Below are positions 1 to 64,000 of a stretch of DNA of 64,000 nt, piece after piece. The stretch spans positions 346,001 to 410,000 of the forward strand of contig NC_022041.1 in NCBI RefSeq assembly GCF_000444995.1. Reading direction: 5' to 3'. Under the pieces are notes generated by a model that made no database searches, was not told the DNA's origin, and was given only the letters and a program-made list of their open reading frames with translations. Each line of letters starts with the position of its first letter. The stretch's first letter is position 1. The translations under genes were made by a program, and so were the position numbers. This DNA comes from Paracoccus aminophilus JCM 7686. GTDB taxonomy: Bacteria > Pseudomonadota > Alphaproteobacteria > Rhodobacterales > Rhodobacteraceae.

Positions 1-68
1 ACGCCAAAGGCCGCCAGCAGGAAGGTCATCACGATCGAAATGCGCAGGACGGCCTGCTCGGTTCTCAT
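1..68 (-). CDS. Cation efflux (CDF) family transporter, N-terminal fragment
   Basis: Only the first 22 codons lie inside the window; the gene continues off the left edge. They read MRTEQAVLRISIVMTFLLAA and then FG. A short polar N-terminus running straight into a first membrane helix with the VLRISI-type sequence is what I associate with bacterial cation diffusion facilitator proteins, which export divalent metals. The family call comes from recognising this N-terminus and not from any catalytic or metal-binding residue, all of which would lie outside the window. Another multi-helix membrane protein remains possible. Confidence 0.5.
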   Translation of the reverse strand, partial: MRTEQAVLRISIVMTFLLAAFG

Positions 69-227
69 GGGTTCAGTCCTTTGGTCATCGCGAACCCGAC
101 CCCGGAACCGGGGTGGGTGCAATCCTGAAATCTATGCCATCATTGGCTCGTCCGGATGACAGAGGCGCGAGGGCGCGCAGAGCCCCGGAAGGGGCGGAAT
201 CCGTCGCTCCGGCGGAAGGGGTTTCCG

Positions 228-968
228 CTAAAGACCCTGTATCTCTAGCAGATCTTGCAGCACCTCCGCCAGCCTCTCGGCCCATTCCGCCTGTCCGGCG
301 GCGTCGCGGATCAGATCGTTGCGGATCTCGATCAGCACATTCGGGCGGCCATGGGCCAGCGCGTGCTGGTCGATGGAATCGCCTTCGAGATGGCCGGAAT
401 AGGGCTCATTGTCGCCCGTGACCCAGCCCCTGTCGCGGCAGATCTGGATCAGCGGCTGGCCCAGACGCTCGTCACGATGCGAGTAAAGGACGCCGACCTG
501 CCAGGGGCGCGGCGGGCGGCCCTTGAGCTGCGGCGTGAAGCTGTGGATCGCGCAGATCGCCCGGTCGGGGCGCGCGCCTGCCAGCGCCGCATAGGCGTCG
601 TGATAGGGGCGGTAAAGCCGCGCGATCCGCTCGGCCCGGCCTGCGGTGTCGAGCGCGCGATTGGCCGGAATGACCGTGCCGTCATAGATGCGCATGAGCA
701 GCGTCGGATCGTCCTCGCCCCGGTTCGGGTCGATCACGAGCCGCGAGAAATCCGACAAAAGCGCGGGCGCGTCGAGCCGCTCGGCCAGGGCGCGGGTCAG
801 CTCCGCCGCGCCCACGTCATAGGCGATATGGCGGGCCATATCCTCGGGGGCGATGCCCAGATCGCCGCCGCCCACCCAGTCGGGCACGCGGTTGGTGGCA
901 TGGTCGCAGGTCACGAGCCAGCGCGAGGGGCGCCCCTCGCCATAGGTCTGATAAGGCAGTTCTGTCAT
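228..968 (-). CDS. N-formylglutamate amidohydrolase family protein
   Basis: This 246-residue protein fits the N-formylglutamate amidohydrolase (HutG-like) family, zinc enzymes that hydrolyse N-formyl or related amide bonds. Recognisable segments are TCDHATNRVP near residue 20, SRLVIDPNRGEDDPTL in the middle and AIHSFTPQLKG further on, all typical of the family's metal and substrate pocket. The start at MTELPYQTYGEG gives the usual length; the same frame stays open antisense through pyruvate kinase, but that extension is only a shadow. It is divergent from pyk with about 120 bp between them. No histidine-utilisation genes are nearby, so the real substrate is open. Confidence 0.85.
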   Translation of the reverse strand: MTELPYQTYGEGRPSRWLVTCDHATNRVPDWVGGGDLGIAPEDMARHIAYDVGAAELTRALAERLDAPALLSDFSRLVIDPNRGEDDPTLLMRIYDGTVIPANRALDTAGRAERIARLYRPYHDAYAALAGARPDRAICAIHSFTPQLKGRPPRPWQVGVLYSHRDERLGQPLIQICRDRGWVTGDNEPYSGHLEGDSIDQHALAHGRPNVLIEIRNDLIRDAAGQAEWAERLAEVLQDLLEIQGL

Positions 969-1091
969 TTTCCGGTCGCGCTTTCCGGTGCAAGTTAGCT
1001 GCGAGCAATATGGATCTGCCAGTTGCCGCAGCGCAAGCAATCGGCCATAGATAACACGCACGATAGCGCAAACATGAGAAGGAAGAACGGG

Positions 1092-2537
1092 ATGAGACGT
1101 CATCGCAAGGTCAAGATTGTAGCAACCCTTGGGCCTGCATCGAGCGACCATGCGACGATCAAGGCGCTCTTTGAAGCGGGCGCCGATGTGTTCCGCCTGA
1201 ACATGAGCCACGGCACCCATGCCGAGCAGAAGGCGCGCTATGACATCATCCGCCAGATCGAGGTCGAGACCGGCCGCCCGATCGCGGTTCTCGCCGACCT
1301 TCAGGGCCCGAAGCTGCGCGTCGGCGTCTTTGCCGATGGCGCGCATGAGCTGAAAGAGGGCGATTCGTTCCGCGTCGATCTCGATGACGCGCAGGGCAGC
1401 GCCGCCCGCGTCCAGCTGCCCCATCCCGAGATTTTCGCAGCCCTCGAACCGGGCGCGACGCTTCTGGTCAATGACGGCAAGATCCGCCTGCGCGTCGAGA
1501 CCTGCGGCCCCGATTTCGCCGATTGCACCGTGACGGTGGGCGGCACGATTTCGAACCGCAAGGGCGTGAACGTGCCCGATGTGATCCTGCCTTTGGCCGC
1601 TTTGTCCGAGAAAGACCGCGGCGATCTGGAATTCGCCTGCGAGCTGGGCGTCGAATGGCTGGCGCTTTCCTTCGTGCAGCGCGCCGAGGATGTGATCGAG
1701 GCCCGCAATCTGGCCAAGGGTCGCGCCGCGATCCTCTCGAAGATCGAGAAACCTGCGGCGGTTCGCTCTTTTGCCGAAATCCTCAAGGTCTCGGACGGGA
1801 TCATGGTGGCGCGCGGCGATCTCGGCGTCGAGCTGCCGGTCCATTCGGTGCCGCCGATCCAGAAACGACTGGTGCGCGCCTGCCGCTCGGCGGCAAAGCC
1901 GGTGATCGTCGCGACCCAGATGCTCGAATCGATGATCGACAGCCCGATGCCGACGCGCGCCGAGGTCTCGGATGTCGCCACCGCGATCTATGAGGGCGCG
2001 GATGCGGTCATGCTCTCGGCCGAAAGCGCCGCCGGCAGCTGGCCGGTCGAGGCGGTTCAGACCATGGACAGCGTCGCCCGCTCGGTCGAAAGCGACCCGA
2101 CCTATCGCGAGGTCATCGAAAGCTCGCGCAGCGTCAGCCGCGAAACCGTGGCCGATGCGATCGTCGGCGCCGCTCGCGAAGTCGCCGAAACGACCGATGT
2201 CGTCGCGATCTGCGCCTTCACCCAATCGGGCACCACCGTCAGCCTGACCGCGCGCGAACGTCCTCGCGTGCCGATCATCGCCATGTGCTCGGAGGAGACC
2301 ACCCTGCGTCGCCTCTGCCTGACCTGGGGCGCGCATTGCGTGCGCACGCCCGAGCTCGAGCGCTTCAAGCAAGCCGTGGTCAATGCCGCGAAAGCCGCGC
2401 GCGAATTCGGCTTTGCCAATGAGACGCAGAACATCATCGTGGTCGCCGGTGTGCCCTTCAAGACCTCGGGCACCACGAACATCCTGCGCGTGGCGCCCTG
2501 CGACGAACGCTTGATCTATCGCACCGATCCGGAATAA
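1092..2537 (+). CDS. pyk: Pyruvate kinase
   Basis: Pyruvate kinase (481 aa) converts phosphoenolpyruvate and ADP to pyruvate and ATP, the last step of glycolysis. The N-terminal KIVATLGPAS, FRLNMSHG, the central SKIEKP with the catalytic lysine, MVARGDLGVELP and TQMLESMI are all present in family order, followed by the C-terminal regulatory domain ending near ILRVAP. I chose ATG 1092 (MRRHRKVK) because AAGGAAG lies just upstream; in-frame ATGs at 1023 and 1074 lack a ribosome-binding site and add residues not found in the family. A small membrane-protein gene follows after 36 nt. Confidence 0.97.
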   Translation: MRRHRKVKIVATLGPASSDHATIKALFEAGADVFRLNMSHGTHAEQKARYDIIRQIEVETGRPIAVLADLQGPKLRVGVFADGAHELKEGDSFRVDLDDAQGSAARVQLPHPEIFAALEPGATLLVNDGKIRLRVETCGPDFADCTVTVGGTISNRKGVNVPDVILPLAALSEKDRGDLEFACELGVEWLALSFVQRAEDVIEARNLAKGRAAILSKIEKPAAVRSFAEILKVSDGIMVARGDLGVELPVHSVPPIQKRLVRACRSAAKPVIVATQMLESMIDSPMPTRAEVSDVATAIYEGADAVMLSAESAAGSWPVEAVQTMDSVARSVESDPTYREVIESSRSVSRETVADAIVGAAREVAETTDVVAICAFTQSGTTVSLTARERPRVPIIAMCSEETTLRRLCLTWGAHCVRTPELERFKQAVVNAAKAAREFGFANETQNIIVVAGVPFKTSGTTNILRVAPCDERLIYRTDPE

Positions 2538-2573
2538 GGGCGGCGCAGAACAGATAGCTGCAAGGGACAGTCC

Positions 2574-2903
2574 ATGATCGACCTGATGCTGATTGCCGGT
2601 TCGGCTTTGTGCGTGCTTTCGATCGTCGCGGCCATCGTGGCGGTGTCGCAGACGCGCGCCCCACGCGGGGCGGCGATCCTGCTGATGCTTGGGATTATCG
2701 TCCTGCTGATCGGCGCCAAGATGGATGCCAAGGCGATGAACCCGGCCAATATGGTCGGCGCGTGGAAGCGTCTCTTTGCAGGCGAAATCTCGCTGCGCAT
2801 GCCGGAGGCCCCGGCCGAAGGTGGGGCGTCCGATCCGGCGAGCACCGGGGCAGATGCCGCGCCCGCAACCCCCTCGACTGAGGCGCCCGCTGCATCGCAG
2901 TAA
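2574..2903 (+). CDS. Small two-helix membrane protein, unknown function
   Basis: This 109-residue protein has two predicted membrane helices (about residues 3-23 and 33-49), then a short conserved-looking stretch ([18 protein letters not shown]) and an Ala/Pro/Glu-rich tail ending APAASQ. It follows pyk by 36 nt on the same strand and has AAGGGAC before its ATG, so it is probably cotranscribed. I do not recognise a named family; similar small proteins sit beside pyk and rpmI in related genomes. The function is unknown, and the location should be the inner membrane. Confidence 0.7.
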
Positions 2904-3010
2904 AGGCTTGCCTTTTGCGCAGTCCTCTCCTAAAGGCTGCGTTCCACCCGTGCGTCCGGCCAATTGGCATTGCCGAGTCGCGCGTTCACTCTGACCGCAA
3001 GGAGAGTAAA

Positions 3011-3211
3011 ATGCCGAAGATGAAGACCAAAGCGGCCGCCAAAAAGCGGTTCTCTTTCACGGCCTCGGGCAAAGTCAAAGCTGGCCCGGCCGGCAAGCGC
3101 CACGGCATGATCAAACGCTCGACGAAATTCATCCGCGATGTGACCGGGACCATGATCCTGTCCGACGCGGACGCGAAGATCGTCAAGAAATACATGCCTT
3201 ACAACCGCTAA
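3011..3211 (+). CDS. rpmI: 50S ribosomal protein L35
   Basis: Ribosomal protein L35 of the large subunit (66 aa). It begins [20 protein letters not shown] and keeps the [15 protein letters not shown] core, with the very basic composition expected. The ATG at 3011 is preceded by AAGGAGAG; the longer open frame starting at 2915 is not needed. The gene for L20 follows after 12 nt. The usual bacterial order infC-rpmI-rplT is broken here, because pyk and a membrane-protein gene, not infC, precede it. Confidence 0.98.
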
Positions 3212-3223
3212 GGAGAACCAGAC

Positions 3224-3583
3224 ATGGCACGAGTTAAATCGGGTAAAGTCACCCACGCCCGCCACAAGAAGGTTCTTGACGCGGCAAAAGGCTATTACGG
3301 CAACCGTTCGCGCAACTTCCGCACCGCGACCCAAGCCGTCGACAAGGCGAACCAGTACGCGACCCGCGACCGTAAGGCCCGCAAGCGCAACTTCCGCGCC
3401 CTGTGGATCCAGCGCATCAACGCGGCTGTCCGTGCGATCGACCCGGCGCTGACCTATTCGCGCTTCATCGCAGCTCTGGCGAAAGCTGGGATCGAAGTGG
3501 ACCGCAAAGTCCTCGCCGATCTGGCCGTGCACGAGCCCGATGCGTTCAACGCGATCGTCGAAAAAGCCAAAGCCGCCGCCTGA
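3224..3583 (+). CDS. rplT: 50S ribosomal protein L20
   Basis: Ribosomal protein L20 (119 aa), needed early in assembly of the 50S subunit and bound to 23S rRNA. It begins [18 protein letters not shown] and contains [12 protein letters not shown] and [16 protein letters not shown], all standard. AAGGAG lies 8 nt before the ATG. It ends the rpmI-rplT unit and is followed by a strong hairpin terminator at 3611-3636. I saw no pseudoknot operator of the enterobacterial L20 type upstream. Confidence 0.98.
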
Positions 3584-3610
3584 TTTCAGGTTTCGGTTCA
3601 GACTTCGGAA

Positions 3611-3636
3611 AGCCCGCGCTTCGGCGCGGGTTTTTT
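3611..3636 (+). terminator. Rho-independent terminator after rplT
   Basis: A 7-bp GC stem (CCCGCGC / GCGCGGG) with a TTCG tetraloop is followed directly by six T residues. It lies 28 nt after the rplT stop codon and should end the ribosomal-protein transcript. Confidence 0.9.
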
Positions 3637-3671
3637 CGTTTTCGGGCCCGATTGGGGCGGTTGACCGCGCC

Positions 3672-4292
3672 TCAGCTCTCGGACACCCCGGCCCAACCCG
3701 GCAGGAATTGCGATGTCGTGCTTTTCGCCAGAGCCAGCGCCTTTTGCAGCGCCTTGGCGTCATCCTTGGCGACCGTTTCTGGGTCGATCCGACGGCGCAT
3801 GTAATCGGCCCAGAGAAATTCGGTGAAGGGCGTCTCGACCTTGGCATAACCGCCAGCCCGGCGCAGCGCGCCCGAGAGCGAGCGATAGGGATCATCGGCC
3901 ATGCCCGAGACGGTTTTCGGCAGATCGCGGTGGGGGTGACGCAGCCCCTCGGCGTCATAGGGATGCAGCCAGTTGCGGTTGTCGAGATGGGTGAAGAACT
4001 CGTCCTTCTCCATGCCGGAAAGATCGGCGACGACATTGACCAGAACCGCCGTGACCCCTTCGAGATGCAGCGCCAGCGCCAGATGGTGGTTGTCGATCAG
4101 GTGATAGCGTTTCTTCGGGCCGAGCACGCAGGGCAGCAGGTGATGGCCAAGGAAATTGACCTCTTTCGACTGCGAGTCCTCGCGCCAGTCATGGCGTTTG
4201 CGCTGGACCTCCTTCATGCCGACGGTCATTTGTGTCGGCCGCAGGGCAATCGGATCGACGGTATGCAAATAGGCGGTGGACAAAGCCTTCAT
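3672..4292 (-). CDS. ParB-like nuclease family protein (ParBc_2 type)
   Basis: This 206-residue protein resembles the putative ParB-like nuclease family (ParBc_2), a stand-alone relative of the ParB N-terminal fold with no established role in partition. Visible features are the opening VDPIALRPTQMTVGMKEVQ (ParB-like substrate loop), LGHHLLPCVLG and the conserved YHLIDNHHLALALH segment. I start at the ATG at 4292, which has GGAG 8 nt upstream; longer versions reach into the P450 promoter region. It is divergent from the P450 and convergent with rplT. There is no ParA partner or helix-turn-helix domain, so chromosome partition is unlikely. Confidence 0.75.
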   Translation of the reverse strand: MKALSTAYLHTVDPIALRPTQMTVGMKEVQRKRHDWREDSQSKEVNFLGHHLLPCVLGPKKRYHLIDNHHLALALHLEGVTAVLVNVVADLSGMEKDEFFTHLDNRNWLHPYDAEGLRHPHRDLPKTVSGMADDPYRSLSGALRRAGGYAKVETPFTEFLWADYMRRRIDPETVAKDDAKALQKALALAKSTTSQFLPGWAGVSES

Positions 4293-4479
4293 GGGTGATC
4301 TCCGCACGGGACGGGTTTCCCGGATCGCTCGGCAGAGGCCGAGGTCGGGGCCGTCGTCGAGGATAACGAGGGCGGGGCGGCAAAGTTTCCCGCGATCGGC
4401 GGAGAGCGGCAGGTCGCGCGCGTAGGCTGCGGCACCGACACCCTTGCCAGCGGCGCGCGGCTTCGGCAGGCTGGGTCTC

Positions 4480-5832
4480 ATGTTGTCAGATCCCGCCCTG
4501 TTGCCGCCGCGCGTGCCCGCCCATACGAAGCCCTTGGGGGTCATCGGCTCGGCGCTGACGGCGCGGCGCAATGTGCTCGAACTGATCCCCGAGATCGCCT
4601 ATCGCCAGCCCATGGTCTCGGGCCGGACCGGTAAGCGCTGGCACATGGTCATGGACCCCGAGGCGCTGCGCCGCGTCCTCAAGGACCGGGTTGCGGATTA
4701 TCCGAAATCGCTGGTCACCAAGCTGATCCTTGGCCCCGCCGTCGGCCAATCGATGTTCGTGGCCGAGGGCGCGCACTGGCGCTGGCAGCGGCTCGCGGCG
4801 GCGCCCGCTTTCGCGCAGCGCCATGTCGAGGCGATGGCGCCGGTGATGACGGCGGCGGCGGCGGCCTCGCTGCGCCGGATCGCGGCGGCGCAAGGCGAGG
4901 TCGATGTCTTCGCCGAGATGGTGGCCGCGACCTTCGATGTGATTTCCGATGTGACCTTTTCGGGCGGCGAGGGCTTTGATCGCGACGCGGTTCATACCGC
5001 CATCGACAGCTATATTGCGGGAACCGCGCGGATCTCGCTGCTCGACATTCTCGGCCTGCCGTCCTGGGTGCCGCGTCCCGGTCGGCTGGTCGCCGGGCGC
5101 GAGTTGCGTCGACTCAAGCGCACCGCCGATCATGTGATCGACGAGCGCAAGCGGCAGGGCGCGCAGCCGGTGCCCGATCTCCTTGATCTCTTGCAAGCGG
5201 GGGAGGACCCCGAAACCGGGCGGCGCATGACCACGCCAGAGCTGCGCGACAACCTCTTGACCTTCATCGTCGCGGGCCATGAGACGACCGCGCTGACGCT
5301 CGCCTGGGCGCTCTATCTCTGCGCCTTCGCCCCCGAGGTGCAAGAGCGCGCGAGCGCCGAGGCCCGCGCGGCGCTGGGTGATCGCATCGCCGGGGCCGCG
5401 GATCTGCCCGCGCTGCCCTATCTGCGCCAGATCGTCGAAGAGGCGCTGCGGCTTTATCCGCCCGCCGCCTTTCTGTCGCGCACGGCTTTGGCGGCGGATG
5501 AGCTCGGCGGGCGCGAGATCCGCCCCGGCGATACGGTCATGCTGCCGATCTATGCGCTCCATCGCCACCATCTGCTGTGGGAGGAGCCCGACCGTTTCGA
5601 CCCTGAACGGTTCGCGCCCGGCGTCACCCGCGACCGCTTCGCCTTCCTGCCCTTCGGCGCGGGGCCGCGCATCTGCATCGGTGCGGGATTTGCCATGCAA
5701 GAGGCGGTGATCATCCTCGCGAGCTTGCTCGCGCGGTTCCGCTTCGAGACCACCGCCCGCGTGCCCACGCCGCGCATGATCCTGACCCTGCGCCCAGAAG
5801 GCGGGGTCTGGCTGCGGGCGATCCCGCGCTAG
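4480..5832 (+). CDS. Cytochrome P450
   Basis: A soluble bacterial cytochrome P450 (450 aa), a haem-thiolate monooxygenase. The I-helix oxygen-activation motif AGHETTALTLAW sits near residue 265, the K-helix ExxR is in EEALRLYPP, the PERF motif is DPERFAPG, and the haem loop FGAGPRICIG places the proximal cysteine at about residue 399. The start could be ATG 4444 or 4480; 4480 gives a more usual N-terminus, though its ribosome-binding site is weak. No ferredoxin, ferredoxin reductase or biosynthetic cluster adjoins it, so the substrate and electron donor cannot be read from context. Confidence 0.92.
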   Translation: MLSDPALLPPRVPAHTKPLGVIGSALTARRNVLELIPEIAYRQPMVSGRTGKRWHMVMDPEALRRVLKDRVADYPKSLVTKLILGPAVGQSMFVAEGAHWRWQRLAAAPAFAQRHVEAMAPVMTAAAAASLRRIAAAQGEVDVFAEMVAATFDVISDVTFSGGEGFDRDAVHTAIDSYIAGTARISLLDILGLPSWVPRPGRLVAGRELRRLKRTADHVIDERKRQGAQPVPDLLDLLQAGEDPETGRRMTTPELRDNLLTFIVAGHETTALTLAWALYLCAFAPEVQERASAEARAALGDRIAGAADLPALPYLRQIVEEALRLYPPAAFLSRTALAADELGGREIRPGDTVMLPIYALHRHHLLWEEPDRFDPERFAPGVTRDRFAFLPFGAGPRICIGAGFAMQEAVIILASLLARFRFETTARVPTPRMILTLRPEGGVWLRAIPR

Positions 5833-5899
5833 ACCCCCAATAGGCCCGCGCTGGCCCTTGGGGCGGCGCCGCGCTATCACGGGGCAAAGGGAGGCCCTC

Positions 5900-6238
5900 A
5901 TGTTCGTCATTTACCACAATCCGAAATGCTCGACCTCGCGCAAGGTTTTGGACCAGATCCGCGAAGCCGGGCACGCGCCCGTCGTCATCGACTACCTGAA
6001 AGACGGCTGGACACGGGGCGAGCTCTGGGGGCTCTTCGCCGCGGCAGGCGTCACGCCCGCGCAGGCGCTGCGGGTCAAGAATACCCCGGCCGAGGAGCTG
6101 GGTTTGATCGGCGCCGATGACGAGGCGACCATCGCCGCGATGGTCGCGCATCCCGTTCTGGTCGAGCGCCCGATTGTCGCCGCACCCAAGGGCGTCCGGC
6201 TTTGCCGTCCCGTCGAGCGGCTGCAAGAATTGCTCTGA
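5900..6238 (+). CDS. arsC: ArsC-type glutaredoxin-dependent arsenate reductase-like protein
   Basis: A 112-residue ArsC-family protein. It begins MFVIYHNPKCSTSRKVL, placing the catalytic cysteine at position 10, and ends with RPIVAAPKGVRLCRP, the substrate-binding segment of ArsC enzymes that reduce arsenate to arsenite using glutathione and glutaredoxin. AAAGGGAGG precedes the ATG. No arsB, acr3 or arsR gene is nearby, so a general thioredoxin-fold reductase role is possible. The gene fills the gap between the P450 and pheS on the same strand. Confidence 0.88.
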   Translation: MFVIYHNPKCSTSRKVLDQIREAGHAPVVIDYLKDGWTRGELWGLFAAAGVTPAQALRVKNTPAEELGLIGADDEATIAAMVAHPVLVERPIVAAPKGVRLCRPVERLQELL

Positions 6239-6306
6239 GGCTTTTCCAAGGCTTTTCCCGAGGGCCTGCGCGTGCTACTCCGCGCGGGTAATTCAGGAAA
6301 GCCGCC

Positions 6307-7389
6307 ATGTCCGACATCGAAGCCCTCCGCTCCACCTATCTGACCCGCATCGCGGAAGCCTCTGACGCGCCTGCGCTGGAAGAGGTCCGTCTGGCCGCCC
6401 TTGGCAAGAAGGGCGAGATCAGCGGCAAGATGAAGGAACTGGGCAAGATGAGCCCGGAAGAGCGCCAGACCACCGGCGCGAGCCTGAACCGCCTGCGCGA
6501 CGAGATCGACGCCGCCCTGCGCGCCCGCCGCGAGGGGCTGGAGAATGCCGCGCTCGACGCGCGTCTGGCCGCTGAATGGCTGGATGTGACCCTGCCGGGC
6601 CGCCCGCGCCGTCAGGGCTCGATCCATCCGGTGTCGCAGGTCATGGAAGAAGTCACCGAGATCTTCGCCGATATGGGCTTCTCCGTGGCTGAAGGGCCGC
6701 AGGTCGAAAGCGATTGGTTCAACTTTGACGCATTGAACATCCCGCCCGAGCATCCCGCGCGCCAGGAACACGACACGTTCTTCATGGCCCGCGCCGAGGG
6801 CGACGACCGCCCGCCGCATGTTTTGCGCACCCATACCTCGCCGGTGCAGGTCCGCGCGATGCTCGATCAGGGCGCGCCGGTCCGCGTGATCGCGCCGGGC
6901 CGCGTCTACCGCATGGATATGGACCAGACCCATACGCCGATGTTCCACCAGATCGAGGGCATGGCGATTGGTAAGGACATCTCGATGGCGAACCTGAAAT
7001 GGACGCTGGAAGAATTCTGCCGCGCCTTCTTCGAGGTCGATAACGTCGAATTGCGCTTCCGCGCGAGCCACTTCCCCTTCACGGAGCCCTCGGCAGAGGT
7101 CGATATCCGCTGCTCGTGGGAAGGCGGCAAGCTGACCATCGGCGAGGGCGATTCGTGGCTCGAAATCCTTGGCTCGGGCATGATGCATCCGAAGGTCCTG
7201 CGCGCGGGCGGGATCGACCCCGACCAATGGCAGGGCTTCGCCTTCGGCATGGGCATCGACCGGATCGCGATGCTGAAATACGGCATCCCGGACCTGCGCG
7301 CCTTCTTCGAAAGCGACCTGCGCTGGCTGCGTCACTATGGGTTCGCTGCGGGTGATGTGCCGAGCGTGAGCGGTGGTCTGAGTAGGTGA
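6307..7389 (+). CDS. pheS: Phenylalanine--tRNA ligase, alpha subunit
   Basis: The alpha subunit (360 aa) of phenylalanyl-tRNA synthetase, which pairs with PheT as an alpha2beta2 enzyme. The N-terminal coiled coil, then [50 protein letters not shown] and the C-terminal [19 protein letters not shown] are present, ending in the family's GGLSR. The ATG has AGGAAAG upstream. The gene looks complete. Unusually, pheT does not follow directly: about 1.7 kb of foreign-looking sequence starts at the pheS stop codon, and the first inserted gene overlaps that stop by 4 nt. Confidence 0.98.
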
Positions 7390-8105
7390 GTGGGGCCGCG
7401 GTAGACCTTCCGACCGTCGCTGCTGTCGGATCAGCGGTAGCGGCTGCAATTGGGGTAGTCGTCGCAATCGCATCGATGTTTGTAGCTAAGCAATCCGGGC
7501 GGGCCGCAGAAGATAGCGCTAGTTCAGCAAGGACTAGCTTGCGACTTGTAGCGGAGCAGTTACGCGTCGCAAGGCTTGGTAGTTTGGCGGAAAGTATGCT
7601 GCGACTTACTTTGCGCTTGGAGATCGCGCTTCAGCGAGCGCGTAGCTTAGTGCCGGAGTACGTGGCTGCGCGTGAAGGCACGGCTCCCGATTTGACTGCA
7701 GTCTACAGATTAAAGGTACACCGCGACGAGGTGTTACCGCTTTTGCAGCAACTTAAGGAAGATCTTTATATTATTCGTGTGATACGTTCGCCGGAGGGTG
7801 AACTCGCTCTATCCGCGACCGAAGGTGCCATTGTTCGCGCCCTTAGTGATCTGATTTCAAAGGTAAGAGTCGCTACGGGGCGGCTGGTTGGATACGATGA
7901 GTTTACCACTGATATTTTGCTTGGACGGCGTCCCGAAGCTAAAGGTAAAGCAGTACCTCCTGATCTCGAGAAGGAAATTGACCTAGCGATTTCCAGACAG
8001 GGCATATGGGGGGATGCGGTCGCGTCGGAGTTTGCCGCGCTTTTGCAGAAATTAACAAATTATTTGCAGCCGTTAGTTAAGGCGGAATATTCTGAATTGC
8101 AGTAA
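7386..8105 (+). CDS. Unknown membrane-anchored protein inserted after pheS (gene X)
   Basis: This 239-residue protein has one N-terminal hydrophobic helix (about residues 10-30, [15 protein letters not shown]) and then a long, mostly helical charged region with no motif I recognise. The GTG start overlaps the pheS stop, so translation is probably coupled; a later start is possible. Codon use is clearly different from its neighbours (frequent tta, ata, agt, gta) and GC is lower, which points to transfer. Its last 28 residues ([20 protein letters not shown] and flanks) resemble the tail of the broken ORF ending at 8547, so two members of this family have occupied the site. Function is unknown. 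Confidence 0.7.
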
Positions 8106-8144
8106 AGTGCGCGCTTTACTGGATACTTCGGGTTTGAACGGTGA

Positions 8145-8460
8145 ACCCCACCCACACCCGACCAATCCCACGCACCTTCCGCTAAAACCCGTCCAAACCT
8201 GACGGAGTCGACCCAGGAAATTCACCCTCTCCTGGTTCAAAGAGCATCTCGATACGATCGCCACCCTCGATGAGATCGCCAAGGCGCTGACCGATCTTGG
8301 ACTTGAGGTCGAAGAAGTCACCGACAGCGCGGCCAAGCTGAAGCCCTTTACCATTGCGAAGGTGCTTGAGGCCGGGCTGCACCTCGACGCCGACCGGTTG
8401 CGGGTTTTGAAGGTCGCGCCCGATGAGGGCGAGAAGCAGATCGTTTGCGGGGCGCCCGAT
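8145..8460 (+). repeat. Duplicated pheT upstream spacer plus pheT 5' end, upstream copy
   Basis: This stretch matches 9015-9330 without gaps at a constant offset of 870 bp. The match begins in the spacer (ACCCCACCCACACCC) and runs through the first 82 codons of pheT. By hand count identity is about 86 percent overall, highest at the left end (about 94 percent over the first 100 bp) and falling towards 75 percent at the right end. The start codon position reads AGG at 8215-8217 where pheT has ATG. Confidence 0.9.
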
Positions 8461-8547
8461 CTGGTGGCAGCGGAATCTGCAGCCTTGTTGAAACAGCGAA
8501 CCAGTCAATTACAGCCGCTGCTAAAGCGCGAGTATTTTCGCAACTAA
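8215..8547 (+). pseudogene. Truncated pheT copy fused in frame to the tail of a gene-X homologue
   Basis: An uninterrupted frame runs from the mutated pheT start (AGG at 8215) through 82 PheT-like codons ([13 protein letters not shown] ... [10 protein letters not shown]). It then switches abruptly at about 8461 to 28 residues ([14 protein letters not shown] ... KREYFRN) that match the C-terminus of gene X at roughly half the positions. The first usable start inside is GTG 8362. The remnant has only part of the PheT tRNA-binding domain and should not function as PheT. The junction suggests a deletion that joined a duplicate pheT to a second X-type gene. Confidence 0.8.
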
Positions 8548-8646
8548 CAGGTTTGCGACCTTCCGCATTGGGGTCTTTAAGTGGGCGCTCGAAGGTCCGC
8601 GCTGAGATGCGATCTAACGACGTGACGTGGCTTTGAGATATGGGGG

Positions 8647-8943
8647 CTAACCTTCACTATCCTCATCCTCCCGCCTGCTGCTGCGTTTCTTTATCAACCC
8701 CCGAGGCATGTACAGCCAGAAATACGCGACAGACCCTAGGATCATCGTTGCCACTCCCATGACGATGACGGCGGGAGGGCCTAGGCCGATGCTCACGCAC
8801 AGAAGCGCTAGCCATGCCGCGACCAGACCAAGAAGGCAGCGGGTGCAGTTTCGGGCGAGGTATAAAAGCCACATGAAGCCGCCGGCCAAGACCGGGGCGA
8901 GGGTATTGACCAGAAAGTCTTGGGTGGCGGTGCCGTGGTCCAT
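8647..8943 (-). CDS. Small hydrophobic membrane protein, unknown
   Basis: A 98-residue open frame on the opposite strand between the pheT fragment and intact pheT. It has two to three hydrophobic stretches (LAPVLAGGFMWLLYLA, CLLGLVAAWLALLCVSIGL, VIVMGVATMILGSVAYFWL) and a basic-acidic tail, so an inner-membrane location is likely. The start at ATG 8943 has no clear ribosome-binding site; the longer version from GTG 9027 runs into the pheT upstream repeat and is unlikely. I recognise no family; the size and layout are also compatible with holin-like proteins, but nothing specific shows this. It belongs to the inserted cargo. Confidence 0.45.
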   Translation of the reverse strand: MDHGTATQDFLVNTLAPVLAGGFMWLLYLARNCTRCLLGLVAAWLALLCVSIGLGPPAVIVMGVATMILGSVAYFWLYMPRGLIKKRSSRREDEDSEG

Positions 8944-9014
8944 TCGGGGGCTTTTGTGCAAGAAGGGTCTCACGCTTTTGCTCCCATGAACAGCCTTTCC
9001 ACGCAAGCGGATTG

Positions 9015-9330
9015 ACCCCACCCACACCCTACCAATCCCACGCGCCTTCCGCTAAAACCCGTCCAAACCTGACGGAGCCGACCCATGAAATTCACCCTCT
9101 CCTGGCTCAAAGAGCATCTCGATACGACCGCCACCCTCGATGAGATCACCGAGGCGCTGACCGACCTTGGCCTTGAGGTCGAAGAGGTCACCGACAGCGC
9201 GGCCAAGCTTGCGCCCTTTACCATCGCGAAGATCCTCGACGCCCAGCCCCATCCCGATGCGGACCGGCTGCGGGTGTGCCGCGTGATGACGGATGAGGGC
9301 GAGAAGCAGATCGTCTGCGGCGCGCCGAAT
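9015..9330 (+). repeat. pheT upstream spacer and 5' end, downstream (functional) copy
   Basis: This is the second member of the direct repeat with 8145-8460, here in its working context: the spacer carries GACGGAG before the pheT ATG at 9085, and the coding part belongs to the intact gene. Confidence 0.9.
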
Positions 9331-11472
9331 GCGCGGACCGGCATCACTGTCGTGCTGGCGAAACCGGGCGATTACGTTCCGGGCATCGACACGACGCTTG
9401 GCGTGGGCAAGATCCGCGGCATTGAGAGCCATGGCATGATGGCCTCCGAGCGCGAGCTTGAACTCTCGGACGAGCATAACGGCATCATCGAGCTGCCCTC
9501 GGGCGAGGTTGGCGAGCGTTTCGTTGACTGGCTGGCCGCGAACCGTCCCGAATCCGTCGACCCGGTGGTCGAGATCAAGATCACCCCGAACCGCCCCGAT
9601 GCGCTTGGTATCCACGGCATTGCCCGCGATCTCGCGGCGCGGGGTCTGGGCGTGTTGAAGCCGGTGAAAACGGCGGCGATCGCGGGCAAATTCGCCTCGC
9701 CGATCCGGGTCACCATTGCCGAGGATGCGGCCAAGGGCGCGCCCTATTTCGCCGGGCGTTTGATCCGCGGCGTCAAGAACGGCCCTTCGCCGGATTGGCT
9801 GCAAAAGCGGCTGAAGGCGATCGGGCTGCGTCCGATCTCGACGCTGGTCGATATCACCAACTATTTCACTTTCGATCTGAACCGTCCGCTGCATGTCTTT
9901 GACGCGGATAAGGTCGCGGGCGATCTGACCGTGCGCATGGCGCGGGCAGGCGAGGAGATTCTCGCGCTCGATGGCAAGACCTACCAACTGCCCGAAACCG
10001 CGATGGTCATTGCCGATGACAAAGGCCCGGAAAGCATTGCGGGCATCATGGGCGGCGAGCTCTCGGGCTGCACCGAGGAAACGGTCAATGTTTTCCTCGA
10101 AAGCGCCTATTGGGACCCGATCACGGTGGCGGCGGCTGGCCGCAAGCTGAAGGTTTCGTCGGATGCGCGCTACCGCTTTGAGCGCGGCGCGGACCCGGCC
10201 TTCACCCTGCCGGGGCTGGAGCTTGCGACACAGATGGTGCTTGATCTTTGCGGCGGCGAGCCGTCGGAACTGGTCGAGGCAGGGGCGGTCCCGGATACCA
10301 CGCGCGCCTATCGCCTCGACACCGACCGCACGAAAAGCCTCGTCGGGATGGAGATCAGCGCCGAGACCCAGCGCGCGACCCTGACCGCGCTTGGCTTTGT
10401 CATGCAGGGTGATCTCGCGCAGGTGCCGAGCTGGCGTCCCGATGTGCAGGGTGAGGCCGATTTGGTCGAAGAAATCGCCCGCATCGCCAGCCTGACCAAG
10501 CTGCAGGGCCAGCCTCTGCCGCGTCCGCAAGCGGGCGTGCCGAAGCCGGTCCTGACCATCCAGCAGGTGCGCGAGAAAGCCGCGCGCCGCACCGCCGCCG
10601 CTTTGGGCTACAACGAGGCCGTGACCTATAGCTTCATCGACCAGAAAGCCGCCGAAGCCTTTGGCGGAGGCGCCGAGGCCACGCGGGTCGAGAATCCGAT
10701 TTCCTCGGAAATGACCCATCTGCGCCCCGATCTGCTGCCGGGCCTTCTGGCCGCTGCGGCGCGCAATCAGGCGCGCGGCATTGCCGATCTCGCGCTCTTC
10801 GAATGCGGTCCGGTCTTTTCTGGCGGCGAGCCGGGCGAGCAGGCGGTGCAGATCGCGGGTCTGCTGGTCGGCGCGACCTCGCCGCGCGATCCCTTCGGCT
10901 CGCGCCGTCCGGTCGATCTTTACGACGCCAAGGCCGATGCCGAGGCGGTTCTGTCCGCCGTTGGCGCGCCGCAGAAGGTGCAGGTCAACCGCAAGCTCGA
11001 CGCGTGGTGGCATCCCGGTCGCTCGGGCGTGATGGCTCTGGGGCCGAACAAGCTCGCGACCTTTGGCGAGGTGCATCCGCGCATCCTCAAGCACTTCGGC
11101 ATCAAGGGGGCGGCGGTGGCCTTCACCGTGAACCTCCAGAACGTGCCGCTGCCCAAGGTCAAGACGCCGACCCGGCCCGCGCTCGAGATCTCTGATCTGC
11201 AAGCGGTCGAGCGTGATTTCGCCTTTGTCGTCGATGGCCAGGTCGAGGCGCTGACCTTGGTCAATGCCGCCGCCGGAGCCGATAAGGCGCTGATCGAGAA
11301 GGTTTCGGTCTTCGACCAATTCACCGGCATGGAAGGCGGCAAGAAGTCGATCGCGATCACCGTGCGGCTTCAGCCCAAGGATAAGACCCTGACCGATGCC
11401 GAGATCGAGGCGGTCGGCGCGAAGATCGTCGAAAAGGTCACGAAAGCGACCGGCGGCACGCTGCGCAGCTAA
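9085..11472 (+). CDS. pheT: Phenylalanine--tRNA ligase, beta subunit
   Basis: The beta subunit (795 aa) of phenylalanyl-tRNA synthetase. Domains in order are the N-terminal MKFTLSWLKEHL, the EMAP/tRNA-binding OB fold from about residue 45 (PHPDADRLRVCRV, VCGAPN), the B3/B4 editing region around residues 210-370, B5, the catalytic-like core, and a C-terminal anticodon-binding FDX-ACB domain (last ~95 residues, FDQFTGMEGGKKSIAI). The length is normal and no frameshift is visible. GACGGAG precedes the ATG. It is separated from pheS by about 1.7 kb of inserted sequence, so it may depend on read-through or on a promoter in the insert. Confidence 0.97.
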   Translation: MKFTLSWLKEHLDTTATLDEITEALTDLGLEVEEVTDSAAKLAPFTIAKILDAQPHPDADRLRVCRVMTDEGEKQIVCGAPNARTGITVVLAKPGDYVPGIDTTLGVGKIRGIESHGMMASERELELSDEHNGIIELPSGEVGERFVDWLAANRPESVDPVVEIKITPNRPDALGIHGIARDLAARGLGVLKPVKTAAIAGKFASPIRVTIAEDAAKGAPYFAGRLIRGVKNGPSPDWLQKRLKAIGLRPISTLVDITNYFTFDLNRPLHVFDADKVAGDLTVRMARAGEEILALDGKTYQLPETAMVIADDKGPESIAGIMGGELSGCTEETVNVFLESAYWDPITVAAAGRKLKVSSDARYRFERGADPAFTLPGLELATQMVLDLCGGEPSELVEAGAVPDTTRAYRLDTDRTKSLVGMEISAETQRATLTALGFVMQGDLAQVPSWRPDVQGEADLVEEIARIASLTKLQGQPLPRPQAGVPKPVLTIQQVREKAARRTAAALGYNEAVTYSFIDQKAAEAFGGGAEATRVENPISSEMTHLRPDLLPGLLAAAARNQARGIADLALFECGPVFSGGEPGEQAVQIAGLLVGATSPRDPFGSRRPVDLYDAKADAEAVLSAVGAPQKVQVNRKLDAWWHPGRSGVMALGPNKLATFGEVHPRILKHFGIKGAAVAFTVNLQNVPLPKVKTPTRPALEISDLQAVERDFAFVVDGQVEALTLVNAAAGADKALIEKVSVFDQFTGMEGGKKSIAITVRLQPKDKTLTDAEIEAVGAKIVEKVTKATGGTLRS

Positions 11473-11499
11473 GCGGCGTTTCTCACATCTGCCAAAACA

Positions 11500-11527
11500 A
11501 AGCCCCGCAAGTGATTGCGGGGCTTTT
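11500..11527 (+). terminator. Rho-independent terminator after pheT
   Basis: An 11-bp stem (AAGCCCCGCAA / TTGCGGGGCTT) with a GTGA loop is followed by T residues, 28 nt after the pheT stop. Confidence 0.9.
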
Positions 11528-11611
11528 CACATCAATTGGGCAGGCGCGGTGAATGGACATCCGCGTTTGCACAATCCCATAATGCCAAGGGGTTGATCTG
11601 GCGGAGAAAAC

Positions 11612-12057
11612 ATGAGCGGCGATAGATTTTTCGGTTTCTGGATCTCGGTCCGGGACGAAAGCAAGGCGCGCTATGCCGTGCAGATGGCGGGGCTGCCGGT
11701 TTTGACTTTGGGAGCGAATGCCGCCGTGCTCGCCTTGGATCTGGCGGTGAAATCCCCGATGTGCCAATGGCCGTCCCTGCCTTTGCCGTGATCGCCGCCC
11801 TGCTGGTCTTCATCGCCTTTCGGCTGCGTGCGGGGCGCGCGGCATGGGTTCCGCTGGCCTTCCTCGCCATCCTGAGCTTTCTGGCGGTCGAGCTCTTCAC
11901 CAGCTTCCATCTCTTGCAGATCGTCGAGCCGTCGCGCGCCTTTGACCTCTTCATTCTAGCAAAATGGGTGGTTCCGCTGTTCTGTCTGGTCTTGGCCTTC
12001 AGCGGCTTGCGTGGCTGGCTCTGGCTCAGACGGAACGGCGTCGCGCAAAGCTGGTAG
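11612..12057 (+). pseudogene. Membrane protein gene, probably frameshifted
   Basis: ATG 11612 has GGCGGAG 6 nt upstream and opens MSGDRFFGFWISVRDESKAR, followed by a first hydrophobic helix, but this frame stops at 11791 after 59 codons. A second frame that overlaps it (11761-12057) continues with three more hydrophobic helices (AVPAFAVIAALLVFIAF, WVPLAFLAILSFLAVELF, WVVPLFCLVLAFSGL) and has no ribosome-binding site of its own. Joining the frames near 11745-11760 would give one four-helix protein of about 148 residues. Either the gene is broken, the base call is wrong, or two overlapping small genes exist; the first two are more likely. I recognise no family. Confidence 0.55.
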
Positions 12058-12104
12058 CTGGCGCGGCCTGAGAGGTGGCGCCGACGCGCCACCTCCGCTT
12101 GGGC

Positions 12105-12638
12105 TTATTTCAGCAGCGCCTTGATCTTGGGGTTTTGGGCCAGTTCATAGGCCGTCTGCTTCTTATAGGTGGTCTTGGCGTTTTTATCGGCCCCGGCTTC
12201 CAGCAGGGCCTTGACCACCTCGGGGTCGTCATCAGAGGAAACCGCCATCAGCAGCGGCGTCCAACCGTCATAATCGCCGACTGCATTCACATCCGCGCCG
12301 TTCGCGATCAGCAGGCGGACCATATCGGCAGGGCCCCAATAGGCGGCGGTGTGAAGCGGCGTCCAGCCCTCGTCGGTTTTCAAATTCACATCCGCGCCGC
12401 AGGCAAGCATCGCCTTCACCACGTCGAACTTCTTGGCCATGACCGTCGTGGCGAAATGAGTGTCGCCGCCGCTGTCTCGCCCGTTGGGGTCAAGCTCTGC
12501 GCAGTTGGTCTGGGCGTTTGCGGTCTGGGGCAGGGCGGCAAGGCTTGGCAGAGCAAGCGCGGCACAGAGCGCCAGACGGATGGCCGGACGGATGGCCGGA
12601 CGGAGGGCCGGGCGGAGGGGAAGCAGATTTGAAAACAC
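12105..12638 (-). CDS. Secreted or periplasmic ankyrin-repeat protein
   Basis: From the GTG at 12638 (GAGGAA 4 nt upstream) this encodes 177 residues: a basic signal-peptide region, a hydrophobic core (LALCAALALPSLAALP), a likely cleavage site near ANAQT, and then about three ankyrin repeats (DEGWTPLHTAAYWG, DYDGWTPLLMAVSS, QTAYELAQNPKIKALL). Ankyrin repeats mediate protein-protein contacts; periplasmic bacterial examples are known, but the partner is not visible. The n-region of the signal peptide is built from a 12-bp tandem repeat encoding RPAI/RPAL units. An ATG further upstream (12719) would make an implausibly long leader. Confidence 0.8.
   Translation of the reverse strand: MFSNLLPLRPALRPAIRPAIRLALCAALALPSLAALPQTANAQTNCAELDPNGRDSGGDTHFATTVMAKKFDVVKAMLACGADVNLKTDEGWTPLHTAAYWGPADMVRLLIANGADVNAVGDYDGWTPLLMAVSSDDDPEVVKALLEAGADKNAKTTYKKQTAYELAQNPKIKALLK
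12577..12620 (+). repeat. 12-bp tandem repeat inside a signal-peptide coding region
   Basis: Two perfect copies of CGGATGGCCGGA (12577-12588 and 12589-12600) are followed by a diverged copy (CGGAGGGCCGGG, 12601-12612) and a partial one. Because the unit is 12 bp, gain or loss keeps the ankyrin gene in frame and only changes the number of RPAI/RPAL tetrapeptides. Confidence 0.9.
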
Positions 12639-12789
12639 GATTTCCTCGATATGAACGATATGTCTTGGAAAGTGTTTACATGCCGAAAGTCCGGGATCAA
12701 CTCCCGGACAGATATTCAAGACAAAAGGCGGCTTTGGAAGATTGCGAGCGCGTCAGACGACGCGCTCGCAGCAGGGCGCAGCGCGAGGC

Positions 12790-13488
12790 TTACGCGCCGA
12801 CCAGAATGCCGCGCTGAACCGCCGGGCGGGCGAGGAAGCGGTCAAGATAGGCCTGAACATTGGCAAAGCCGTCCATGCCGGTTTCCTTCTCGGCCTCGTA
12901 ATGGACGCGCACGCCGCGCAGCCAGGGCGCGATCGCCATATCGGCGATGGAATATTCGCCCGTCACCCAGTCGCGGCCGACCAGTTGCTTGTCCAACACG
13001 CCAAGCAGGCGGCGCGCCTCGTTATAGTAGCGGGTGCGCGGACGCGGGTCCTCGATCTCGCTGCCTTTGTAGCGGTGGAAATAGCCGACCTGACCGAACA
13101 TCGGCCCGACGCCGCCCATCTGCCACATCAACCATTGGATGGTGTGATAGCGCGCAGCGCCCTCTTTGGGCAGGAATTGGCCGGTCTTGTCGCCCAGATA
13201 GATCAGCATGGCGCCGGTCTCCCACAGGCCCAGAGGCTTGCCGTCGGGTCCGTTCGGATCGATCAGCGCGGGGATCTTGTTGTTGGGGTTCAGCGAGAGA
13301 TATTCCGGCGTCATCTGGTCTTCGGGATTGCCGATGCTGATGCGATGCGCCTCATAATCGAGCCCGGTTTCCTCCAGCATAACCGAGACTTTGATGCCAT
13401 TCGGCGTCGCCAGCGTATAGAGCTGCAACACATCGGGACGCGTGGCCGGCCAGCGGCGCGTGATCGGAAAATCGGAAAGTGACGTCAT
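12790..13488 (-). CDS. Glutathione S-transferase family protein (YghU/Ure2p-like)
   Basis: A 232-residue glutathione transferase. The thioredoxin-fold half carries LYTLATPNGIKVSVMLEE, then NPNNKIPALIDP and ETGAMLIYLGDKTG, which supply the glutathione-binding loop. The C-terminal helical half contains DWVTGEYSIADMAIAPWL, the usual N-capping region. The early TPNG segment and DQMTPEYLSLNPN point to the bacterial YghU/YfcG (nu-class, Ure2p-like) group, which often has disulfide-reductase activity. The start is ATG 13488; the open frame continues upstream antisense to mscL but that part is shadow. Confidence 0.9.
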   Translation of the reverse strand: MTSLSDFPITRRWPATRPDVLQLYTLATPNGIKVSVMLEETGLDYEAHRISIGNPEDQMTPEYLSLNPNNKIPALIDPNGPDGKPLGLWETGAMLIYLGDKTGQFLPKEGAARYHTIQWLMWQMGGVGPMFGQVGYFHRYKGSEIEDPRPRTRYYNEARRLLGVLDKQLVGRDWVTGEYSIADMAIAPWLRGVRVHYEAEKETGMDGFANVQAYLDRFLARPAVQRGILVGA

Positions 13489-13581
13489 CTGTGGAAACCC
13501 ATAGGATAGTTGCGGAATTAGGCATCTGTAAGAACCGACGCAGTGGCAGTTCGGCATGCAACAGGACAGAAAGGTAAGCTC

Positions 13582-14022
13582 ATGATTAAAGAGTTCAAGG
13601 AATTCATCGCCAGAGGCAATGTGATTGATCTGGCGGTCGGTATCATCATCGGTGCGGCCTTCACCGCGATTGTCAGCTCGCTGGTGGCCGATATCATCAA
13701 CCCGATCATCGGTCTGTTGACCGGTGGGACCGATTTCAGCAGCCACTACTTCGTGCTGAAAGGCGATGTGCCGGCGAATGCCAGCCTTGATGTCGCCCGC
13801 AAGACCGGGGCGTCGATCTTTGCTTATGGCTCGTTCCTGTCTGCCGTCATCAACTTCCTGATCATCGCCTGGGCGGTCTTCCTGCTCGTCAAGGGCGTGA
13901 ACAAGCTGCAAAGCGCCACGAACCGCAAGAAAGAAGAAGAAGCCGCGGCCGCTCCGGCTGGCCCGTCGCAGGAAGAGATCCTGCTGCAGATCCGCGACGA
14001 ACTGCGCGCGCGCAACGCCTGA
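13582..14022 (+). CDS. mscL: Large-conductance mechanosensitive channel
   Basis: MscL (146 aa) is an inner-membrane channel that opens under membrane tension to protect against hypo-osmotic shock. The start [20 protein letters not shown], first pore helix ([21 protein letters not shown]) and second helix ([16 protein letters not shown]) are canonical, with a charged C-terminal helical bundle ([10 protein letters not shown]). I choose ATG 13582 with AAAGGT upstream over the 13-codon-longer frame. It is transcribed away from the GST gene and ends in a shared terminator with ald. Confidence 0.97.
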
Positions 14023-14044
14023 TCGAAAGGCTCGCCCGAAATGG

Positions 14045-14071
14045 AAACGGCGCCCGAAAGGGCGCCGTTTT
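14045..14071 (+). terminator. Bidirectional terminator between mscL and ald
   Basis: An 11-bp stem (AAACGGCGCCC / GGGCGCCGTTT) with a GAAA loop lies between the convergent mscL and ald genes, with a T-rich flank on both strands. Confidence 0.8.
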
Positions 14072-14096
14072 GCATGTCGCGCGAGGCGGCCCGGGA

Positions 14097-15215
14097 TCAG
14101 CGCGCCAGCAAGGCGTCGGGCGTGATCGCGGGAATGCCCAGAGCCTCGCCCACCGGCGGCGAGGTCAGCTGGCCCTCATGGGTGGCAAGGCCCGCGCGCA
14201 GATGGGGATCCTCGGTGATTGCCTTGCGCCAGCCCTTGTCGGCCAAAGCCAGCACGAAGGGCAGGGTGGCATTGCCAAGCGCGCGCGCCGAGGTCCGCGC
14301 GACCGCGCCGGGCATATTCGCCACGCAATAATGCAGGATGCCATCGACCTCATAGATCGGATCCTGATGGGTGGTGGCGCGCGAGGTCTCGAAACAGCCG
14401 CCCTGATCGATCGCGACATCCACGAGCGCAGAGCCGGGCTTCATCGTGCCAAGCTGTGCGCGGCTGACGAGTTTCGGCGCAGCCGCGCCCGGCACCAGCA
14501 CGGCGCCGACCACGAGATCGGCACGGGTCAGCCCCTCGGCCACGGCGGCGGCGGTCGCATAGCGCGTGGTCAGACGCCCCATGAAGAGATCATCGAGATA
14601 TGAAAGCCGGGCCAGCGAGCGGTCGAGCACCGTCACCGTCGCGCCCATGCCGACCGCAACCCGCGCCGCAGCCGCTCCGACAACCCCGCCGCCGATGATC
14701 AAGACCTCGCCGGGGCTCACGCCCGGCACGCCGCCCAGCAGCACGCCCGAGCCGCCATTGGCCTTTTGCAGCGTCCACGAGCCGACTTGCGGTGCCAAAC
14801 GCCCCGCAACCTCGGACATCGGCGCGAGCAGCGGCAGCCCGCCGCGCGCATCGGTCACGGTCTCATAGGCGATGGCGGTCACGCCCGATTTCAGCAGATC
14901 GCGGGTCTGGGCCTCGTCCGGGGCGAGATGCAGATAGGTGAAGAGGACCTGCCCCTTGCGCAGCAGCGCGCGCTCGGCGGGCTGGGGCTCCTTCACCTTC
15001 ACGATCATCTCCGCCGCGCCATAGACCGCCGCCGCATCGGGCAGGATCTGCGCGCCGGCCGAAAGATAATCCTCGTCGGAAAAGCCCGCGCCGATCCCGG
15101 CCTCGGTCTGGATCAGCACCTCATGGCCATGCAGCTTGGCCTCGCGCACGGCATCGGGCGTCAACCCAACGCGGAATTCCTGCGGCTTGATCTCTTTGGG
15201 GCAACCGATTTTCAT
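14097..15215 (-). CDS. ald: Alanine dehydrogenase
   Basis: Alanine dehydrogenase (372 aa) interconverts L-alanine and pyruvate plus ammonia with NAD. It begins [20 protein letters not shown] and has VKVKEPQP with the catalytic lysine near residue 74, YLHLAPDE with the catalytic histidine, the Rossmann motif [12 protein letters not shown], and [13 protein letters not shown] followed by [14 protein letters not shown]. All are hallmarks of the enzyme. It is divergent from an Lrp-family gene, a standard arrangement in which the regulator controls ald in response to alanine or other amino acids. Confidence 0.97.
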
Positions 15216-15268
15216 CGTCTCTCTCCTCCCGGCGCGAAAATATCGACTGAGTTTTGCACCCTTAATCT

Positions 15269-15282
15269 GGAAGAATCTTCTT
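15269..15282. promoter_or_regulatory. Candidate Lrp/AldR operator between ald and its regulator
   Basis: The 144-bp divergent intergenic region contains GGAAGAATCTTCTT, an AT-rich near-palindrome (GAAGA-A-TCTTC) of the kind bound by Lrp/AsnC regulators. It sits 54 nt upstream of the ald ATG. The assignment rests on symmetry and position only. Confidence 0.45.
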
Positions 15283-15359
15283 AAACCTTGGTCTGGTTTC
15301 CGCTACAGCGGAAGAGATCGCCGCTACAGGCCCAGTGTGACACAGGAAATTCGAATATC

Positions 15360-15818
15360 GTGGAAATTGACGCAATCGATCGCCGGATCCTTACCGTACT
15401 TCAGAAGGATGGCCGGATTACCAATGCCGATCTGGCACAAAAGGTCAGCCTTTCTCCCAGCGCCTGCCACCGCCGCGTTCAAAGGCTGGAGGAAGAGGGG
15501 ATCATCCGCGAATATGTCGCGCTGCTCGATACGAAGAAAATGCAGCGGCCCACCACGGTTTTCGTCGAGATCACCTTGTCAGGGCAGGCCGACGAGCTGC
15601 TCGAGGCCTTCGAGCGCGCGGTCCGCACCGTGCCCGATGTGCTCGAATGCCACCTGATGGCGGGATCGGCCGATTATCTGCTGAAGGTCGTGGCCGAAGA
15701 TACCGAGGATTTCGCCCGCATCCACCGCCAGAGGCTCGCGAAACTGCCGGGCGTCGCACAGATGCATTCCTCGTTCTCGCTGCGTCGCGTCGCCTTCACG
15801 ACGGCGCTGCCGCTTTAA
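15360..15818 (+). CDS. Lrp/AsnC family regulator, probable regulator of ald
   Basis: A 152-residue Lrp/AsnC transcription factor. The N-terminal helix-turn-helix (IDRRILTVLQKDGRITNADL then LSPSACHRRVQRLEEEGII) is followed by the ligand-binding RAM domain (FVEITLSGQADELLEAFERA ... GSADYLLKVVAED). I use GTG 15360, giving the normal family length and AGGAAA about 12 nt upstream; the longer frame from 15288 runs into the ald promoter. Divergence from ald makes an AldR-type role the most likely one. Confidence 0.9.
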   Translation: MEIDAIDRRILTVLQKDGRITNADLAQKVSLSPSACHRRVQRLEEEGIIREYVALLDTKKMQRPTTVFVEITLSGQADELLEAFERAVRTVPDVLECHLMAGSADYLLKVVAEDTEDFARIHRQRLAKLPGVAQMHSSFSLRRVAFTTALPL

Positions 15819-15861
15819 GGCGGGACGATCCGGTCTGGCGCCATCCGCTTTGGCCAAAGAA

Positions 15862-15888
15862 AAACCCCCGACCGAGGCCGGGGGTCTT
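15862..15888 (-). terminator. Terminator of rpsU, probably shared with the lrp gene
   Basis: A hairpin with ACCCCCG / CGGGGGT arms lies between the convergent Lrp and rpsU genes. Read on the minus strand it is followed by TTTTTCTTT, a good rho-independent terminator for rpsU. Confidence 0.8.
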
Positions 15889-15920
15889 GTCCAAAGGCTG
15901 CCATCCGGCAGACGGACGAC

Positions 15921-16127
15921 TTAAAGCGCGCCTTCGCGTTGCGCTTTTTTGCGTGCCAGCTTACGGGCACGGCGCACGGCCTCTGCCTTTTCACGGGCTT
16001 TCTTGACCGACGGCTTCTCGAAATGCTGCTTGAGCTTCATTTCACGAAAAACCCCCTCGCGCTGAAGTTTTTTCTTCAGGGCGCGAAGTGCCTGTTCGAC
16101 GTTGTTGTCGCGAACACTTACCTGCAT
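15921..16127 (-). CDS. rpsU: 30S ribosomal protein S21
   Basis: Ribosomal protein S21 (68 aa) of the small subunit, near the anti-Shine-Dalgarno end of 16S r[23 protein letters not shown] and the basic helix [17 protein letters not shown] are typical of the alphaproteobacterial form. It stands alone with its own promoter region and a terminator downstream, and is convergent with the Lrp gene. Confidence 0.97.
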
Positions 16128-16230
16128 GTGGTTGTCACCACCTTCCTAGGTTAAAGTTGAGCTGAATTGCAGGATGGGGCCTCTTATCAGCCCGAATCTT
16201 GTTTGTCCAGATTTTCCGCGGGAGGATCCG

Positions 16231-16926
16231 ATGAGCATCGAGACCGAAAAAGAGCGCCTGATCGACGCGGCCCTGAGCCATGCGATCTTTGAGGGCATGA
16301 ACGAGGCGGCGATTGCCGCCGGCGCGCGCGACCTTGGCCTGTCGCCCCGGCTGGCGCGGGTCTATCTGCCGCGCGGCGGGGCGGATCTCGCGGCGGCCTA
16401 TCACCGGCGTGGCGATCAGGCGCTGGCGCAATGGCTGGCGAATGCTCGCCCGCAAGGCCGTTTCCGTGATCAGATCACCCAGGCCGTGCTGCACCGACTC
16501 GAGATCACCGACCGCGAGCTGGCGCGCGCCGGGGCGGCGGTGCTGGCACTGCCCCAACATGCAGCGCTCGGCTCGAAGCTGCTGTGGGAGACTGCCGATG
16601 TGATCTGGACCGGGCTCGGCGATCGCTCGGAGGACATCAATTGGTATTCCAAGCGCACGACATTGGTGGCCGTCTATGCCGCGACCGTGCTCTATTGGCT
16701 CGGAGATGATTCGGAGGATCACGCCGACACCCGCCGCTTTCTCGACCGCCGCATCGACGGGGTCATGCGTTTCGAGAAGGCCAAGGCCTTTGCCGCGAAA
16801 CTGCCCGGCGCCTCCCGGCTCGGCGCGCTGGCGACAGGCTGGATCCGCAAACCGGGCGGGCGTGATCTGCCCGGACATCTGAACCGCAACAGCCCGGCCG
16901 CGCCCGCCGAAGGAGCCCAGAAGTGA
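16231..16926 (+). CDS. COQ9 family protein
   Basis: A 231-residue COQ9-family protein, related to the lipid-binding TetR-fold protein that supports ubiquinone synthesis in mitochondria and alphaproteobacteria. Typical segments are ERLIDAALSHAIFEGMNEAA, LPRGGADLAAAYHRRGD near residue 55, ALGSKLLWETADVIWTGLGD and the family signature DINWYSKRTTLVAVYAATVLYW. ATG 16231 has GGGAGGA at good spacing; the extra upstream codons of the open frame are not needed. It overlaps the next gene (quinone oxidoreductase) by 4 nt, so the two are translationally coupled. Confidence 0.92.
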   Translation: MSIETEKERLIDAALSHAIFEGMNEAAIAAGARDLGLSPRLARVYLPRGGADLAAAYHRRGDQALAQWLANARPQGRFRDQITQAVLHRLEITDRELARAGAAVLALPQHAALGSKLLWETADVIWTGLGDRSEDINWYSKRTTLVAVYAATVLYWLGDDSEDHADTRRFLDRRIDGVMRFEKAKAFAAKLPGASRLGALATGWIRKPGGRDLPGHLNRNSPAAPAEGAQK

Positions 16927-17915
16927 TTCCAGGAATGATGAAGGCCGTCGAAATCAGCACGCCCGGAGGCGCCGAAGTCCTGCGCCTCACCGATCGCCCG
17001 GTGCCGGTGCCCGGTCACGGCCAGATCCTGATCCGCGTGGCCTGGTCGGGGGTGAACCGCCCGGATGTACTGCAACGCGCGGGCTCTTACGCGCCGCCGC
17101 CCGGCGCCTCGGATCTGCCGGGGCTCGAATGCGCGGGACGGGTTGCGGCGGTGGGGCCGGGCGTGACGCGCTGGAAGGAAGGCGACGCGGTCTGCGCGCT
17201 TCTGCCGGGGGGCGGCTACGCGGAATATGTGACCTGCCCGGCCGATCATGCCTTGCCGATCCCCAAGGGCCTGAGCCTGCGCGAAGCGGCAGCCCTTCCC
17301 GAAACCTGCTTCACCGTCTGGTCGAATATCGTCATTCGCGGCGGACTTGAGGCCGGAGAGCGCTTCCTCGTCCATGGCGGCACTTCGGGGATCGGCACAA
17401 CCGCGATCCAGATCGCCCGCGCTCTGGGGGCCCGGGTCTGGGCGACCGCCGGATCGGCTCAGAAATGCGCGGCCTGCGAACGGCTGGGGGCTCAAGCAAT
17501 CAACTATCGCAGCGAGGATTTCGTCGAGATCCTGCGCGCGGAAGGCGGCGCCAATCTCATTCTCGATATGGTTGGCGGCGATTACATCGCCCGAAACATC
17601 CGAGCGCTGGACGATGACGGTCGCCTGGTGATGATCGCCTTTCTGGGAGGCCCGAAAGCCGCGATCAACTTCGCCCCGATCATGACGAAACGCCTGACCG
17701 TGACCGGCTCGACCCTGCGCCCGCAATCCGATCTCGCCAAAGCCGGTATCGCCGAAACCCTGCGCAATCAGCTCTGGCCGCTGGTCGAGACCGGTCAGGT
17801 CCGCCCGATCATCGACAGCGAATTCGCCCTCGCCGAAGCGGTTCGCGCCCACCGCCATATGGAAAGCAGCGAGCATATCGGCAAGATCCTCCTGAAAGTC
17901 GCCGATCTCGCCTGA
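16923..17915 (+). CDS. NAD(P)H quinone oxidoreductase (zinc-free MDR family, PIG3-like)
   Basis: A 330-residue medium-chain dehydrogenase/reductase of the quinone oxidoreductase branch, using NADPH to reduce quinones. It contains GVNRPDVLQRAGSYAPPPGA, LECAGRVAAVGPGV, PETCFTVWSNI and the nucleotide-binding VHGGTSGIGTTAIQIARALG, and lacks the zinc-ligand pattern of alcohol dehydrogenases. The PPPGASDLPGLE stretch matches the PIG3 subgroup. I accept GTG 16923, since GAAGGAG lies 7 nt upstream and it overlaps the COQ9 stop; ATG 16935 or 16938 are alternatives. Coupling to a COQ9 gene suggests a quinone-related role. Confidence 0.9.
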   Translation: MIPGMMKAVEISTPGGAEVLRLTDRPVPVPGHGQILIRVAWSGVNRPDVLQRAGSYAPPPGASDLPGLECAGRVAAVGPGVTRWKEGDAVCALLPGGGYAEYVTCPADHALPIPKGLSLREAAALPETCFTVWSNIVIRGGLEAGERFLVHGGTSGIGTTAIQIARALGARVWATAGSAQKCAACERLGAQAINYRSEDFVEILRAEGGANLILDMVGGDYIARNIRALDDDGRLVMIAFLGGPKAAINFAPIMTKRLTVTGSTLRPQSDLAKAGIAETLRNQLWPLVETGQVRPIIDSEFALAEAVRAHRHMESSEHIGKILLKVADLA

Positions 17916-17929
17916 CAGCGGCTTCGGCT

Positions 17930-17960
17930 GCCTCCGGCGGGGATATTTGAACATGAAAGA
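17930..17960 (+). repeat. 31-bp arm of a perfect inverted repeat (dispersed GATATTT element)
   Basis: This 31-bp sequence starts GCCTCCGGCGGGG, continues GATATTTGAACATG and ends AAAGA. It is the exact reverse complement of 18118-18148. It begins 15 nt after the quinone oxidoreductase stop codon. The core also occurs at 24900, 48832 and 54561. Confidence 0.9.
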
Positions 17961-18117
17961 CGCCGGAAGATTTCTGATCCGGCGTTAACTCGACAGCAAC
18001 CTCTTTCTGGCAATGTGATCTGGCGGTACAGGCGGGGACGCTGATGGCCGTCATGGAAGACGCCACACCCCGACCGTGGCTCCGTCCGGCGGGGTGTGTG
18101 CGTTTTGGATGAGCCTG

Positions 18118-18148
18118 TCTTTCATGTTCAAATATCCCCGCCGGAGGC
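18118..18148 (-). repeat. 31-bp arm of the perfect inverted repeat, second copy
   Basis: Reverse complement of 17930-17960 with no mismatch. It lies just downstream of the RNase T2 gene on the minus strand. Between the arms are 157 bp without a supported gene, including a smaller hairpin (CACACCCCG / CGGGGTGTG, about 18065-18101). Confidence 0.9.
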
Positions 18149-18161
18149 AAGGACGCGTCCG

Positions 18162-18809
18162 TTATCGGGGAGCGGGCATGGTCATGGTGCTGGTGCAATC
18201 GCGGCGGCTGTCCGGGGCGCAGTCTCGCGGTTGAAGGTCGCGGGTCAGGCAGATCCGCACCTCTTGCAGGTTTCCGCCCTGACAGGTGACGGTGATGCCG
18301 TTGCGGGTCAGGCCGGGGTTGCTTTCGATGAAGGCGTCCTCGATGATCGGGGCGCGCAGGGCGACGTCTCGGTTCAGGCGCGAGAAGAGCTCGGGGATCT
18401 GGATTTTCGTGGTGGCGCGGCGGATTTCGTCGAAATAGGTGCTTGCCGACAGGCCCGAGCAGCGGCCGTGTTTGCGCCATTGATACCAGGCAAGTCCTGA
18501 CGATCCCATGAGATCGACCATCTCGCGGGTGTCGCGGCGGCTCGGGTTCGGTTCTGTCGTCGGGCAATTGTCCGGCCAGCCCGCTTCATATTGCGGCCAG
18601 AGCCCGTGGACCGTGAAGCCGGTTCGACGGCCGGGGTCGCAGGAGTTGCTGTCGCGGGTGTCCTCGGCCGAGCGGCACCAGCTTGGGGCCCAGCTCAGCG
18701 ACAAAACATAGTAGTCAAATTCACCCGCAGAGCCTTCAGCCGCGGCGGGCGAGGTGAGGGCGGGTGCGAGAAGAAGCGGCAGGGCAAGGGCGACGAAGAG
18801 GGCTTTCAT
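18162..18809 (-). CDS. Ribonuclease T2 family protein, secreted
   Basis: A 215-residue RNase T2/RNase I family protein with a signal peptide (MKALFVALALPLLLAPA, cleavage near AAAEG), so it is periplasmic or secreted. These enzymes cut single-stranded RNA through 2',3'-cyclic intermediates. CAS I is present as FTVHGLWPQ with its catalytic histidine. CAS II reads WYQWRKHGRCS, keeping the KHG histidine but carrying Gln where the classical HEW motif has Glu and Tyr where it has His. Several cysteines (WCRSAED, NSCDPG, DNCPTT, GRCSG) suggest disulfides. Activity cannot be assumed from sequence. Confidence 0.88.
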   Translation of the reverse strand: MKALFVALALPLLLAPALTSPAAAEGSAGEFDYYVLSLSWAPSWCRSAEDTRDSNSCDPGRRTGFTVHGLWPQYEAGWPDNCPTTEPNPSRRDTREMVDLMGSSGLAWYQWRKHGRCSGLSASTYFDEIRRATTKIQIPELFSRLNRDVALRAPIIEDAFIESNPGLTRNGITVTCQGGNLQEVRICLTRDLQPRDCAPDSRRDCTSTMTMPAPR

Positions 18810-18971
18810 GGGCGCAGCCTAAGCGGGAGGAAGCAGATTTGCCACGCGATTCGGGCTTTATCGGAGCCCGGAAAGAGATTATATGTCGCGTCAATCCCCT
18901 CCCCGAAAATGGAATGGCAGCTGCCAAAAGCCGTTTTCCCGGCCCAGAGAGTTATTGCGAAGGAGACACAG

Positions 18972-19718
18972 ATGAGCAAGCCGCTCATGGCCAAAGCCAC
19001 CGCTGTTTGGCTGGTCGACAACACGACGCTGAGCTTCAAGCAAATCGCCGATTTCTGTGGAATGCACGAGCTTGAAGTTCAGGGTATTGCCGATGGCGAT
19101 GTCGCTGTCGGCGTCAAGGGTTTCGACCCGGTCGGCTCGAACCAGCTCGACGAAAGCGAGATCGTCAAGGGTCAGAAGGACCCTGCTTACAAGCTGAAAC
19201 TGAAGCGCAACCCCGCTGCGGAAGGCGAAGAAAAGCGCCGTGGCCCGCGCTATACGCCGCTGTCCAAGCGTCAGGACCGCCCGGCGGCGATCCTGTGGCT
19301 GGTGAAATTCCATCCCGAGCTTGCCGATGCGCAGATCGCGAAGCTGGTCGGCACAACCAAGCCGACGATTGCCTCGATCCGTGACCGGACCCATTGGAAC
19401 ATCCAGAACATCACGCCGATCGATCCGGTTGCGCTGGGGCTGTGCCGCCAGACCGAGCTCGATGCCGCCGTCCAGAAAGCCGCGAAGAAACATGCGGCAG
19501 GCGGCGATGTCATGACCGATGACGAGCGTCGCAAGCTGGTGAGCACCGAAGCTTCGCTGGCGATGGGCGACGAGCCGCGTCTGCCGTCCTCGCTCGGCGG
19601 TCTCGATAACTTCTCGCTGCGACGCGATGAGGTCAAGAAGCCCGAGCCGACCTTGGATGCGGACAGCTTCTTCAACCTGCCTGACGCCGATGATGAGGAT
19701 GAAGACGACGAGCATTGA
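18972..19718 (+). CDS. trcR: TrcR-like cell-cycle transcriptional regulator (DUF1013)
   Basis: A 248-residue protein of the DUF1013 family, conserved across alphaproteobacteria and described in Caulobacter as the cell-cycle regulator TrcR. Characteristic segments are KATAVWLVDNTTLSFKQIADFCGMHELEVQGIADG near the start, YTPLSKRQDRPAAILWLVK in the middle, and LVGTTKPTIASIRDRTHWN, which resembles a helix-turn-helix. The tail is very acidic (DADDEDEDDEH). ATG 18972 has AAGGAG 8 nt upstream; the long upstream extension is antisense to RNase T2. It is monocistronic with its own terminator. The family match is strong, while function here is inferred from the Caulobacter protein. Confidence 0.88.
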   Translation: MSKPLMAKATAVWLVDNTTLSFKQIADFCGMHELEVQGIADGDVAVGVKGFDPVGSNQLDESEIVKGQKDPAYKLKLKRNPAAEGEEKRRGPRYTPLSKRQDRPAAILWLVKFHPELADAQIAKLVGTTKPTIASIRDRTHWNIQNITPIDPVALGLCRQTELDAAVQKAAKKHAAGGDVMTDDERRKLVSTEASLAMGDEPRLPSSLGGLDNFSLRRDEVKKPEPTLDADSFFNLPDADDEDEDDEH

Positions 19719-19740
19719 GCGCACGCCGTCCCAAAGCATC

Positions 19741-19766
19741 AAGGCCCGCCCGATGGCGGGCCTTTT
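19741..19766 (+). terminator. Terminator after the TrcR-like gene
   Basis: A 10-bp stem (AAGGCCCGCC / GGCGGGCCTT) with a CGAT loop and following T residues, 22 nt after the stop codon. It sits between convergent genes and may also serve gabD. Confidence 0.88.
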
Positions 19767-19778
19767 GCATTCCGGGCC

Positions 19779-21260
19779 CTAGACCGCGAGGCAGATGTAT
19801 TTCATCTCGAGATAATCCTCGATCCCGTGGCGCGAGCCTTCGCGGCCTAGCCCCGATTGTTTGACGCCGCCGAACGGGGCGACCTCGGTCGAGATCAGCC
19901 CGGTGTTGACGCCGACGATGCCGTATTCGAGTCCCTCTTGCACGCGGGTGATGCGACCGATGTCGCGGGCGTAGAAATACGAGGCAAGGCCGAAGATCGT
20001 GTCATTGGCTCGCGCGATCGCCTCGGCCTCGGTCTCGAATTTGAACAAGGGCGCGACCGGGCCGAAGGTTTCCTCCTGCGTCAGCTTCATTGCATCGGTG
20101 ACGCCGGTCAGCACGGTCGGCTGAAAGAAGAGCCCGCCCAACGGCTGGCCGCCGGTTAGCACCTGTGCCCCCTGGGCGAGCGCGTCGCGGATATGGTCCT
20201 CGACCTTTTCGACCGCCGCCTGATTGATGAGCGGGCCGGTGGTCACGCCCGGGGTCATGCCGTCGCCGACCTTGAGCTTCTCGACCGCCGTCGCGAGCTT
20301 TGCCGCAAAGGCGTCATAGACGCTTGCTTGCACATAGATCCGGTTCGCACAGACGCAGGTCTGGCCATTGTTGCGGTATTTCGAGGCCATCGCGCCCTCG
20401 ACCGCAGCATCAAGATCGGCGTCGTCGAAAACGATGAAGGGCGCATTGCCCCCAAGCTCCATCGAGCATTTGAGCACCTGATCGGCGGCCTGACGCAAGA
20501 GGATGCGCCCGACCTCGGTCGAGCCGGTGAAGGTGAGTTTGCGCACGCGCGGGTTTTCGCAGAACTCGCGCCCGATCTCGGAAGAGCGCGACGAGGTCAC
20601 CACCCCGAAAATCCCGGGCGGCAGGCCCGCCCGTTCGCCCAAAACCGCCAAAGCCAGCGCAGAGAGCGGTGTTTCCGAGGCCGGGCGTCCGACAAAGCTG
20701 CAGCCCGCCGCCAGCGCCGGGGCGCATTTGCGGGTGATCATCGCGGTCGGGAAGTTCCAGGGCGTGATCGCGGCGACGGTGCCGACCGGCTGGCGGATGA
20801 CGCTGATGCGCTTGTCGGCCTGATGGCCGGGGATGGTCTCGCCATAGATGCGCTTGGCCTCTTCGCCGAACCATTCGATGAAGCCTGCGCCATAAGCGAT
20901 CTCGCCCTTGGCCTCGGCCAGCGGCTTGCCCTGTTCGGCGGTGAGGATGCGGCCAAGATCGTCCTGATTTTCCATCATCAGATCGAACCAGCGGCGCAGG
21001 ATGCGGGCGCGGTCTTGGGCGGCGCGGGCGCTCCAGCCCGCCATCGCCTGATGCGCGGCCTCGATCGCCTCGGCGGCCTCGGCGCGCGACAGATCGGCGA
21101 CGCGGGCGATGATCGCGCCCGTGGCCGGATTGGTCACCGCGAAGGTCTTGCCGTCCCGGGCCTCGACCCAGTGGCCGGCGACGAAGGCGCGGGTTTCGAG
21201 AAGGCTGGGGTCTTTCAGCGAGGCTTTGAAGGCCTCGGCTTCGGTCGCGGCGGCAGTCAT
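19779..21260 (-). CDS. gabD: NAD(P)-dependent succinate-semialdehyde dehydrogenase
   Basis: An aldehyde dehydrogenase superfamily protein of 493 residues, best matched to succinate-semialdehyde dehydrogenase, which finishes GABA breakdown to succinate. Motifs are ITPWNFPTAMITRKCAPALAAGC, FTGSTEVGRIL, the general-base glutamate in ELGGNAPFIVFDDAD, and the catalytic cysteine in NNGQTCVCANRIYVQ, whose double-cysteine pattern is typical of GabD. GGAG lies 7 nt before ATG 21260; the 12-codon extension is not needed. No GABA transaminase is adjacent, so other semialdehyde substrates are possible. Confidence 0.9.
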   Translation of the reverse strand: MTAAATEAEAFKASLKDPSLLETRAFVAGHWVEARDGKTFAVTNPATGAIIARVADLSRAEAAEAIEAAHQAMAGWSARAAQDRARILRRWFDLMMENQDDLGRILTAEQGKPLAEAKGEIAYGAGFIEWFGEEAKRIYGETIPGHQADKRISVIRQPVGTVAAITPWNFPTAMITRKCAPALAAGCSFVGRPASETPLSALALAVLGERAGLPPGIFGVVTSSRSSEIGREFCENPRVRKLTFTGSTEVGRILLRQAADQVLKCSMELGGNAPFIVFDDADLDAAVEGAMASKYRNNGQTCVCANRIYVQASVYDAFAAKLATAVEKLKVGDGMTPGVTTGPLINQAAVEKVEDHIRDALAQGAQVLTGGQPLGGLFFQPTVLTGVTDAMKLTQEETFGPVAPLFKFETEAEAIARANDTIFGLASYFYARDIGRITRVQEGLEYGIVGVNTGLISTEVAPFGGVKQSGLGREGSRHGIEDYLEMKYICLAV

Positions 21261-21486
21261 GGCAGATCTCCATTCCAAAGGCGCGGTTGCTCTCACAGGA
21301 GCAAGTTGCGGCGCGCTTGTCCAGTTTTCTGCACGCGGCGGCGCGGCGCTTGGGGCGCTCTGTGCCGTCGCTCAACCGGGGGCGGTCTCAGCCAGACGTG
21401 ATCGAACCGGGGCCCACAGCTTGCGTTTTCTCGGTGAGCGTCCAGCCGGATCGAACCTGCGGGCGCGGCTATGAGGAGAGCAAAAC

Positions 21487-22161
21487 ATGATGCGTTATCA
21501 AGTGATTGCTTCGGGGTTCATGGCTCTCGCCATGTCGGGTGCCATGTCGGGCGCGGCGATGGCCAGCACGACGGCGGTCGCGAACACCGATCTCAACATC
21601 CGCAACTTCCCCGATGCGACCGGCGAGATCGTCGGCATGATCACCTCGGGGGATTCGGTGGTGGTCAATGGCTGTATCGAGGACGACAGCTGGTGCAAGG
21701 TCGAATATGGCGCGACCCGGGGCTGGGCGGCGGGGGATTATCTCAACGTCACCGCCAATGAAAAGGTCGAGGCGCTTTATCCCAACCGCCGCGCGCTTGG
21801 CGTCGAGGTGATCGAGCGTCCCGCCGTCAGCCGCACCGAAGGGGCCGAGACCGGCGGGATCGCCGGGGCGGCAATCGGGGCGCTGGTCGGGGGCCCGGTC
21901 GGCGCGGTGGTCGGCGCGGCGATTGGCGGCGAGGCGGGGGCCTCGACCGCGCATCCGCGCGAGGAGGTGCTGACCTATGTGCGCGGCCATCCGGTCGAGC
22001 CGGTCATCTTGCGCGGCGAGGTCGTGCGCGGGGCGGGCATCCCGGGTAATGTCACGCTCTATGACATCCCGAATGTGCCGGAATACAAATATCTCGCGGT
22101 GAATGGGCAGACGGTTCTGGTCGATCCCGGCAGCCGCAAGATCGTCTATATCTACCGCTAA
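21487..22161 (+). CDS. Exported SH3-domain protein with a glycine-zipper segment
   Basis: A 224-residue envelope protein. After a signal peptide (ALAMSGAMSGAAMAST) comes a bacterial SH3 domain (about residues 30-85: NTDLNIRNFPDATGEIVGMI ... WCKVEYGATRGWAAGDYL), then a glycine-zipper-like hydrophobic stretch (IAGAAIGALVGGPVGAVVGA), then a C-terminal region of the DUF1236 type ending with PVLVDPGSRKIVYIYR-like sequence. SH3b domains usually bind peptidoglycan or envelope proteins. GAGGAG precedes the ATG; a second ATG follows directly. The gene is divergent from gabD and convergent with the peptidase gene. Confidence 0.85.
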   Translation: MMRYQVIASGFMALAMSGAMSGAAMASTTAVANTDLNIRNFPDATGEIVGMITSGDSVVVNGCIEDDSWCKVEYGATRGWAAGDYLNVTANEKVEALYPNRRALGVEVIERPAVSRTEGAETGGIAGAAIGALVGGPVGAVVGAAIGGEAGASTAHPREEVLTYVRGHPVEPVILRGEVVRGAGIPGNVTLYDIPNVPEYKYLAVNGQTVLVDPGSRKIVYIYR

Positions 22162-22179
22162 GTCGCGATGCTCTGGCGC

Positions 22180-22205
22180 GGGCGGCCAGTGAGCGGCCGC
22201 CCTTT
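22180..22205 (+). terminator. Hairpin terminator after the SH3 gene
   Basis: An 8-bp GC stem (GGGCGGCC / GGCCGCCC) with a 7-nt loop and three T residues, 18 nt after the stop codon, abutting the stop of the convergent peptidase gene. Confidence 0.65.
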
Positions 22206-23188
22206 CAGCGTCGCGACGACCAGACCGGCTGAAGATCGCCCGGACGGGCCTCGGCCGCATGGATCGCGCGGGCGACGGCGCGCGACATCGTGGTGGCGGC
22301 GGCATGGCACAGCCGGAAAGTCTCGGGCATGAAATCGCGCACCGGCCGGGCGCCAGTCGAGACCGCAAAGATCAGATCGCCGTCAATCGGCGTGTGCGAG
22401 GGCAGGATCGCCCGGGCAAATCCGTCATGGGCGCTGGTCGCCAGTCGATGCAGTGCCGCCTTGTCGAGATCGGCATCGGTCGCGATGATGGCGATGGTCG
22501 TGGCCTCGCCCAGCCGCTTCATCGGCTGAGGCTCCTGTGCGGGCTCGAACGGCCCGGCCAAGCCAAGCCCGCCGAATTCCGCGTCAAGCTCGAACGGCGC
22601 CGCCCAGAACTGACCTGAGGGCACGGTGACCGAACCCAGCGCATTGACCACAACCAGCGCGCCAATGGTGGTCCCGTCCTCCAGCACGCTTGACGCCGAG
22701 CCGAGCCCGCCCTTCCAGTTCTGCGTCATCGCCCCGGTGCCGCCGCCCGCCGTGCCAAGGCGAAAACCGCGCGCGGCGCTCTCATAGGCTTGGCGGCCAA
22801 GCGCGGCATAGGGGTTGTCCTGCCAGTCTTTGTCCCCGCCGTTGAGCAGGTCAAAGACAATCGCGCCCGGCACGATCGGCACCTGCACTGGGCCGACGGC
22901 AAAGCCGCGACCGCGCGCGCGTAGGCCCGCCGCGACACCGGAGCAGGCATCAAGCCCGAAGGCGCTGCCGCCCGACAAAACCAGCGCGTCGATGTCCTGC
23001 ACCAGCCGGTCGGGGGCGAGCAGATCGGTCTCGCGCGTGCCGGGCGAGCCGCCCATGACATTCACCGCCGCGCGAAAGGGGCGCTCGGCGGTCAGGACGG
23101 TGGTGCCCGAGCGCAAGACATGGTCCTCGGCATTGCCGACCAAAAGCCCCGCGACATCAGTGATCAGATTGAGCGGACCGGGCTTCAT
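22205..23188 (-). CDS. P1 family peptidase (DmpA/N-terminal nucleophile type)
   Basis: A 327-residue P1 (DmpA) family aminopeptidase-like protein, a self-processing N-terminal-nucleophile hydrolase. Conserved pieces are VLVLSGGSAFGLDACSGV-like sequence at about residues 70-90, GTAGGGTGAMTQNWKGGLGS in the centre, ALVVVNALGSVTVP, and the late THTPIDGDLIF-type segment (SHTPIDGDLIFAVST). In this family the nucleophile is a serine or threonine exposed after autocleavage, in the segment following the central glycine-rich part. GAGG precedes ATG 23188; upstream codons of the open frame are shadow. Confidence 0.9.
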   Translation of the reverse strand: MKPGPLNLITDVAGLLVGNAEDHVLRSGTTVLTAERPFRAAVNVMGGSPGTRETDLLAPDRLVQDIDALVLSGGSAFGLDACSGVAAGLRARGRGFAVGPVQVPIVPGAIVFDLLNGGDKDWQDNPYAALGRQAYESAARGFRLGTAGGGTGAMTQNWKGGLGSASSVLEDGTTIGALVVVNALGSVTVPSGQFWAAPFELDAEFGGLGLAGPFEPAQEPQPMKRLGEATTIAIIATDADLDKAALHRLATSAHDGFARAILPSHTPIDGDLIFAVSTGARPVRDFMPETFRLCHAAATTMSRAVARAIHAAEARPGDLQPVWSSRR

Positions 23189-23418
23189 GGCAACCTCGAA
23201 GTTGGTTTTCAGTGGCGCGCAGAATGTCGCTCTGCGCGCCGCCATGCAACCCGCCAAGCGACGGGCCGAGCGACCGGGCCAAGCGACCAGGCGGGGAACC
23301 CGCCGAAGAGCCCGTCATGCAACCGCGGCAATTCCTCGGGGGTTATTTCCGAACGACGTTGCACATCGCCCGATCTGCACCTACCTGTTTCGAACAAAAC
23401 CAGAAGGATTTGCGACCG

Positions 23419-24006
23419 ATGACAACACCCATTCACCGCATTTTCGGCCGGCCGCTCGACGCGCCGGTGCCGCAGGGCTTTGACCAGATCCTCATCGGCA
23501 TGGGCTGCTATTGGGGGGTGGAGCGCCTGTTCTGGGAGCAAGAGGGCGTCTGGATGACCTCGGTCGGCTTTGCCGGTGGCCATGTCGACAATCCGACCTA
23601 TAAACAGGTCTGCACCGGCCAGACCGGCCATGCCGAGGTCGTGCGCGTGGTCTATGACAGCTCGCGCCTGAGCACGGACCGGCTGATGCAGATCTTCTGG
23701 GAAAACCACAACCCGACGCAGGGCAACCGTCAGGGCAATGATGTCGGCGATCAATATCGCTCGCTTTTGATGTATTACAACGACAACCAGCGTGCGATCG
23801 CCGAAGCCTCGAAGATCGACTTCGACAACCGGCTGGCCGTGGCGGGTTTTCCGAAAATCACCACCCAGATCCTGCCCGCCTCGACCTATTGGCTCGCGCC
23901 CGAGGAAGATCATCAGCAATATCTCGATCGCCACCCGGACGGCTATTGCGCGTTGCGCGGGACCGGTGTTCAGTCGCCGCTCACTGAAAGACGCGAGGAG
24001 ATCTGA
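23419..24006 (+). CDS. msrA: Peptide-methionine (S)-S-oxide reductase
   Basis: MsrA (195 aa) repairs oxidised methionine by reducing the S-sulfoxide. The catalytic motif reads GMGCYWGVERLFW with the reactive cysteine at position 30 (GCYWG in place of the common GCFWG), followed by GFAGGHVDNPTYKQVCTGQTGHAE and FWENHNPTQGNRQGNDVGDQYRS, all diagnostic. ATG 23419 has AAGGA about 11 nt upstream; the longer open frame is not supported. Its stop overlaps the prmA start (ATGA), so the two are coupled. No MsrB lies in the window. Confidence 0.96.
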   Translation: MTTPIHRIFGRPLDAPVPQGFDQILIGMGCYWGVERLFWEQEGVWMTSVGFAGGHVDNPTYKQVCTGQTGHAEVVRVVYDSSRLSTDRLMQIFWENHNPTQGNRQGNDVGDQYRSLLMYYNDNQRAIAEASKIDFDNRLAVAGFPKITTQILPASTYWLAPEEDHQQYLDRHPDGYCALRGTGVQSPLTERREEI

Positions 24007-24875
24007 TGCCGACCTGGACCGCATTGTCGCAGACAAACGGCCGCGATGCCGCTGAAACCATTGCCGAGCTGGCCGAGGATCTGACCCCCGAGCCCGTCGG
24101 CACCGGGGTTTTCGAGATCGAGGACGGTTCGAATCGCTGGGAAGTCGGCGTCTATTTCACCGAGGCGCCGGATGAGATCGGGCTGGCGCTGCTGGCGGTT
24201 GCGCATGGCGCCGATCCTTTCGTGATCTCGGAACTGCCCGAGGTTGATTGGGTCGCGCATGTCAAACGCGAGCTCAGCCCGGTCGAGGCCGGTCAGTTCT
24301 TCGTCCATGGCAGCCATGATGCCGACAAGATCCCGGAAGGCGCCGAGGCGCTGCTGATCGAGGCCGCGATGGCCTTTGGCACCGGCCATCACAACACCAC
24401 CAAGGGCTGCCTTCTGGCGCTCGATCGGCTGGTGAAAGAGGGCAAGAGCTTCGAGCGCATCGCCGATATCGGCGCGGGCACGGCGGTTCTCGCCATGGCG
24501 GCGGCGCGGGTCTTCCCGGTCGTGGTCGCGGCGGGCGACATCGACCCGGTCGCGGTCGATACGGCGCGGGCGAATGTGATGGCCAATGGCCTCGACGGGC
24601 GGGTCGAATGTGTCGAGGCGGTGGGGTTCGATCATCCGCTGCTGGAACGCGCCGCGCCTTATGATCTCGTGTTCGCCAATATCCTGAAGCAGCCGCTGAT
24701 TGATCTCGCGCCCGATATGGCGCGCTATATCGGCAAGGGCGGCAAGGCGATTCTGTCGGGCATCCTGACGACTCAGGCGGAAGAGGTGATTGCCGCCTAT
24801 CAGGCGCATCATTTCGCGCTCGATCATCGCGATGATCTCGGCGAATGGACGGTTCTGGTCGTCACCCGCATCTAA
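24006..24875 (+). CDS. prmA: Ribosomal protein L11 methyltransferase
   Basis: PrmA (289 aa) trimethylates several positions of ribosomal protein L11 using S-adenosylmethionine. The N-terminal substrate-binding part is followed by AFGTGHHNTTKGCLLAL, the SAM-binding loop ADIGAGTAVLAMAAARVFP, the acidic loop AAGDIDPVAV, and FANILKQPLIDLAPDM, the family's catalytic NILxxPL motif. AFGTGHH in place of AFGTGTH is a small variation. The start overlaps the msrA stop by one base pair of the ATGA junction, and a hairpin terminator follows immediately. Confidence 0.95.
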   Translation: MPTWTALSQTNGRDAAETIAELAEDLTPEPVGTGVFEIEDGSNRWEVGVYFTEAPDEIGLALLAVAHGADPFVISELPEVDWVAHVKRELSPVEAGQFFVHGSHDADKIPEGAEALLIEAAMAFGTGHHNTTKGCLLALDRLVKEGKSFERIADIGAGTAVLAMAAARVFPVVVAAGDIDPVAVDTARANVMANGLDGRVECVEAVGFDHPLLERAAPYDLVFANILKQPLIDLAPDMARYIGKGGKAILSGILTTQAEEVIAAYQAHHFALDHRDDLGEWTVLVVTRI

Positions 24876-24899
24876 GCCGCGCGGGTTGCGCGGCCTTTT
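24876..24899 (+). terminator. Terminator after prmA
   Basis: A 7-bp stem (GCCGCGC / GCGCGGC) with a GGGTT loop and CTTTT, starting right after the prmA stop codon. Confidence 0.85.
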
Positions 24900-24921
24900 G
24901 GGTATTTGGATGATGAAGAAA
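24900..24921 (+). repeat. Dispersed GTATTTGGA element
   Basis: GGGTATTTGGATGATGAAGA follows the prmA terminator. It shares the (GG)GTATTTGGA core with 48832-48843 and the general G-(A)TATTT-N-ATGAA pattern with 17930 and 54561. It is a member of the intergenic family described under findings. Confidence 0.6.
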
Positions 24922-25037
24922 TCGGGCTTGGTTCGCCTTCGGGCGGGCTGAGCCGGGTTACCGTGCGTGGCGTGGCTGTTCAGAGCCTGGGCTGGCTACG
25001 TCGCGACGGGAAGCTGCAACGGGCATAGTTGGGGCTG

Positions 25038-25076
25038 AAAAAGAAAAAGGCCCCATCCGGGTTCGCCGGGGGGGCC
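25038..25076 (-). terminator. Terminator of the DUF1127 gene
   Basis: On the minus strand an interrupted GC stem (GGCCCC / GGGGCC, with an inner CCGG pairing) is followed by TTTTTCTTTTT, about 30 nt after the DUF1127 stop codon. Confidence 0.82.
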
Positions 25077-25106
25077 GTTCTCAAAGCGGGTGTGTTCCGC
25101 CGGGGA

Positions 25107-25301
25107 TTAGCGATGAAGCGCAACCCGGTCGATATCGCCGCGGACGAGGCCGATATCATCGAGCTCACGGTCCGTCAGACGGTTCAGCGCATTGCGCGTC
25201 GTGCGGGCGTCGTTCCACGAGGAAACAGCCGCAACAAGTTTCGAAACAAAACCAGCTTCGCGCGTCCCGCCAAGGACGCGGTTCGTGTCAATTGCCGACA
25301 T
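25107..25301 (-). CDS. DUF1127 small protein
   Basis: A 64-residue protein whose C-terminal half (WNDARTTRNALNRLTDRELDDIGLVRGDIDRVA) is the DUF1127 (YjiS-like) domain. Small arginine-rich DUF1127 proteins in alphaproteobacteria have been linked to RNA binding, stress and phosphate or carbon metabolism, but the role of this one is unknown. I use the second of two adjacent ATGs (25301) because AGGTG is then spaced correctly. It stands alone between two transcription units, with its own terminator and a perfect palindrome about 106 nt upstream. Confidence 0.85.
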   Translation of the reverse strand: MSAIDTNRVLGGTREAGFVSKLVAAVSSWNDARTTRNALNRLTDRELDDIGLVRGDIDRVALHR

Positions 25302-25406
25302 CATCTCACCTATTTCTGTAAATTGCCCGATCAGCGGGCGTTTGCTTGATGAAGCGGATATAGGACGAGCATTCGGCGAAGGATAGGCCGGGGCGGGCAA
25401 GTCAGC

Positions 25407-25423
25407 TATGCAGCGGCTGCATA
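25407..25423. promoter_or_regulatory. Perfect palindrome upstream of the DUF1127 gene
   Basis: TATGCAGC-G-GCTGCATA is an exact 8+1+8 palindrome lying 106 nt upstream of the DUF1127 start codon, in the promoter region of that gene. It looks like the operator of a dimeric regulator; the regulator cannot be named from the sequence. Confidence 0.55.
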
Positions 25424-25528
25424 AGCTGCCGAATTCATTAAACTTTTACCTGCTCGCGTTTCCGAGAGCAAGGCAAGAAAGTTACGAAATTCTGCGGCGC
25501 AGCATTGGAATCTGTCTGTGACGTGGGG

Positions 25529-26254
25529 TCAAACCCCGTTCCAATCGCCCAAATGGCTTTGCCACAGGGTAATGGCTGCAACCGCCGCGGTATCGGCGCG
25601 CAGGATGCGCGGGCCGAGGCTGATGCGGGTCACGAAGGAAAGTGCAGACAATTGTTGCCTTTCTGCATCGGACCAGCCGCCCTCGGGGCCGATCAGAATG
25701 GCCCAGGGGCCTCGCGGCAGGGTCGACAACGTCTCGGCGGGGCCTGCGAGGGCCTCATCTGCCCAGAGAATCCGGCGAATCGGGTCCCAGCCTGACAAAA
25801 GGCGCGAGAGGGGCGTCAGATCGCCGACCTCGGGGACAAAGGTGCCGCCGCATTGTTCGGCCGCCTCGACCGCATGGGCCTGCAGGCGGTCCTGACGGAT
25901 GCGCTCGGAATTGGTGTGGTCGGTCTGGATGGGCAGGATGCGGGCCGCGCCAAGCTCGGTCGCCTTTTCGACGATGAAATCGGTGCGCGCTTTCTTGATC
26001 GGCGCAAAGAGGAGCCAGAGGTCCGGAGGATTGCGCTGCGGCGCGGTTTGGGTCTCGGCGATCAGATCTCCGCCGCGTTTGGCCATGCGGGTGATCCGCG
26101 CCAGCCATTCGCCGTCCTGCCCGTTGAAGACGAGAATCTCGTCGTCCGGGCCAAGGCGCATGACGCTGCCGAGATAATGAGCCTGATCCGGAGTGAGGGC
26201 GATGCCTTGTCCCGGGGCGAGTGGGTGATCTATGAAAAGCCTGACTTTTGCCAT
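25529..26254 (-). CDS. rsmE: 16S rRNA m3U1498 methyltransferase
   Basis: RsmE (241 aa) methylates N3 of U1498 in 16S rRNA, using a SPOUT fold. It begins with the PUA-like part (MAKVRLFIDHPL ... DQAHYLGSVMRL) and then has APIKKARTDFIVEKATELGA, QTDHTNSERIR, the SAM loop LIGPEGGWSDAE and the knot ending ISLGPRILRADTAAVAAI. All are canonical. It is divergent from ubiA with only 12 nt between start codons, so their promoters and leaders must overlap each other's coding or leader sequence. Confidence 0.95.
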   Translation of the reverse strand: MAKVRLFIDHPLAPGQGIALTPDQAHYLGSVMRLGPDDEILVFNGQDGEWLARITRMAKRGGDLIAETQTAPQRNPPDLWLLFAPIKKARTDFIVEKATELGAARILPIQTDHTNSERIRQDRLQAHAVEAAEQCGGTFVPEVGDLTPLSRLLSGWDPIRRILWADEALAGPAETLSTLPRGPWAILIGPEGGWSDAERQQLSALSFVTRISLGPRILRADTAAVAAITLWQSHLGDWNGV

Positions 26255-26266
26255 GAGGGCAACTTA

Positions 26267-27214
26267 ATGCAGACCACACGCCAGATACCAGATGCCGTCG
26301 CAGATGCTCCCAAGGACAATTGGGTCGATCTTTATGCCCCGCCGGGCTGGAGGCCGTGGTTGCGGCTGTCGCGCGCCGATCGCCCGATCGGGACCTGGCT
26401 GTTGCTGTTGCCCTGTTATTTCGGCATCGGGCTGGCGATGATCGCGACCGGGCCTTTGTGGTTCGATCTGTGGATCGTCCTGGCCTGCACCCTTGGCGCG
26501 GCGGTGATGCGCGGTGCTGGCTGCACCTGGAACGACATCACCGACCGCCATATCGACGGCAGCGTTGAGCGCACCCGGCTGCGACCGATCCCGTCCGGGC
26601 AGGTCAGCCTGCGCGGCGCGGTGCTGTGGATGATCCTTCAGGCCCTCGTCGGGCTGGTGATCCTGCTGACGCTTGGGCGCGCGGCGATCATCATGGGGGT
26701 GATCTCGCTGGTGCCGGTTCTGGTCTATCCCTTCGCCAAACGCTTCACCTGGTGGCCGCAGGTCTTTCTGGGCACCGCCTTTAACTGGGGCGTCATGTTG
26801 GCTTGGGCCGCGCATACCGGCTCGATGTCGGTGGTGCCGGTGGTCGCCTGGCTCGCCGGGATCTGCTGGACGGTCTTTTATGACACGATCTACGCCCATC
26901 AGGATGCCGAGGATGATGCGCTGATCGGGGTGAAATCGACCGCGCTCTATTTCGGCGAGGACTCGCCGCGCTGGCTTTTGGGCTTTGCCGTGGCGACGGT
27001 GGCGCTGACGACGCTGGCGGTTTGGGCGGCTGGACCCGAAGGTGTCGCGGCGGTTGTGGCCTTTGGCGGTGTCGCCGGTTTCGCCCTTCATCTGGCTTGG
27101 CAGCTTGGCCGGTTTGATCAACACAACAATCAACTCTGCTTGAGATTGTTCCGCTCGAACCGGGATGCCGGGCTTTTCCTTGCCTTCTGCCTCGGGCTCG
27201 CCGGGCTGCTGTGA
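26267..27214 (+). CDS. ubiA: 4-hydroxybenzoate polyprenyltransferase
   Basis: UbiA (315 aa) attaches the polyprenyl tail to 4-hydroxybenzoate in ubiquinone synthesis, in the inner membrane. The first Asp-rich motif is GCTWNDITDRHID and the second is YDTIYAHQDAEDD, with about eight or nine hydrophobic helices spread along the chain (for example TWLLLLPCYFGIGLAMI). The start is ATG 26267 with a GAGG-like site upstream. It is divergent from rsmE. The COQ9-family gene at 16.2 kb belongs to the same pathway but is not linked. Confidence 0.95.
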   Translation: MQTTRQIPDAVADAPKDNWVDLYAPPGWRPWLRLSRADRPIGTWLLLLPCYFGIGLAMIATGPLWFDLWIVLACTLGAAVMRGAGCTWNDITDRHIDGSVERTRLRPIPSGQVSLRGAVLWMILQALVGLVILLTLGRAAIIMGVISLVPVLVYPFAKRFTWWPQVFLGTAFNWGVMLAWAAHTGSMSVVPVVAWLAGICWTVFYDTIYAHQDAEDDALIGVKSTALYFGEDSPRWLLGFAVATVALTTLAVWAAGPEGVAAVVAFGGVAGFALHLAWQLGRFDQHNNQLCLRLFRSNRDAGLFLAFCLGLAGLL

Positions 27215-27276
27215 TTGCGATCTGGGGGCTTTGCCGTTAAACCTGCCGGATTGGAAACAGCCGGAGGGCTTGCCGC

Positions 27277-30126
27277 ATGAGCGAGGCGCCCAAAGAGACC
27301 AGATCCCCCGCCGACGGCCGAAAGCCCCGCTCACGGGTGGCGCGCGGTCTGGCCAGCGTGGTGGCGCTTGCGGCGGCGGGTGCGCTGTCGGTCTATGCCG
27401 CGATTGCCGCGGTGGGCTTTCTCGAAGAGCGGCGGGTCGATCAGGCGCAGGCCGCGCTGGAAACGGCGGGCTTTGATTGGGTCAGCGTCGAGGGCAGCGG
27501 CCTTCAGCTGCATCTGCGCGGCACCGCTCCTGATGAGGCCAAGCGCTTCCGCGCGCTGACGCTGGCCGAGGGGGCGATCGACGGCGGTCAGGTCATCGAC
27601 GAGATGGAGGTCGCGCCGGTTCAGGCGGTGAAGGCGCCCGATTTCAGCGTTGAGCTGCTGCGCAATGACGAGGGCGTTTCGGTCATCGGGCTAGTGCCCG
27701 CCAGCATCGACCGCGACAAGGTGGTCGAGCGGCTGACCAAGACCACCGGCGGCGCCAAGGTCACCGATCTGCTTGAGACCGCCGATTACGCCGTGCCGCA
27801 AAGCTGGCAGTCGAGCTTTGATTTCGGCCTGCGCGCCGCCGAGATTGCGCGCCGGGCCAAGGTCTCGATCGCGACCGGGCGGGTCGTCGTGACGGCGATT
27901 GCCGATTCGCGCGAAGATAAGGCCGCGATCGAGGCGGCTCTGCGCCGCGCCAAGCCTGCCGATGTCGCGCTGACCACGAATATTTCCGCGCCGCGTCCGG
28001 TGATCTCTCCCTTCACTTTGCGCTTCGTCAAGGATGAGGATGGCGCGCGGTTCGATGCCTGCGCCGCCGATACCGAAGAGGCGCGTGGCCGGATTCTTGA
28101 AGCGGCCAAACGCGCCGGGCAAGCGGGGGCCTCGACCTGTCAGCTTGGTCTGGGCGCGCCCTCGAATGATTGGGCAAGCGCGGCGGTCGCGGCGATTGAC
28201 GCGGTGACGGCGCTGAAGGGCGGGCAGGTGACGATGTCGGATACTGATATCGCGCTTCATGCGCCGGCGGGCACGCCTCAGGCGGAATTCGACGAGACGG
28301 TCGGGCGGTTGCAAGCGGCCTTGCCGCGGCTTTACAGCCTTACCGCGGTGATCGAGCAGGGCGGCCAGACCGAAGGGCCTGCCGAGTTCTCGGCGGTTTC
28401 GGATGCCAAGGGCCGCGTGGTTTTGCGCGGGCGCATCACCGATCAGCGGATGCGCGAGGCGGTCGAAAGCTTCGCGCGCTCGCGCTTTGGCCAGATCGAC
28501 AGCGCGCTGCGGCTCGATCCCGATGTGCCAAGCGGCTGGACCGTGCGGGTGATTGCGGCGCTCGAAGGCATGGCCGAGCTCAAGAACGGCTCGGCTCGGG
28601 TCTCGCCCGATCTCATCCGCATCACCGGCAGTTCGGGCGATCAGACCGCCTCGGACAAGGCGGCGACCGCTTTGGCCGAGCGGCTGGGCGCGGGGGCGAA
28701 TTACGAGCTGGCGATCCGCTATGACCGCCGCCTCGATCCGCTGCTTGGTCTGCCGAGCGGCGAGGAATGCGTCGATCGGTTGAACAACATCATGCAGGAA
28801 TCGCTGATCGGTTTCGAGCCGAACAAGGCGGTGATCGCGGGCGATCCCGAGCCGACGCTGAAGGCTTTGGCCGAGGGGATGCAGGATTGCCAGGAGTTCC
28901 GCATCGAGCTGGGCGGGCATACCGATTCGCAGGGCTCGGATGCGTTCAATGCCGAGCTGTCGCGCAAACGGGCGCAGGTTGTGCTCGAGGCGATGACGAA
29001 ACACGGCATCGACACCGCGCTGATGAGCGCCAAGGGCTACGGCGAAAGCCAGCCCATCGCCGATAATGCGACCGAGGCCGGGCGCGAGGCCAATCGCCGG
29101 ATCGAGTTCAAGCTGCTTTCGGAAGCGCCGGTGCAGGATGCGCCCAAAGCGGTTCAGACCTTGTCTGGCGTGACCGAAGAGCTGCCCGAGGCCGAGACGC
29201 AAGGCCCAGAGCAGCCTGCCGCCTCTGGGGTCGCAGGCGAGGGGAACGGGCAGGCGTCTGGGACGCCGACCCCGCTTGCGCCGCCCCATGCCGAGGCCCA
29301 GCCGCCCGTCGCCGCCGAGGCCGCGCCGGACGAGCCTCAGGTGGGCGCGCCCCAAGCGGAAGAGCCGCTTTTGGCCGAGACCGATCGCCCGGCGCTTGAT
29401 CCCGACAGTCAGGAATATGCGCTGATGGTCGCGACCATTCTGGTGACCGAGCTTGCTCAGTCGCAAGAGCTTGGTGGCGAGGGCATGCCCTTCGACACAT
29501 TCGATGCCGAAGACGGTGGTCCTGATGGGCTGACAGCCGAGAACGACCTCGCCAATCCCGCAGCGGCAGAGGCCCCTCCGAAGCCTGAGGCGCAGCCAGA
29601 AGCGACCCCGGCGGCAGGGGGGAGCGCGGAAGCCGCTTCGGCGAGCGAGAGCTCTGCTGCGGCGACTGCAGGCGAAGAAAAGCCCTCGGCAGATCAGGCT
29701 GCATCTGATGGGGCCTCGCAGAACGCGAGCCAGCAGGATGGGGCCAAGCAGGACGCTGCACCCAATCAAAACGAGGGACAGCAAAGTGCTGACCCGCAAG
29801 CCGCCACGGGACAAGAAGGCGCAGGACAGGCAGAGACCGGGCAAGCCGAGACCGGACAGACAGAGCCCGTGCCGTCCGACACCGCTCAGGCCAACCCCGC
29901 GCAGACCTCTGGGGACGCAACCTCCGCTGCTCCCGGCCATGATGGTGCCGTCAGCCCCTATGCGGATCTGCGGGCCGAAGGTCTGCCGGATTTGTCGGGT
30001 GCGATTTACCACAGTGCTGAAGCGGCTCCGGTTGCGGGATTGGCGCAGGGCGAAACTGGCGCTAGCCTGCAGGTCCAGACCCCCGACGACACCACGCCGC
30101 GTCCGAAACCGCGCCCGACGCCGTAA
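27277..30126 (+). CDS. Large OmpA-family envelope protein
   Basis: A 949-residue protein with an N-terminal membrane anchor (VARGLASVVALAAAGALSVYAAIAAVGF, residues ~21-48), a long periplasmic region with repeated BON-like units, an OmpA peptidoglycan-binding domain at about residues 505-615 (FEPNKAVIAG, LGGHTDSQGSDAFNAELSRK, GYGESQPIADNATEAGREANR), and a tail of over 300 residues. The tail is low in complexity and rich in Ala, Glu, Gln and Pro. It should tether the inner membrane to the wall, though the tail's role is unknown. GGAGG precedes the ATG. A coiled-coil membrane protein follows. Confidence 0.88.
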   Translation: MSEAPKETRSPADGRKPRSRVARGLASVVALAAAGALSVYAAIAAVGFLEERRVDQAQAALETAGFDWVSVEGSGLQLHLRGTAPDEAKRFRALTLAEGAIDGGQVIDEMEVAPVQAVKAPDFSVELLRNDEGVSVIGLVPASIDRDKVVERLTKTTGGAKVTDLLETADYAVPQSWQSSFDFGLRAAEIARRAKVSIATGRVVVTAIADSREDKAAIEAALRRAKPADVALTTNISAPRPVISPFTLRFVKDEDGARFDACAADTEEARGRILEAAKRAGQAGASTCQLGLGAPSNDWASAAVAAIDAVTALKGGQVTMSDTDIALHAPAGTPQAEFDETVGRLQAALPRLYSLTAVIEQGGQTEGPAEFSAVSDAKGRVVLRGRITDQRMREAVESFARSRFGQIDSALRLDPDVPSGWTVRVIAALEGMAELKNGSARVSPDLIRITGSSGDQTASDKAATALAERLGAGANYELAIRYDRRLDPLLGLPSGEECVDRLNNIMQESLIGFEPNKAVIAGDPEPTLKALAEGMQDCQEFRIELGGHTDSQGSDAFNAELSRKRAQVVLEAMTKHGIDTALMSAKGYGESQPIADNATEAGREANRRIEFKLLSEAPVQDAPKAVQTLSGVTEELPEAETQGPEQPAASGVAGEGNGQASGTPTPLAPPHAEAQPPVAAEAAPDEPQVGAPQAEEPLLAETDRPALDPDSQEYALMVATILVTELAQSQELGGEGMPFDTFDAEDGGPDGLTAENDLANPAAAEAPPKPEAQPEATPAAGGSAEAASASESSAAATAGEEKPSADQAASDGASQNASQQDGAKQDAAPNQNEGQQSADPQAATGQEGAGQAETGQAETGQTEPVPSDTAQANPAQTSGDATSAAPGHDGAVSPYADLRAEGLPDLSGAIYHSAEAAPVAGLAQGETGASLQVQTPDDTTPRPKPRPTP

Positions 30127-30195
30127 CCACGCCGTAAACCCGTAACGCCGACCGATAGCCGACCCTCAGCCGCCGACCCCTAGCCGACGAGCATC

Positions 30196-30540
30196 ATGGA
30201 CCGTACCAAATTCATCATTGCGACCGCGATCATCCTCTTCGCGGTGTTTATCCTCGGCTGGCTGGTCAGCTCGCTTTTGGCGCGGTTCAGCCGCGTGCCG
30301 GTGTCCGAGATGGATGAGGTCGAGCGGCTGTCGCAGCGGCTCCATGACGTCGAAAGCCAGCGCGACCGCGCCGTGACCGAGCTGGAAATGCGCGAGGCCG
30401 AGCTGACCGAGCGGCTGTCCCATACCTCAAGTGAGCTGCGCTCTGCCCTGGATGGGCTGCGCGACAGCCGCAATGAGATCGAAGAGCTGCGCGACTATAT
30501 CGAGCGCAAGCTGGCCAAGAACCGCCAAAGCGGCGCCTGA
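30196..30540 (+). CDS. Membrane-anchored coiled-coil protein, unknown
   Basis: A 114-residue protein: one N-terminal membrane helix (FIIATAIILFAVFILGWLVSSLL), then an almost continuous charged coiled coil (SEMDEVERLSQRLHDVESQR ... DYIERKLAKNRQSGA). It lies 69 nt after the OmpA-family gene and before a shared terminator, so the two are probably cotranscribed and may work together at the envelope. It resembles small alphaproteobacterial hypothetical proteins; no named family is certain. Confidence 0.75.
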   Translation: MDRTKFIIATAIILFAVFILGWLVSSLLARFSRVPVSEMDEVERLSQRLHDVESQRDRAVTELEMREAELTERLSHTSSELRSALDGLRDSRNEIEELRDYIERKLAKNRQSGA

Positions 30541-30582
30541 GTCTTGCCGAGACCGCCCTGAAAAGCCGTGAAAACCCATGAA

Positions 30583-30607
30583 AAAGGCCCGCGAGACGCG
30601 GGCCTTT
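30583..30607. terminator. Bidirectional terminator between 30540 and 30643
   Basis: An 11-bp stem (AAAGGCCCGCG / CGCGGGCCTTT) with a 3-nt loop lies between convergent genes, with T runs after the stem on both strands (TTTCGTTTT on plus, TTTTT on minus). Confidence 0.88.
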
Positions 30608-30642
30608 CGTTTTGGTCACTGCGGGTCACATCCCGGCCCGGA

Positions 30643-31827
30643 TCAGATCCCGGCGTCGATGATCGCGCGGGCCAGAATCGGCACGCTGTCGGTGTTCAGA
30701 CCGGCGATGTTCAGACGCGAATCGCCGACCAGATAGATCGCGAAGTCGCGTTTGATCAGCTCGACCTGCTCGGGCGTGGCACCGAGGCGCGAGAACATGC
30801 CGCGATGGGTCTCGATGAAGTCGAAGCGGTTCGAGCCCGAAAGCTCGCGCAGCTCGCCGGCCAGCTGGGCGCGGATCGCGAGCATCCCGTTGCGGACCTC
30901 TTCAAGCTCGGCTTTCCAATCGGCGGTCAGGCCTTCGTCGCCCAGAATCGTCGAGACGATGCGCGCGCCGTGATCGGGCGGGAAAGAGAAGGTCTGGCGG
31001 TTGAGGAAAGCCATCGCGCCCTGGGTCAAATCGCGCGCTTTCGCGTCATCGGTCAGCGCAAGCAGGATGCCCGAACGCTCGCGGTAGATGCCGAAGTTTT
31101 TCGAGCACGACGCCGCGATCAGCACTTCCGGAATGCGCGAGACGATGATGCGCGTGCCCTGCGCATCTTCCTCCAGACCATCGCCAAAGCCCTGATAGGC
31201 AAGGTCGATCATCGGGGTCGCACCAGTCTTGGCGATGATCTCGGCGACCTCATGCCATTGCTCAACCGTCAGGTTGGCGCCGGTCGGGTTGTGGCAGCAG
31301 CCATGCAGCAGGACGACATCGCCCTTCTTGGCCTTGGCGAGATCTTCCTTCATGCCCTCGAAATTCACGCCGCGGGTGGCGCTATCGAAATAGCGGTAGG
31401 AAATCGCCTCGACGCCCATCCATTTCAGGATCGAGGTGTGGTTGGGCCAGGTCGGGTCCGAATAGAAGACGCGCATCTCGGGGCTGCCCATGCGCGCGAG
31501 CTCAAAGCCCTGACGCAAGGCGCCGGTGCCGCCGACAGTGGCGAGGCTCGCAATGCGCGAGGCGTCGTAAAGATCGCCAAGGATCATCTTCGCCATGGCG
31601 TCGCGGTAGGCGGGCTCGCCTGCCAGCACGGTGTAGCTTTTCGAGGTCTCGGTTTCGAGCAGGCGACGCTCGGCCTCTTTGACCGCGCGCATGATCGGAG
31701 TGTGGCCAGTCGGATCCTTGTAGACACCGACGCCAAGGTCGATCTTGCCCTGACGGGTATCGGCCTTGAATTCGCCCATCAGGGCCAGAATTTTATCGGG
31801 ATCTTGAGGTTTCAGATTCGACAGCAT
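30643..31827 (-). CDS. Aromatic amino acid / aspartate aminotransferase
   Basis: A class I aminotransferase of 394 residues of the AspC/TyrB group, using pyridoxal phosphate to transfer amino groups to 2-oxoglutarate. Motifs include KIDLGVGVYKDPTGHTPIM, LHGCCHNPTGANL, DLAYQGFGDG, the PLP lysine in CSKNFGIYRERSG, and the substrate-binding arginine in the C-terminal DSRLNIAGLN. ATG 31827 overlaps the sulfurtransferase stop (TGATG) and has GGAG 7 nt upstream, so I prefer it over GTG 31830. The pair with sseA suggests a link to sulfur amino-acid or 3-mercaptopyruvate metabolism. Confidence 0.92.
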   Translation of the reverse strand: MLSNLKPQDPDKILALMGEFKADTRQGKIDLGVGVYKDPTGHTPIMRAVKEAERRLLETETSKSYTVLAGEPAYRDAMAKMILGDLYDASRIASLATVGGTGALRQGFELARMGSPEMRVFYSDPTWPNHTSILKWMGVEAISYRYFDSATRGVNFEGMKEDLAKAKKGDVVLLHGCCHNPTGANLTVEQWHEVAEIIAKTGATPMIDLAYQGFGDGLEEDAQGTRIIVSRIPEVLIAASCSKNFGIYRERSGILLALTDDAKARDLTQGAMAFLNRQTFSFPPDHGARIVSTILGDEGLTADWKAELEEVRNGMLAIRAQLAGELRELSGSNRFDFIETHRGMFSRLGATPEQVELIKRDFAIYLVGDSRLNIAGLNTDSVPILARAIIDAGI

Positions 31828-32678
31828 CACGCGTCTCCGGTTGCGATTTTAAGGTCCGGGAAGCTGCCCCATTCGGTCCAGCTTCCGTCGTAAAGCGAAT
31901 TGTTGCGATGACCCATGCGCTCGAGCGCGAGGAAGAGGATCGCCGCGGTCACGCCCGAGCCGCAGGTGGTGATCGCCGGTTTCGACAGATCGACGCCTGC
32001 CGCCTCGAAAATCGCCTGCATCTCGGCGGGCGCTTTCATCGTGCCGTCCGGGTTGTATAGCAGCGTGAAGGGCACGTTTTTCGAGCCCGGAATATGGCCC
32101 GAGCGCAGGCCCGGACGCGGCTCGGCGACTTCCCCGCGGAACCGCTCGGCCGAGCGGGCGTCGATGATTTCGTGATCGCCGAGCTTCGAGGCCGCCGCGA
32201 CTTGGGTCACATCACGGACCAGACCGGCCTGACGCTGCGCCGTCATATGGCGGTCGCGCAGGACCGGGGCCATATCCTCGACCGGGCGACCCTCGGCCTG
32301 CCATTTCGCCAGACCACCGTCCAGAACCGCGACATCGGTCTTGCCCATCAGGCGGAAGGTCCACCACACGCGCGGCGCAGATTGCGAACCGGCGCTGTTG
32401 TAGATCACGACCTGATGGCCGTCGCCGATGCCCATGGCGCGCATCCGGCTGACGAATTTCTCGGGCTGGGGCGCCATATGCGGCAGCTCGCTGCGGTGGT
32501 CCGAGATCTCGTCGATGTCGAAGAACCGCGCGCCGGGGATATGGTTGGCCTCATATTCGGCCCGGGCGTTGCGCGCCGGGTCCATGTGCCAGCTTGCATC
32601 AATGATGCGCAGATCGGGATCATTCAGATGAGCGGCCAGCCAATCTGTGGAAACCAAGGTCTTCGGATCATCGGACAT
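31827..32678 (-). CDS. sseA: 3-mercaptopyruvate sulfurtransferase
   Basis: A two-domain rhodanese (283 aa) that moves sulfur from 3-mercaptopyruvate to thiol acceptors. The inactive N-terminal domain carries IIDASWHMDPARNARAEYE and HIPGARFFDIDEISDH; the C-terminal domain has the active-site loop TTCGSGVTAAIL, whose CGSGVT sequence separates mercaptopyruvate enzymes from thiosulfate rhodaneses. ATG 32678 has a GGGGGA site; the 20 extra codons upstream are unlikely. It is the first gene of a pair with the aminotransferase, whose start overlaps its stop; the aminotransferase could produce the 3-mercaptopyruvate from cysteine. Confidence 0.93.
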   Translation of the reverse strand: MSDDPKTLVSTDWLAAHLNDPDLRIIDASWHMDPARNARAEYEANHIPGARFFDIDEISDHRSELPHMAPQPEKFVSRMRAMGIGDGHQVVIYNSAGSQSAPRVWWTFRLMGKTDVAVLDGGLAKWQAEGRPVEDMAPVLRDRHMTAQRQAGLVRDVTQVAAASKLGDHEIIDARSAERFRGEVAEPRPGLRSGHIPGSKNVPFTLLYNPDGTMKAPAEMQAIFEAAGVDLSKPAITTCGSGVTAAILFLALERMGHRNNSLYDGSWTEWGSFPDLKIATGDA

Positions 32679-32764
32679 GCGCAATCCCCCCGCAAAAGAA
32701 GCTTGGCCCGATGTAACGATCCGGCCGGGAGGCTGCAATGGAAAGCTGGCGAAAAGCGCGCGGC

Positions 32765-33235
32765 TCAGCCCTGTTTGAGCAGGCGCTGCTTTTGGCGGCC
32801 CCAGTCGCGCTTGGCATCGCTTTCGCGCTTGTCGTGGTTCTTCTTGCCTTTGGCCACGCCGATCTTGAGCTTCACCATGCCGCGGTCGTTGAAATACATG
32901 ACCAGCGGGATCAGCGTCATGCCCTCGCGCCCGACCGCCTGCCAGAGCCGTGAGAGCTCCTTGCGCGAGACCAGCAGCTTGCGGCGGCGGCGTTCCTCGT
33001 GCCCGAAAACGCCCGCCTGCTTATAGGCGGCGATATAAGAGTTGATCAGCCAGAGCTCGCCATTCTCGGTCGAGGCATAGCTTTCGGCAATATTCGACTG
33101 GCCGGTGCGCAGGCTTTTCACCTCGGAGCCGGTCAGCACGATGCCCACCTCGAGATCGCTTTCGATGAAGTAATCGAAGCGCGCCCGGCGGTTCTCGGCG
33201 ATGATCTTGTAATTCGGGTCGGATTTCGTGGCCAT
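32765..33235 (-). CDS. smpB: SsrA-binding protein
   Basis: SmpB (156 aa) binds tmRNA and delivers it to stalled ribosomes in trans-translation. [53 protein letters not shown] and the C-terminal basic tail [19 protein letters not shown] are all family hallmarks. ATG 33235 is the only sensible start. No tmRNA gene was seen in the window; in this group tmRNA is a two-piece RNA encoded elsewhere. Confidence 0.97.
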
Positions 33236-33325
33236 GATGGGTTTCAGATAGGGCCGGGCGGCGCGTCTGTAAAGGTGCCAGGGTGGCTTCGTCGCGTGGC
33301 GCGCCGCGGCTTTTCTGGGGGCGCG

Positions 33326-33745
33326 CTACTTGCGGCGGCTCCACCAGACGCCAGTCAGGATCAGCGCGACGCCGGCAAGACGCATCACCGTGCTGCCCGG
33401 GGTGGCGCGCAAAAGATCCATCGCGACACCCGAGAGCATCTGGCCCGCGACCAGAAGCCCGCTGGTCAGCGCCGCGCCCAGACGCGGGATGACCCAGCTG
33501 CCCCCCGCGATGAAGGCCACGCCGACCATGCCGCCAAGCCAGGCATAAAGCGGCGCCTCAGACGCGCCCTCGGGCCAGAAACTGCCCGCAACCAGCGTAT
33601 AGGCCGCGAGCACCACCAGCCCGACCGCATGGTTCCAGAAGGACGAGGTCAGCGCCGTGCTCGACAGCGCCAGCCTGCCGTTGAGCTGGCGCGATAGGCT
33701 GACCAGCATTCCGGCGGCGAAGGCAAAGAGGATGAACATGCCCAT
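33326..33745 (-). CDS. YdcZ/DUF606-type DMT transporter, second of a tandem pair
   Basis: A 139-residue membrane protein with about five helices, starting MGMFILFAFAAGMLVSLSRQLNGRLA and including SSFWNHAVGLVVLAAY and VALILTGVWWSRRK. The N-terminal motif with Asn and the SxxxNHxVG segment fit the YdcZ (DUF606) branch of small drug/metabolite transporters. ATG 33745 lies 2 nt after the stop of the other YdcZ-like gene. Two short paralogues in tandem suggest an obligate heterodimer like paired SMR proteins. The substrate is unknown. Confidence 0.82.
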   Translation of the reverse strand: MGMFILFAFAAGMLVSLSRQLNGRLALSSTALTSSFWNHAVGLVVLAAYTLVAGSFWPEGASEAPLYAWLGGMVGVAFIAGGSWVIPRLGAALTSGLLVAGQMLSGVAMDLLRATPGSTVMRLAGVALILTGVWWSRRK

Positions 33746-33747
33746 GG

Positions 33748-34278
33748 TCAGCCCCGCGCGAAGATGATGAGAAGCGTGCCCGCGACGATCAGCGCCAGCG
33801 CGACCAGCTCGTTTTTCGAGGGTCGGCGGCGGGCCAGACCCATCATGCCGGTGGCGTCGAAGATCAGCGCCAGCACCAATTGGCCGACCAGCCCCAAAGC
33901 GAGCGTCCCGGTCAGCGCCAGCGCCGAATTCGCCGCGGCCGAGGTCAGAACCACCGTGATCGCACCCGAAACCCCGCCGAGATAGGCCCAAAGAGGTGCG
34001 CGCCTGCGGCCGGGTTGCGGCGTGCTCGCCGGGCGCGCCAGCCTCAGCGCGATCAGGGCAAGAACGGCGGTCAGCGTGCCGACGGCATGGGCGGTCAGCG
34101 ATGAGAAAAGCGGGCTCGTCGCCCGGGCCATAGCGCTGTTTGACAGCAGCATCACCGTCAGCAGCGCGCCGGTTGCCAAAGCGGCGGTCAGCTCGAGCGG
34201 GCGCGGCGCGCGTGCGGCGCGTGCCGGGGCAGGGCTTGTCAAAACGGGATCAGCCGGGCGCGGATCGCGATTGGTCAT
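33748..34278 (-). CDS. YdcZ/DUF606-type DMT transporter, first of a tandem pair
   Basis: A 176-residue membrane protein with about five helices after a polar N-terminal extension (MTNRDPRPADPVLTS ...). Segments such as LLSNSAMARATSPLFSSLTAHAVGT, GGVSGAITVVLTSAAANSAL and VALALIVAGTLLIIFARG follow the same layout as its downstream partner. GGATG lies upstream of ATG 34278. The large minus-strand frame that extends through the TPP enzyme gene is shadow. It is divergent from the TPP enzyme. Confidence 0.82.
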   Translation of the reverse strand: MTNRDPRPADPVLTSPAPARAARAPRPLELTAALATGALLTVMLLSNSAMARATSPLFSSLTAHAVGTLTAVLALIALRLARPASTPQPGRRRAPLWAYLGGVSGAITVVLTSAAANSALALTGTLALGLVGQLVLALIFDATGMMGLARRRPSKNELVALALIVAGTLLIIFARG

Positions 34279-34407
34279 GGCACATCCTTCAATCAGCCGC
34301 ATCTGAACGCGCAAACCGGGCGAGAGGCAAGGGCTCGCTGACGCGTCAGGCGTTGTCATCGCGGGGCAGAACCGGCTAGCCATGAGGCGAAGCAGGGAGA
34401 GGCGATC

Positions 34408-36075
34408 ATGCGGCACGGCGGGCAGATTCTGGTTCAGGCGCTGAAAGACAATGGCGTCACGCGGGTCTTTTCGGTTCCGGGCGAAAGCTTTCTCGCGGTG
34501 CTCGACGGGCTTTATTCTTCGGGAATCGAGAATATCGTCTGCCGTCAGGAAGGCGGCGCGGCGATGATGGCCGAGGCGGCGGGCAAGCTGACCGGGCGTC
34601 CCGGCATTGCCTTTGTCACGCGCGGGCCGGGGGCCACCAATGCGAGCGCGGGTGTGCATGTCGCCAAGCAGGATTCGACGCCGATGATCCTCTTCGTCGG
34701 CCAGATCGCGCGCGGTGATCGCGACCGCGAAGCTTTCCAAGAGGTCGATTATCGCGCGTTTTTCGGCGGGATCGCGAAATGGGTGGCGGAGATCGACCAG
34801 ACCGAGCGCATCCCCGAATATCTCGCCCGCGCCTTCCAGCTTGCGACCAGCGGGCGGTCCGGCCCGGTGGTGCTGGCTTTGCCCGAGGATATGCTCTCGG
34901 CCCGCGCCGAAGTCGCCGATCTTGCCCCGGCGCGCGCGCCTTTGCCCGCGGTGGCTGACAGTTCGGTCACCGCGATTGCCGAGGCTTTGGCCGGGGCCGA
35001 GCGCCCGCTGGTCGTGCCCGGAGGCTCGGTCTGGTCGCAGCAGGCGGCGGATGATCTGGCGGCTTTCGCGGCGAGATGGGGCCTGCCGGTCGCGGTGCCC
35101 TTCCGCCGCCAAGGCCATATGGACAATGACCACCCGAATTATGTCGGCGATCTTGGGGTGGGGATGAACCCGGCCTTGGGGCAGGCGCTCGCGCGTGCCG
35201 ATTGCATCCTCTCGCTTGGCTCGCGCCTCGGCGATACGCTCACGCGCGGCTATGAGCTGATGACCCCCGCGCGCGCCCATGCCCGGGTCATCCATGTCCA
35301 TCCCGCGCCAGACGAGCTTGGCCATCTCTGGCGGCCCGACCCCGGGCTGGTCGCCGATCCGCAGGCGGTCCTGCGCGCCTTGGCCACGCTGCCCGCGCCC
35401 GAGGCCCGGCGCTGGGACGGCTGGACCCGCGACCTTCGCGCCAATTACGAGGCCTGGCAAAAGCCCAAAGCCACCCCCGGCGCGGTGAAGATGGAAGAAA
35501 TCGTGCTCTGGCTTTCGGCCAATCTGCCGCCCGATACGATCGTGACGAATGGCGCGGGCAATTATGCCGCGTTCCTGCACCGCTATTACCGCTTCCGCCG
35601 CTTCGGCACGCAGCTTGCGCCGACCTCGGGCTCGATGGGTTACGGTCTGCCCGCCGCGATTTCGGCCAAGATCGCCCATCCCGAGCGGGTCGTCGTCTGC
35701 CTTGCGGGCGATGGTTGTTTGCAGATGACGGTGAACGAGCTTTCGACCGCGGCGCAATATGGTGCGGCGGTGATCGTGATCGTTGCCAACAACGGGCGCT
35801 ACGGCACGATCCGGATGCATCAGGAAAAGCACTATCCGGGCCGCGTCTCGGGGACCGATCTCGCCAATCCCGATTTCGCGGCGCTCGCCCGCGCCTATGG
35901 CGGGCATGGCGAGAGGGTCGAGAATGGCGCGGATTTCGAGGGCGCTTTCGCGCGGGCGCAGGCGGCGGGCACGCTCGCGCTGATCGAGCTGCGTCTCGAT
36001 CCCGAGGCTCTGACCACCGGCGCGACGCTTGCCGAGACGCGCGCGCAGGGCGAGGCCGCGCAGAACCGCGCCTGA
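34408..36075 (+). CDS. Thiamine pyrophosphate-dependent enzyme, acetolactate synthase-like
   Basis: A 555-residue TPP enzyme with the three-domain layout of acetohydroxyacid synthases and relatives. The N-terminal PYR domain holds FSVPGESFLAVLDG and the catalytic glutamate in CRQEGGAAMMAEAAG. The C-terminal PP domain has SGSMGYGLPAAISAKIA and the TPP/Mg motif CLAGDGCLQMTVNELSTAAQ ending VANN. It lacks an adjacent regulatory subunit (ilvN), so branched-chain synthesis is not its obvious role; other members act on oxalyl-CoA, sulfoacetaldehyde or 2-oxoacids. GGGAGAGG precedes the ATG. Confidence 0.85.
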   Translation: MRHGGQILVQALKDNGVTRVFSVPGESFLAVLDGLYSSGIENIVCRQEGGAAMMAEAAGKLTGRPGIAFVTRGPGATNASAGVHVAKQDSTPMILFVGQIARGDRDREAFQEVDYRAFFGGIAKWVAEIDQTERIPEYLARAFQLATSGRSGPVVLALPEDMLSARAEVADLAPARAPLPAVADSSVTAIAEALAGAERPLVVPGGSVWSQQAADDLAAFAARWGLPVAVPFRRQGHMDNDHPNYVGDLGVGMNPALGQALARADCILSLGSRLGDTLTRGYELMTPARAHARVIHVHPAPDELGHLWRPDPGLVADPQAVLRALATLPAPEARRWDGWTRDLRANYEAWQKPKATPGAVKMEEIVLWLSANLPPDTIVTNGAGNYAAFLHRYYRFRRFGTQLAPTSGSMGYGLPAAISAKIAHPERVVVCLAGDGCLQMTVNELSTAAQYGAAVIVIVANNGRYGTIRMHQEKHYPGRVSGTDLANPDFAALARAYGGHGERVENGADFEGAFARAQAAGTLALIELRLDPEALTTGATLAETRAQGEAAQNRA

Positions 36076-36077
36076 GC

Positions 36078-37493
36078 CTAGCCGATCACCCAGGCGAGGG
36101 CTGCGGCCAGCGCGGCTGCCGCTGGCACGGTGATCAGCCAAGCGCCGAAGACCGTGCGCATATGCGAGCGGCGCACCAGATTGCGGCGGCGGCTTTCCTC
36201 GAGCGGCAGCGGCGCGCGCAGCTTGGCCAAGCGGCGGTCGCGCCATTCGCGGTAAAAGCCGACGCCGAAGACGCCGCCAATCGCGACATGGGTGGTCGAG
36301 ACTGGCAGCCCGGCCAAGGAGGCGCCCAGCACCGTGATCGCGGTCGCGACCGAGACGCAAAGCGCGCGGTTCGGGTTCAGCCGCGTGATGCTGCTGCCAA
36401 CCATATGGACCAGCCTGCGCCCGAAGAGCACGGCGCCGGCGGCGATGCCAAGCCCGGCCAGCAGCGGCGTCCAGCTGGCGGCCTGCGCACCGGGCCCTTC
36501 GGCATTCGCGAGAATGGCGGTCAAGGGCGCGACGATATTCGAGGCATCGTTCGAGCCATGGGCAAAGCCCATCATCAGCGCGGCTGCGGCCAGCGGCAGG
36601 CCCAAAATGACCTTGAGCGCCACGCGAGAGCCGGTGTGCAGCGCGATCTGGCGCGCGACGGAATGGCGCGCATAGCCTGCCGCCACCAGCGCAATCGCGC
36701 CCGAAATCGTCAAGGCAATCGGCAGATCAAGCCGCAGCGGCAGCGTGATCATCAGCCCGAACAAAAGCCCCATGACCGCGAGAATACCCGGCAACCACAG
36801 CCGCGCGGCCTCTAGCCGGTCGGCGCGGTCGTAGATCACCGCCCGAAACAGCGCGAGCAGCAGCGCGGCGAGAACGCCCGACACCACCGGCGAGATGATC
36901 CAGCCCGCCGCAATCATCGCCATGCCCGACCAATGCACCGACTGCCAGCCATAGACCGTGATGCCCGCGCCCATGATCGCGCCGACGATCGAATGGGTCG
37001 TGCTGACCGGGGCATTGGCCCAGGTGGCAAGGCTGATCCAGGTCGCCGCCGCCAGAAGCGCGGCCAGCATGATATGGGCCGAGGCATTTCCATCCGGGCC
37101 AAGCGCGGGCAGGATGATGCCATCCGCCAGCCGATCCGTGACCGGCGCTCCGGCCAGCACGGCGCCGAGGATCTGCATCAGCCCGACCAGCAACAGGCCG
37201 GAGGTCATGCCGATCGCGCCCGCGCCCACGGCGGGGCCAAGCGAGTTCGCCACGTCATTCGCGCCGATCGACAGCGCAAGATAGGCCGCAACCGCAACTC
37301 CCGCGACGATCAGCCCAAGCGAGGGATGGTTGCCGAAGACCCCGAATGTGATGACGGCGGCCACCGCGATGAACAGCGCAGCCGCCCCCAGCCGGATCAC
37401 CGGCCGCACCGAGACAAGGCTGGCGTGTTCCGCGTAGGTGACGCGGCCGAGGTCCTTGTCCAGAACACGGAATTCACGTTTCTCTTTCGTCAT
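36078..37493 (-). CDS. PiT-family inorganic phosphate transporter
   Basis: A 471-residue inner-membrane transporter of the PiT family, which moves phosphate, usually as a metal-phosphate complex, with protons. The two inverted signature repeats are clear: SIGANDVANSLGPAVGAGA near residue 75 and FAHGSNDASNIVAPL near residue 310, together with ANAPVSTTHSIVGAIMGAG and AGLPVSTTHVAIGGVFGVG. About ten helices follow a soluble N-terminus. Its stop is 3 nt from that of the convergent TPP enzyme. No phoU-like DUF47 partner gene is adjacent. Confidence 0.93.
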   Translation of the reverse strand: MTKEKREFRVLDKDLGRVTYAEHASLVSVRPVIRLGAAALFIAVAAVITFGVFGNHPSLGLIVAGVAVAAYLALSIGANDVANSLGPAVGAGAIGMTSGLLLVGLMQILGAVLAGAPVTDRLADGIILPALGPDGNASAHIMLAALLAAATWISLATWANAPVSTTHSIVGAIMGAGITVYGWQSVHWSGMAMIAAGWIISPVVSGVLAALLLALFRAVIYDRADRLEAARLWLPGILAVMGLLFGLMITLPLRLDLPIALTISGAIALVAAGYARHSVARQIALHTGSRVALKVILGLPLAAAALMMGFAHGSNDASNIVAPLTAILANAEGPGAQAASWTPLLAGLGIAAGAVLFGRRLVHMVGSSITRLNPNRALCVSVATAITVLGASLAGLPVSTTHVAIGGVFGVGFYREWRDRRLAKLRAPLPLEESRRRNLVRRSHMRTVFGAWLITVPAAAALAAALAWVIG

Positions 37494-37502
37494 TCCAGGA
37501 TG

Positions 37503-37964
37503 TTACCGCGACGGGCTGAAAACCGGGAGCGACAAAAGCAGCTTCTTGAGACCGGATTCATCGACGAGCGCCGCAGCATGTTCTGGCGTGAACCAGTCGC
37601 GATTGCGCTGATCGGCCTCGGGGAATTTGCGGCGGAGCGCGTCGACATCAATGCGGAAAACCTTGACCTCGACCGGAATGGCGAAGCCGCGATCTTGCAG
37701 CTTGTCATAGCGATACGAGCCGATTTCATCTGGGCTCAGCGTGCCGCGAACTCCGGCCTCTTCCCAGGCTTCCTGCGCCGCCGCTTCGCCAAGCGTGCGG
37801 CCCTCCATCGGCCAGCCCTTGGGGATGATCCAGCGCCCGGTCCCGCGCGAGGTGATGAGCAGGACCTTCCCGGTCGCGGGATCGACGCAAAGCGCCGCCA
37901 CCTGCAACGAGGAGGGCCGCCGCCCCAGCATCCGCCCCAGCTTTTCGCGCAGCTGGTCCATCAT
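37503..37964 (-). CDS. NUDIX hydrolase
   Basis: A 153-residue NUDIX protein, a family that hydrolyses nucleoside diphosphates linked to another group. The box is GWPMEGRTLGEAAAQEAWEE and then AGV: the last part (xExxEEAGV) is intact, while the first box glutamate aligns with Arg and the central RE reads QE. The PKGWPMEGRTL form resembles diphosphoinositol-polyphosphate/diadenosine-type proteins of alphaproteobacteria. It follows arfB with a 4-nt overlap, so the two are translated together. Confidence 0.88.
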   Translation of the reverse strand: MMDQLREKLGRMLGRRPSSLQVAALCVDPATGKVLLITSRGTGRWIIPKGWPMEGRTLGEAAAQEAWEEAGVRGTLSPDEIGSYRYDKLQDRGFAIPVEVKVFRIDVDALRRKFPEADQRNRDWFTPEHAAALVDESGLKKLLLSLPVFSPSR

Positions 37965-38395
37965 TCGACCGGATCCCCCGAGGTCGGGATGCGGCCGCGC
38001 ATGGATTTCACCTGTCCGCGAATCGTCTTGCCGTCGAGCCGGCGGCGCTGGCTGCCAAGCGTCGGGCGGGTGGCGATGCGGCGTTTCGGGGCTTTCAGCG
38101 CCTCGCGGATCAGCTCGGCCAGACGTTCACGCGCCAGCTCGCGGTTGCGGGTCTGCGAGCGGGTTTCCTGCGCCAGAATCACGATGGCCCCGTCCAGCGT
38201 CCAGCGCCGCCCGGCCAGACGGCGCAGGCGGGTCTTGACGGCGGGGCTCAGATGCGGCGAACGCTCGGCCTCGAACCGCAGCTCGACTGCGGTCTCGACC
38301 TTGTTCACATTCTGCCCGCCCGGTCCCTGAGACCGGGTGAACTGCTCGCTGAGCTCCCATTCCTGAATGGTGATCTGATCGTCGATGCGCAACAT
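37961..38395 (-). CDS. arfB: Alternative ribosome-rescue peptidyl-tRNA hydrolase
   Basis: ArfB (144 aa), formerly YaeJ, frees ribosomes stalled without a stop codon. It contains the catalytic GGQ loop in FTRSQGPGGQNVNKVETAVELRF and a basic C-terminal tail (GSQRRRLDGKTIRGQVKSMRGR) that enters the empty mRNA channel, and it lacks the codon-recognition domains of full release factors. Together with smpB, 5 kb away, the window encodes parts of two separate rescue routes. Its stop overlaps the NUDIX start. Confidence 0.94.
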   Translation of the reverse strand: MLRIDDQITIQEWELSEQFTRSQGPGGQNVNKVETAVELRFEAERSPHLSPAVKTRLRRLAGRRWTLDGAIVILAQETRSQTRNRELARERLAELIREALKAPKRRIATRPTLGSQRRRLDGKTIRGQVKSMRGRIPTSGDPVE

Positions 38396-38462
38396 GAACC
38401 GAATATGTAGCGATTTTCCCTCAAGGAAAGGTTAAAGCGACATTGCACGCGTGTTTGATCGC

Positions 38463-40517
38463 TTAGTGAAGCCGGATTGCCGCGCTCGCCGAGGCTCCAT
38501 CGGCGTCAATGACCGTCAGACGTGCAAAACCCGGCCCCGGATTCGCAATGCTTGCACTCGGTTGCATTTGCGCAACCGCAGCGGGTGCTCCGTTGACAAG
38601 GAACGTATAGGGCGCGCGTCCGCCCCGCGCCTTGGCGGTGATTGCAGCGGTCGTGTCCAGCTCGGCCCCGTCCGGCGGGAAGGTGAATTGCAGCGCATCG
38701 GGCGCCGAGGGCCGCGCGGCGGTGGCGCTGGCCTGACCGGCCTGCGCAAAGCGGCGCAGCGGCAGCGGCAAAGCGGCATTCGGCACAGTGAGCGTCTCGG
38801 GCGGCGGCGGGGGCAAAGCGATCACCGGCAGAATGTCGAAGAGATCGAAGAGCACCGGCGCGGCCAATTCGCCGCCAAAGGCACCCGGCACCGGCGTGCC
38901 ATCGGGGCGCCCCATCCAGACCGCCGCGACATAGCCGCCGTTATAGCCCACCGCCAGCGCATCGCGGTTGCCGTAAGAGGTGCCGGTCTTCCAGGCGACG
39001 CGGCCTGAAGGCGTGCCGGTCGGCGGCAGGCCCTGCGACATGATATTCGTGACCTGCCAGGCGGCGACGCGACCAAACATCGGCGTCAGCATCGGCTGGG
39101 ACTGGCCCGGCTGGACCGAGAGCGTGATCCCGGTGCCGCCGCGCGCCAGCGCCGCATAGCCGGTCGCGAGCTCTTCAAGCGTGACGCCCGCGCCGCCAAG
39201 CGTGATCGCAAGGCCCGGGGTCGCGCCCTGCATCCGCAGATGGATGCCGCCGCGTTCAAGCGTCTGGGCAATGCGGACCGGGCCGACCTCTTGCGCGAGC
39301 TTCACCACCGGAATGTTCAGCGACCAGATCAGCGCCTGACGCAGAGTGACCGTGCCGCGAAACTTGTTGTCGAAGTTCTGGGGCTGCCAGCTGCCGAAGG
39401 CGGTCGGGCGGTCTTCGATCAGGGTCTCGGGATGGGCAATGCCATCGTCAAAGGCCAGCCCATAGACGAAGGGCTTCAAGGTCGAGCCGGGCGAGCGCAC
39501 CGCCTGAGTCATGTCGATGAAGCCCGCCGATTGCCCGGCGGTCCATTCGGCGGTGCCGACTTCGGCCAGAATCTCGCCGCTGCGGTGATCGGCCAGCACC
39601 AGCGCCGCCGAGACCTTCTGGCCCTGCGCGCGGGAGGCTTTCGCAATCAGCGCCTCGGCCCGGCGCTGGATGCGCGGATCAATCGTCGTCTCGATGCGAA
39701 GCGCGCCGGGATTGGCGCGCACCAGCCGCGCGGCCAGCAGCGGCGCGACCGAGGGGAAGGCACGCCGGATCGTCGGCACCGGCTCGGCCATCGCAGCCTC
39801 GGCATCGCCTTGGCTGATCACCCCCGCCTCGGCGGCCGTCGCCAGCACCCGGTCGCGTGCGATCTTGGCCAGCTCGGGGCGGCGGTCGGGGCGACGGCGC
39901 TCGGGCGATTGCGGCAGCGCGACCAGAAGCGCGGCCTGCGCCGGGGTCAGCCGTCGCGGCTCTTTGCCGAACCACAGAAGCGAGGCCGCGCGCACGCCTT
40001 CGACATTGGCACCATAGGGGGCGAGGCGCAGGTAAAGATCCATGATCTGCGCCTTCGACAGATGACGCTCCAGCGCCAAGGCCAGCCGCATCTGGCGCAG
40101 TTTGCCCTGCCATTCGCCGGTCGGGCCCTCTTCCAGCAGGCGCGCGACCTGCATGGTCAGGGTCGAGCCGCCCGAGACGATGCGGCCATGCGTCACCGCC
40201 TGCCCGGCGGCGCGCAGGATCGCCATGGGATCGACCCCGGCATGATCCTCGAAGCGGCGGTCCTCCCAGGCGGTCAGCATCTTGATGAGCAAGGGATCGA
40301 CCGCGCCCGGCGCGAGCCGCCAGCGCCCATCCGCCACCTGAAACGCCCGCATGAGCGAGCCGTCGCGCGCCAGAACCTCGGTGCCGACCGCGACATCGAG
40401 CACCGGCAGCTCGGTCCGGTCGACCCAACCGTCAAAGGCATCGCGCAGCCCGCCCCCGAAAAACGCCACGGCGGCGAGGGCGAAAACGATGCGGGAAAAG
40501 CGGCGCGAATTGATCAT
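38463..40517 (-). CDS. pbpC: Penicillin-binding protein 1C
   Basis: A class A PBP of the 1C type (684 aa), with peptidoglycan glycosyltransferase and transpeptidase-like domains. After an N-terminal anchor (IVFALAAVAFFGGGLRDAF) the GT51 domain has AWEDRRFEDHAGVDPMAI and GGSTLTMQVARLL; the penicillin-binding domain has the SxxK motif in SPGSTLKPF, WSLNIP and KTGTSYGNRD; a C-terminal beta-sandwich BiPBP_C domain ends the chain. ATG 40517 has a GGGGAT site. The alpha-2-macroglobulin gene often paired with pbpC in other bacteria is absent. Confidence 0.95.
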   Translation of the reverse strand: MINSRRFSRIVFALAAVAFFGGGLRDAFDGWVDRTELPVLDVAVGTEVLARDGSLMRAFQVADGRWRLAPGAVDPLLIKMLTAWEDRRFEDHAGVDPMAILRAAGQAVTHGRIVSGGSTLTMQVARLLEEGPTGEWQGKLRQMRLALALERHLSKAQIMDLYLRLAPYGANVEGVRAASLLWFGKEPRRLTPAQAALLVALPQSPERRRPDRRPELAKIARDRVLATAAEAGVISQGDAEAAMAEPVPTIRRAFPSVAPLLAARLVRANPGALRIETTIDPRIQRRAEALIAKASRAQGQKVSAALVLADHRSGEILAEVGTAEWTAGQSAGFIDMTQAVRSPGSTLKPFVYGLAFDDGIAHPETLIEDRPTAFGSWQPQNFDNKFRGTVTLRQALIWSLNIPVVKLAQEVGPVRIAQTLERGGIHLRMQGATPGLAITLGGAGVTLEELATGYAALARGGTGITLSVQPGQSQPMLTPMFGRVAAWQVTNIMSQGLPPTGTPSGRVAWKTGTSYGNRDALAVGYNGGYVAAVWMGRPDGTPVPGAFGGELAAPVLFDLFDILPVIALPPPPPETLTVPNAALPLPLRRFAQAGQASATAARPSAPDALQFTFPPDGAELDTTAAITAKARGGRAPYTFLVNGAPAAVAQMQPSASIANPGPGFARLTVIDADGASASAAIRLH

Positions 40518-40639
40518 ATCCCCGCCGTGATAGCCCGAGCGGTCCGGGCAGGGTAGGGGCCTTTTGCGCCACCCCTTGCATCTCTTCGTGACCACGGGGC
40601 GGCGCGATGGGCCGCGCCCACAGCTTGGGGCTGCGGAGC

Positions 40640-41824
40640 TTATTCGTCGGGGCGGCGCGGGCGCGTGGGGGCGGGCGCGTCCTCGCCGAAAAGCCCCTTC
40701 AACCCGCGCGAAACCAGATTGCCGACGCGGGGCCGGGGCTGGTGGATGAAGGGCAGGGGACGGCAGACCTCCATCGCGGCGACGCCCACGCGCGCGGTCA
40801 GCGCGCCGTTCACCACGCCCTCGCCAAAGCGCTTGCTGACCTTGGCCAGCAGCCCGCCGCCGGCGACGGTATGGATCAGATCATCGCCCGCCGCGACCGC
40901 CCCTGTGGCAACCAGATGGGCCATGACCGTGCGCGCCAGACGCCAACTCCCGACCGCGCCGGCGCGCCCGCCATAGATCTCGGCCATGCGGCGGATCATG
41001 CGCAGGTTGGCCGCCAGCGCCGCGATCACATCGGCCAAAGCCAGCGGGATCAGCGCGGTGGCTGCGGCGACCGTGCGGGCGGCGGCCTCGATCTCGCGCC
41101 GGGCCTGCTGGTCGAGATCGGCGAGAAGCTGGGTCTCGGCCAGCGAAAGCAGGCTCTGGGCATCAAAGGATTCGCCCTGACGCTCGGCCAGATATTTGCG
41201 CCCGCCCGCGAGTTCGGGCCGGTTGACGTAAAGCGCCGAGAGATGGTTTGCCACCTTTTGCGCCGATTTCAGATCGCCGGTGGCGAGCGCCGCGACCGCC
41301 TCGCGGTTGACCTGATCGATGCGGGCAAAGCGGTGCCAGGCGCGGTATTCGCGCCAAGCCATCAGCAAGGCCGCCACGGCAAAGAGCGCAAACAGCGCGG
41401 TGCCGATCCAGCCGAGCAGCGGATAGGTGGTGAGCAGGTTCGAGATGAACCGCATCGCCGCGACCGAAAGGAGGAAGGTGAAGAGCGCGACCCCGGTGTT
41501 GAGGAAAAACCGCGTCAGCCGCGAGGGGCCGCCGCCGATGATCCGCGTCACCAGCTTCATCGTCTGGGGCTGAGGATGGTTATAGCCGCCATCGTCGATC
41601 TGGGGCGCGTCGGCGGGCGAGGGCAAGCTCGGCTCGGTTGGGCGCGGCGTGCGGCGGTGGCGCGTGTCGCGGTAATCGGCCCCCGGATCAGCGGGCTCGC
41701 CTGCGGCTGCCGGGGGCTCGGAGGCCTGCAAATGCGGCGCGCTGGTGGCGGGGCGGGGCGTGGGCTCGGCGGCGGGATGCTCGATCAGGACCGGGCCGCG
41801 CCGCTTGGGGGTGTCATCTGTCAT
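40640..41824 (-). CDS. TIGR01620 / YcjF-like membrane protein (DUF697)
   Basis: A 394-residue protein with a long proline-rich cytoplasmic N-terminus, two membrane helices at about residues 105-155 (FFLNTGVALFTFLLSVAAM and WIGTALFALFAVAALLMAW), and a C-terminal DUF697 region (DVIAALAANLRMIRRMAEIYG). It matches TIGR01620/YcjF proteins, which go with YcjX GTPase-like proteins in envelope-stress regulons. It starts 10 nt after ycjX, with GAGGA before ATG 41824, so the two form an operon. The biochemical role is not established. Confidence 0.9.
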   Translation of the reverse strand: MTDDTPKRRGPVLIEHPAAEPTPRPATSAPHLQASEPPAAAGEPADPGADYRDTRHRRTPRPTEPSLPSPADAPQIDDGGYNHPQPQTMKLVTRIIGGGPSRLTRFFLNTGVALFTFLLSVAAMRFISNLLTTYPLLGWIGTALFALFAVAALLMAWREYRAWHRFARIDQVNREAVAALATGDLKSAQKVANHLSALYVNRPELAGGRKYLAERQGESFDAQSLLSLAETQLLADLDQQARREIEAAARTVAAATALIPLALADVIAALAANLRMIRRMAEIYGGRAGAVGSWRLARTVMAHLVATGAVAAGDDLIHTVAGGGLLAKVSKRFGEGVVNGALTARVGVAAMEVCRPLPFIHQPRPRVGNLVSRGLKGLFGEDAPAPTRPRRPDE

Positions 41825-41834
41825 CGCGCGGTCC

Positions 41835-43205
41835 TCAGATCCGGTCGCCAATCAGGAATTCCGCCGCCCGGTCCAGCCGGATATGCGGAGGCCCGTCGCC
41901 CGGGCGTAAGGTATTGGGGGCAGGCGCGAAATCCATGATCGCATAATCTGCATCCAGCCATTCCGAGGCGCCTTGCCGCGCCGGGGCGAGCAGCTCGGCG
42001 GGGTTGAGTGGCAGCTCGCCGGGATAGAAGGCGGCTTGGCGCCCGTCCATCAGCGTGCCGCGCACGGCGGGCAGCTCCTCGCCCGCTTGCGAGATCATCT
42101 CTTCGGTGGTGCAGCGCAGCGAGGCGATCGACATGGCCTCTGTCCGCGCGCCCGCGAAATCGGCGCGGTCACGGGCATCGCGCAGCATGGCCGAGGTGAT
42201 ATTCGTCAGGCGCGGGTGCTGGACATGGTTGAGATGGTCGGCCTTGGTCGCGGCAAAGAGAATGCGCTCGACCCGGCGCGTGCCCAGAAGCTGCGAGAGC
42301 CAGCCCGAGCGCCCAGGCCGGAAGGCCGAGAGGATATCGCCCATGACGCGGCGCATATCCTCGACCGCGCGCGGCCCGGCATGGATCGCGCCCAAGACAT
42401 CCATCAACACCACCTGCCGGTCGAGCCGGGCGAAATGGTCGCGAAAGAAGGGCTTCACCACCCGCGCCTTATAGGCGGCATAGCGGCGCGCGAATTCGCG
42501 ATAGACCGCGCCTTCCGCGAATTCATGGGGCAGGGGCGCAAAGGTCAGCGCGGGAGAGCCCACCATTTCGCCCGGCATGAGGAAGCGCCCCGGGGTGCAA
42601 TCCGACCAGCCCGCCGCCCGCGCCGCGCGCAGATGATCGGTATAGCCGGTGGTCAGCCTCTGGGCGATCTCCTCGGAGAAGGGCACGCCCGGGCCGGTGG
42701 CGCGGACAAGGTCGAAGTAATCCTCGGCGCGGGGACGACCCTCCATCCGGTCGAGCACCTCGGCTGACCATTCGGGGAAGCTCTTGTCCATCAAGCGCAG
42801 ATCCAGCAGCCATTCGCCGGGATAGTCGATGATGTCGAGATGCAGGTTCTGCTGGCCCCGCATCCCCGCGATCAGCCCGCGCGGCTGGACGCGCAGCGAG
42901 AGGCGCATCTCGCTGACATGGCGCGTGCCTTCCGGCCAATGCGGATCGGGGCCGGTCATCTCGGCGAGATGGCGCTCGAATTCGAAACGCGGGATGGTGT
43001 CATCGGGCTGGGGTTGCAGCCAAGCCGCCTTGATCGCGCCGTCCGAGGCCGCGCGCAGCCCCGGCATCCGCCCGCGGTCGAGCAGATTGGCGACGAGCGA
43101 GGTGATGAACACCGTCTTGCCCGCACGCGAGAGCCCCGTGACCCCCAGCCGCAGGACCGGATCGGAAAGGCCGAGGCCCTGCATCAGATCGTCGGCAATG
43201 CCCAT
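41835..43205 (-). CDS. YcjX-family P-loop protein
   Basis: A 456-residue YcjX/DUF463 protein, a predicted P-loop NTPase. The Walker A motif is GLSRAGKTVFITSL near residue 25. The characteristic stretches LHLDIIDYPGEWLLDLRLM, VLMDVLGAIHAGPRAVEDM and LFAATKADHLNHVQHPRL are present, the last two acting as the switch/base-recognition region. It forms the first gene of an operon with the TIGR01620 protein. In enterobacteria the homologues are induced by envelope stress; whether that holds here is inference. Confidence 0.92.
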   Translation of the reverse strand: MGIADDLMQGLGLSDPVLRLGVTGLSRAGKTVFITSLVANLLDRGRMPGLRAASDGAIKAAWLQPQPDDTIPRFEFERHLAEMTGPDPHWPEGTRHVSEMRLSLRVQPRGLIAGMRGQQNLHLDIIDYPGEWLLDLRLMDKSFPEWSAEVLDRMEGRPRAEDYFDLVRATGPGVPFSEEIAQRLTTGYTDHLRAARAAGWSDCTPGRFLMPGEMVGSPALTFAPLPHEFAEGAVYREFARRYAAYKARVVKPFFRDHFARLDRQVVLMDVLGAIHAGPRAVEDMRRVMGDILSAFRPGRSGWLSQLLGTRRVERILFAATKADHLNHVQHPRLTNITSAMLRDARDRADFAGARTEAMSIASLRCTTEEMISQAGEELPAVRGTLMDGRQAAFYPGELPLNPAELLAPARQGASEWLDADYAIMDFAPAPNTLRPGDGPPHIRLDRAAEFLIGDRI

Positions 43206-43322
43206 CCTGTCCTCTCCGCTGTCCTGTGCCGCTAACTTACTGAGGAAACGCGGCTTGGGACAGATAGGTCCGGCGCGGGCAGAGTTTTAGGGGCTGCGCC
43301 GAACGAGACAGGGGAGCGCGCC

Positions 43323-44702
43323 TCAGGCGATGAAGCGCTCGAAGGGGTTGATGACGACATCCAGATCGCCCCGCGCCACCGGATTTCCGGCAAAGTCGGT
43401 GTAATACGTCTCGGTATCGCCTTGGAATTGGCTGACCTCGAGACCAAAGCGCAGGCCGGTCGCCCCTTCCAGACGCAGCACGGTTTCCCCGCCCAGCCGG
43501 ATCTCGGTCGTGCCGTCCTGCTCGACGATGCCGAGATGGGCGAGGTCATTGGTGCCCGGCCCGGTGGTCGCGCCCAGATCCTCGGGACGGCAGTTGATGC
43601 GCAGCCAATCTTCGCCCGCAGTGAAGTCGGTCACGATGCTGGTGTGGCCCGCCTGCACGAAACCGTCGAGCGTATCCGCCCCCGCGCCGCCCGTGACCGT
43701 ATCGGCCAGATCGAAGCGGATCAGATCATTGCCATCGCCGCCATCGAGGCGGTCATTGGTCGAGCCGATATGCCATTCAAAGCGATCCTGCGCGGTCATT
43801 GCCACATCCGCGACCGAGAAATTCCCGATCAGCGTGTCATTCCCAGCCCCGCCCAACAGGGTCGAGCCCTCTTCGCTATCGGTCCGATACAGGTTGGTGC
43901 GCAGATAATCATTGCCTGCGCCGCCATCCGCCCGCGTGCCGGGATCAACATAAAGCCGGTCCGCCCCGGCATTGCCGCGAAAATCCATGCCCGTGCCGAG
44001 ATGGAAGGTGTTGCCGTCGTCGTCGTCGCCCCGGCCGAACAACCGGTCGTCGCGGTCGAGATGGATCATGCTATCGGTCACGCCATGCAGGACTATCCGA
44101 TCCGCGCCCGCGCCGCCATCGACGTCGTAGTGCTGCCCGCTCAGATGGATGACGTCATCGCCATCGCCGCCCAGAAGATAGCCGCCATTGCCTTCGGCGC
44201 GCAGCGTGTCATCGCCCGCACCACCGCGCAGGACGGCGTCGCGCGGCCATGGATGCTGCGGCGCGCCGTCGGGATGCAGGATCAGCAGGTCATTGCCCTC
44301 ATCGCCGCCAAGATCGAGGCCCTCGCCGTGACCGATCAACGTGTCATTGCCCGTACCGCCACGCCCGACGAAAAGACCATCGACTCCGCCCGGCGGATAG
44401 GGCCCGTACTCGGTGTTCCACGATCCACCTTGGTCATGGGATGGGCTCCAAAAATAGCCGCCGTCGCCGGTGAAAACCGTCGCGTGATCTTCGACGCCGG
44501 TCAGCTCGATCCGGTCATCGCCGCCCAACCCATCGACATAGCCCGAGCTGCCTTCGGGGTTGGTCAGCTGGTCATCGCCCTCGGTCGGCGCACTCGGTTC
44601 CGGCTCGGGCGTCGCGGGCGTGTCGTCATCGTCGCCTTGAAAGACAGAGGCGAGCGCGGCGGCGCCAAGCGGTATCAGAAAAAGCAGGAGAAATCCGTTC
44701 AT
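43323..44702 (-). CDS. RTX-repeat calcium-binding protein with N-terminal membrane segment
   Basis: A 459-residue protein with several degenerate nonapeptide RTX units (GGTGNDTLIGHGEG, RGGAGDDTLRAEG, GGDGDDVIHLSG, GGAGNDTLIGN, DGGDGNDLIRFDL, GGAGADTLDGF) that bind calcium and form beta-rolls. It starts with a hydrophobic helix (MNGFLLLFLIPLGAAALASV), unusual for RTX proteins, which normally use a C-terminal type I secretion signal. It may therefore be exported by Sec or stay anchored. GAGG lies 6 nt before ATG 44702. No type I secretion genes adjoin. Confidence 0.88.
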   Translation of the reverse strand: MNGFLLLFLIPLGAAALASVFQGDDDDTPATPEPEPSAPTEGDDQLTNPEGSSGYVDGLGGDDRIELTGVEDHATVFTGDGGYFWSPSHDQGGSWNTEYGPYPPGGVDGLFVGRGGTGNDTLIGHGEGLDLGGDEGNDLLILHPDGAPQHPWPRDAVLRGGAGDDTLRAEGNGGYLLGGDGDDVIHLSGQHYDVDGGAGADRIVLHGVTDSMIHLDRDDRLFGRGDDDDGNTFHLGTGMDFRGNAGADRLYVDPGTRADGGAGNDYLRTNLYRTDSEEGSTLLGGAGNDTLIGNFSVADVAMTAQDRFEWHIGSTNDRLDGGDGNDLIRFDLADTVTGGAGADTLDGFVQAGHTSIVTDFTAGEDWLRINCRPEDLGATTGPGTNDLAHLGIVEQDGTTEIRLGGETVLRLEGATGLRFGLEVSQFQGDTETYYTDFAGNPVARGDLDVVINPFERFIA

Positions 44703-44817
44703 TAGAGCCTCGGGCTGGCAGGTGGTGGGGTCGGTTCGCCGCGACGATGTCACGCTTTCGTGAGCCGCACAAAGGGTTCCGCTTCCCGCCGCGCCTGTCC
44801 TTTGCGATAAGGCCCTC

Positions 44818-47238
44818 ATGACACAGTCCCTGCCCATCGAAGCCGTGATCCCCGACCTCTGCGCCGCTCTGGCCCAGCATGGCCGCGCCGTGCTGGTCGC
44901 GCCGCCCGGCGCGGGCAAGACGACGCGCGTGCCTCTGGCGCTGATGGCGCAGATCACGGGCAAGATCCTGATGCTCGAACCCCGCCGCCTTGCCGCCCGC
45001 GCCGCCGCCGAGCGGCTGGCCGAGCAATTGGGCGAGGCGCTTGGCCAAAGCGTCGGCTACCGCATTCGCGGCGAAAGCGTGGCGGGCGCGCGGATCGAGG
45101 TCGTGACCGAGGGCATTCTGACCCGGATGATCCAATCGGACGCGAGCCTCGACGGCATCGGCTGCGTGATCTTCGACGAATTCCACGAGCGCAGCCTCAA
45201 CGCCGATCTGGGCCTTGCGCTGGCCTGGGAGGCGCGCGGCGCGCTGCGCCCGGATCTGGCGCTTCTGGTCATGTCGGCGACGCTTGATGCCGAGCCGGTG
45301 GCCGCTTTGCTTGACGACGCGCCGGTGATCCGCTCGGAAGGGCGCGCCTTCCCGGTCGAGACCCGCTGGCTGGCCCGCCCGCTGCCTGCAGGGGCGCGGA
45401 TCGTGCCCGAGGCCGCGCGCCTGATCCGCGAGGCCGAGCTTGAGACCCGCGCCGATCCCGGCGGCACGATTCTGGCCTTTCTGCCGGGCGAGGGCGAGAT
45501 CCACCGCGTTGCCGCCGCGCTAAGCGATCTGCCTGCCGAGATCCTGCCGTTGTTCGGCGCGATGGAGTTCAAGGCGCAACGCGCGGCCATGGCGCCGCCG
45601 GGGGCCAAGCGGCGCATCGTGCTCGCGACCTCGATCGCGGAAACCTCGCTGACGCTGCCGGGCGTCAAGGTCGTCGTGGATGCGGGCCGGGCGCGGCGCG
45701 CGCGCTTTGATCCCGGTTCGGGCATGTCGCGGCTGGTGACCGAACGCGTCAGCCGCGCCGAGGCCGAGCAGCGGCGCGGCCGCGCGGGTCGGGTCGCGCC
45801 GGGGATCTGCTATCGTCTCTGGGCCCGCGCCGAAGAGGGCGCGCTGCCCGCTTTCGCCCCGCCCGAAATCGCGGTGGCCGATCTGGCCGGGTTGGCGCTG
45901 GAGCTCGCCGCCTGGGGCTCGGACGGCAGCGATCTCGCTTTCCTGACCCCGCCGCCCGAAGGCGCCTTGGCCGAGGCGCGCGCGCTGTTGCAAGGCCTCG
46001 GCGCGCTGGATGCGGGGCTGCGCATTACCGCGCATGGCAAGGCCTTGGCGGCGCTACCGCTGCATCCACGCCTAGGCCATATGCTCTTGCGCGCAGGCAA
46101 GGGGGCCGCCGATCTCGCGGCGCTGCTGGCGGAACGCGATCCGTTGAAAGGCGCGCCCTCGGATCTCAGCCTGCGCCTTGCCGCGATCCGCGATCCCTCG
46201 GGCTACGGTGCGCGCCACCCCCATGAGGTCAACCGCGCCACGATCCAGCGCATCCGCGACGAGGCCAAGCGCCTGCGCAGCCTCGCGCCAGAGCGTGCCG
46301 CGCTGCCCCCCGGCGCGATGGCGGCTTTGGCTTATCCCGACCGCATCGGCCTGCGCCGCAAGGGCGACGAGCCGCGCTATGTCCTCTCGGGCGGCAAGGG
46401 CGCCTTTCTCGATCCCGGCGACGGGCTGGCGCGCGCGCGGCTGATCATCGCCACTGATCTCGACGGAGACCAACGCGAGGCCCGCATCCGCATGGCCGTG
46501 GCTCTCGACGAGGCCGATCTGCGCGCGCTCTTCGCCGATCAGATCGCGCTGGTCGAAAGCGTGGAATGGTCGAAACGCGAGGGCCGGGTGCTGGCGCGGC
46601 TTCAGGAACGTCTGGGCGCGCTGGTGCTGACCGACCGCGCGCTTGAAACGCCAAGCCCCGAGGCTTTGGCCCGCGCCGCTTTCGACGGGCTGCGCCAGAC
46701 CGGCCTGAGCTGGAGCCCGGCCGCCGCCCGTCTGCGCGCCCGCATCGCCTTGATGCCGGAACTCGGCGCGGTTGACGACGAGAGCCTGCTCGCCGATCCC
46801 GACTGGCTGCTGCCCTATCTGGGGAAGGCGCGGACCCAAAGCGATCTGCGCAGCCTCGATTTGCTGGAAGCGCTGAAGGCGCGGATTGGCTGGGACGGTC
46901 AGCGTCGGCTGGATGAGGCCACGCCCGCCCATTTCACGACCCCGCTTGGGCGCAAGGTGCCGGTCGATTACGACCATGAAACCCCGAGCATCGAGCTGCG
47001 CCTGCAAGAGCTCTTCGGTCTGGCCCGCCATCCGATGATCGGCAATCGCCCGCTACGGATCACCATGCTCTCGCCCGGAGGCAAGCCCATCGCGGTGACG
47101 ACCGATCTGCCGGGCTTTTGGAAGGGCGGTTACGCCGATGTCCGCCGCGATATGCGTGGGCGCTACCCGCGCCATCCCTGGCCCGAGGACCCGCTCGAGG
47201 CCGATCCGACGGTCAGGGCCAAGCCGCGCGGGACATAA
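44818..47238 (+). CDS. hrpB: ATP-dependent helicase HrpB
   Basis: A DEAH-box RNA-helicase-like protein of 806 residues. The helicase core has the Walker A motif PPGAGKTTRVPLAL, motif Ia LEPRRLAARAAAERLA, the DEFHERSL (DEAH-type) box, VMSATLDAEPVA, TSIAETSLTLPGVKVVVDAGRAR-type sequence and the QRRGRAGR motif VI. A HrpB-specific C-terminal domain ends with GKPIAVTTDLPGFWKGGYADVRRDMRGRYPRHPWPEDP. AAGG precedes the ATG. The role in most bacteria is undefined. It is divergent from the RTX gene. Confidence 0.96.
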   Translation: MTQSLPIEAVIPDLCAALAQHGRAVLVAPPGAGKTTRVPLALMAQITGKILMLEPRRLAARAAAERLAEQLGEALGQSVGYRIRGESVAGARIEVVTEGILTRMIQSDASLDGIGCVIFDEFHERSLNADLGLALAWEARGALRPDLALLVMSATLDAEPVAALLDDAPVIRSEGRAFPVETRWLARPLPAGARIVPEAARLIREAELETRADPGGTILAFLPGEGEIHRVAAALSDLPAEILPLFGAMEFKAQRAAMAPPGAKRRIVLATSIAETSLTLPGVKVVVDAGRARRARFDPGSGMSRLVTERVSRAEAEQRRGRAGRVAPGICYRLWARAEEGALPAFAPPEIAVADLAGLALELAAWGSDGSDLAFLTPPPEGALAEARALLQGLGALDAGLRITAHGKALAALPLHPRLGHMLLRAGKGAADLAALLAERDPLKGAPSDLSLRLAAIRDPSGYGARHPHEVNRATIQRIRDEAKRLRSLAPERAALPPGAMAALAYPDRIGLRRKGDEPRYVLSGGKGAFLDPGDGLARARLIIATDLDGDQREARIRMAVALDEADLRALFADQIALVESVEWSKREGRVLARLQERLGALVLTDRALETPSPEALARAAFDGLRQTGLSWSPAAARLRARIALMPELGAVDDESLLADPDWLLPYLGKARTQSDLRSLDLLEALKARIGWDGQRRLDEATPAHFTTPLGRKVPVDYDHETPSIELRLQELFGLARHPMIGNRPLRITMLSPGGKPIAVTTDLPGFWKGGYADVRRDMRGRYPRHPWPEDPLEADPTVRAKPRGT

Positions 47239-47277
47239 ACCCCGCGCGGGCGTTCAGGCTCAGGTACAACCTCAGGC

Positions 47278-47829
47278 TCAGGCAGTCTTGAACTTGCGCA
47301 CGCGGAACGACAGCACGATCATCGTGATCCCGGCCAGCAAGGCGAAAATCCCGAAAAGCCAGGTCAGGCTGAGAATGCCGCTGACCGGCATGGCAAAGAG
47401 CAAGACCCCCCAGATCACCATCAGAATGCCGCTCAGACCCAGAGCCCATTCGCCCTCGATCTCGTGTCGCAGCTTGATGGCCGCGATCAGGCGCAGGATG
47501 CCGACAACCACTGCCCAGGCGCCGATCCAGAACAGAATGGCCAGCGCCGTCGCGATCGGCCAGAAGATCGCCATCAGACCGATGATGATCGAGAGCGCCC
47601 CATCAATCAGCCAGCTCCACCAGCGGTCATCGCTGCCCTTGCGGCGAAAGCCGACGATGATCGCCATGACCCCGTCGACCAGGGCGTAAATCCCGAAGGT
47701 CAGCAGCAGGACATAGGCGGTCAGACCGGGGTAAAACAGCGCGATCAGGCCGAAGATGACGGCGGCAATGCCGCGGATCAGCAACACCCACCAGTAATCG
47801 GCAAAGGCGCGCAATGCTTGATTTTCCAT
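47278..47829 (-). CDS. HdeD family membrane protein (DUF308)
   Basis: A 183-residue inner-membrane protein with six helices, beginning WWVLLIRGIAAVIFGLIALFYPG and repeating the same helix-pair pattern three times (WLIDGALSIIIGLMAIFWP, LGLSGILMVIWGVLLFAMP). This internal repeat is the mark of the HdeD/DUF308 family, known from acid-stress genes of E. coli, though most members have no assigned role. It follows fmt on the same strand after 66 nt and is convergent with hrpB. Confidence 0.92.
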   Translation of the reverse strand: MENQALRAFADYWWVLLIRGIAAVIFGLIALFYPGLTAYVLLLTFGIYALVDGVMAIIVGFRRKGSDDRWWSWLIDGALSIIIGLMAIFWPIATALAILFWIGAWAVVVGILRLIAAIKLRHEIEGEWALGLSGILMVIWGVLLFAMPVSGILSLTWLFGIFALLAGITMIVLSFRVRKFKTA

Positions 47830-47895
47830 GGAAAAGACCTTTCGACAGCGAAATATCTCGGGTCAAGCGCAGGACGCGCGGAATGGTTCCCGATC

Positions 47896-48813
47896 TCAGC
47901 CGAGCCGTTCGGGCAAATCCAGACCGCGCAGGATTTCTGCAACACCCATCGGCTTCTTGCCCTCGCGCTGCGCCTGAAGGATCTCGACCGCGCCCGAGCC
48001 GCAGGCGATGGTGAACCCGTCCAGAACCGTGCCCGGCGCGCCCAGAACCGCGTCCGAACCCTCCGCCAACCGCGAGCGCAAAAGCTTCACCCGCTCGCCC
48101 GCAATCAACGTCCAGGCCCCGGGGAAGGGCGAGAGGCCACGGATCTGGCGATCGACCTCCTGCGCCGAGCGGCTCCAATCAATCGCAGCCTCGGCCTTGT
48201 CGATTTTGGCGGCATAGGTCACGCCCGCCTCGGCCTGCGCCACCGCCTGCCAGCGCTCGCCAGACGCCAGCCGGCCCAGCACATCGCCAATCAACGCCGC
48301 GCCCAGATCCGACAGCCGGTCATGCAGATCCGCCGTGGTCTCTTCGGCACCAATCGCCACCCGCGCCTCGGCCAGCACCGGCCCGGTATCGAGCCCCGCC
48401 TCCATTTGCATGATCGCAACCCCGGTCTCGGCATCGCCAGAGAGGATCGCGCGATGGATCGGCGCTGCCCCGCGCCAACGCGGCAAAAGCGAGGCATGGA
48501 TGTTCAGGCAACCAAGCTTCGGCGCATCCAAAATCACCTGCGGCAGGATCAGCCCATAAGCCACGACCACCGCAATATTCGCCTGAAACGCCGCGAAATC
48601 GGCCTGATCTTCGGGTGATTTCAACCTTTCGGGATGCATGACCCGCAGCCCGAGCTCTTCCGCCGCCCGCTGAATCGCAGAGGGGCGCGGCTTCTGCCCG
48701 CGCCCGGCAGCGCGCGGCGGCTGGCTATAGACCGCGACGACCTCATGTTCGGCGGCAATGGCACGCAGCGCCGGGACCGAGAAATCCGGCGTTCCCATGA
48801 AAATCACGCGCAT
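47896..48813 (-). CDS. fmt: Methionyl-tRNA formyltransferase
   Basis: Fmt (305 aa) formylates initiator methionyl-tRNA with 10-formyltetrahydrofolate. [56 protein letters not shown] (with the catalytic Asn-His) and DTGPVL are standard, followed by the C-terminal tRNA-binding beta-barrel. ATG 48813 is chosen over GTG-region extensions. It lies downstream of three deformylase-family genes on the same strand, the common def-fmt arrangement: formyl group added, then removed. Confidence 0.97.
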
Positions 48814-48831
48814 CCTGACCCCTTCGCCCTG

Positions 48832-48843
48832 ATCCAAATACCT
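48832..48843 (-). repeat. Dispersed GTATTTGGA element, minus orientation
   Basis: Read on the minus strand the sequence is TAGGTATTTGGATCAGGG, sharing GGTATTTGGAT with 24901-24911. It lies in the 81-bp gap between the def-like gene and fmt. Confidence 0.5.
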
Positions 48844-48894
48844 AACTGCCGACAGCGCGCCCGGACGCGGCCGCGCATGTCTCTCGCCGATCCG

Positions 48895-49395
48895 TCAGCG
48901 TTTCGCGAGCTTCGCCGATTTCGCGACCAGCATCTTGCGCCGCAAGGGCGAGAGATGATCGACATAAAGCTTGCCGTTCAGATGGTCGATCTGATGCTGA
49001 ACCGAGGTCGCCCAAAGCCCGACGAAATCGCGCTCTTCGATCTCGCCCGTCTCGTTGAGGAAGCGCACCGTTACCGCGCGCGGACGCTCGATCCGGGCAA
49101 AGACGCCGGGCAGGTTCGGGCTCGCCTCGTCATGGGCGCGCAGCTGCACGCTGGCGTGGAGCACCTCGGGATTTGCCATTTTCACGGCTTGTCCGCGCTT
49201 CTCGGAGGCATCGACCACCGCGAGGCGTATCGCGATTCCGATCTGCGGCGCGGCAAGGCCGACGCCCGGCATGGCATCCATCGTATCGACCATATCGTCC
49301 CAGATCATGCGGATGGTCTCGGTCACGGCCTCGACCGGCTCGGCGGGTTTGTGCAGACGCGGGTCGGTATAGGGGATGAAGGCGCGGGTGGTCAT
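48895..49395 (-). CDS. Degenerate peptide deformylase-like protein
   Basis: A 166-residue protein with the deformylase fold signature GVGLAAPQIG at about residue 44, but the other two catalytic motifs are altered. Where active enzymes have EGCLS, this has SPNLPGV with no metal-binding cysteine, and the HExxH metal site reads HQIDH, with Gln replacing the catalytic Glu. It is the third of three adjacent paralogues (4-nt overlap with the second) and probably cannot deformylate peptides by the known mechanism. A binding or regulatory role is possible. The metal-site histidines remain. Confidence 0.88.
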   Translation of the reverse strand: MTTRAFIPYTDPRLHKPAEPVEAVTETIRMIWDDMVDTMDAMPGVGLAAPQIGIAIRLAVVDASEKRGQAVKMANPEVLHASVQLRAHDEASPNLPGVFARIERPRAVTVRFLNETGEIEERDFVGLWATSVQHQIDHLNGKLYVDHLSPLRRKMLVAKSAKLAKR

Positions 49396-49943
49396 GAGCC
49401 TCTAGTCGCTGAAGGGTCTTCAAGGAAATCGACGATCAGCCGCCCGTCGAGATGGTCGGCCTCGTGCTGGATGATGCGCGCCTCGATGCCTGCGAAATCG
49501 CGGCTCTCGCGCCGCCCGTCCAGATCGGTTGCGGTGACGCTAAGCCGCTCGGGACGCAGGACGACAACGGGCAGGTCGGGGATCGAGAGGCAGCCTTCGG
49601 TCATCTCGACCTCAAGCCCGCTCAGGAAGGTGATTTCGGGGTCGATCAGGACGCGCGGGGCTGAGGTTCCGGTCTTCCAGTCGTGATCCATCACGAAAAG
49701 CCGCAGACCGACGCCGATCTGGGGCGCGGCCAGACCGCGACCCTCGGCGTGATACATCGTGGCCAGCATATCGGCGACCAGTTGGCGCAGCGCGCCGGGC
49801 TCCATCGCGCCGACCGGAGCCGCGATTTGCCGCAAGACCGGATGGGGATGGATCAGGATCTCGCGCAACTGGCCGGTTTCGGCTAGCCCGCTCAAATCCG
49901 TCGTATCCAGATCCGTGGGGGCGCGCCCGGCAGCTTCAACCAC
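49392..49943 (-). CDS. def: Peptide deformylase, second paralogue
   Basis: A deformylase of about 183 residues with all three motifs: GRGLAAPQIGVG, EGCLSIPDLP with the metal cysteine, and QHEADHLDG with the HExxH metal site and catalytic Glu. It should remove N-formyl groups from nascent proteins. The GTG start at 49943 overlaps the stop of the upstream def by 8 nt; the first ~25 residues (VEAAGRAPTDLDTTDLSG) are not conserved, so a later start is possible. The stop overlaps the start of the degenerate paralogue. Confidence 0.92.
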   Translation of the reverse strand: MVEAAGRAPTDLDTTDLSGLAETGQLREILIHPHPVLRQIAAPVGAMEPGALRQLVADMLATMYHAEGRGLAAPQIGVGLRLFVMDHDWKTGTSAPRVLIDPEITFLSGLEVEMTEGCLSIPDLPVVVLRPERLSVTATDLDGRRESRDFAGIEARIIQHEADHLDGRLIVDFLEDPSATRGS

Positions 49944-50457
49944 GGGCGGTCTCGCGCTTCAGCTTGACCATCTTGCGGGTGATCATCTGACGCTTCATCG
50001 CGCTGAGATAGTCGATGAAGAGCTTGCCGTCCAAATGGTCGATCTCGTGCTGGGCGCAGGTCGCCCAGAGCCCGTCGAACTCACGCTCATGGCTTTTGCC
50101 GTCCAGACCCAGCCAAGCGACGCGGACCTCTGCCGGGCGGGTCACCTCGGCATATTGATCCGGGATCGAGAGGCAGCCCTCTTCGTAGGTGTTCAGCCCT
50201 TCCGAGGTCCAGGTGATCTCGGGGTTGAGCATCACCAAAGGCGCGCGCTCGGCCTCGGGATCCTTGGTGCAATCCATGACATACAGACGCACCAGCGCGC
50301 CCACCTGCGGCGCGGCGAGGCCGACACCGGGGGCGTCATACATGGTGGCCAGCATATCGGCGGCCAGAGTTTCGATCTCGGGCGTGATCTCGGCGACGGG
50401 TTCGCAGATCTTTTTCAGCCGGGGATCGGGGTGGATCAGAATGTTTCTCAGCGTCAT
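49936..50457 (-). CDS. def: Peptide deformylase
   Basis: The canonical deformylase (173 aa), a metallohydrolase that removes the formyl group from new proteins. Motifs are GVGLAAPQVG, EEGCLSIPDQYAEV and QHEIDHLDGKLFIDYLS, all intact, and the N-terminus RNILIHPDPRLKKI is typical. It is the first gene of a def-def-def-like-fmt cluster, with ATG 50457. The upstream region is shared with the divergent patB-type gene (72 bp between starts). Confidence 0.96.
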   Translation of the reverse strand: MTLRNILIHPDPRLKKICEPVAEITPEIETLAADMLATMYDAPGVGLAAPQVGALVRLYVMDCTKDPEAERAPLVMLNPEITWTSEGLNTYEEGCLSIPDQYAEVTRPAEVRVAWLGLDGKSHEREFDGLWATCAQHEIDHLDGKLFIDYLSAMKRQMITRKMVKLKRETARG

Positions 50458-50529
50458 GGTTGTGATCTAGGGCAAGGTTTTGCCCGGCGCAATAACGGGC
50501 TATGGTGCGGCGAGTAACAGGAGACGCAG

Positions 50530-51711
50530 ATGACCGCGCCGAACTTCGACGAACTGATTGACCGCACCGGCACCTATAGCTCGAAATGGGACGATATGCC
50601 GACCTATTACGGGGTTTCCCCGCAGGATGGCATCTCGATGTGGGTCGCGGATATGGATTTCCGGCCCCCGGCTTCGGTTCAGCGCGTGGTCGAGCAGACG
50701 GCGGCGCATGGCATCTATGGCTATCCCGGCGCGCATCAGCCCTATCTCGACGCGATTCGCTGGTGGATGAAGACCCGCCACGACTGGGAGATCGAGACCG
50801 ACTGGATCCTGACCGCGCATGGTCTGGTCAATGGCACCGCGCTTTGTCTTCAGGCCTTCACCCAGCCCGGTGATGGCGTGATCCTGATGACCCCGGTCTA
50901 TCACGCGTTTGCCCGCATCATCAAAACCCTTGGCCGCGAGCTGGTCGAGCTGCCCCTGGCCGAGCGTGCCGGGGAATATCACCTCGACTGGAAGGCGTGG
51001 GAAGCGCAGCTCACGGGGCGCGAAAAAGTGCTGATCCTGTGCTCGCCGCATAACCCCGGCGGCCGGGTCTGGAGCCAGCATGAGCTGACCGAGATCGCCG
51101 CATTCTGCAAGGCGCGCGGCCTGATCCTGATCTCGGACGAGATTCACCACGATCTCGTCTTTGCTGGCCACAAGCATATCCCGATGGCCAATGCCGCCCC
51201 CGAGATCGCGGACCGGCTGGTGACGCTGACAGCGGCGACCAAGACCTTCAATATCGCGGGGGCCCATATCGGCAATATCATCGTGGCCGATCCCAAGCTG
51301 CGCCGCGCGATCGAGACCCAGATCAACGGGCTCGGGATCTCGCCGGGTCTCTTCGGCCTCGACATGGTCGCGGCGGCCTATTCGCCGGAAGGGGCGGCAT
51401 GGGTCGATGCGCTTGTGCCCTATCTCGACGGCAACCGCCGCATCTTCGACGAGGGCATTGCCGCCATTCCGGGGCTGAAGTCGATGCCGCTCGAGGCGAC
51501 CTATCTGGCTTGGGTCGATTTCTCGGGCACCGGCATGGAGGCGCGCGAGTTTATCCGCCGCGTGCAGGACGAGGCCCGGATCGCGGCCAATCACGGCACG
51601 AGCTTCGGGGCCGGGGGCGAGCATTTCCTGCGCTTCAATCTGGCCACCCCACGGGTGCGGGTCGTCGAGGCGGTCAAGCGGCTGCAAGCCGTTTTCGCCG
51701 ATCTGCAGTAA
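50530..51711 (+). CDS. PatB/MalY-type PLP-dependent C-S lyase or aminotransferase
   Basis: A 393-residue PLP enzyme of the MalY/PatB group, which cleaves C-S bonds in cystathionine or related thioethers. Landmarks are MWVADMDFRPPASVQ, HGIYGYPGAHQPY, the SPHNPGGRVWSQHEL cofactor region, ISDEIHHDLVFAGHKH, and the PLP lysine in TAATKTFNIAGAHIGN. GGAGACGCAG precedes the ATG. An L,D-transpeptidase gene follows after 9 nt, so they are likely cotranscribed. The exact substrate cannot be read from sequence. Confidence 0.92.
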   Translation: MTAPNFDELIDRTGTYSSKWDDMPTYYGVSPQDGISMWVADMDFRPPASVQRVVEQTAAHGIYGYPGAHQPYLDAIRWWMKTRHDWEIETDWILTAHGLVNGTALCLQAFTQPGDGVILMTPVYHAFARIIKTLGRELVELPLAERAGEYHLDWKAWEAQLTGREKVLILCSPHNPGGRVWSQHELTEIAAFCKARGLILISDEIHHDLVFAGHKHIPMANAAPEIADRLVTLTAATKTFNIAGAHIGNIIVADPKLRRAIETQINGLGISPGLFGLDMVAAAYSPEGAAWVDALVPYLDGNRRIFDEGIAAIPGLKSMPLEATYLAWVDFSGTGMEAREFIRRVQDEARIAANHGTSFGAGGEHFLRFNLATPRVRVVEAVKRLQAVFADLQ

Positions 51712-51720
51712 CCGGGCGCG

Positions 51721-52422
51721 ATGAAGAAGCTGGCGCGGCTGTTTTCGGCTCTGACCATCGCCCTCCTGCTTTGGGCGGCGTGGTTGGTGCTGAGCCCGCG
51801 CCTGCTTGCGCCAGAGGGGCAGCCGAAGCCGCCGGTCATTTCGATGCCGGATCTGCGGCTGCCTGAGTTTGTTTGGCCTGATGTCACATGGCCCGATTTC
51901 CTGCGCCCCCGCACGGCGACCGGGCCGGATGCGCGCCCGCCGGGTCGACCCGAGCCGGGGCTTCCGGTGCCGCCGGTGGTGGGGGTTCAGCCGCCGCTGA
52001 CCTCGCCGGTCGAGCGCATCCTGATCGAGAAAGCCGCGCGGCGCATGACCGTCTGGCAGGCTGACGGGCCCGAAAAAATCTACCGGATCGCGCTTGGCTT
52101 TGCGCCCGAGGGCGACAAGTCCCGGCAGGGCGACGGCAAGACCCCCGAGGGCGTCTTCAAGGTCGATCGCCGGAATGATGGCAGCGCCTTTCACCTGTCG
52201 CTCGGGATCAACTACCCGCAAAAGCGCCACCGCGAGGCCGCCCGCCGCGCCGGGCTCGATCCCGGCGGCGATATCATGATCCACGGCCAGCCGAACCAGA
52301 TCCCCGATGGCTATAAGGTCAAGGGCGATTGGACGGCGGGTTGCATCGCGGTGACCAATCCCGAGATCGACGAGCTGTTTGCCCATGTGAAGGTCGGAAC
52401 CGAGGTCGAAATCCGCCCCTGA
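51721..52422 (+). CDS. L,D-transpeptidase (YkuD domain)
   Basis: A 233-residue envelope enzyme. It has an N-terminal membrane anchor (LFSALTIALLLWAAWLVLS), a proline-rich linker (residues ~35-95), and a YkuD catalytic domain with PEGVFKVDRRNDGS, MIHGQPNQ and the active-site GDWTAGCIAVTN, where the cysteine is the nucleophile. Such enzymes make 3-3 peptidoglycan cross-links or attach proteins to the wall. It starts 9 nt after the PatB-type gene. No LysM or SPOR domain is visible, so targeting relies on the anchor. Confidence 0.92.
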   Translation: MKKLARLFSALTIALLLWAAWLVLSPRLLAPEGQPKPPVISMPDLRLPEFVWPDVTWPDFLRPRTATGPDARPPGRPEPGLPVPPVVGVQPPLTSPVERILIEKAARRMTVWQADGPEKIYRIALGFAPEGDKSRQGDGKTPEGVFKVDRRNDGSAFHLSLGINYPQKRHREAARRAGLDPGGDIMIHGQPNQIPDGYKVKGDWTAGCIAVTNPEIDELFAHVKVGTEVEIRP

Positions 52423-52868
52423 TTGGGAGGTGCTCGGGCGCGGGCGTTGGGCGCCGGTTCGGGCATTGCGCCTGTGGCCCAATTGCACATGCGAGACCTA
52501 CAAAGATGAACACCTCGGGCGCGGGATCGTCTGACGTTCGTGCTGATCTGCCAGAGCGTTCTCCTTGCGCCTGTAGGCCGAGCCGCAGGACGTGCCGCGG
52601 GCGGAAACAGGCTAGCGAGCATTAGGCAAAGGTCGCTCTTTGCTGCCTCGCCACGGTGCCACGACAGGGCGCTTCCATCGCGCCCGAAGGTCAGGGCTGA
52701 GGGGGGGGGCCGCGTCGTCCTGCGGATTCCGCGCGCCACGAGAGGGCAGGACCGGAAACGGGCCTGTGGCGGGCGAAGGGTGGCTCTGCTGCAACCCTTG
52801 GCGGACGCAGGAGAAAACCCTCTCTGTGGCAGCTTGTCGCAGCAGGACTGTGCGGCTAGAGCTTGGCC
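52423..52868. other. 446-bp stretch without a supported gene
   Basis: Frames are open on both strands but have no credible start, ribosome-binding site or recognisable protein. It holds a run of nine G residues (52701-52709) and a small inverted repeat (GCAAAG / CTTTGC near 52627). I checked by eye for RNase P RNA, tmRNA and 6S-type hallmarks and did not find them. The composition is uneven and suggests decayed sequence; it also supplies the promoter of the MATE gene. Confidence 0.6.
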
Positions 52869-54242
52869 ATGTCGTTCAAAAATCTCGCCCCCCACCTCAC
52901 CGCCACCCTCGGGTTGGCGCTGCCCCTGATCGGGTCACATCTGGCGCGTCAGGCCATCGGCGTGACCGATACGGTCATGGTCGGCTGGTATGGGGTCGAT
53001 CCGCTGGCGGCGGTGGTGCTGGCGACCTCGAGCTTCTTCATCCTCTATATGCTGGGCTCGGGCTATGGCATCGGCGTGATGGGGGTGATCGCCACGGCGC
53101 TGGCGCGGGGCGATCGCACCGAGGTCCGGCGCGCGACGCGCATGGCGCTCTGGCTCTCGACGGTTCATGCCGTGCTGGTTCTGCCGCTGATGTGGTGGTC
53201 GGGCGCGATCCTGCTGGCATTGGGCCAAAGGCCCGAGGTCGCGGCCTACGGGCAGGAATATTTGAGGGTGATGTGCTGGGCGATGGCACCAACGCTCTGG
53301 GGGCTGACGCTGAACTCCTTTCTGGCGGCGCTCGGGCGGCCGAATATGGTGCTTTTGGTCACGGTCGCCGGGATCCCGGTGAATATGGCGCTGAATTACG
53401 CGCTGATCTTTGGTCATTATGGGATGCCCGAACTGGGCGTGGCGGGCTCGGCCTTGGCCTCGCTCATCACCAATATCGGCCAGATGGGGCTTCTGATCTA
53501 TTTCGCGACGACCTTGCCCGAGGCGCGGCCCTTCCAGCTCTTCCGTCGTTTCTGGAACCCCGATCCCGAGACCCTGCGCGCGGTCTTTCTGCTGGGCCTG
53601 CCGATCGGGCTGACCATGGTGGCCGAAGTCGGCATGTTCACCGGCACCAATGTGATGATGGGCTGGTTCGGCTCTGATGTGCTCGCGGCGCATGGCATTG
53701 CGCTGCAACTCGGTTCGATCGCCTTCATGATCCCGCTTGGGCTCTCGAATGCCGTGACCATCCGGGTCGGCGGCTTTTACGGCGAGGGCGCGCGAAGCGA
53801 GATCCGGCGCGCGGGCTATGCCGGGATTCTGCTCTCGATCTTTTTCTCGCTGGTCACGATCACGATCTTCCTGACCCTGTCGCGGCAGATCGCCGCGCTT
53901 TATCTCGATGCCAGCGATCCGCGCACACCTGCGATCATCGCTCTGGTGGCGGGGCTGATCATCTATGCGGCGGCCTTCCAGCTGGCTGACGGGATGCAGG
54001 TGATTGCGCTTGGGATGCTGCGCGGCGTGCAGGATACGCGGATTCCCATGGTTTTGGCGATTGTGAGCTATTGGCTGATCGGTCTGCCGAGCGGCTGGTT
54101 CCTGTCGATGCGCGCGGGCTTCGGGCCGCCGGGGCTGTGGCTTGGATTGCTCGCGGGGCTCTCTTGCGCGGCGGTTCTTCTGATGGTGCGCTTCTGGCGG
54201 GGCTTTGCGCGGGGCTGGACCCCGGGCGCGGTCGCGCGCTAG
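52869..54242 (+). CDS. MATE family efflux transporter
   Basis: A 457-residue multidrug and toxin extrusion protein with about twelve helices, exporting cationic compounds in exchange for sodium or protons. The two MATE halves are visible: LALPLIGSHLARQAIGVTDTVMVGWYG with LNSFLAALGRPNMVLLVTVAG, and LGLPIGLTMVAEVGMFTGTNVMMGWFG with ADGMQVIALGMLRGVQDTRIPM. The ATG at 52869 gives the expected N-terminus. A stand-alone Lrp-type ligand-binding gene follows after 33 nt. Confidence 0.95.
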   Translation: MSFKNLAPHLTATLGLALPLIGSHLARQAIGVTDTVMVGWYGVDPLAAVVLATSSFFILYMLGSGYGIGVMGVIATALARGDRTEVRRATRMALWLSTVHAVLVLPLMWWSGAILLALGQRPEVAAYGQEYLRVMCWAMAPTLWGLTLNSFLAALGRPNMVLLVTVAGIPVNMALNYALIFGHYGMPELGVAGSALASLITNIGQMGLLIYFATTLPEARPFQLFRRFWNPDPETLRAVFLLGLPIGLTMVAEVGMFTGTNVMMGWFGSDVLAAHGIALQLGSIAFMIPLGLSNAVTIRVGGFYGEGARSEIRRAGYAGILLSIFFSLVTITIFLTLSRQIAALYLDASDPRTPAIIALVAGLIIYAAAFQLADGMQVIALGMLRGVQDTRIPMVLAIVSYWLIGLPSGWFLSMRAGFGPPGLWLGLLAGLSCAAVLLMVRFWRGFARGWTPGAVAR

Positions 54243-54275
54243 GTTGGCGCGAGATTTCACTGAAAGGACCGCGCG

Positions 54276-54512
54276 ATGCGTCCCGTCTTTGTTCAATTCC
54301 GCTGCACCCCCGGCAAGACCTATGAGGTCGCCGATGCGATCTATGAGCGCGAGGTGGTGAGCGAGCTTTACTCGACCTCGGGTGAATATGACCTGATGGC
54401 CAAGGTCTATATTCCCGAGGATCAGGATGTCGGGCGCTATCTGTCGGAGCAGCTTTTCGACATTCCGGGCATCAACCGGACGCTGACGACGATGACCTTC
54501 AAGGCCTTCTGA
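54276..54512 (+). CDS. Stand-alone Lrp/AsnC ligand-binding (RAM) domain protein
   Basis: A 78-residue protein consisting only of the AsnC-type regulation of amino-acid metabolism domain: MRPVFVQFRCTPGKTYEVAD, then SGEYDLMAKVYIPED and LFDIPGINRTLTTMTF. The DNA-binding half of full Lrp proteins is absent. Such single-domain proteins can bind amino acids or join full-length Lrp oligomers. GAAAGGA precedes the ATG. It lies between the MATE gene and the cyd cluster; coupling with MATE is more likely given the 33-nt gap. Confidence 0.88.
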   Translation: MRPVFVQFRCTPGKTYEVADAIYEREVVSELYSTSGEYDLMAKVYIPEDQDVGRYLSEQLFDIPGINRTLTTMTFKAF

Positions 54513-54560
54513 AGAGGCGGGAGGGGGCGCTGCCCCCGCCGCGCAAGGCGCGGCTCCCCC

Positions 54561-54583
54561 GGGATATTTCGGCATGAAAGACA
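54561..54583 (+). repeat. Dispersed GATATTT element before cydD
   Basis: GGGATATTTCGGCATGAAAG is followed by ACA and shares GGGATATTT and CATGAAAGAC with 17938-17961. It is preceded by a GC-rich hairpin (GGGGGCGCTGCCCCC near 54523-54539). Confidence 0.75.
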
Positions 54584-54641
54584 CGACCGTGCCGGGAGCC
54601 GTGGGGCGCTCGCGTGATCCTTTGACGGATGGGGGCCGGAG

Positions 54642-56285
54642 TTGGGGGCAAAAGTCAGGGCAGGGGGCAGGACAAGCGCCGCTTTGGCGCTGATCGGGCC
54701 GGAGCTGCCGGCCTTGCGGCGCGCGGCTTGGCTGTCGGTTCTGGCCGGTCTTTTGTGGCTGGGGCTTGCGGCTTTGATTGCGGCGGCCTTGGCCGGGTTG
54801 ATCGCGGGGCGGGCGCCTGATTTTTGGCTGGTGGTGGCGGTTCTGGCTGTCGCGGGGCTGCGGGCCGGGCTGTTTCAGATCGCGGATGGGCTGGCGCAGC
54901 GCGCGGCCTTGGCGGCCTTGGGGCGGCTCCGCGCGGCGCGGCTGATGCGCGAGAGCCTGCGCGCGGCGCCCATGGCCGCCGGAGAGGTCGCCTCCTTCGC
55001 CGGGGATCAGCTGGAGCTGCTGCGGCCCTTTGCGGCGCGTTATTTTTCGGCGCGGGCGCGGGCGGTGGTTCAGCCTTTGGTCATTTTGGCGGTGAGTTTC
55101 TGGATCTCTTGGGCGGCGGGTCTGATCCTGCTGATCACCGGGCCGTTGATCCCGGTCTTCATGGCGCTGATCGGGCAGGCGGCGGAACGGGCGAGCCGGG
55201 CGCAGCTGGCGCGCATGGGCTCGCTTGGCGGCGAGCTGGCCGAGCGGATCGCGGCTTTGCCCGATCTGCGCTTGCTCGGCGCACGCGGCGCGGTGATAGC
55301 GGATTTCGAGGCGGCGGCCGGGGATCTGCGGGCGCGGACCATGCGGGTTCTGGGGATCGCCTTTCTGTCCTCGACCGTGCTCGAGCTTTTCGCGGCGATT
55401 GGCGTCGCGATGATGGCGATTTTCTGCGGCTTCTCGCTGCTTGGGCAGATCGGTTTCGGCGTCTGGGGCGCGGCTTTGACCCCGGCGCAGGGGGTGTTCC
55501 TGCTGCTGATCGCGCCCGAGTTTTTCCAGCCTTTGCGCGATCTTGCTGCGGATTGGCATGACCGCGCCGCCGCGGAGGCCGTGGCGGCAGAGGCCGCGGC
55601 GCGGGACGATGCTGAGGGGGCAGGCGAGGTCATGGCGGGCGCGGGCGCGCGGGCCTTGCCCTTGGCGGGCGCGATCGCCTGTGACGGTGTCACCCGCCAT
55701 GGCATCCGCTATCCCGATTTGCGGTTTGCGCCCGGTGAGGCTCTGGCTTTGGTCGGGCCGAGCGGGGCGGGCAAGACGACTTTGCTGCGGCTTCTCGCCG
55801 GGCTGGAGATGCCGGATCGCGGCGAGATCCGGGTCGGGGGCGCGCTGCTTGGCCCGGATCTCGCGGACCGTTGGCGCGCGGGGCTGGGCTGGATGCCGCA
55901 ATCGGTGCATTTTCTTGACGCAACGCTTCGCGACAATCTGGCGATGGGGCGGGCGGGCGATGCGGGTCTCGCTTTGCGGCTTGCGGCAGCCGAGGAGATC
56001 GTCGCGGCGTTGCCCGGCGGGCTTGGCCAGAGGTTGGGCGAGACCGGGGCCGGGGTCTCGGGGGGCGAGGCGCGGCGGCTGACGCTTGCGCGCGCGCTTT
56101 ACGGGGCGCCGGGGCTGATCCTGGCCGACGAGCCGACCGCTGATCTTGACGCCGAGACGGCGGCTTTGGTGCGCGCGGGCTTGCTCGCCGCCCATCGCGC
56201 GGGGGCGGGGCTGATCGTTGCAACCCATGACCCGGAGCTTGCCGCGCTGATGCCGCGCGTGATCCGCATCGGTGCTGCGATATGA
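54642..56285 (+). CDS. cydD: CydD, thiol reductant ABC exporter subunit
   Basis: CydD (about 547 aa) forms with CydC an inner-membrane ABC transporter that exports cysteine or glutathione and is needed to assemble cytochrome bd. A six-helix membrane domain (residues ~25-290) precedes an ATPase domain with Walker A GPSGAGKTTLLRLLAG, signature VSGGEARRLTLARAL, Walker B LILADEPTADLD and the H-loop in VATHDPE. The start at TTG 54642 has a poor ribosome-binding site and may be wrong by up to ~25 codons. Its stop overlaps the cydC start (ATGA). Confidence 0.9.
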   Translation: MGAKVRAGGRTSAALALIGPELPALRRAAWLSVLAGLLWLGLAALIAAALAGLIAGRAPDFWLVVAVLAVAGLRAGLFQIADGLAQRAALAALGRLRAARLMRESLRAAPMAAGEVASFAGDQLELLRPFAARYFSARARAVVQPLVILAVSFWISWAAGLILLITGPLIPVFMALIGQAAERASRAQLARMGSLGGELAERIAALPDLRLLGARGAVIADFEAAAGDLRARTMRVLGIAFLSSTVLELFAAIGVAMMAIFCGFSLLGQIGFGVWGAALTPAQGVFLLLIAPEFFQPLRDLAADWHDRAAAEAVAAEAAARDDAEGAGEVMAGAGARALPLAGAIACDGVTRHGIRYPDLRFAPGEALALVGPSGAGKTTLLRLLAGLEMPDRGEIRVGGALLGPDLADRWRAGLGWMPQSVHFLDATLRDNLAMGRAGDAGLALRLAAAEEIVAALPGGLGQRLGETGAGVSGGEARRLTLARALYGAPGLILADEPTADLDAETAALVRAGLLAAHRAGAGLIVATHDPELAALMPRVIRIGAAI

Positions 56286-57874
56286 GCGCCCTGCGGCAGA
56301 TCTGGCGCATCATGGCCGGGCGGCCGCGCCGGCGTGTCATGGGCTGGGCTTTGCTGCTGGCCGCGCTGGTGCTTTTGGGCGGGGCGGGGCTTTTGGCTTT
56401 GTCGGGCTGGTTCATCACGGCGGCGGCGGTCGCGGGTGCGGCCGGGGTCGGCGCGACCTTCGATGTCTTCCGCCCCGCCGCTGCCGTGCGCGGGCTTGCG
56501 GTCTTTCGCACGGCGGCGCGCTATGGCGAGCGCTGGTTCGGCCATGACGCGACGCTTCGCGGCGTTGTCGCGCTGCGCAGTGCGGTGCTGACCGGGCTGT
56601 CGCAGCTGGGCTGGCGCGAGATGGCGCGGCTGCGGCGCGGTCCGGCGCTGGCGCGGGTGATCGCCGATACCGATGTGCTCGATGGTTTGCCGCTGCGGCT
56701 GGTCCTGCCCTTCTGCGGCGCGGTCGTGACCTTTGGCGCGGCTTTCGCGCTGCTTTGGGCGCTGACCGGCTGGGTCTTTGCGCTGTGGATCGTCGGGGCG
56801 CATGTGCTCGGCGCGGGCGCAGCGGCGCTGTGGGGCCTGCCGCGCGCGGCGGCGCTGGCACCCGGGCAACTGGCCGCGAGCGAGGCGTTTCGCACGCGCA
56901 CGCTCGATCTGGTGGCCGCGCGCGATGTGCTGGCGGTGCATGGGCTTTTGCCCGAGACCCGCGCAGCGGCGCTGGCCGCCGAGGCCGAGGCGCGGGCCCT
57001 GACAGCGGCGCTCGACCGGATTGAGCGCGGCGTCGGGCTGGCGCTTGAGGTGACGCGGGGCGTCGCTGTCGCGGGCGCGCTGGCGCTTGGCGGGATCGCG
57101 GTCGAGGCGGGTCATTTCAGCCCCGGGCTTGCGGCGATGGGGGTGTTTCTGGCGCTGGCTTTGGGCGAGGTCAGCGCGCCTTTGCGCCGCGCCACCGCCG
57201 ATTTTGGCCGGATCCGCGATGCGGCGGGCCGGGTGGCGCCGGTGCTCTCTGTGCAGGCCAGTGATCCCGAACCCATAGCCGATCCCGGAACTGCCTTGCC
57301 GCTGAAGCTTGGGGCGCTGTCGCTGGGGCCGGGGCAGATGCTCGCGCTGCTTGGGCCAAGCGGGGTCGGAAAGTCGACGCTGCTCGCCCGGATCGCGGGG
57401 GTGCTTCCGCCGAAGACCGCGGACGAGATCCGGTTGGGCGGCGTCTGCGTCGCCGATTGGTCCGAGACCGCCTTGCGCCGCGAGCTGGTGTTGGTGCCGC
57501 AGCGTCCGGCGCTGATCGCGGGCAGCCTGCGCGACAATCTGAGGCTGGCCGCGCCCGAGGCTTCCGACGCCGAGCTTGCGCAGGCCATGGCGGTGGTCTG
57601 CCTCGACGGGCTGCGCGAGGGGCTCGATCTGCGGCTCGGTGACGGTGGTGCCGGACTGTCGGGCGGAGAGCGCCGCCGTCTGGCCCTCGCCCGCGCGATC
57701 TTGCGCCGGCCCGCGCTCTTGCTGCTCGACGAGCCGACCGAGGGGCTCGACCCCGAGACCGCGCATCTGGTCCTGCGCAATCTGCGCGACGCTCTGCCGC
57801 AGAGTGCGATTGTCACGGCGACGCATCGCCGCGGAGAAACTTTACGCGCTGATTTCGTGATGGAATTGCGCTAG
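56282..57874 (+). CDS. cydC: CydC, thiol reductant ABC exporter subunit
   Basis: CydC (530 aa) is the partner of CydD. It has an N-terminal membrane domain beginning IWRIMAGRPRRRVMGWALLL and an ATPase domain with GPSGVGKSTLLARIAG, LSGGERRRLALARAI, LLLLDEPTEGLDPE and TATHRRGE. The ABC motifs are complete, so both subunits look catalytically competent. It overlaps cydD by 4 nt and is followed after 50 nt by cydA, giving one assembly-plus-oxidase unit. Confidence 0.93.
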   Translation: MSALRQIWRIMAGRPRRRVMGWALLLAALVLLGGAGLLALSGWFITAAAVAGAAGVGATFDVFRPAAAVRGLAVFRTAARYGERWFGHDATLRGVVALRSAVLTGLSQLGWREMARLRRGPALARVIADTDVLDGLPLRLVLPFCGAVVTFGAAFALLWALTGWVFALWIVGAHVLGAGAAALWGLPRAAALAPGQLAASEAFRTRTLDLVAARDVLAVHGLLPETRAAALAAEAEARALTAALDRIERGVGLALEVTRGVAVAGALALGGIAVEAGHFSPGLAAMGVFLALALGEVSAPLRRATADFGRIRDAAGRVAPVLSVQASDPEPIADPGTALPLKLGALSLGPGQMLALLGPSGVGKSTLLARIAGVLPPKTADEIRLGGVCVADWSETALRRELVLVPQRPALIAGSLRDNLRLAAPEASDAELAQAMAVVCLDGLREGLDLRLGDGGAGLSGGERRRLALARAILRRPALLLLDEPTEGLDPETAHLVLRNLRDALPQSAIVTATHRRGETLRADFVMELR

Positions 57875-57924
57875 AGTGGCCGGGAACTGACCCTGCACTG
57901 ACCCTGCGTTGACAGGAGGCCTTT

Positions 57925-59523
57925 ATGGAATTCGGCATTGTCGAGTTGTCGCGCCTGCAGTTTGCAGCCACCGCGCTTTTTCACTTTCTTTTCGTTCCCC
58001 TGACCATCGGTCTTTCGGTCATCATCGCGATCATGGAGACCGTCTATGTGATGACGGATCGCCCGATCTGGCGGCAGATGACCAAATTCTGGGGCTCGCT
58101 CTTCGGCATCAACTTCGCCCTTGGCGTCGCCACCGGAATCACGATGGAGTTCCAGTTCGGCATGAACTGGGCCTATTACTCGCATTACGTCGGCGATATT
58201 TTCGGCGCGCCTCTCGCGATGGAGGGCATGATGGCCTTCTTCATGGAGGCGACTTTCGTCGGGCTGTGGTTCTTTGGCTGGGAGCGGCTTTCGGCGCGCG
58301 CCCATCTGATCGTGGCGTGGCTGGTGGCGATCGCGACCAATTTCTCGGCTTTGTGGATCCTGATCGCGAATGGCTGGATGCAATATCCGGTCGGCGCCGA
58401 GTTCAACCCGCTGACCATGCGCATGGAGCTGGTGAGCTTTGCCGAGGTCATGTTCAACCCGGTCGCGCAGGCGAAGTTCGTCCATACTGCCTCGGCGGGC
58501 TATGTCGTGGCCTCGGTCTTCGTGCTGGGGGTCTCGTGCTGGTATCTGCTCAAGGATCGCCATGTCGAACTGGCACGGCGCTCGATTGCGGTCGCTTCGG
58601 CCTTCGGGCTGGCCTCGGCCTTGTCGGTGGTCGTGCTGGGTGACGAATCGGGCTATGACGCCGGGCAGAACCAGAAGATGAAAATGGCCGCGATCGAGGC
58701 CATGTGGAAAACCGAGCCCGCGCCCGCCAGTTTCACGCTCTTCGGTCTGCCAGACCGCGAGGCGCGCGAGACCCATTATGCCATCCATATCCCCTATGTC
58801 ATGGGGCTGATCGGCACGCGCTCGCTCGACAAGGAAATCCCGGGCTTTGACGAGCTGGAAAAGGATTCCGAAGCGCGCATCCGCAACGGGCTGGTGGCCT
58901 ATGACCTGCTGACGAAGATTCAGGACAGCAAGGCGGGCGAGGCCGATCCCGCGAGGATCGCGGCCTTCCACCAGCACAGCGCCGATCTGGGCTATGCGTT
59001 GCTGCTCAAACGCTATGTCGAGGACCCGCGTCAGGCGAGCGAGGCGCAGATCCTGCAAGCGGCCAATGACACGATCCCGACGGTCTGGCCGGTCTTCTGG
59101 GCCTTCCGCATCATGGTCGGGCTGGGCATGGCCTTCATCCTGACCATGGCCTTCTTCTTCTGGCGCGCCTCGTTCCGCCAGATGGATTTCCCGCGCTGGT
59201 CCTTGTGGCTGGGGGTGGTGATCATCCCCGCTCCGTGGATCGCGGCGGAAATGGGCTGGATCGTTGCCGAATACGGGCGCCAGCCCTGGACGGTGGCGGG
59301 AGTTTTGCCAACCGCGCTGTCGGTCAGCCAGCTTGGCTTTGGCGAGGTCGCGCTGACGCTTGCGGGCTTCTGCCTCTTTTACGCGACGCTTTTCGTCATC
59401 GAGATCCGGCTGATGGCCAAATATATCCGCAAGGGCCCGCAGGACGATCTGGCGCTGACCGAAGCCTGGATGGCCGAGCATCGCGCGCATCTTTCGGCCT
59501 CTGCTCCGACGGGGAGAATGTGA
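57925..59523 (+). CDS. cydA: Cytochrome bd ubiquinol oxidase subunit I
   Basis: CydA (532 aa) carries all haems and the quinol site of cytochrome bd, a high-affinity terminal oxidase. Haem ligands map to His20 (ALFHFLFVPLTIG), His187 (KFVHTASAGYVVAS) and Met397 (AFRIMVGLGMAF), matching E. coli His19, His186 and Met393. The signature GWIVAEYGRQPW lies near residue 445. A strong GACAGGAGG site precedes the ATG. cydB starts one nucleotide after its stop. Confidence 0.97.
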   Translation: MEFGIVELSRLQFAATALFHFLFVPLTIGLSVIIAIMETVYVMTDRPIWRQMTKFWGSLFGINFALGVATGITMEFQFGMNWAYYSHYVGDIFGAPLAMEGMMAFFMEATFVGLWFFGWERLSARAHLIVAWLVAIATNFSALWILIANGWMQYPVGAEFNPLTMRMELVSFAEVMFNPVAQAKFVHTASAGYVVASVFVLGVSCWYLLKDRHVELARRSIAVASAFGLASALSVVVLGDESGYDAGQNQKMKMAAIEAMWKTEPAPASFTLFGLPDREARETHYAIHIPYVMGLIGTRSLDKEIPGFDELEKDSEARIRNGLVAYDLLTKIQDSKAGEADPARIAAFHQHSADLGYALLLKRYVEDPRQASEAQILQAANDTIPTVWPVFWAFRIMVGLGMAFILTMAFFFWRASFRQMDFPRWSLWLGVVIIPAPWIAAEMGWIVAEYGRQPWTVAGVLPTALSVSQLGFGEVALTLAGFCLFYATLFVIEIRLMAKYIRKGPQDDLALTEAWMAEHRAHLSASAPTGRM

Positions 59524-59524
59524 C

Positions 59525-60688
59525 ATGATCCTGCACGATCTCATCTCGCTCGAACTGCTGCGGGTGATCTGGTGGGGGCTGATGGGCTTTTTGCTGATCG
59601 CCTTCGCCGCAACCGATGGCTTTGACATGGGCACGGCCGCGCTGCTGCCCTTCGTCGCGAAAACCGATCTGGAACGGCGCGTCGTCATCAACACCGTCGG
59701 TCCGGTCTGGGAGGGCAATCAGGTCTGGTTCATCCTGGGCGGCGCGCTGATCTTTGCCGCTTGGCCCGCGCTTTATGCGATCAGCTTCTCGATGTTCTAT
59801 TTCGCGATGTTTCTGGTGCTGGCGGCGCTGATCCTGCGACCTGTCGCCTTCAAATACCGCAGCAAACGCGAGGATCCACGCTGGCGCGCGCGCTGGGACT
59901 GGGCGCTCTTCATCGGCGGAGCCGCGCCCGCGCTGCTCTTTGGCGTCGCGGTTGGGAATGTGCTTCTGGGCGTGCCCTTCCATCTGACGCCCGATCTGAT
60001 GGCGGTGCCCGATGTCGGAGCGCTGATGCGCTTTGTCGGGCTTTTGCATCCTTTCGCGCTGCTCTGCGGGCTGGTGTCGCTTGCGATGCTGGTCATGCAT
60101 GGCGCGGGCTGGATCGTGCTCAAGACCGAGGGCGCGGTTCAGGCACGCGCGCGCCGCTTTGGCGAGCGGGCCGCGCTCATCGCCGTCGCGGGCTATCTGC
60201 TTGCAGGGCTTTGGATGTGGCTGGGCGTGACCGGCTATCACTATGCCGTGCCGCCGCCCCATGACGCGCCCTCGAACCCGCTGCTCTATCCGGTTGTGCG
60301 CGCGGGTTCCTGGCTTCACGCCTATGCCGAGCGGCCCTGGATCTGGATCGCGCCGGTGCTTGGCGTTTTGGGCGCGCTGATCTCTTGGGCCGCACTGCGG
60401 GCGGGGCGCGAGCTGTTGCCGATGGTCGGCTCGAAGCTTTCGATCTTCGGGGTGATCTCTTCGGTCGGGCTGGTGATGTTTCCTGTCATCCTGCCGTCCT
60501 CGACCGATCCGAAAAGCTCGCTCACGGTCTGGAACGCGTCGGGCTCGCATCTGTCGCTGTTCGTCATGCTGGTCGCGGCCTGTATCTTCCTGCCGCTGAT
60601 CATCCTCTACACCGCTTGGGTCTACCGGGTGCTTTGGGGCAAGGTCACGCCCGAGGCGGTCGCGGACCCGAAAACCCATTCCTACTAG
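59525..60688 (+). CDS. cydB: Cytochrome bd ubiquinol oxidase subunit II
   Basis: CydB (387 aa) is the structural partner of CydA, with about eight or nine helices and no haem. The N-terminus LLRVIWWGLMGFLLIAFAATDGFDMGTAALLPF and the following NTVGPVWEGNQVWFILGGALIFAAWP are diagnostic. It starts 1 nt after the cydA stop (TGACATG), so translation is coupled. A cydX-type small gene follows after 9 nt. Confidence 0.97.
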   Translation: MILHDLISLELLRVIWWGLMGFLLIAFAATDGFDMGTAALLPFVAKTDLERRVVINTVGPVWEGNQVWFILGGALIFAAWPALYAISFSMFYFAMFLVLAALILRPVAFKYRSKREDPRWRARWDWALFIGGAAPALLFGVAVGNVLLGVPFHLTPDLMAVPDVGALMRFVGLLHPFALLCGLVSLAMLVMHGAGWIVLKTEGAVQARARRFGERAALIAVAGYLLAGLWMWLGVTGYHYAVPPPHDAPSNPLLYPVVRAGSWLHAYAERPWIWIAPVLGVLGALISWAALRAGRELLPMVGSKLSIFGVISSVGLVMFPVILPSSTDPKSSLTVWNASGSHLSLFVMLVAACIFLPLIILYTAWVYRVLWGKVTPEAVADPKTHSY

Positions 60689-60697
60689 GAGACGCTC

Positions 60698-60826
60698 ATG
60701 TGGTATTTCGCCTGGCTTCTCGGCCTGCCGCTCGCGGCGGCTTTCGCGGTCATCAATGCCATGTGGCTTGAGCTGCAAGAAGACCGCCGCCTGATCGCCA
60801 AGCGCCCGGGCCGCGCGCCGCGCTGA
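60698..60826 (+). CDS. cydX: CydX, small accessory subunit of cytochrome bd
   Basis: A 42-residue single-helix protein, MWYFAWLLGLPLAAAFAVIN followed by AMWLELQEDRR and a basic tail. The N-terminal MWYFAWxLG and the Trp/Glu-rich end of the helix are the CydX (YbgT) signature; CydX stabilises the haems of the CydAB oxidase. AGGAGA lies 7 nt before the ATG and the start is 9 nt after cydB. At 129 bp it is below common gene-length cutoffs and easily missed. Confidence 0.93.
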   Translation: MWYFAWLLGLPLAAAFAVINAMWLELQEDRRLIAKRPGRAPR

Positions 60827-60867
60827 AAGACTTGCGCGGGGCAGGGCTTTGGGACAAGTCTGCGGGC

Positions 60868-61986
60868 ATGACAGATCGCCTCCGCTTCGCCCCGATCCCC
60901 GCCTCGCTGCCCGCGACGGTCCCCTTCACCGGTCCCGAGACGCTTGAGCGTCGGGCCGGTCGGGCCTTTACCGCGCGGCTGGGCGCGAATGAAAACGGTT
61001 TTGGCCCCTCGCCGCGCGCGATCGAGGCCATGGCGCGGGCCGATGCCGAGATCTGGAAATACGGCGATCCCGACAATTACGAGCTGCGCCACGCTTTGGC
61101 CGCGCATAACGGGGTGCGTCCTGAAAACATCATCATCGGCGAAGGCATCGACGGGCTTTTGGGCCTTCTGGTGCGGCTGGTGCTGACGCCGGGCGAGGTG
61201 GTGGTGACCTCGGAAGGGGCCTATCCGACCTTCAATTACCATGTCGCGGGCTTTGGCGGGGTGCTCTCGAAAGTGCCCTATCTCGACGATGCCGAGGACC
61301 CGGATGCGCTGATCGAGCGGGCCGAGAAGACCGGCGCGCGGCTGATCTATTTCGCCAATCCCGACAATCCGATGGCAAGCTGGCACCCGGCCAGCCGCGT
61401 CGAGGCCATGGTCGCCGCCGTGCCCGAGGGCGCGCTTCTGGTGCTCGACGAGGCCTATTCCGAATTCGCCCCCGAGGGCACGATCCCCGAGATCGACCCC
61501 GAGGATGAGCGCGTCATCCGCTTTCGCACCTTCTCCAAGGCTTACGGCATGGCGGGCGCGCGCGTCGGCTATGCGATTGGCCCGGCGCGGCTGATCGCGG
61601 GCTTTGACCGCATCCGCAATCATTTCGGCATGAACCGCTCGGCGCAGATCGGGGCGCTGGCGGCGCTGACCGATCAGGACTGGCTGCGCCTGACCATCTC
61701 GAAGGTGCGCGAGGCGCGCGCGCAGATCAGCGCCATCGCCCGCAAGCATGGGCTGGTCGCTTTGCCCTCGGCCACGAATTTCGTCGCGATCGACTGCGGG
61801 CGCGACGGAGATTTCGCGCGCAGGCTGCTCGAGGGTTTGGCCGGGCAGGGCATCTTTGCGCGTATGCCCGGCGTCTCGCCGCAGGACCGTTGCATCCGGG
61901 TCAGCTGCGGCCCGACGGTCGAGCTCGACCGGCTTGACGCGGCGCTGGGGGTGGTCTTGGCTGCGATGGGTTCCGCCGCGGGCTAG
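60868..61986 (+). CDS. PLP-dependent aminotransferase, histidinol-phosphate type
   Basis: A class I/II aminotransferase of 372 residues similar to HisC. It has RLGANENGFGPSPRAIEAM at the start, KYGDPDNYELRHALA, the cofactor segments IIGEGIDGLLGLLVRL and LLVLDEAYSEFAP, and the PLP lysine in RTFSKAYGMAGARVGYAIG, ending CIRVSCGPTVELDRL. Many genomes carry extra HisC-like enzymes acting on phenylalanine, tyrosine or other substrates, and no his genes are nearby, so the substrate is uncertain. ATG 60868 is preferred over the 12-codon-longer frame. Confidence 0.88.
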   Translation: MTDRLRFAPIPASLPATVPFTGPETLERRAGRAFTARLGANENGFGPSPRAIEAMARADAEIWKYGDPDNYELRHALAAHNGVRPENIIIGEGIDGLLGLLVRLVLTPGEVVVTSEGAYPTFNYHVAGFGGVLSKVPYLDDAEDPDALIERAEKTGARLIYFANPDNPMASWHPASRVEAMVAAVPEGALLVLDEAYSEFAPEGTIPEIDPEDERVIRFRTFSKAYGMAGARVGYAIGPARLIAGFDRIRNHFGMNRSAQIGALAALTDQDWLRLTISKVREARAQISAIARKHGLVALPSATNFVAIDCGRDGDFARRLLEGLAGQGIFARMPGVSPQDRCIRVSCGPTVELDRLDAALGVVLAAMGSAAG

Positions 61987-62021
61987 GCTTGAGGGCGAAG
62001 CCCGGGGGGGAGCCGCGCGCC

Positions 62022-62816
62022 TCAGGCCTCGTTGTCGATCCGCGCCCGAAAATGCAGCCCGGGATTATTGCTTGGCAAGATGGTGATGTTCGGACTGTGC
62101 GCAGGCGAGGGGGCTGCGGTTGATCGCAGCCGGACCAATTTGGGATTGGCGGTAATGTCGGCCCCTCGCACAGGACCGGATGACATCATCGGGAAATACG
62201 GATCCCTTTTAAACTTGTAGAAACAATAGTCGATCTCGATGTGTGAGGCGACATAGCTATGGAAGTCGGCTGGGTCGGGGCGGTCGGCATATCGATCCGA
62301 GGACACAGTCACAGTGTAACGAACGCCATAGTAGAATGGGTACTGAGCTGCCGCTGCTGCAACCGATCTCGTTTGCTGGGTTGAGCTGAAATCAACTTCG
62401 ATCTGGCGACATTCATTCAGCATGTTTTTGATATGTTGCTCAAAGGTGGAATGGGCTCGGTTTGCCGATGTGGTTAAGGGTGTCAGGTTTCGCGAATCCG
62501 TGCCGCTTCCCCCCAGATCTGCATTCAGCAGATGGCCTGCGATCCATTTCTTGGGCGAGCGCGACCCGTGCAGGCTTTGCATCAGCGGACCTAGACTCTT
62601 CTGTACGTTGGTCGGCGTGCCGAGGCCTGCTGCGACATCGGGGCCGAGATAGGCCATCATGCTGGTGCCGCCGATATCCGAGATCTGCCAGCCTGACTGG
62701 CCGGTCAGGGCCGCCATAGTAGTCTGAGCTCCAAGCACTGGCGCACTCACCAGCTTTATCGGAACGCTTCTCACGGTCGCGCGCTTTGCGCCCCTCGTCG
62801 TTACAAACCAAACCAT
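62022..62816 (-). CDS. Predicted DNA/RNA non-specific endonuclease-like protein
   Basis: A 264-residue protein with codon use and GC lower than its neighbours. Its centre holds KKWIAGHLLNADLGGSGTDS and then RNLTPLTTSANRAHSTFEQHIK. The GHLLN-x-D-x-GG-x-G ... NLTPLT-x-x-AN-x-H pattern matches the catalytic region of the non-specific endonuclease family found in polymorphic toxins. ATG 62816 has GAGG at 5-nt spacing. There is no signal peptide or secretion domain and I see no obvious immunity gene. It may be a detached toxin domain or an intracellular nuclease; the family call is by motif only. Confidence 0.6.
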   Translation of the reverse strand: MVWFVTTRGAKRATVRSVPIKLVSAPVLGAQTTMAALTGQSGWQISDIGGTSMMAYLGPDVAAGLGTPTNVQKSLGPLMQSLHGSRSPKKWIAGHLLNADLGGSGTDSRNLTPLTTSANRAHSTFEQHIKNMLNECRQIEVDFSSTQQTRSVAAAAAQYPFYYGVRYTVTVSSDRYADRPDPADFHSYVASHIEIDYCFYKFKRDPYFPMMSSGPVRGADITANPKLVRLRSTAAPSPAHSPNITILPSNNPGLHFRARIDNEA

Positions 62817-62829
62817 AAAAACCTCGAAA

Positions 62830-62866
62830 CCAAACGCAAGCGGCCAAACACGGGCGGCCAAACACA
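62830..62866. repeat. Three direct repeats with a 14-bp period upstream of the nuclease-like gene
   Basis: CCAAACGC, CCAAACAC and CCAAACAC start at 62830, 62844 and 62858, exactly 14 bp apart; the last two also share CGG just before. They lie 14-50 nt upstream of the ATG at 62816, in the leader or promoter. A 14-bp period is not a multiple of three, so this is not a coding repeat. Confidence 0.7.
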
Positions 62867-62980
62867 ATGGGCAGGGCGCGGTTGCCCGCGATGCCGCATC
62901 AATATGCGCGTTTTGTCTGAGGTCGTGGGGCGGGTGTCAACCAAGGCTCGGTGGCTCGGCGATCCTTCGCCACAGGCTGC

Positions 62981-63463
62981 CTAACCCAAAGGCAGTGCGG
63001 TGGTTGCCTTGATCTCTTCCATCGACAGAAGTGCGGTGACGTTGTGGATCCGCACCTCGGAAATCAGCGCCTGATAGAAGCGGTCATAGGCGCGGGCGTT
63101 CCGGACGCGGACCTTGAGGATATAGTCGATATCGCCCGCCAGACGATGCGCCTCAAGCACTTCGGGGCGTTTGCGCACGGCCGAGAGGAAGCGCTGCGCC
63201 CATTCGGGATCATGCTCGGCGGTGCGGATCAGCACGAAGAAACAGGCCTCGAGCCCCAGCGAATCGGCATCGAGAATGGCGACCTCTGCCTTGATGACGC
63301 CCGCCTCGCGCAATTTGCGGATTCGGTTCCAGACCGGGGTTTTCGAGGCACCGACCCGCGCCGCGACTTCGTCAAGGGAAAGCGTCGCATCCTCTTGCAG
63401 GAGGGACAGGATTTTGCGGTCTGTATCGTCCAGCCGGACCTGAATCTGTTGATCTGCGCTCAT
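62981..63463 (-). CDS. Lrp/AsnC family transcriptional regulator
   Basis: A 160-residue Lrp-type regulator. The helix-turn-helix part reads LDDTDRKILSLLQEDATLSL and GASKTPVWNRIRKLREAGVI; the ligand-binding domain has FFVLIRTAEHDPEWAQRF and LAGDIDYILKVRVRNARAYD. It is divergent from the DUF2849 gene with a 120-bp AT-rich gap, so it may control that operon, which in related bacteria leads into sulfite reductase and cysteine synthesis. The second Lrp gene of the window is at 15.4 kb. Confidence 0.94.
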   Translation of the reverse strand: MSADQQIQVRLDDTDRKILSLLQEDATLSLDEVAARVGASKTPVWNRIRKLREAGVIKAEVAILDADSLGLEACFFVLIRTAEHDPEWAQRFLSAVRKRPEVLEAHRLAGDIDYILKVRVRNARAYDRFYQALISEVRIHNVTALLSMEEIKATTALPLG

Positions 63464-63583
63464 CGCGGAATTCCGTCTTAACTCGGGGTTTAGCTGGGGA
63501 AGACATCCTTATTTCTTCCAGCCTCTCGTCAAAATACAGAACTTTTTTCTATATTGGGAGAGGTAATCCGAAAGGCTCCCATT

Positions 63584-63904
63584 ATGTCGAAAACCTTTAC
63601 GCCCTCGCCCGAAACTCCTGCCGTCATCACCGCGAATGACCTGCGCATGGGTCATTGCGTGTGGATGCTCGACGGGAGCTGGACCGCAGATCCGGGCAAG
63701 GCCCAGCTCTTCGAGGACGGTCCGCGCGCCGAACTGGCGCTGCTTGAGGCCGAAGCTCAGGGCCATATCGTCGTCGGCGCCTATCTCGCCGAGGCCAAGC
63801 GCGGCCCCAACGGTCCCGAAGCCACCCATTTCCGCGAGGAATTCCGCCGGCGCGGCCCCTCGAACTACTTTCACGGCAAGCAAGCCGAAACCGTGACCGC
63901 TTGA
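63584..63904 (+). CDS. DUF2849 domain protein
   Basis: A 106-residue protein with PAVITANDLRMGHCVWMLDGSWTADPGKAQ and the C-terminal REEFRRRGPSNYF, typical of DUF2849. This small family usually heads operons for assimilatory sulfite/nitrite reductase and cysteine synthesis in Rhodobacteraceae, but its own function is unknown. ATG 63584 is preferred over the frame opening at 63554, inside the AT-rich promoter region. Another ORF starts 18 nt after its stop. Confidence 0.85.
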   Translation: MSKTFTPSPETPAVITANDLRMGHCVWMLDGSWTADPGKAQLFEDGPRAELALLEAEAQGHIVVGAYLAEAKRGPNGPEATHFREEFRRRGPSNYFHGKQAETVTA

Positions 63905-63921
63905 CAGATCGAGGCCAGCCC

Positions 63922-64000
63922 ATGTTCGACGCCCGCCCCAATACCAGCAGCAATCTCGACTATTACCGCCACCGCGCGGCCCAGTTCCGCTCGCAGGTGG
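63922..64000 (+). CDS. N-terminal fragment of an unidentified protein
   Basis: An ATG with GAGG 8 nt upstream opens MFDARPNTSSNLDYYRHRAA followed by QFRSQV before the window ends. It follows the DUF2849 gene closely, where sulfite/nitrite reductase is often found, but the 26 residues visible do not let me confirm that. It may equally be another small protein of the operon. Confidence 0.5.
   Translation, partial: MFDARPNTSSNLDYYRHRAAQFRSQV

Follow-up and report, generated by a model that had tools for sequence, protein, structure and literature searches.

Genes encoding the two subunits of one obligate alpha2beta2 enzyme are a standard example of a pair that is kept together. Three described systems are relevant to a locus at which such a pair has been opened. 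Integration hotspots between core genes combine conserved flanking core genes with variable contents, mosaic operons are formed through in situ displacement of genes by foreign homologues, and integron gene cassettes are interchangeable single-gene units in a fixed slot. The junction between pheS and pheT in Rhodobacteraceae resembles the hotspots by its conserved flanks, by its variable and mostly unrelated contents and by a distance between the flanking genes that is more variable than that of other core pairs. It differs from them in being located inside the operon of an essential two-subunit enzyme, in its cargo, which often consists of a single small gene or a pair of them in overlap with the stop codon of the upstream subunit, and in the leader that pheT possesses in genomes with long gaps. 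As in mosaic operons, pheT 5' ends of the type of another species lie beside the resident pheT in two genomes, whereas here a single junction is concerned family-wide, at least one clean gene swap is observed and recombination scars are visible. Finally, the pheS-pheT cargo resembles integron cassettes, as swappable single-gene units at a fixed position. From the analysis presented below, this junction is probably a cargo hotspot in which the cargo is coupled to pheS and is swapped by recombination through the pheS and pheT flanks. Rhodobacteraceae would thereby have made the junction an exchange slot, and some lineages separated both genes. No publication on such a slot was found in the open-licence literature, as judged from search listings.

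The window is the whole stretch of 64,000 nucleotides analyzed from Paracoccus aminophilus JCM 7686 (positions 346,001 to 410,000 of contig NC_022041.1). The elements reported there by the initial annotation were all recovered: pheS ending at 7389, an intact pheT from 9085 and, between them, a gene called X, a partial pheT, the tail of an X-like gene and a membrane gene on the opposite strand. The left homologous anchor is pheS, encoding the phenylalanyl-tRNA synthetase alpha subunit (6307..7389, + strand, terminus GGLSR followed by the stop codon). The right one is pheT, encoding an intact beta subunit of 795 aa in which the PheT domains were detected (9085..11472, + strand). The resident cargo, gene X (7386..8105, + strand, 239 codons from GTG), has a hydrophobic segment at its N-terminus and is followed by a first copy of the pheT leader (8145..8214, + strand), then by 81 codons of the pheT 5' end, hereafter pheT' (8215..8457, + strand), where the start codon is AGG instead of ATG. 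Next comes the X' tail (8458..8547, + strand), consisting of the last 29 codons and the stop (8545-8547) of a homologue of X. A small antisense membrane gene (8647..9027, - strand; 126 aa if begun at GTG or 98 aa if begun at an internal ATG), members of whose family occur in 10 of 75 congener gaps when its own gap is counted, precedes the second, promoter-like copy of the leader (9015..9084, + strand; CTACCA, spacer, GCTAA), the first copy showing CGACCA in place of CTACCA. Neither RNA families nor tRNA genes were found in 7000-9500 and 4000-13000.

Gene X differs in composition from its neighbors, with a GC content of 0.53 for X and 0.65 for both pheS and pheT, and an open frame of its length arose in only 1 of 20000 shuffles of its own bases. 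The initial annotation had described a 4-nt coupled overlap between pheS and X. An in-frame GTG at 7386 does overlap the pheS stop, forming the sequence GTGA (7386..7389, + strand) that contains both this stop and the proposed start codon of X, but the only database record of X predicts a protein of 169 aa that begins at Met71, by which both the overlap with pheS and the hydrophobic segment would be lost. Because of this sole prediction, the overlapping GTG is proposed only as the likely translation start, from which X may be expressed.

The wide spacing is not specific to this genome. Indeed, pheS and pheT, presented by the initial annotation as normally adjacent, are so in other alphaproteobacteria but not in Rhodobacteraceae. 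In the congener set, i.e., Paracoccus genomes (overlapping sets being counted separately and not summed), pheS was detected in 122 and pheT in 124 of 125 genomes, own genome included. Among the 122 congeners with both genes, 87 carry them on one contig and strand; pheT is located downstream of pheS in 80, at 435-10464 bp in 75 of them and at 30 kb or more in five. In the other 35, the genes lie on opposite strands (12) or on different contigs (23), for some of which draft breaks may account. Not one adjacent pair was found among the 99 congeners having both genes on one contig. Such variability was not observed for two control pairs, whose distances were measured between profile matches rather than gene ends. 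The rpsB-tsf distance was 369-443 bp in all 40 congeners with both genes (41 searched), and the glyQ-glyS distance was 484-530 bp in 35 of 41, with a maximum of 1252 and no unlinked case; for pheS-pheT in 38 genomes of the control set, the median was 1695 bp over 27 linked pairs, and 11 pairs were unlinked or far apart. Since both control pairs are nearly constant, general genome shuffling does not explain the open pheS-pheT junction.

Then, the comparison was extended to the family and the class. The family sample comprised 120 genomes from 119 genera; leaving aside the own genome and one congener, both ends were scored in 114. The pair was on one contig and strand in 89 of these 114, with a 4-nt ATGA overlap in 4, a distance of 30-147 bp in 9 and of 154-3026 bp in 73; two of the remaining pairs were farther apart and one was in reverse order. 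In the sample of 192 Alphaproteobacteria, 51 genomes besides the own one had both ends among the matches listed, 49 of them from outside the family. A tight pair was found in 48 of these 49, again among the matches listed: 14 showed a single match across the junction and 34 had at most 76 nt between the matched ends, the last one having 492. The two further family members among the matches listed had 1869 and 21877 between the matched ends. Because nearly all the alphaproteobacteria from outside the family among these matches keep the tight pair, it is likely the ancestral state, and the open junction is likely a feature of Rhodobacteraceae.

The DNA following pheS frequently begins with an ORF placed for translational coupling, defined here as an ORF of at least 80 codons whose start lies between -5 and +6 relative to the pheS stop. 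Such an ORF was present in 41 of 75 congener junctions, including 36 via a 4-nt overlap, and in 22 of 80 junctions of other genera (80 of 86 family junctions were fetched, those omitted being the longest gaps under 9 kb: G143, G227, G180, G190, G189 and G172). The -3 overlap offset accounted for 51 of these 63 coupled ORFs. They were also found at 10 of 19 fetched pheS genes that are far from or unlinked to pheT. Of the 140 loci whose gap measures 240 bp or more, 70 have the coupled frame open over at least 80 codons and 22 the neighboring frame, the third frame being that of pheS and thus closed by definition. When the 41 congener cargos were aligned, the start was the only invariant column, and the proteins were mostly unrelated. 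Given the RTGA overlaps with the pheS stop, the cargo is predicted to be translated by coupling to pheS. Besides, four cargo proteins of other genomes have a database prediction from the start overlapping pheS. All four belong to a hydrophobic-helix cargo family with a Y..QK..D motif, of which a search of limited sensitivity retrieved 14 proteins among 5.8 billion. The junction offers, in this coupling, a clear test of how foreign genes might be admitted into an essential operon.

At the other end of the junction, two recurrent promoter-like leaders were recognized upstream of pheT, TTGAC-spacer-TTCAAG and CTACCA-spacer-GCTAA, and their sequences suggest promoter activity. One or the other motif occurs in 48 of the 54 gaps longer than 800 bp (missing in 6) vs. 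1 of the 21 shorter gaps, and in 12 of the 20 far or unlinked pheT genes fetched (missing in 8). It was met in 17 of 3750 shuffled upstream stretches and in 0 of 450 windows inside pheS; as the motif was written after viewing the sequences, these controls test chance only. Among the 21 gaps of 800 bp or less, 17 have an ORF of 80 codons or more with its end at the pheT start, and the GC content of these ORFs is mostly below that of pheS. According to the proposed scheme, pheT expression would be kept through overlap with the last cargo gene in short gaps, and through a promoter-like leader of its own in long gaps and in unlinked genomes. Coupling may have come first; after pheT had acquired its own promoter, the junction would have been open to antisense genes and the pair could have been separated.

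A different view starts from these leaders: with a promoter of its own in front of pheT, the junction would have been left free and would since have gathered functionless neutral DNA. The association of the leader motif with long gaps and unlinked genes is consistent with it, as are the 34 of 75 congener junctions devoid of a coupled ORF and the low proportion of congener cargos matched by Pfam families (at most 16 of 41). Neutral DNA would not readily account for the ORFs ending at the pheT start in the short gaps, 20 of 21 of which are without leader motif, nor for their low GC content. Besides, a strongly hydrophobic stretch was found in 36 of 56 cargos (seven YrhK-like ones left out) compared with at most 28 in 200 shuffles, some cargo types recur across several genera, as judged by eye, and no such drift is seen at rpsB-tsf. 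This view is considered rather unlikely. Under the preferred one, the pheS-pheT gaps supply an easily found list of small uncharacterized genes.

Regarding the nature of these genes, DUF2513 (PF10711) was matched by 4 of the 41 congener cargos, with five look-alikes recognized by eye in other genera. In two genomes, a DUF2513-like cargo and pheT have a membrane gene between them that shares 4 nt with each. DUF2513 was rejected as a marker of the pheS site because no more than 3 of the 12 copies in congeners are at pheS, and its four matches in phages were partial, none reaching 80% coverage. Other matches were to YrhK (7 of 41), to eight PHROGs families, among which family 585 was matched by 4 of 41 cargos, and to a MazF-like gene (1 of 41). 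The seven coupled YrhK-like ORFs are alike (60-96%) and look vertically inherited; turnover is hence not behind every case. Three PADLOC families each had one weak member among the 41 cargos (best E 9.9e-05). As in known anti-phage systems of PADLOC-DB, small membrane proteins are found at a variable site; unlike them, X itself remained without a match at 0.01, in PADLOC as well as in Pfam and PHROGs, the hits beyond this cut-off, including the best value against known anti-phage defence families (0.057), being at chance level. Among 5.8 billion proteins, its own locus was the sole match to X, and the plasmids searched gave none; the G083 cargo (L075) gave a weak local match, with 26% identity and, as a single comparison, E 4e-05. 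For cargo function, the best guess is membrane-anchored defence or competition, and it is a tentative one. In a stronger version, the junction would be dedicated to small defence or competition proteins, most of them membrane-anchored, which would be coupled to pheS and traded between species on short fragments, for instance by gene transfer agents; in this complete form, it seems improbable.

The turnover of the cargo was evaluated between relatives, the last 80 nt before pheT being left out of the comparison of gap sharing. Of 35 pairs with 93-97% identical pheS, 17 have at least 30% of the gap DNA in common and 16 have none, while all three pairs with at least 97% identity share gap DNA. 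The two nearest relatives of the present genome (pheS 0.917 and 0.912 over 600 nt) have no gap DNA in common with it, pheT leader aside, so the arrangement of this window is not one shared by all close relatives. The sharpest case is given by the loci L048 and L051, whose pheS genes are 95.7% identical over the last 300 nt. Homology ends at the pheS stop, the cargos of 119 and 215 codons are unrelated, and homology is back within 10 nt of the cargo stops. Between these two loci, one complete gene has been exchanged for another, the exchanged stretch running from the pheS stop to the cargo stop. Borders are less tidy in other pairs, e.g., between L032 and L034, where homology is lost 9 nt before the pheS end and is back about 100 and 240 nt past the cargo stops. 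The proposal of a repeated landing site made by the initial annotation is supported by these data, in that all 75 linked congener junctions contain inserts, the contents of which often differ, with the amendment that the split extends across the family rather than being peculiar to this strain.

For the pheT end duplicated in this window, a scar left by an exchange of DNA among strains is a better reading than a repeat belonging to the landing site. The direct repeat (8145-8444 and 9015-9314) is 87% identical across 300 nt, the leader copies agreeing at 67 of 70 nt and pheT' being identical to pheT at 202 of 240 nt over codons 2-81. At about 8458, the pheT' frame passes in frame into the X' tail, which matches X residues 210-238 at 16 of 29 positions, a score reached by 0 of 5000 shuffles of the tail. 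The window most likely displays one scar of an exchange with one homologous and one illegitimate crossover. The parents would have been organized as pheS-X-leader-pheT and X'-antisense gene-leader-pheT, and the join would lie close to codon 81 of one pheT and to codon -29 of X'. With such a join, X and the intact pheT survive, pheT' and the X' tail being debris. Because the identity of pheT' is nearly equal to the pheT of G022 (85.0%) and to the own pheT (84.6%, ranking 2nd), a foreign origin is only a possibility for this copy. Its divergence from the own pheT is concentrated past residue 42.

A partial pheT 5' end beside an intact pheT was found in 3 of 75 congener gaps (L041, L055 and L067, that of this window included) and in none of 73 gaps of other genera. 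Hence, two other species carry a duplicated pheT 5' end in the same gap, as the initial annotation had proposed to check. The partial pheT of L067 is 88.0% identical to the pheT of G084 and 80.1% to its own, which ranks 9th; that of L055 is 84.7% identical to the pheT of G073 and 78.2% to its own, which ranks 13th. Such partial ends are what a whole-junction exchange between species with one illegitimate crossover would leave as its expected residue. A tandem duplication of X-leader-pheT inside a single lineage, with later decay and no foreign DNA, could also produce the similarity of both pheT copies and of both leaders as well as the homology of X and X'. It would not readily lead to pheT' residues 43-70 being nearer to the G022 allele (24 of 28) than to the own pheT (18 of 28), nor to X and X' sharing just 16 of 29 residues although the leaders are nearly identical, and the two comparable scars are clearly nearer to the pheT of other species. 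Duplication is thus an unlikely origin.

Under the preferred exchange through the flanks, DNA from a foreign strain would recombine through the conserved and essential pheS and pheT genes, thereby exchanging the cargo. If only one of the two crossovers is homologous, the second being illegitimate, part of a pheT, either the replaced or the incoming one, would be left behind. Homologous recombination via the two essential flanks appears to be the best mover. Gene transfer agents are common in Rhodobacterales, and their fragment size would fit such a vehicle.

Site-specific integration, in which a recombinase recognizes the pheS 3' end and the small cargos are remnants of larger elements, is much less plausible. 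Many cargo ORFs do begin exactly at the pheS stop, and a tyrosine integrase is present within the 31-kb gap of G015 and about 300 bp beyond pheT in G051. In the 13 others of the 15 genomes searched (the own one and 14 with mostly long gaps or separated genes), no tyrosine integrase (E 1e-8) was found in or beside the junction, which distinguishes the slot from that of integrons and agrees with the initial annotation, where no integrase had been seen in this gap. At the closest, such genes lie at a distance of 12 kb in the own genome and of 18 kb in G105. A repeat of the pheS 3' end is absent at the far border of this junction, the only long direct repeat being that of the pheT leader and 5' end, and no pheS pieces were detected in 148 gaps of at least 100 bp. 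Moreover, the 3' codons of pheS resemble a ribosome-binding site, through their G runs, more than an att site. Runs of at least six G were counted at 10 of 41 coupled vs. 2 of 34 other congener ends, and, for other genera, at 12 of 26 vs. 7 of 54; when the strength of ribosome binding at the end of pheS was compared, p was 0.0002 for the family set and 0.11 for the genus set, none of these comparisons being corrected for relatedness. Finally, nothing was found in favor of an assembly artefact in this genome, which is extremely improbable, since 38 differences over 240 coding bases separate the two copies of pheT, the junction lies inside a 3.6-Mb contig and comparable layouts occur in two other assemblies.

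In seven genomes, the pheS stop codon is overlapped by a YrhK-like gene of 96 aa (pheS-end regions L025, L028, L050, L052, L062, L065 and L077), and the encoded proteins are 60-96% alike. At this position the gene looks vertically inherited, and a cargo gene, i.e., one of the small genes lying between pheS and pheT, may therefore become fixed at the pheS stop.

Three Paracoccus genomes carry a MazF/PemK-like gene immediately 3' of pheS (regions L034, at 3671-4057 on the minus strand, L181 and L189), this assignment relying on a Pfam match tested for one of the three and on similarity by eye for the other two. By eye, the cargo of L005, L004 and L038 seems to combine a winged-helix portion with a membrane segment at its C-terminal end; it thereby differs from the cargo ORF of the window (7386-8105, plus strand), in which the hydrophobic segment is N-terminal. 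P. aminophilus possesses a DUF2513 gene at G000:C1:3037563-3037862, distant from pheS.

The two subunit genes are found on opposite strands in 12 of 122 congeners, including G025, where about 4.9 kb lie between them. The second two-subunit synthetase, encoded by glyQ-glyS, may also host inserts, albeit more rarely: about 700 bp of extra DNA separate these glycyl-tRNA synthetase genes in four of 41 congeners (G028, G096, G124 and G093).

Tyrosine integrases were observed about 300 bp past the pheT end in one congener (G051:C4:287784-288227), within the 31-kb pheS-pheT gap of another (G015) and, in P. aminophilus itself, 12 kb upstream of pheS, just beyond the window (G000:C1:339501-340010). Within the window, the translation of a minus-strand ORF at 12105-12719 looks, by eye, like an ankyrin-repeat protein.
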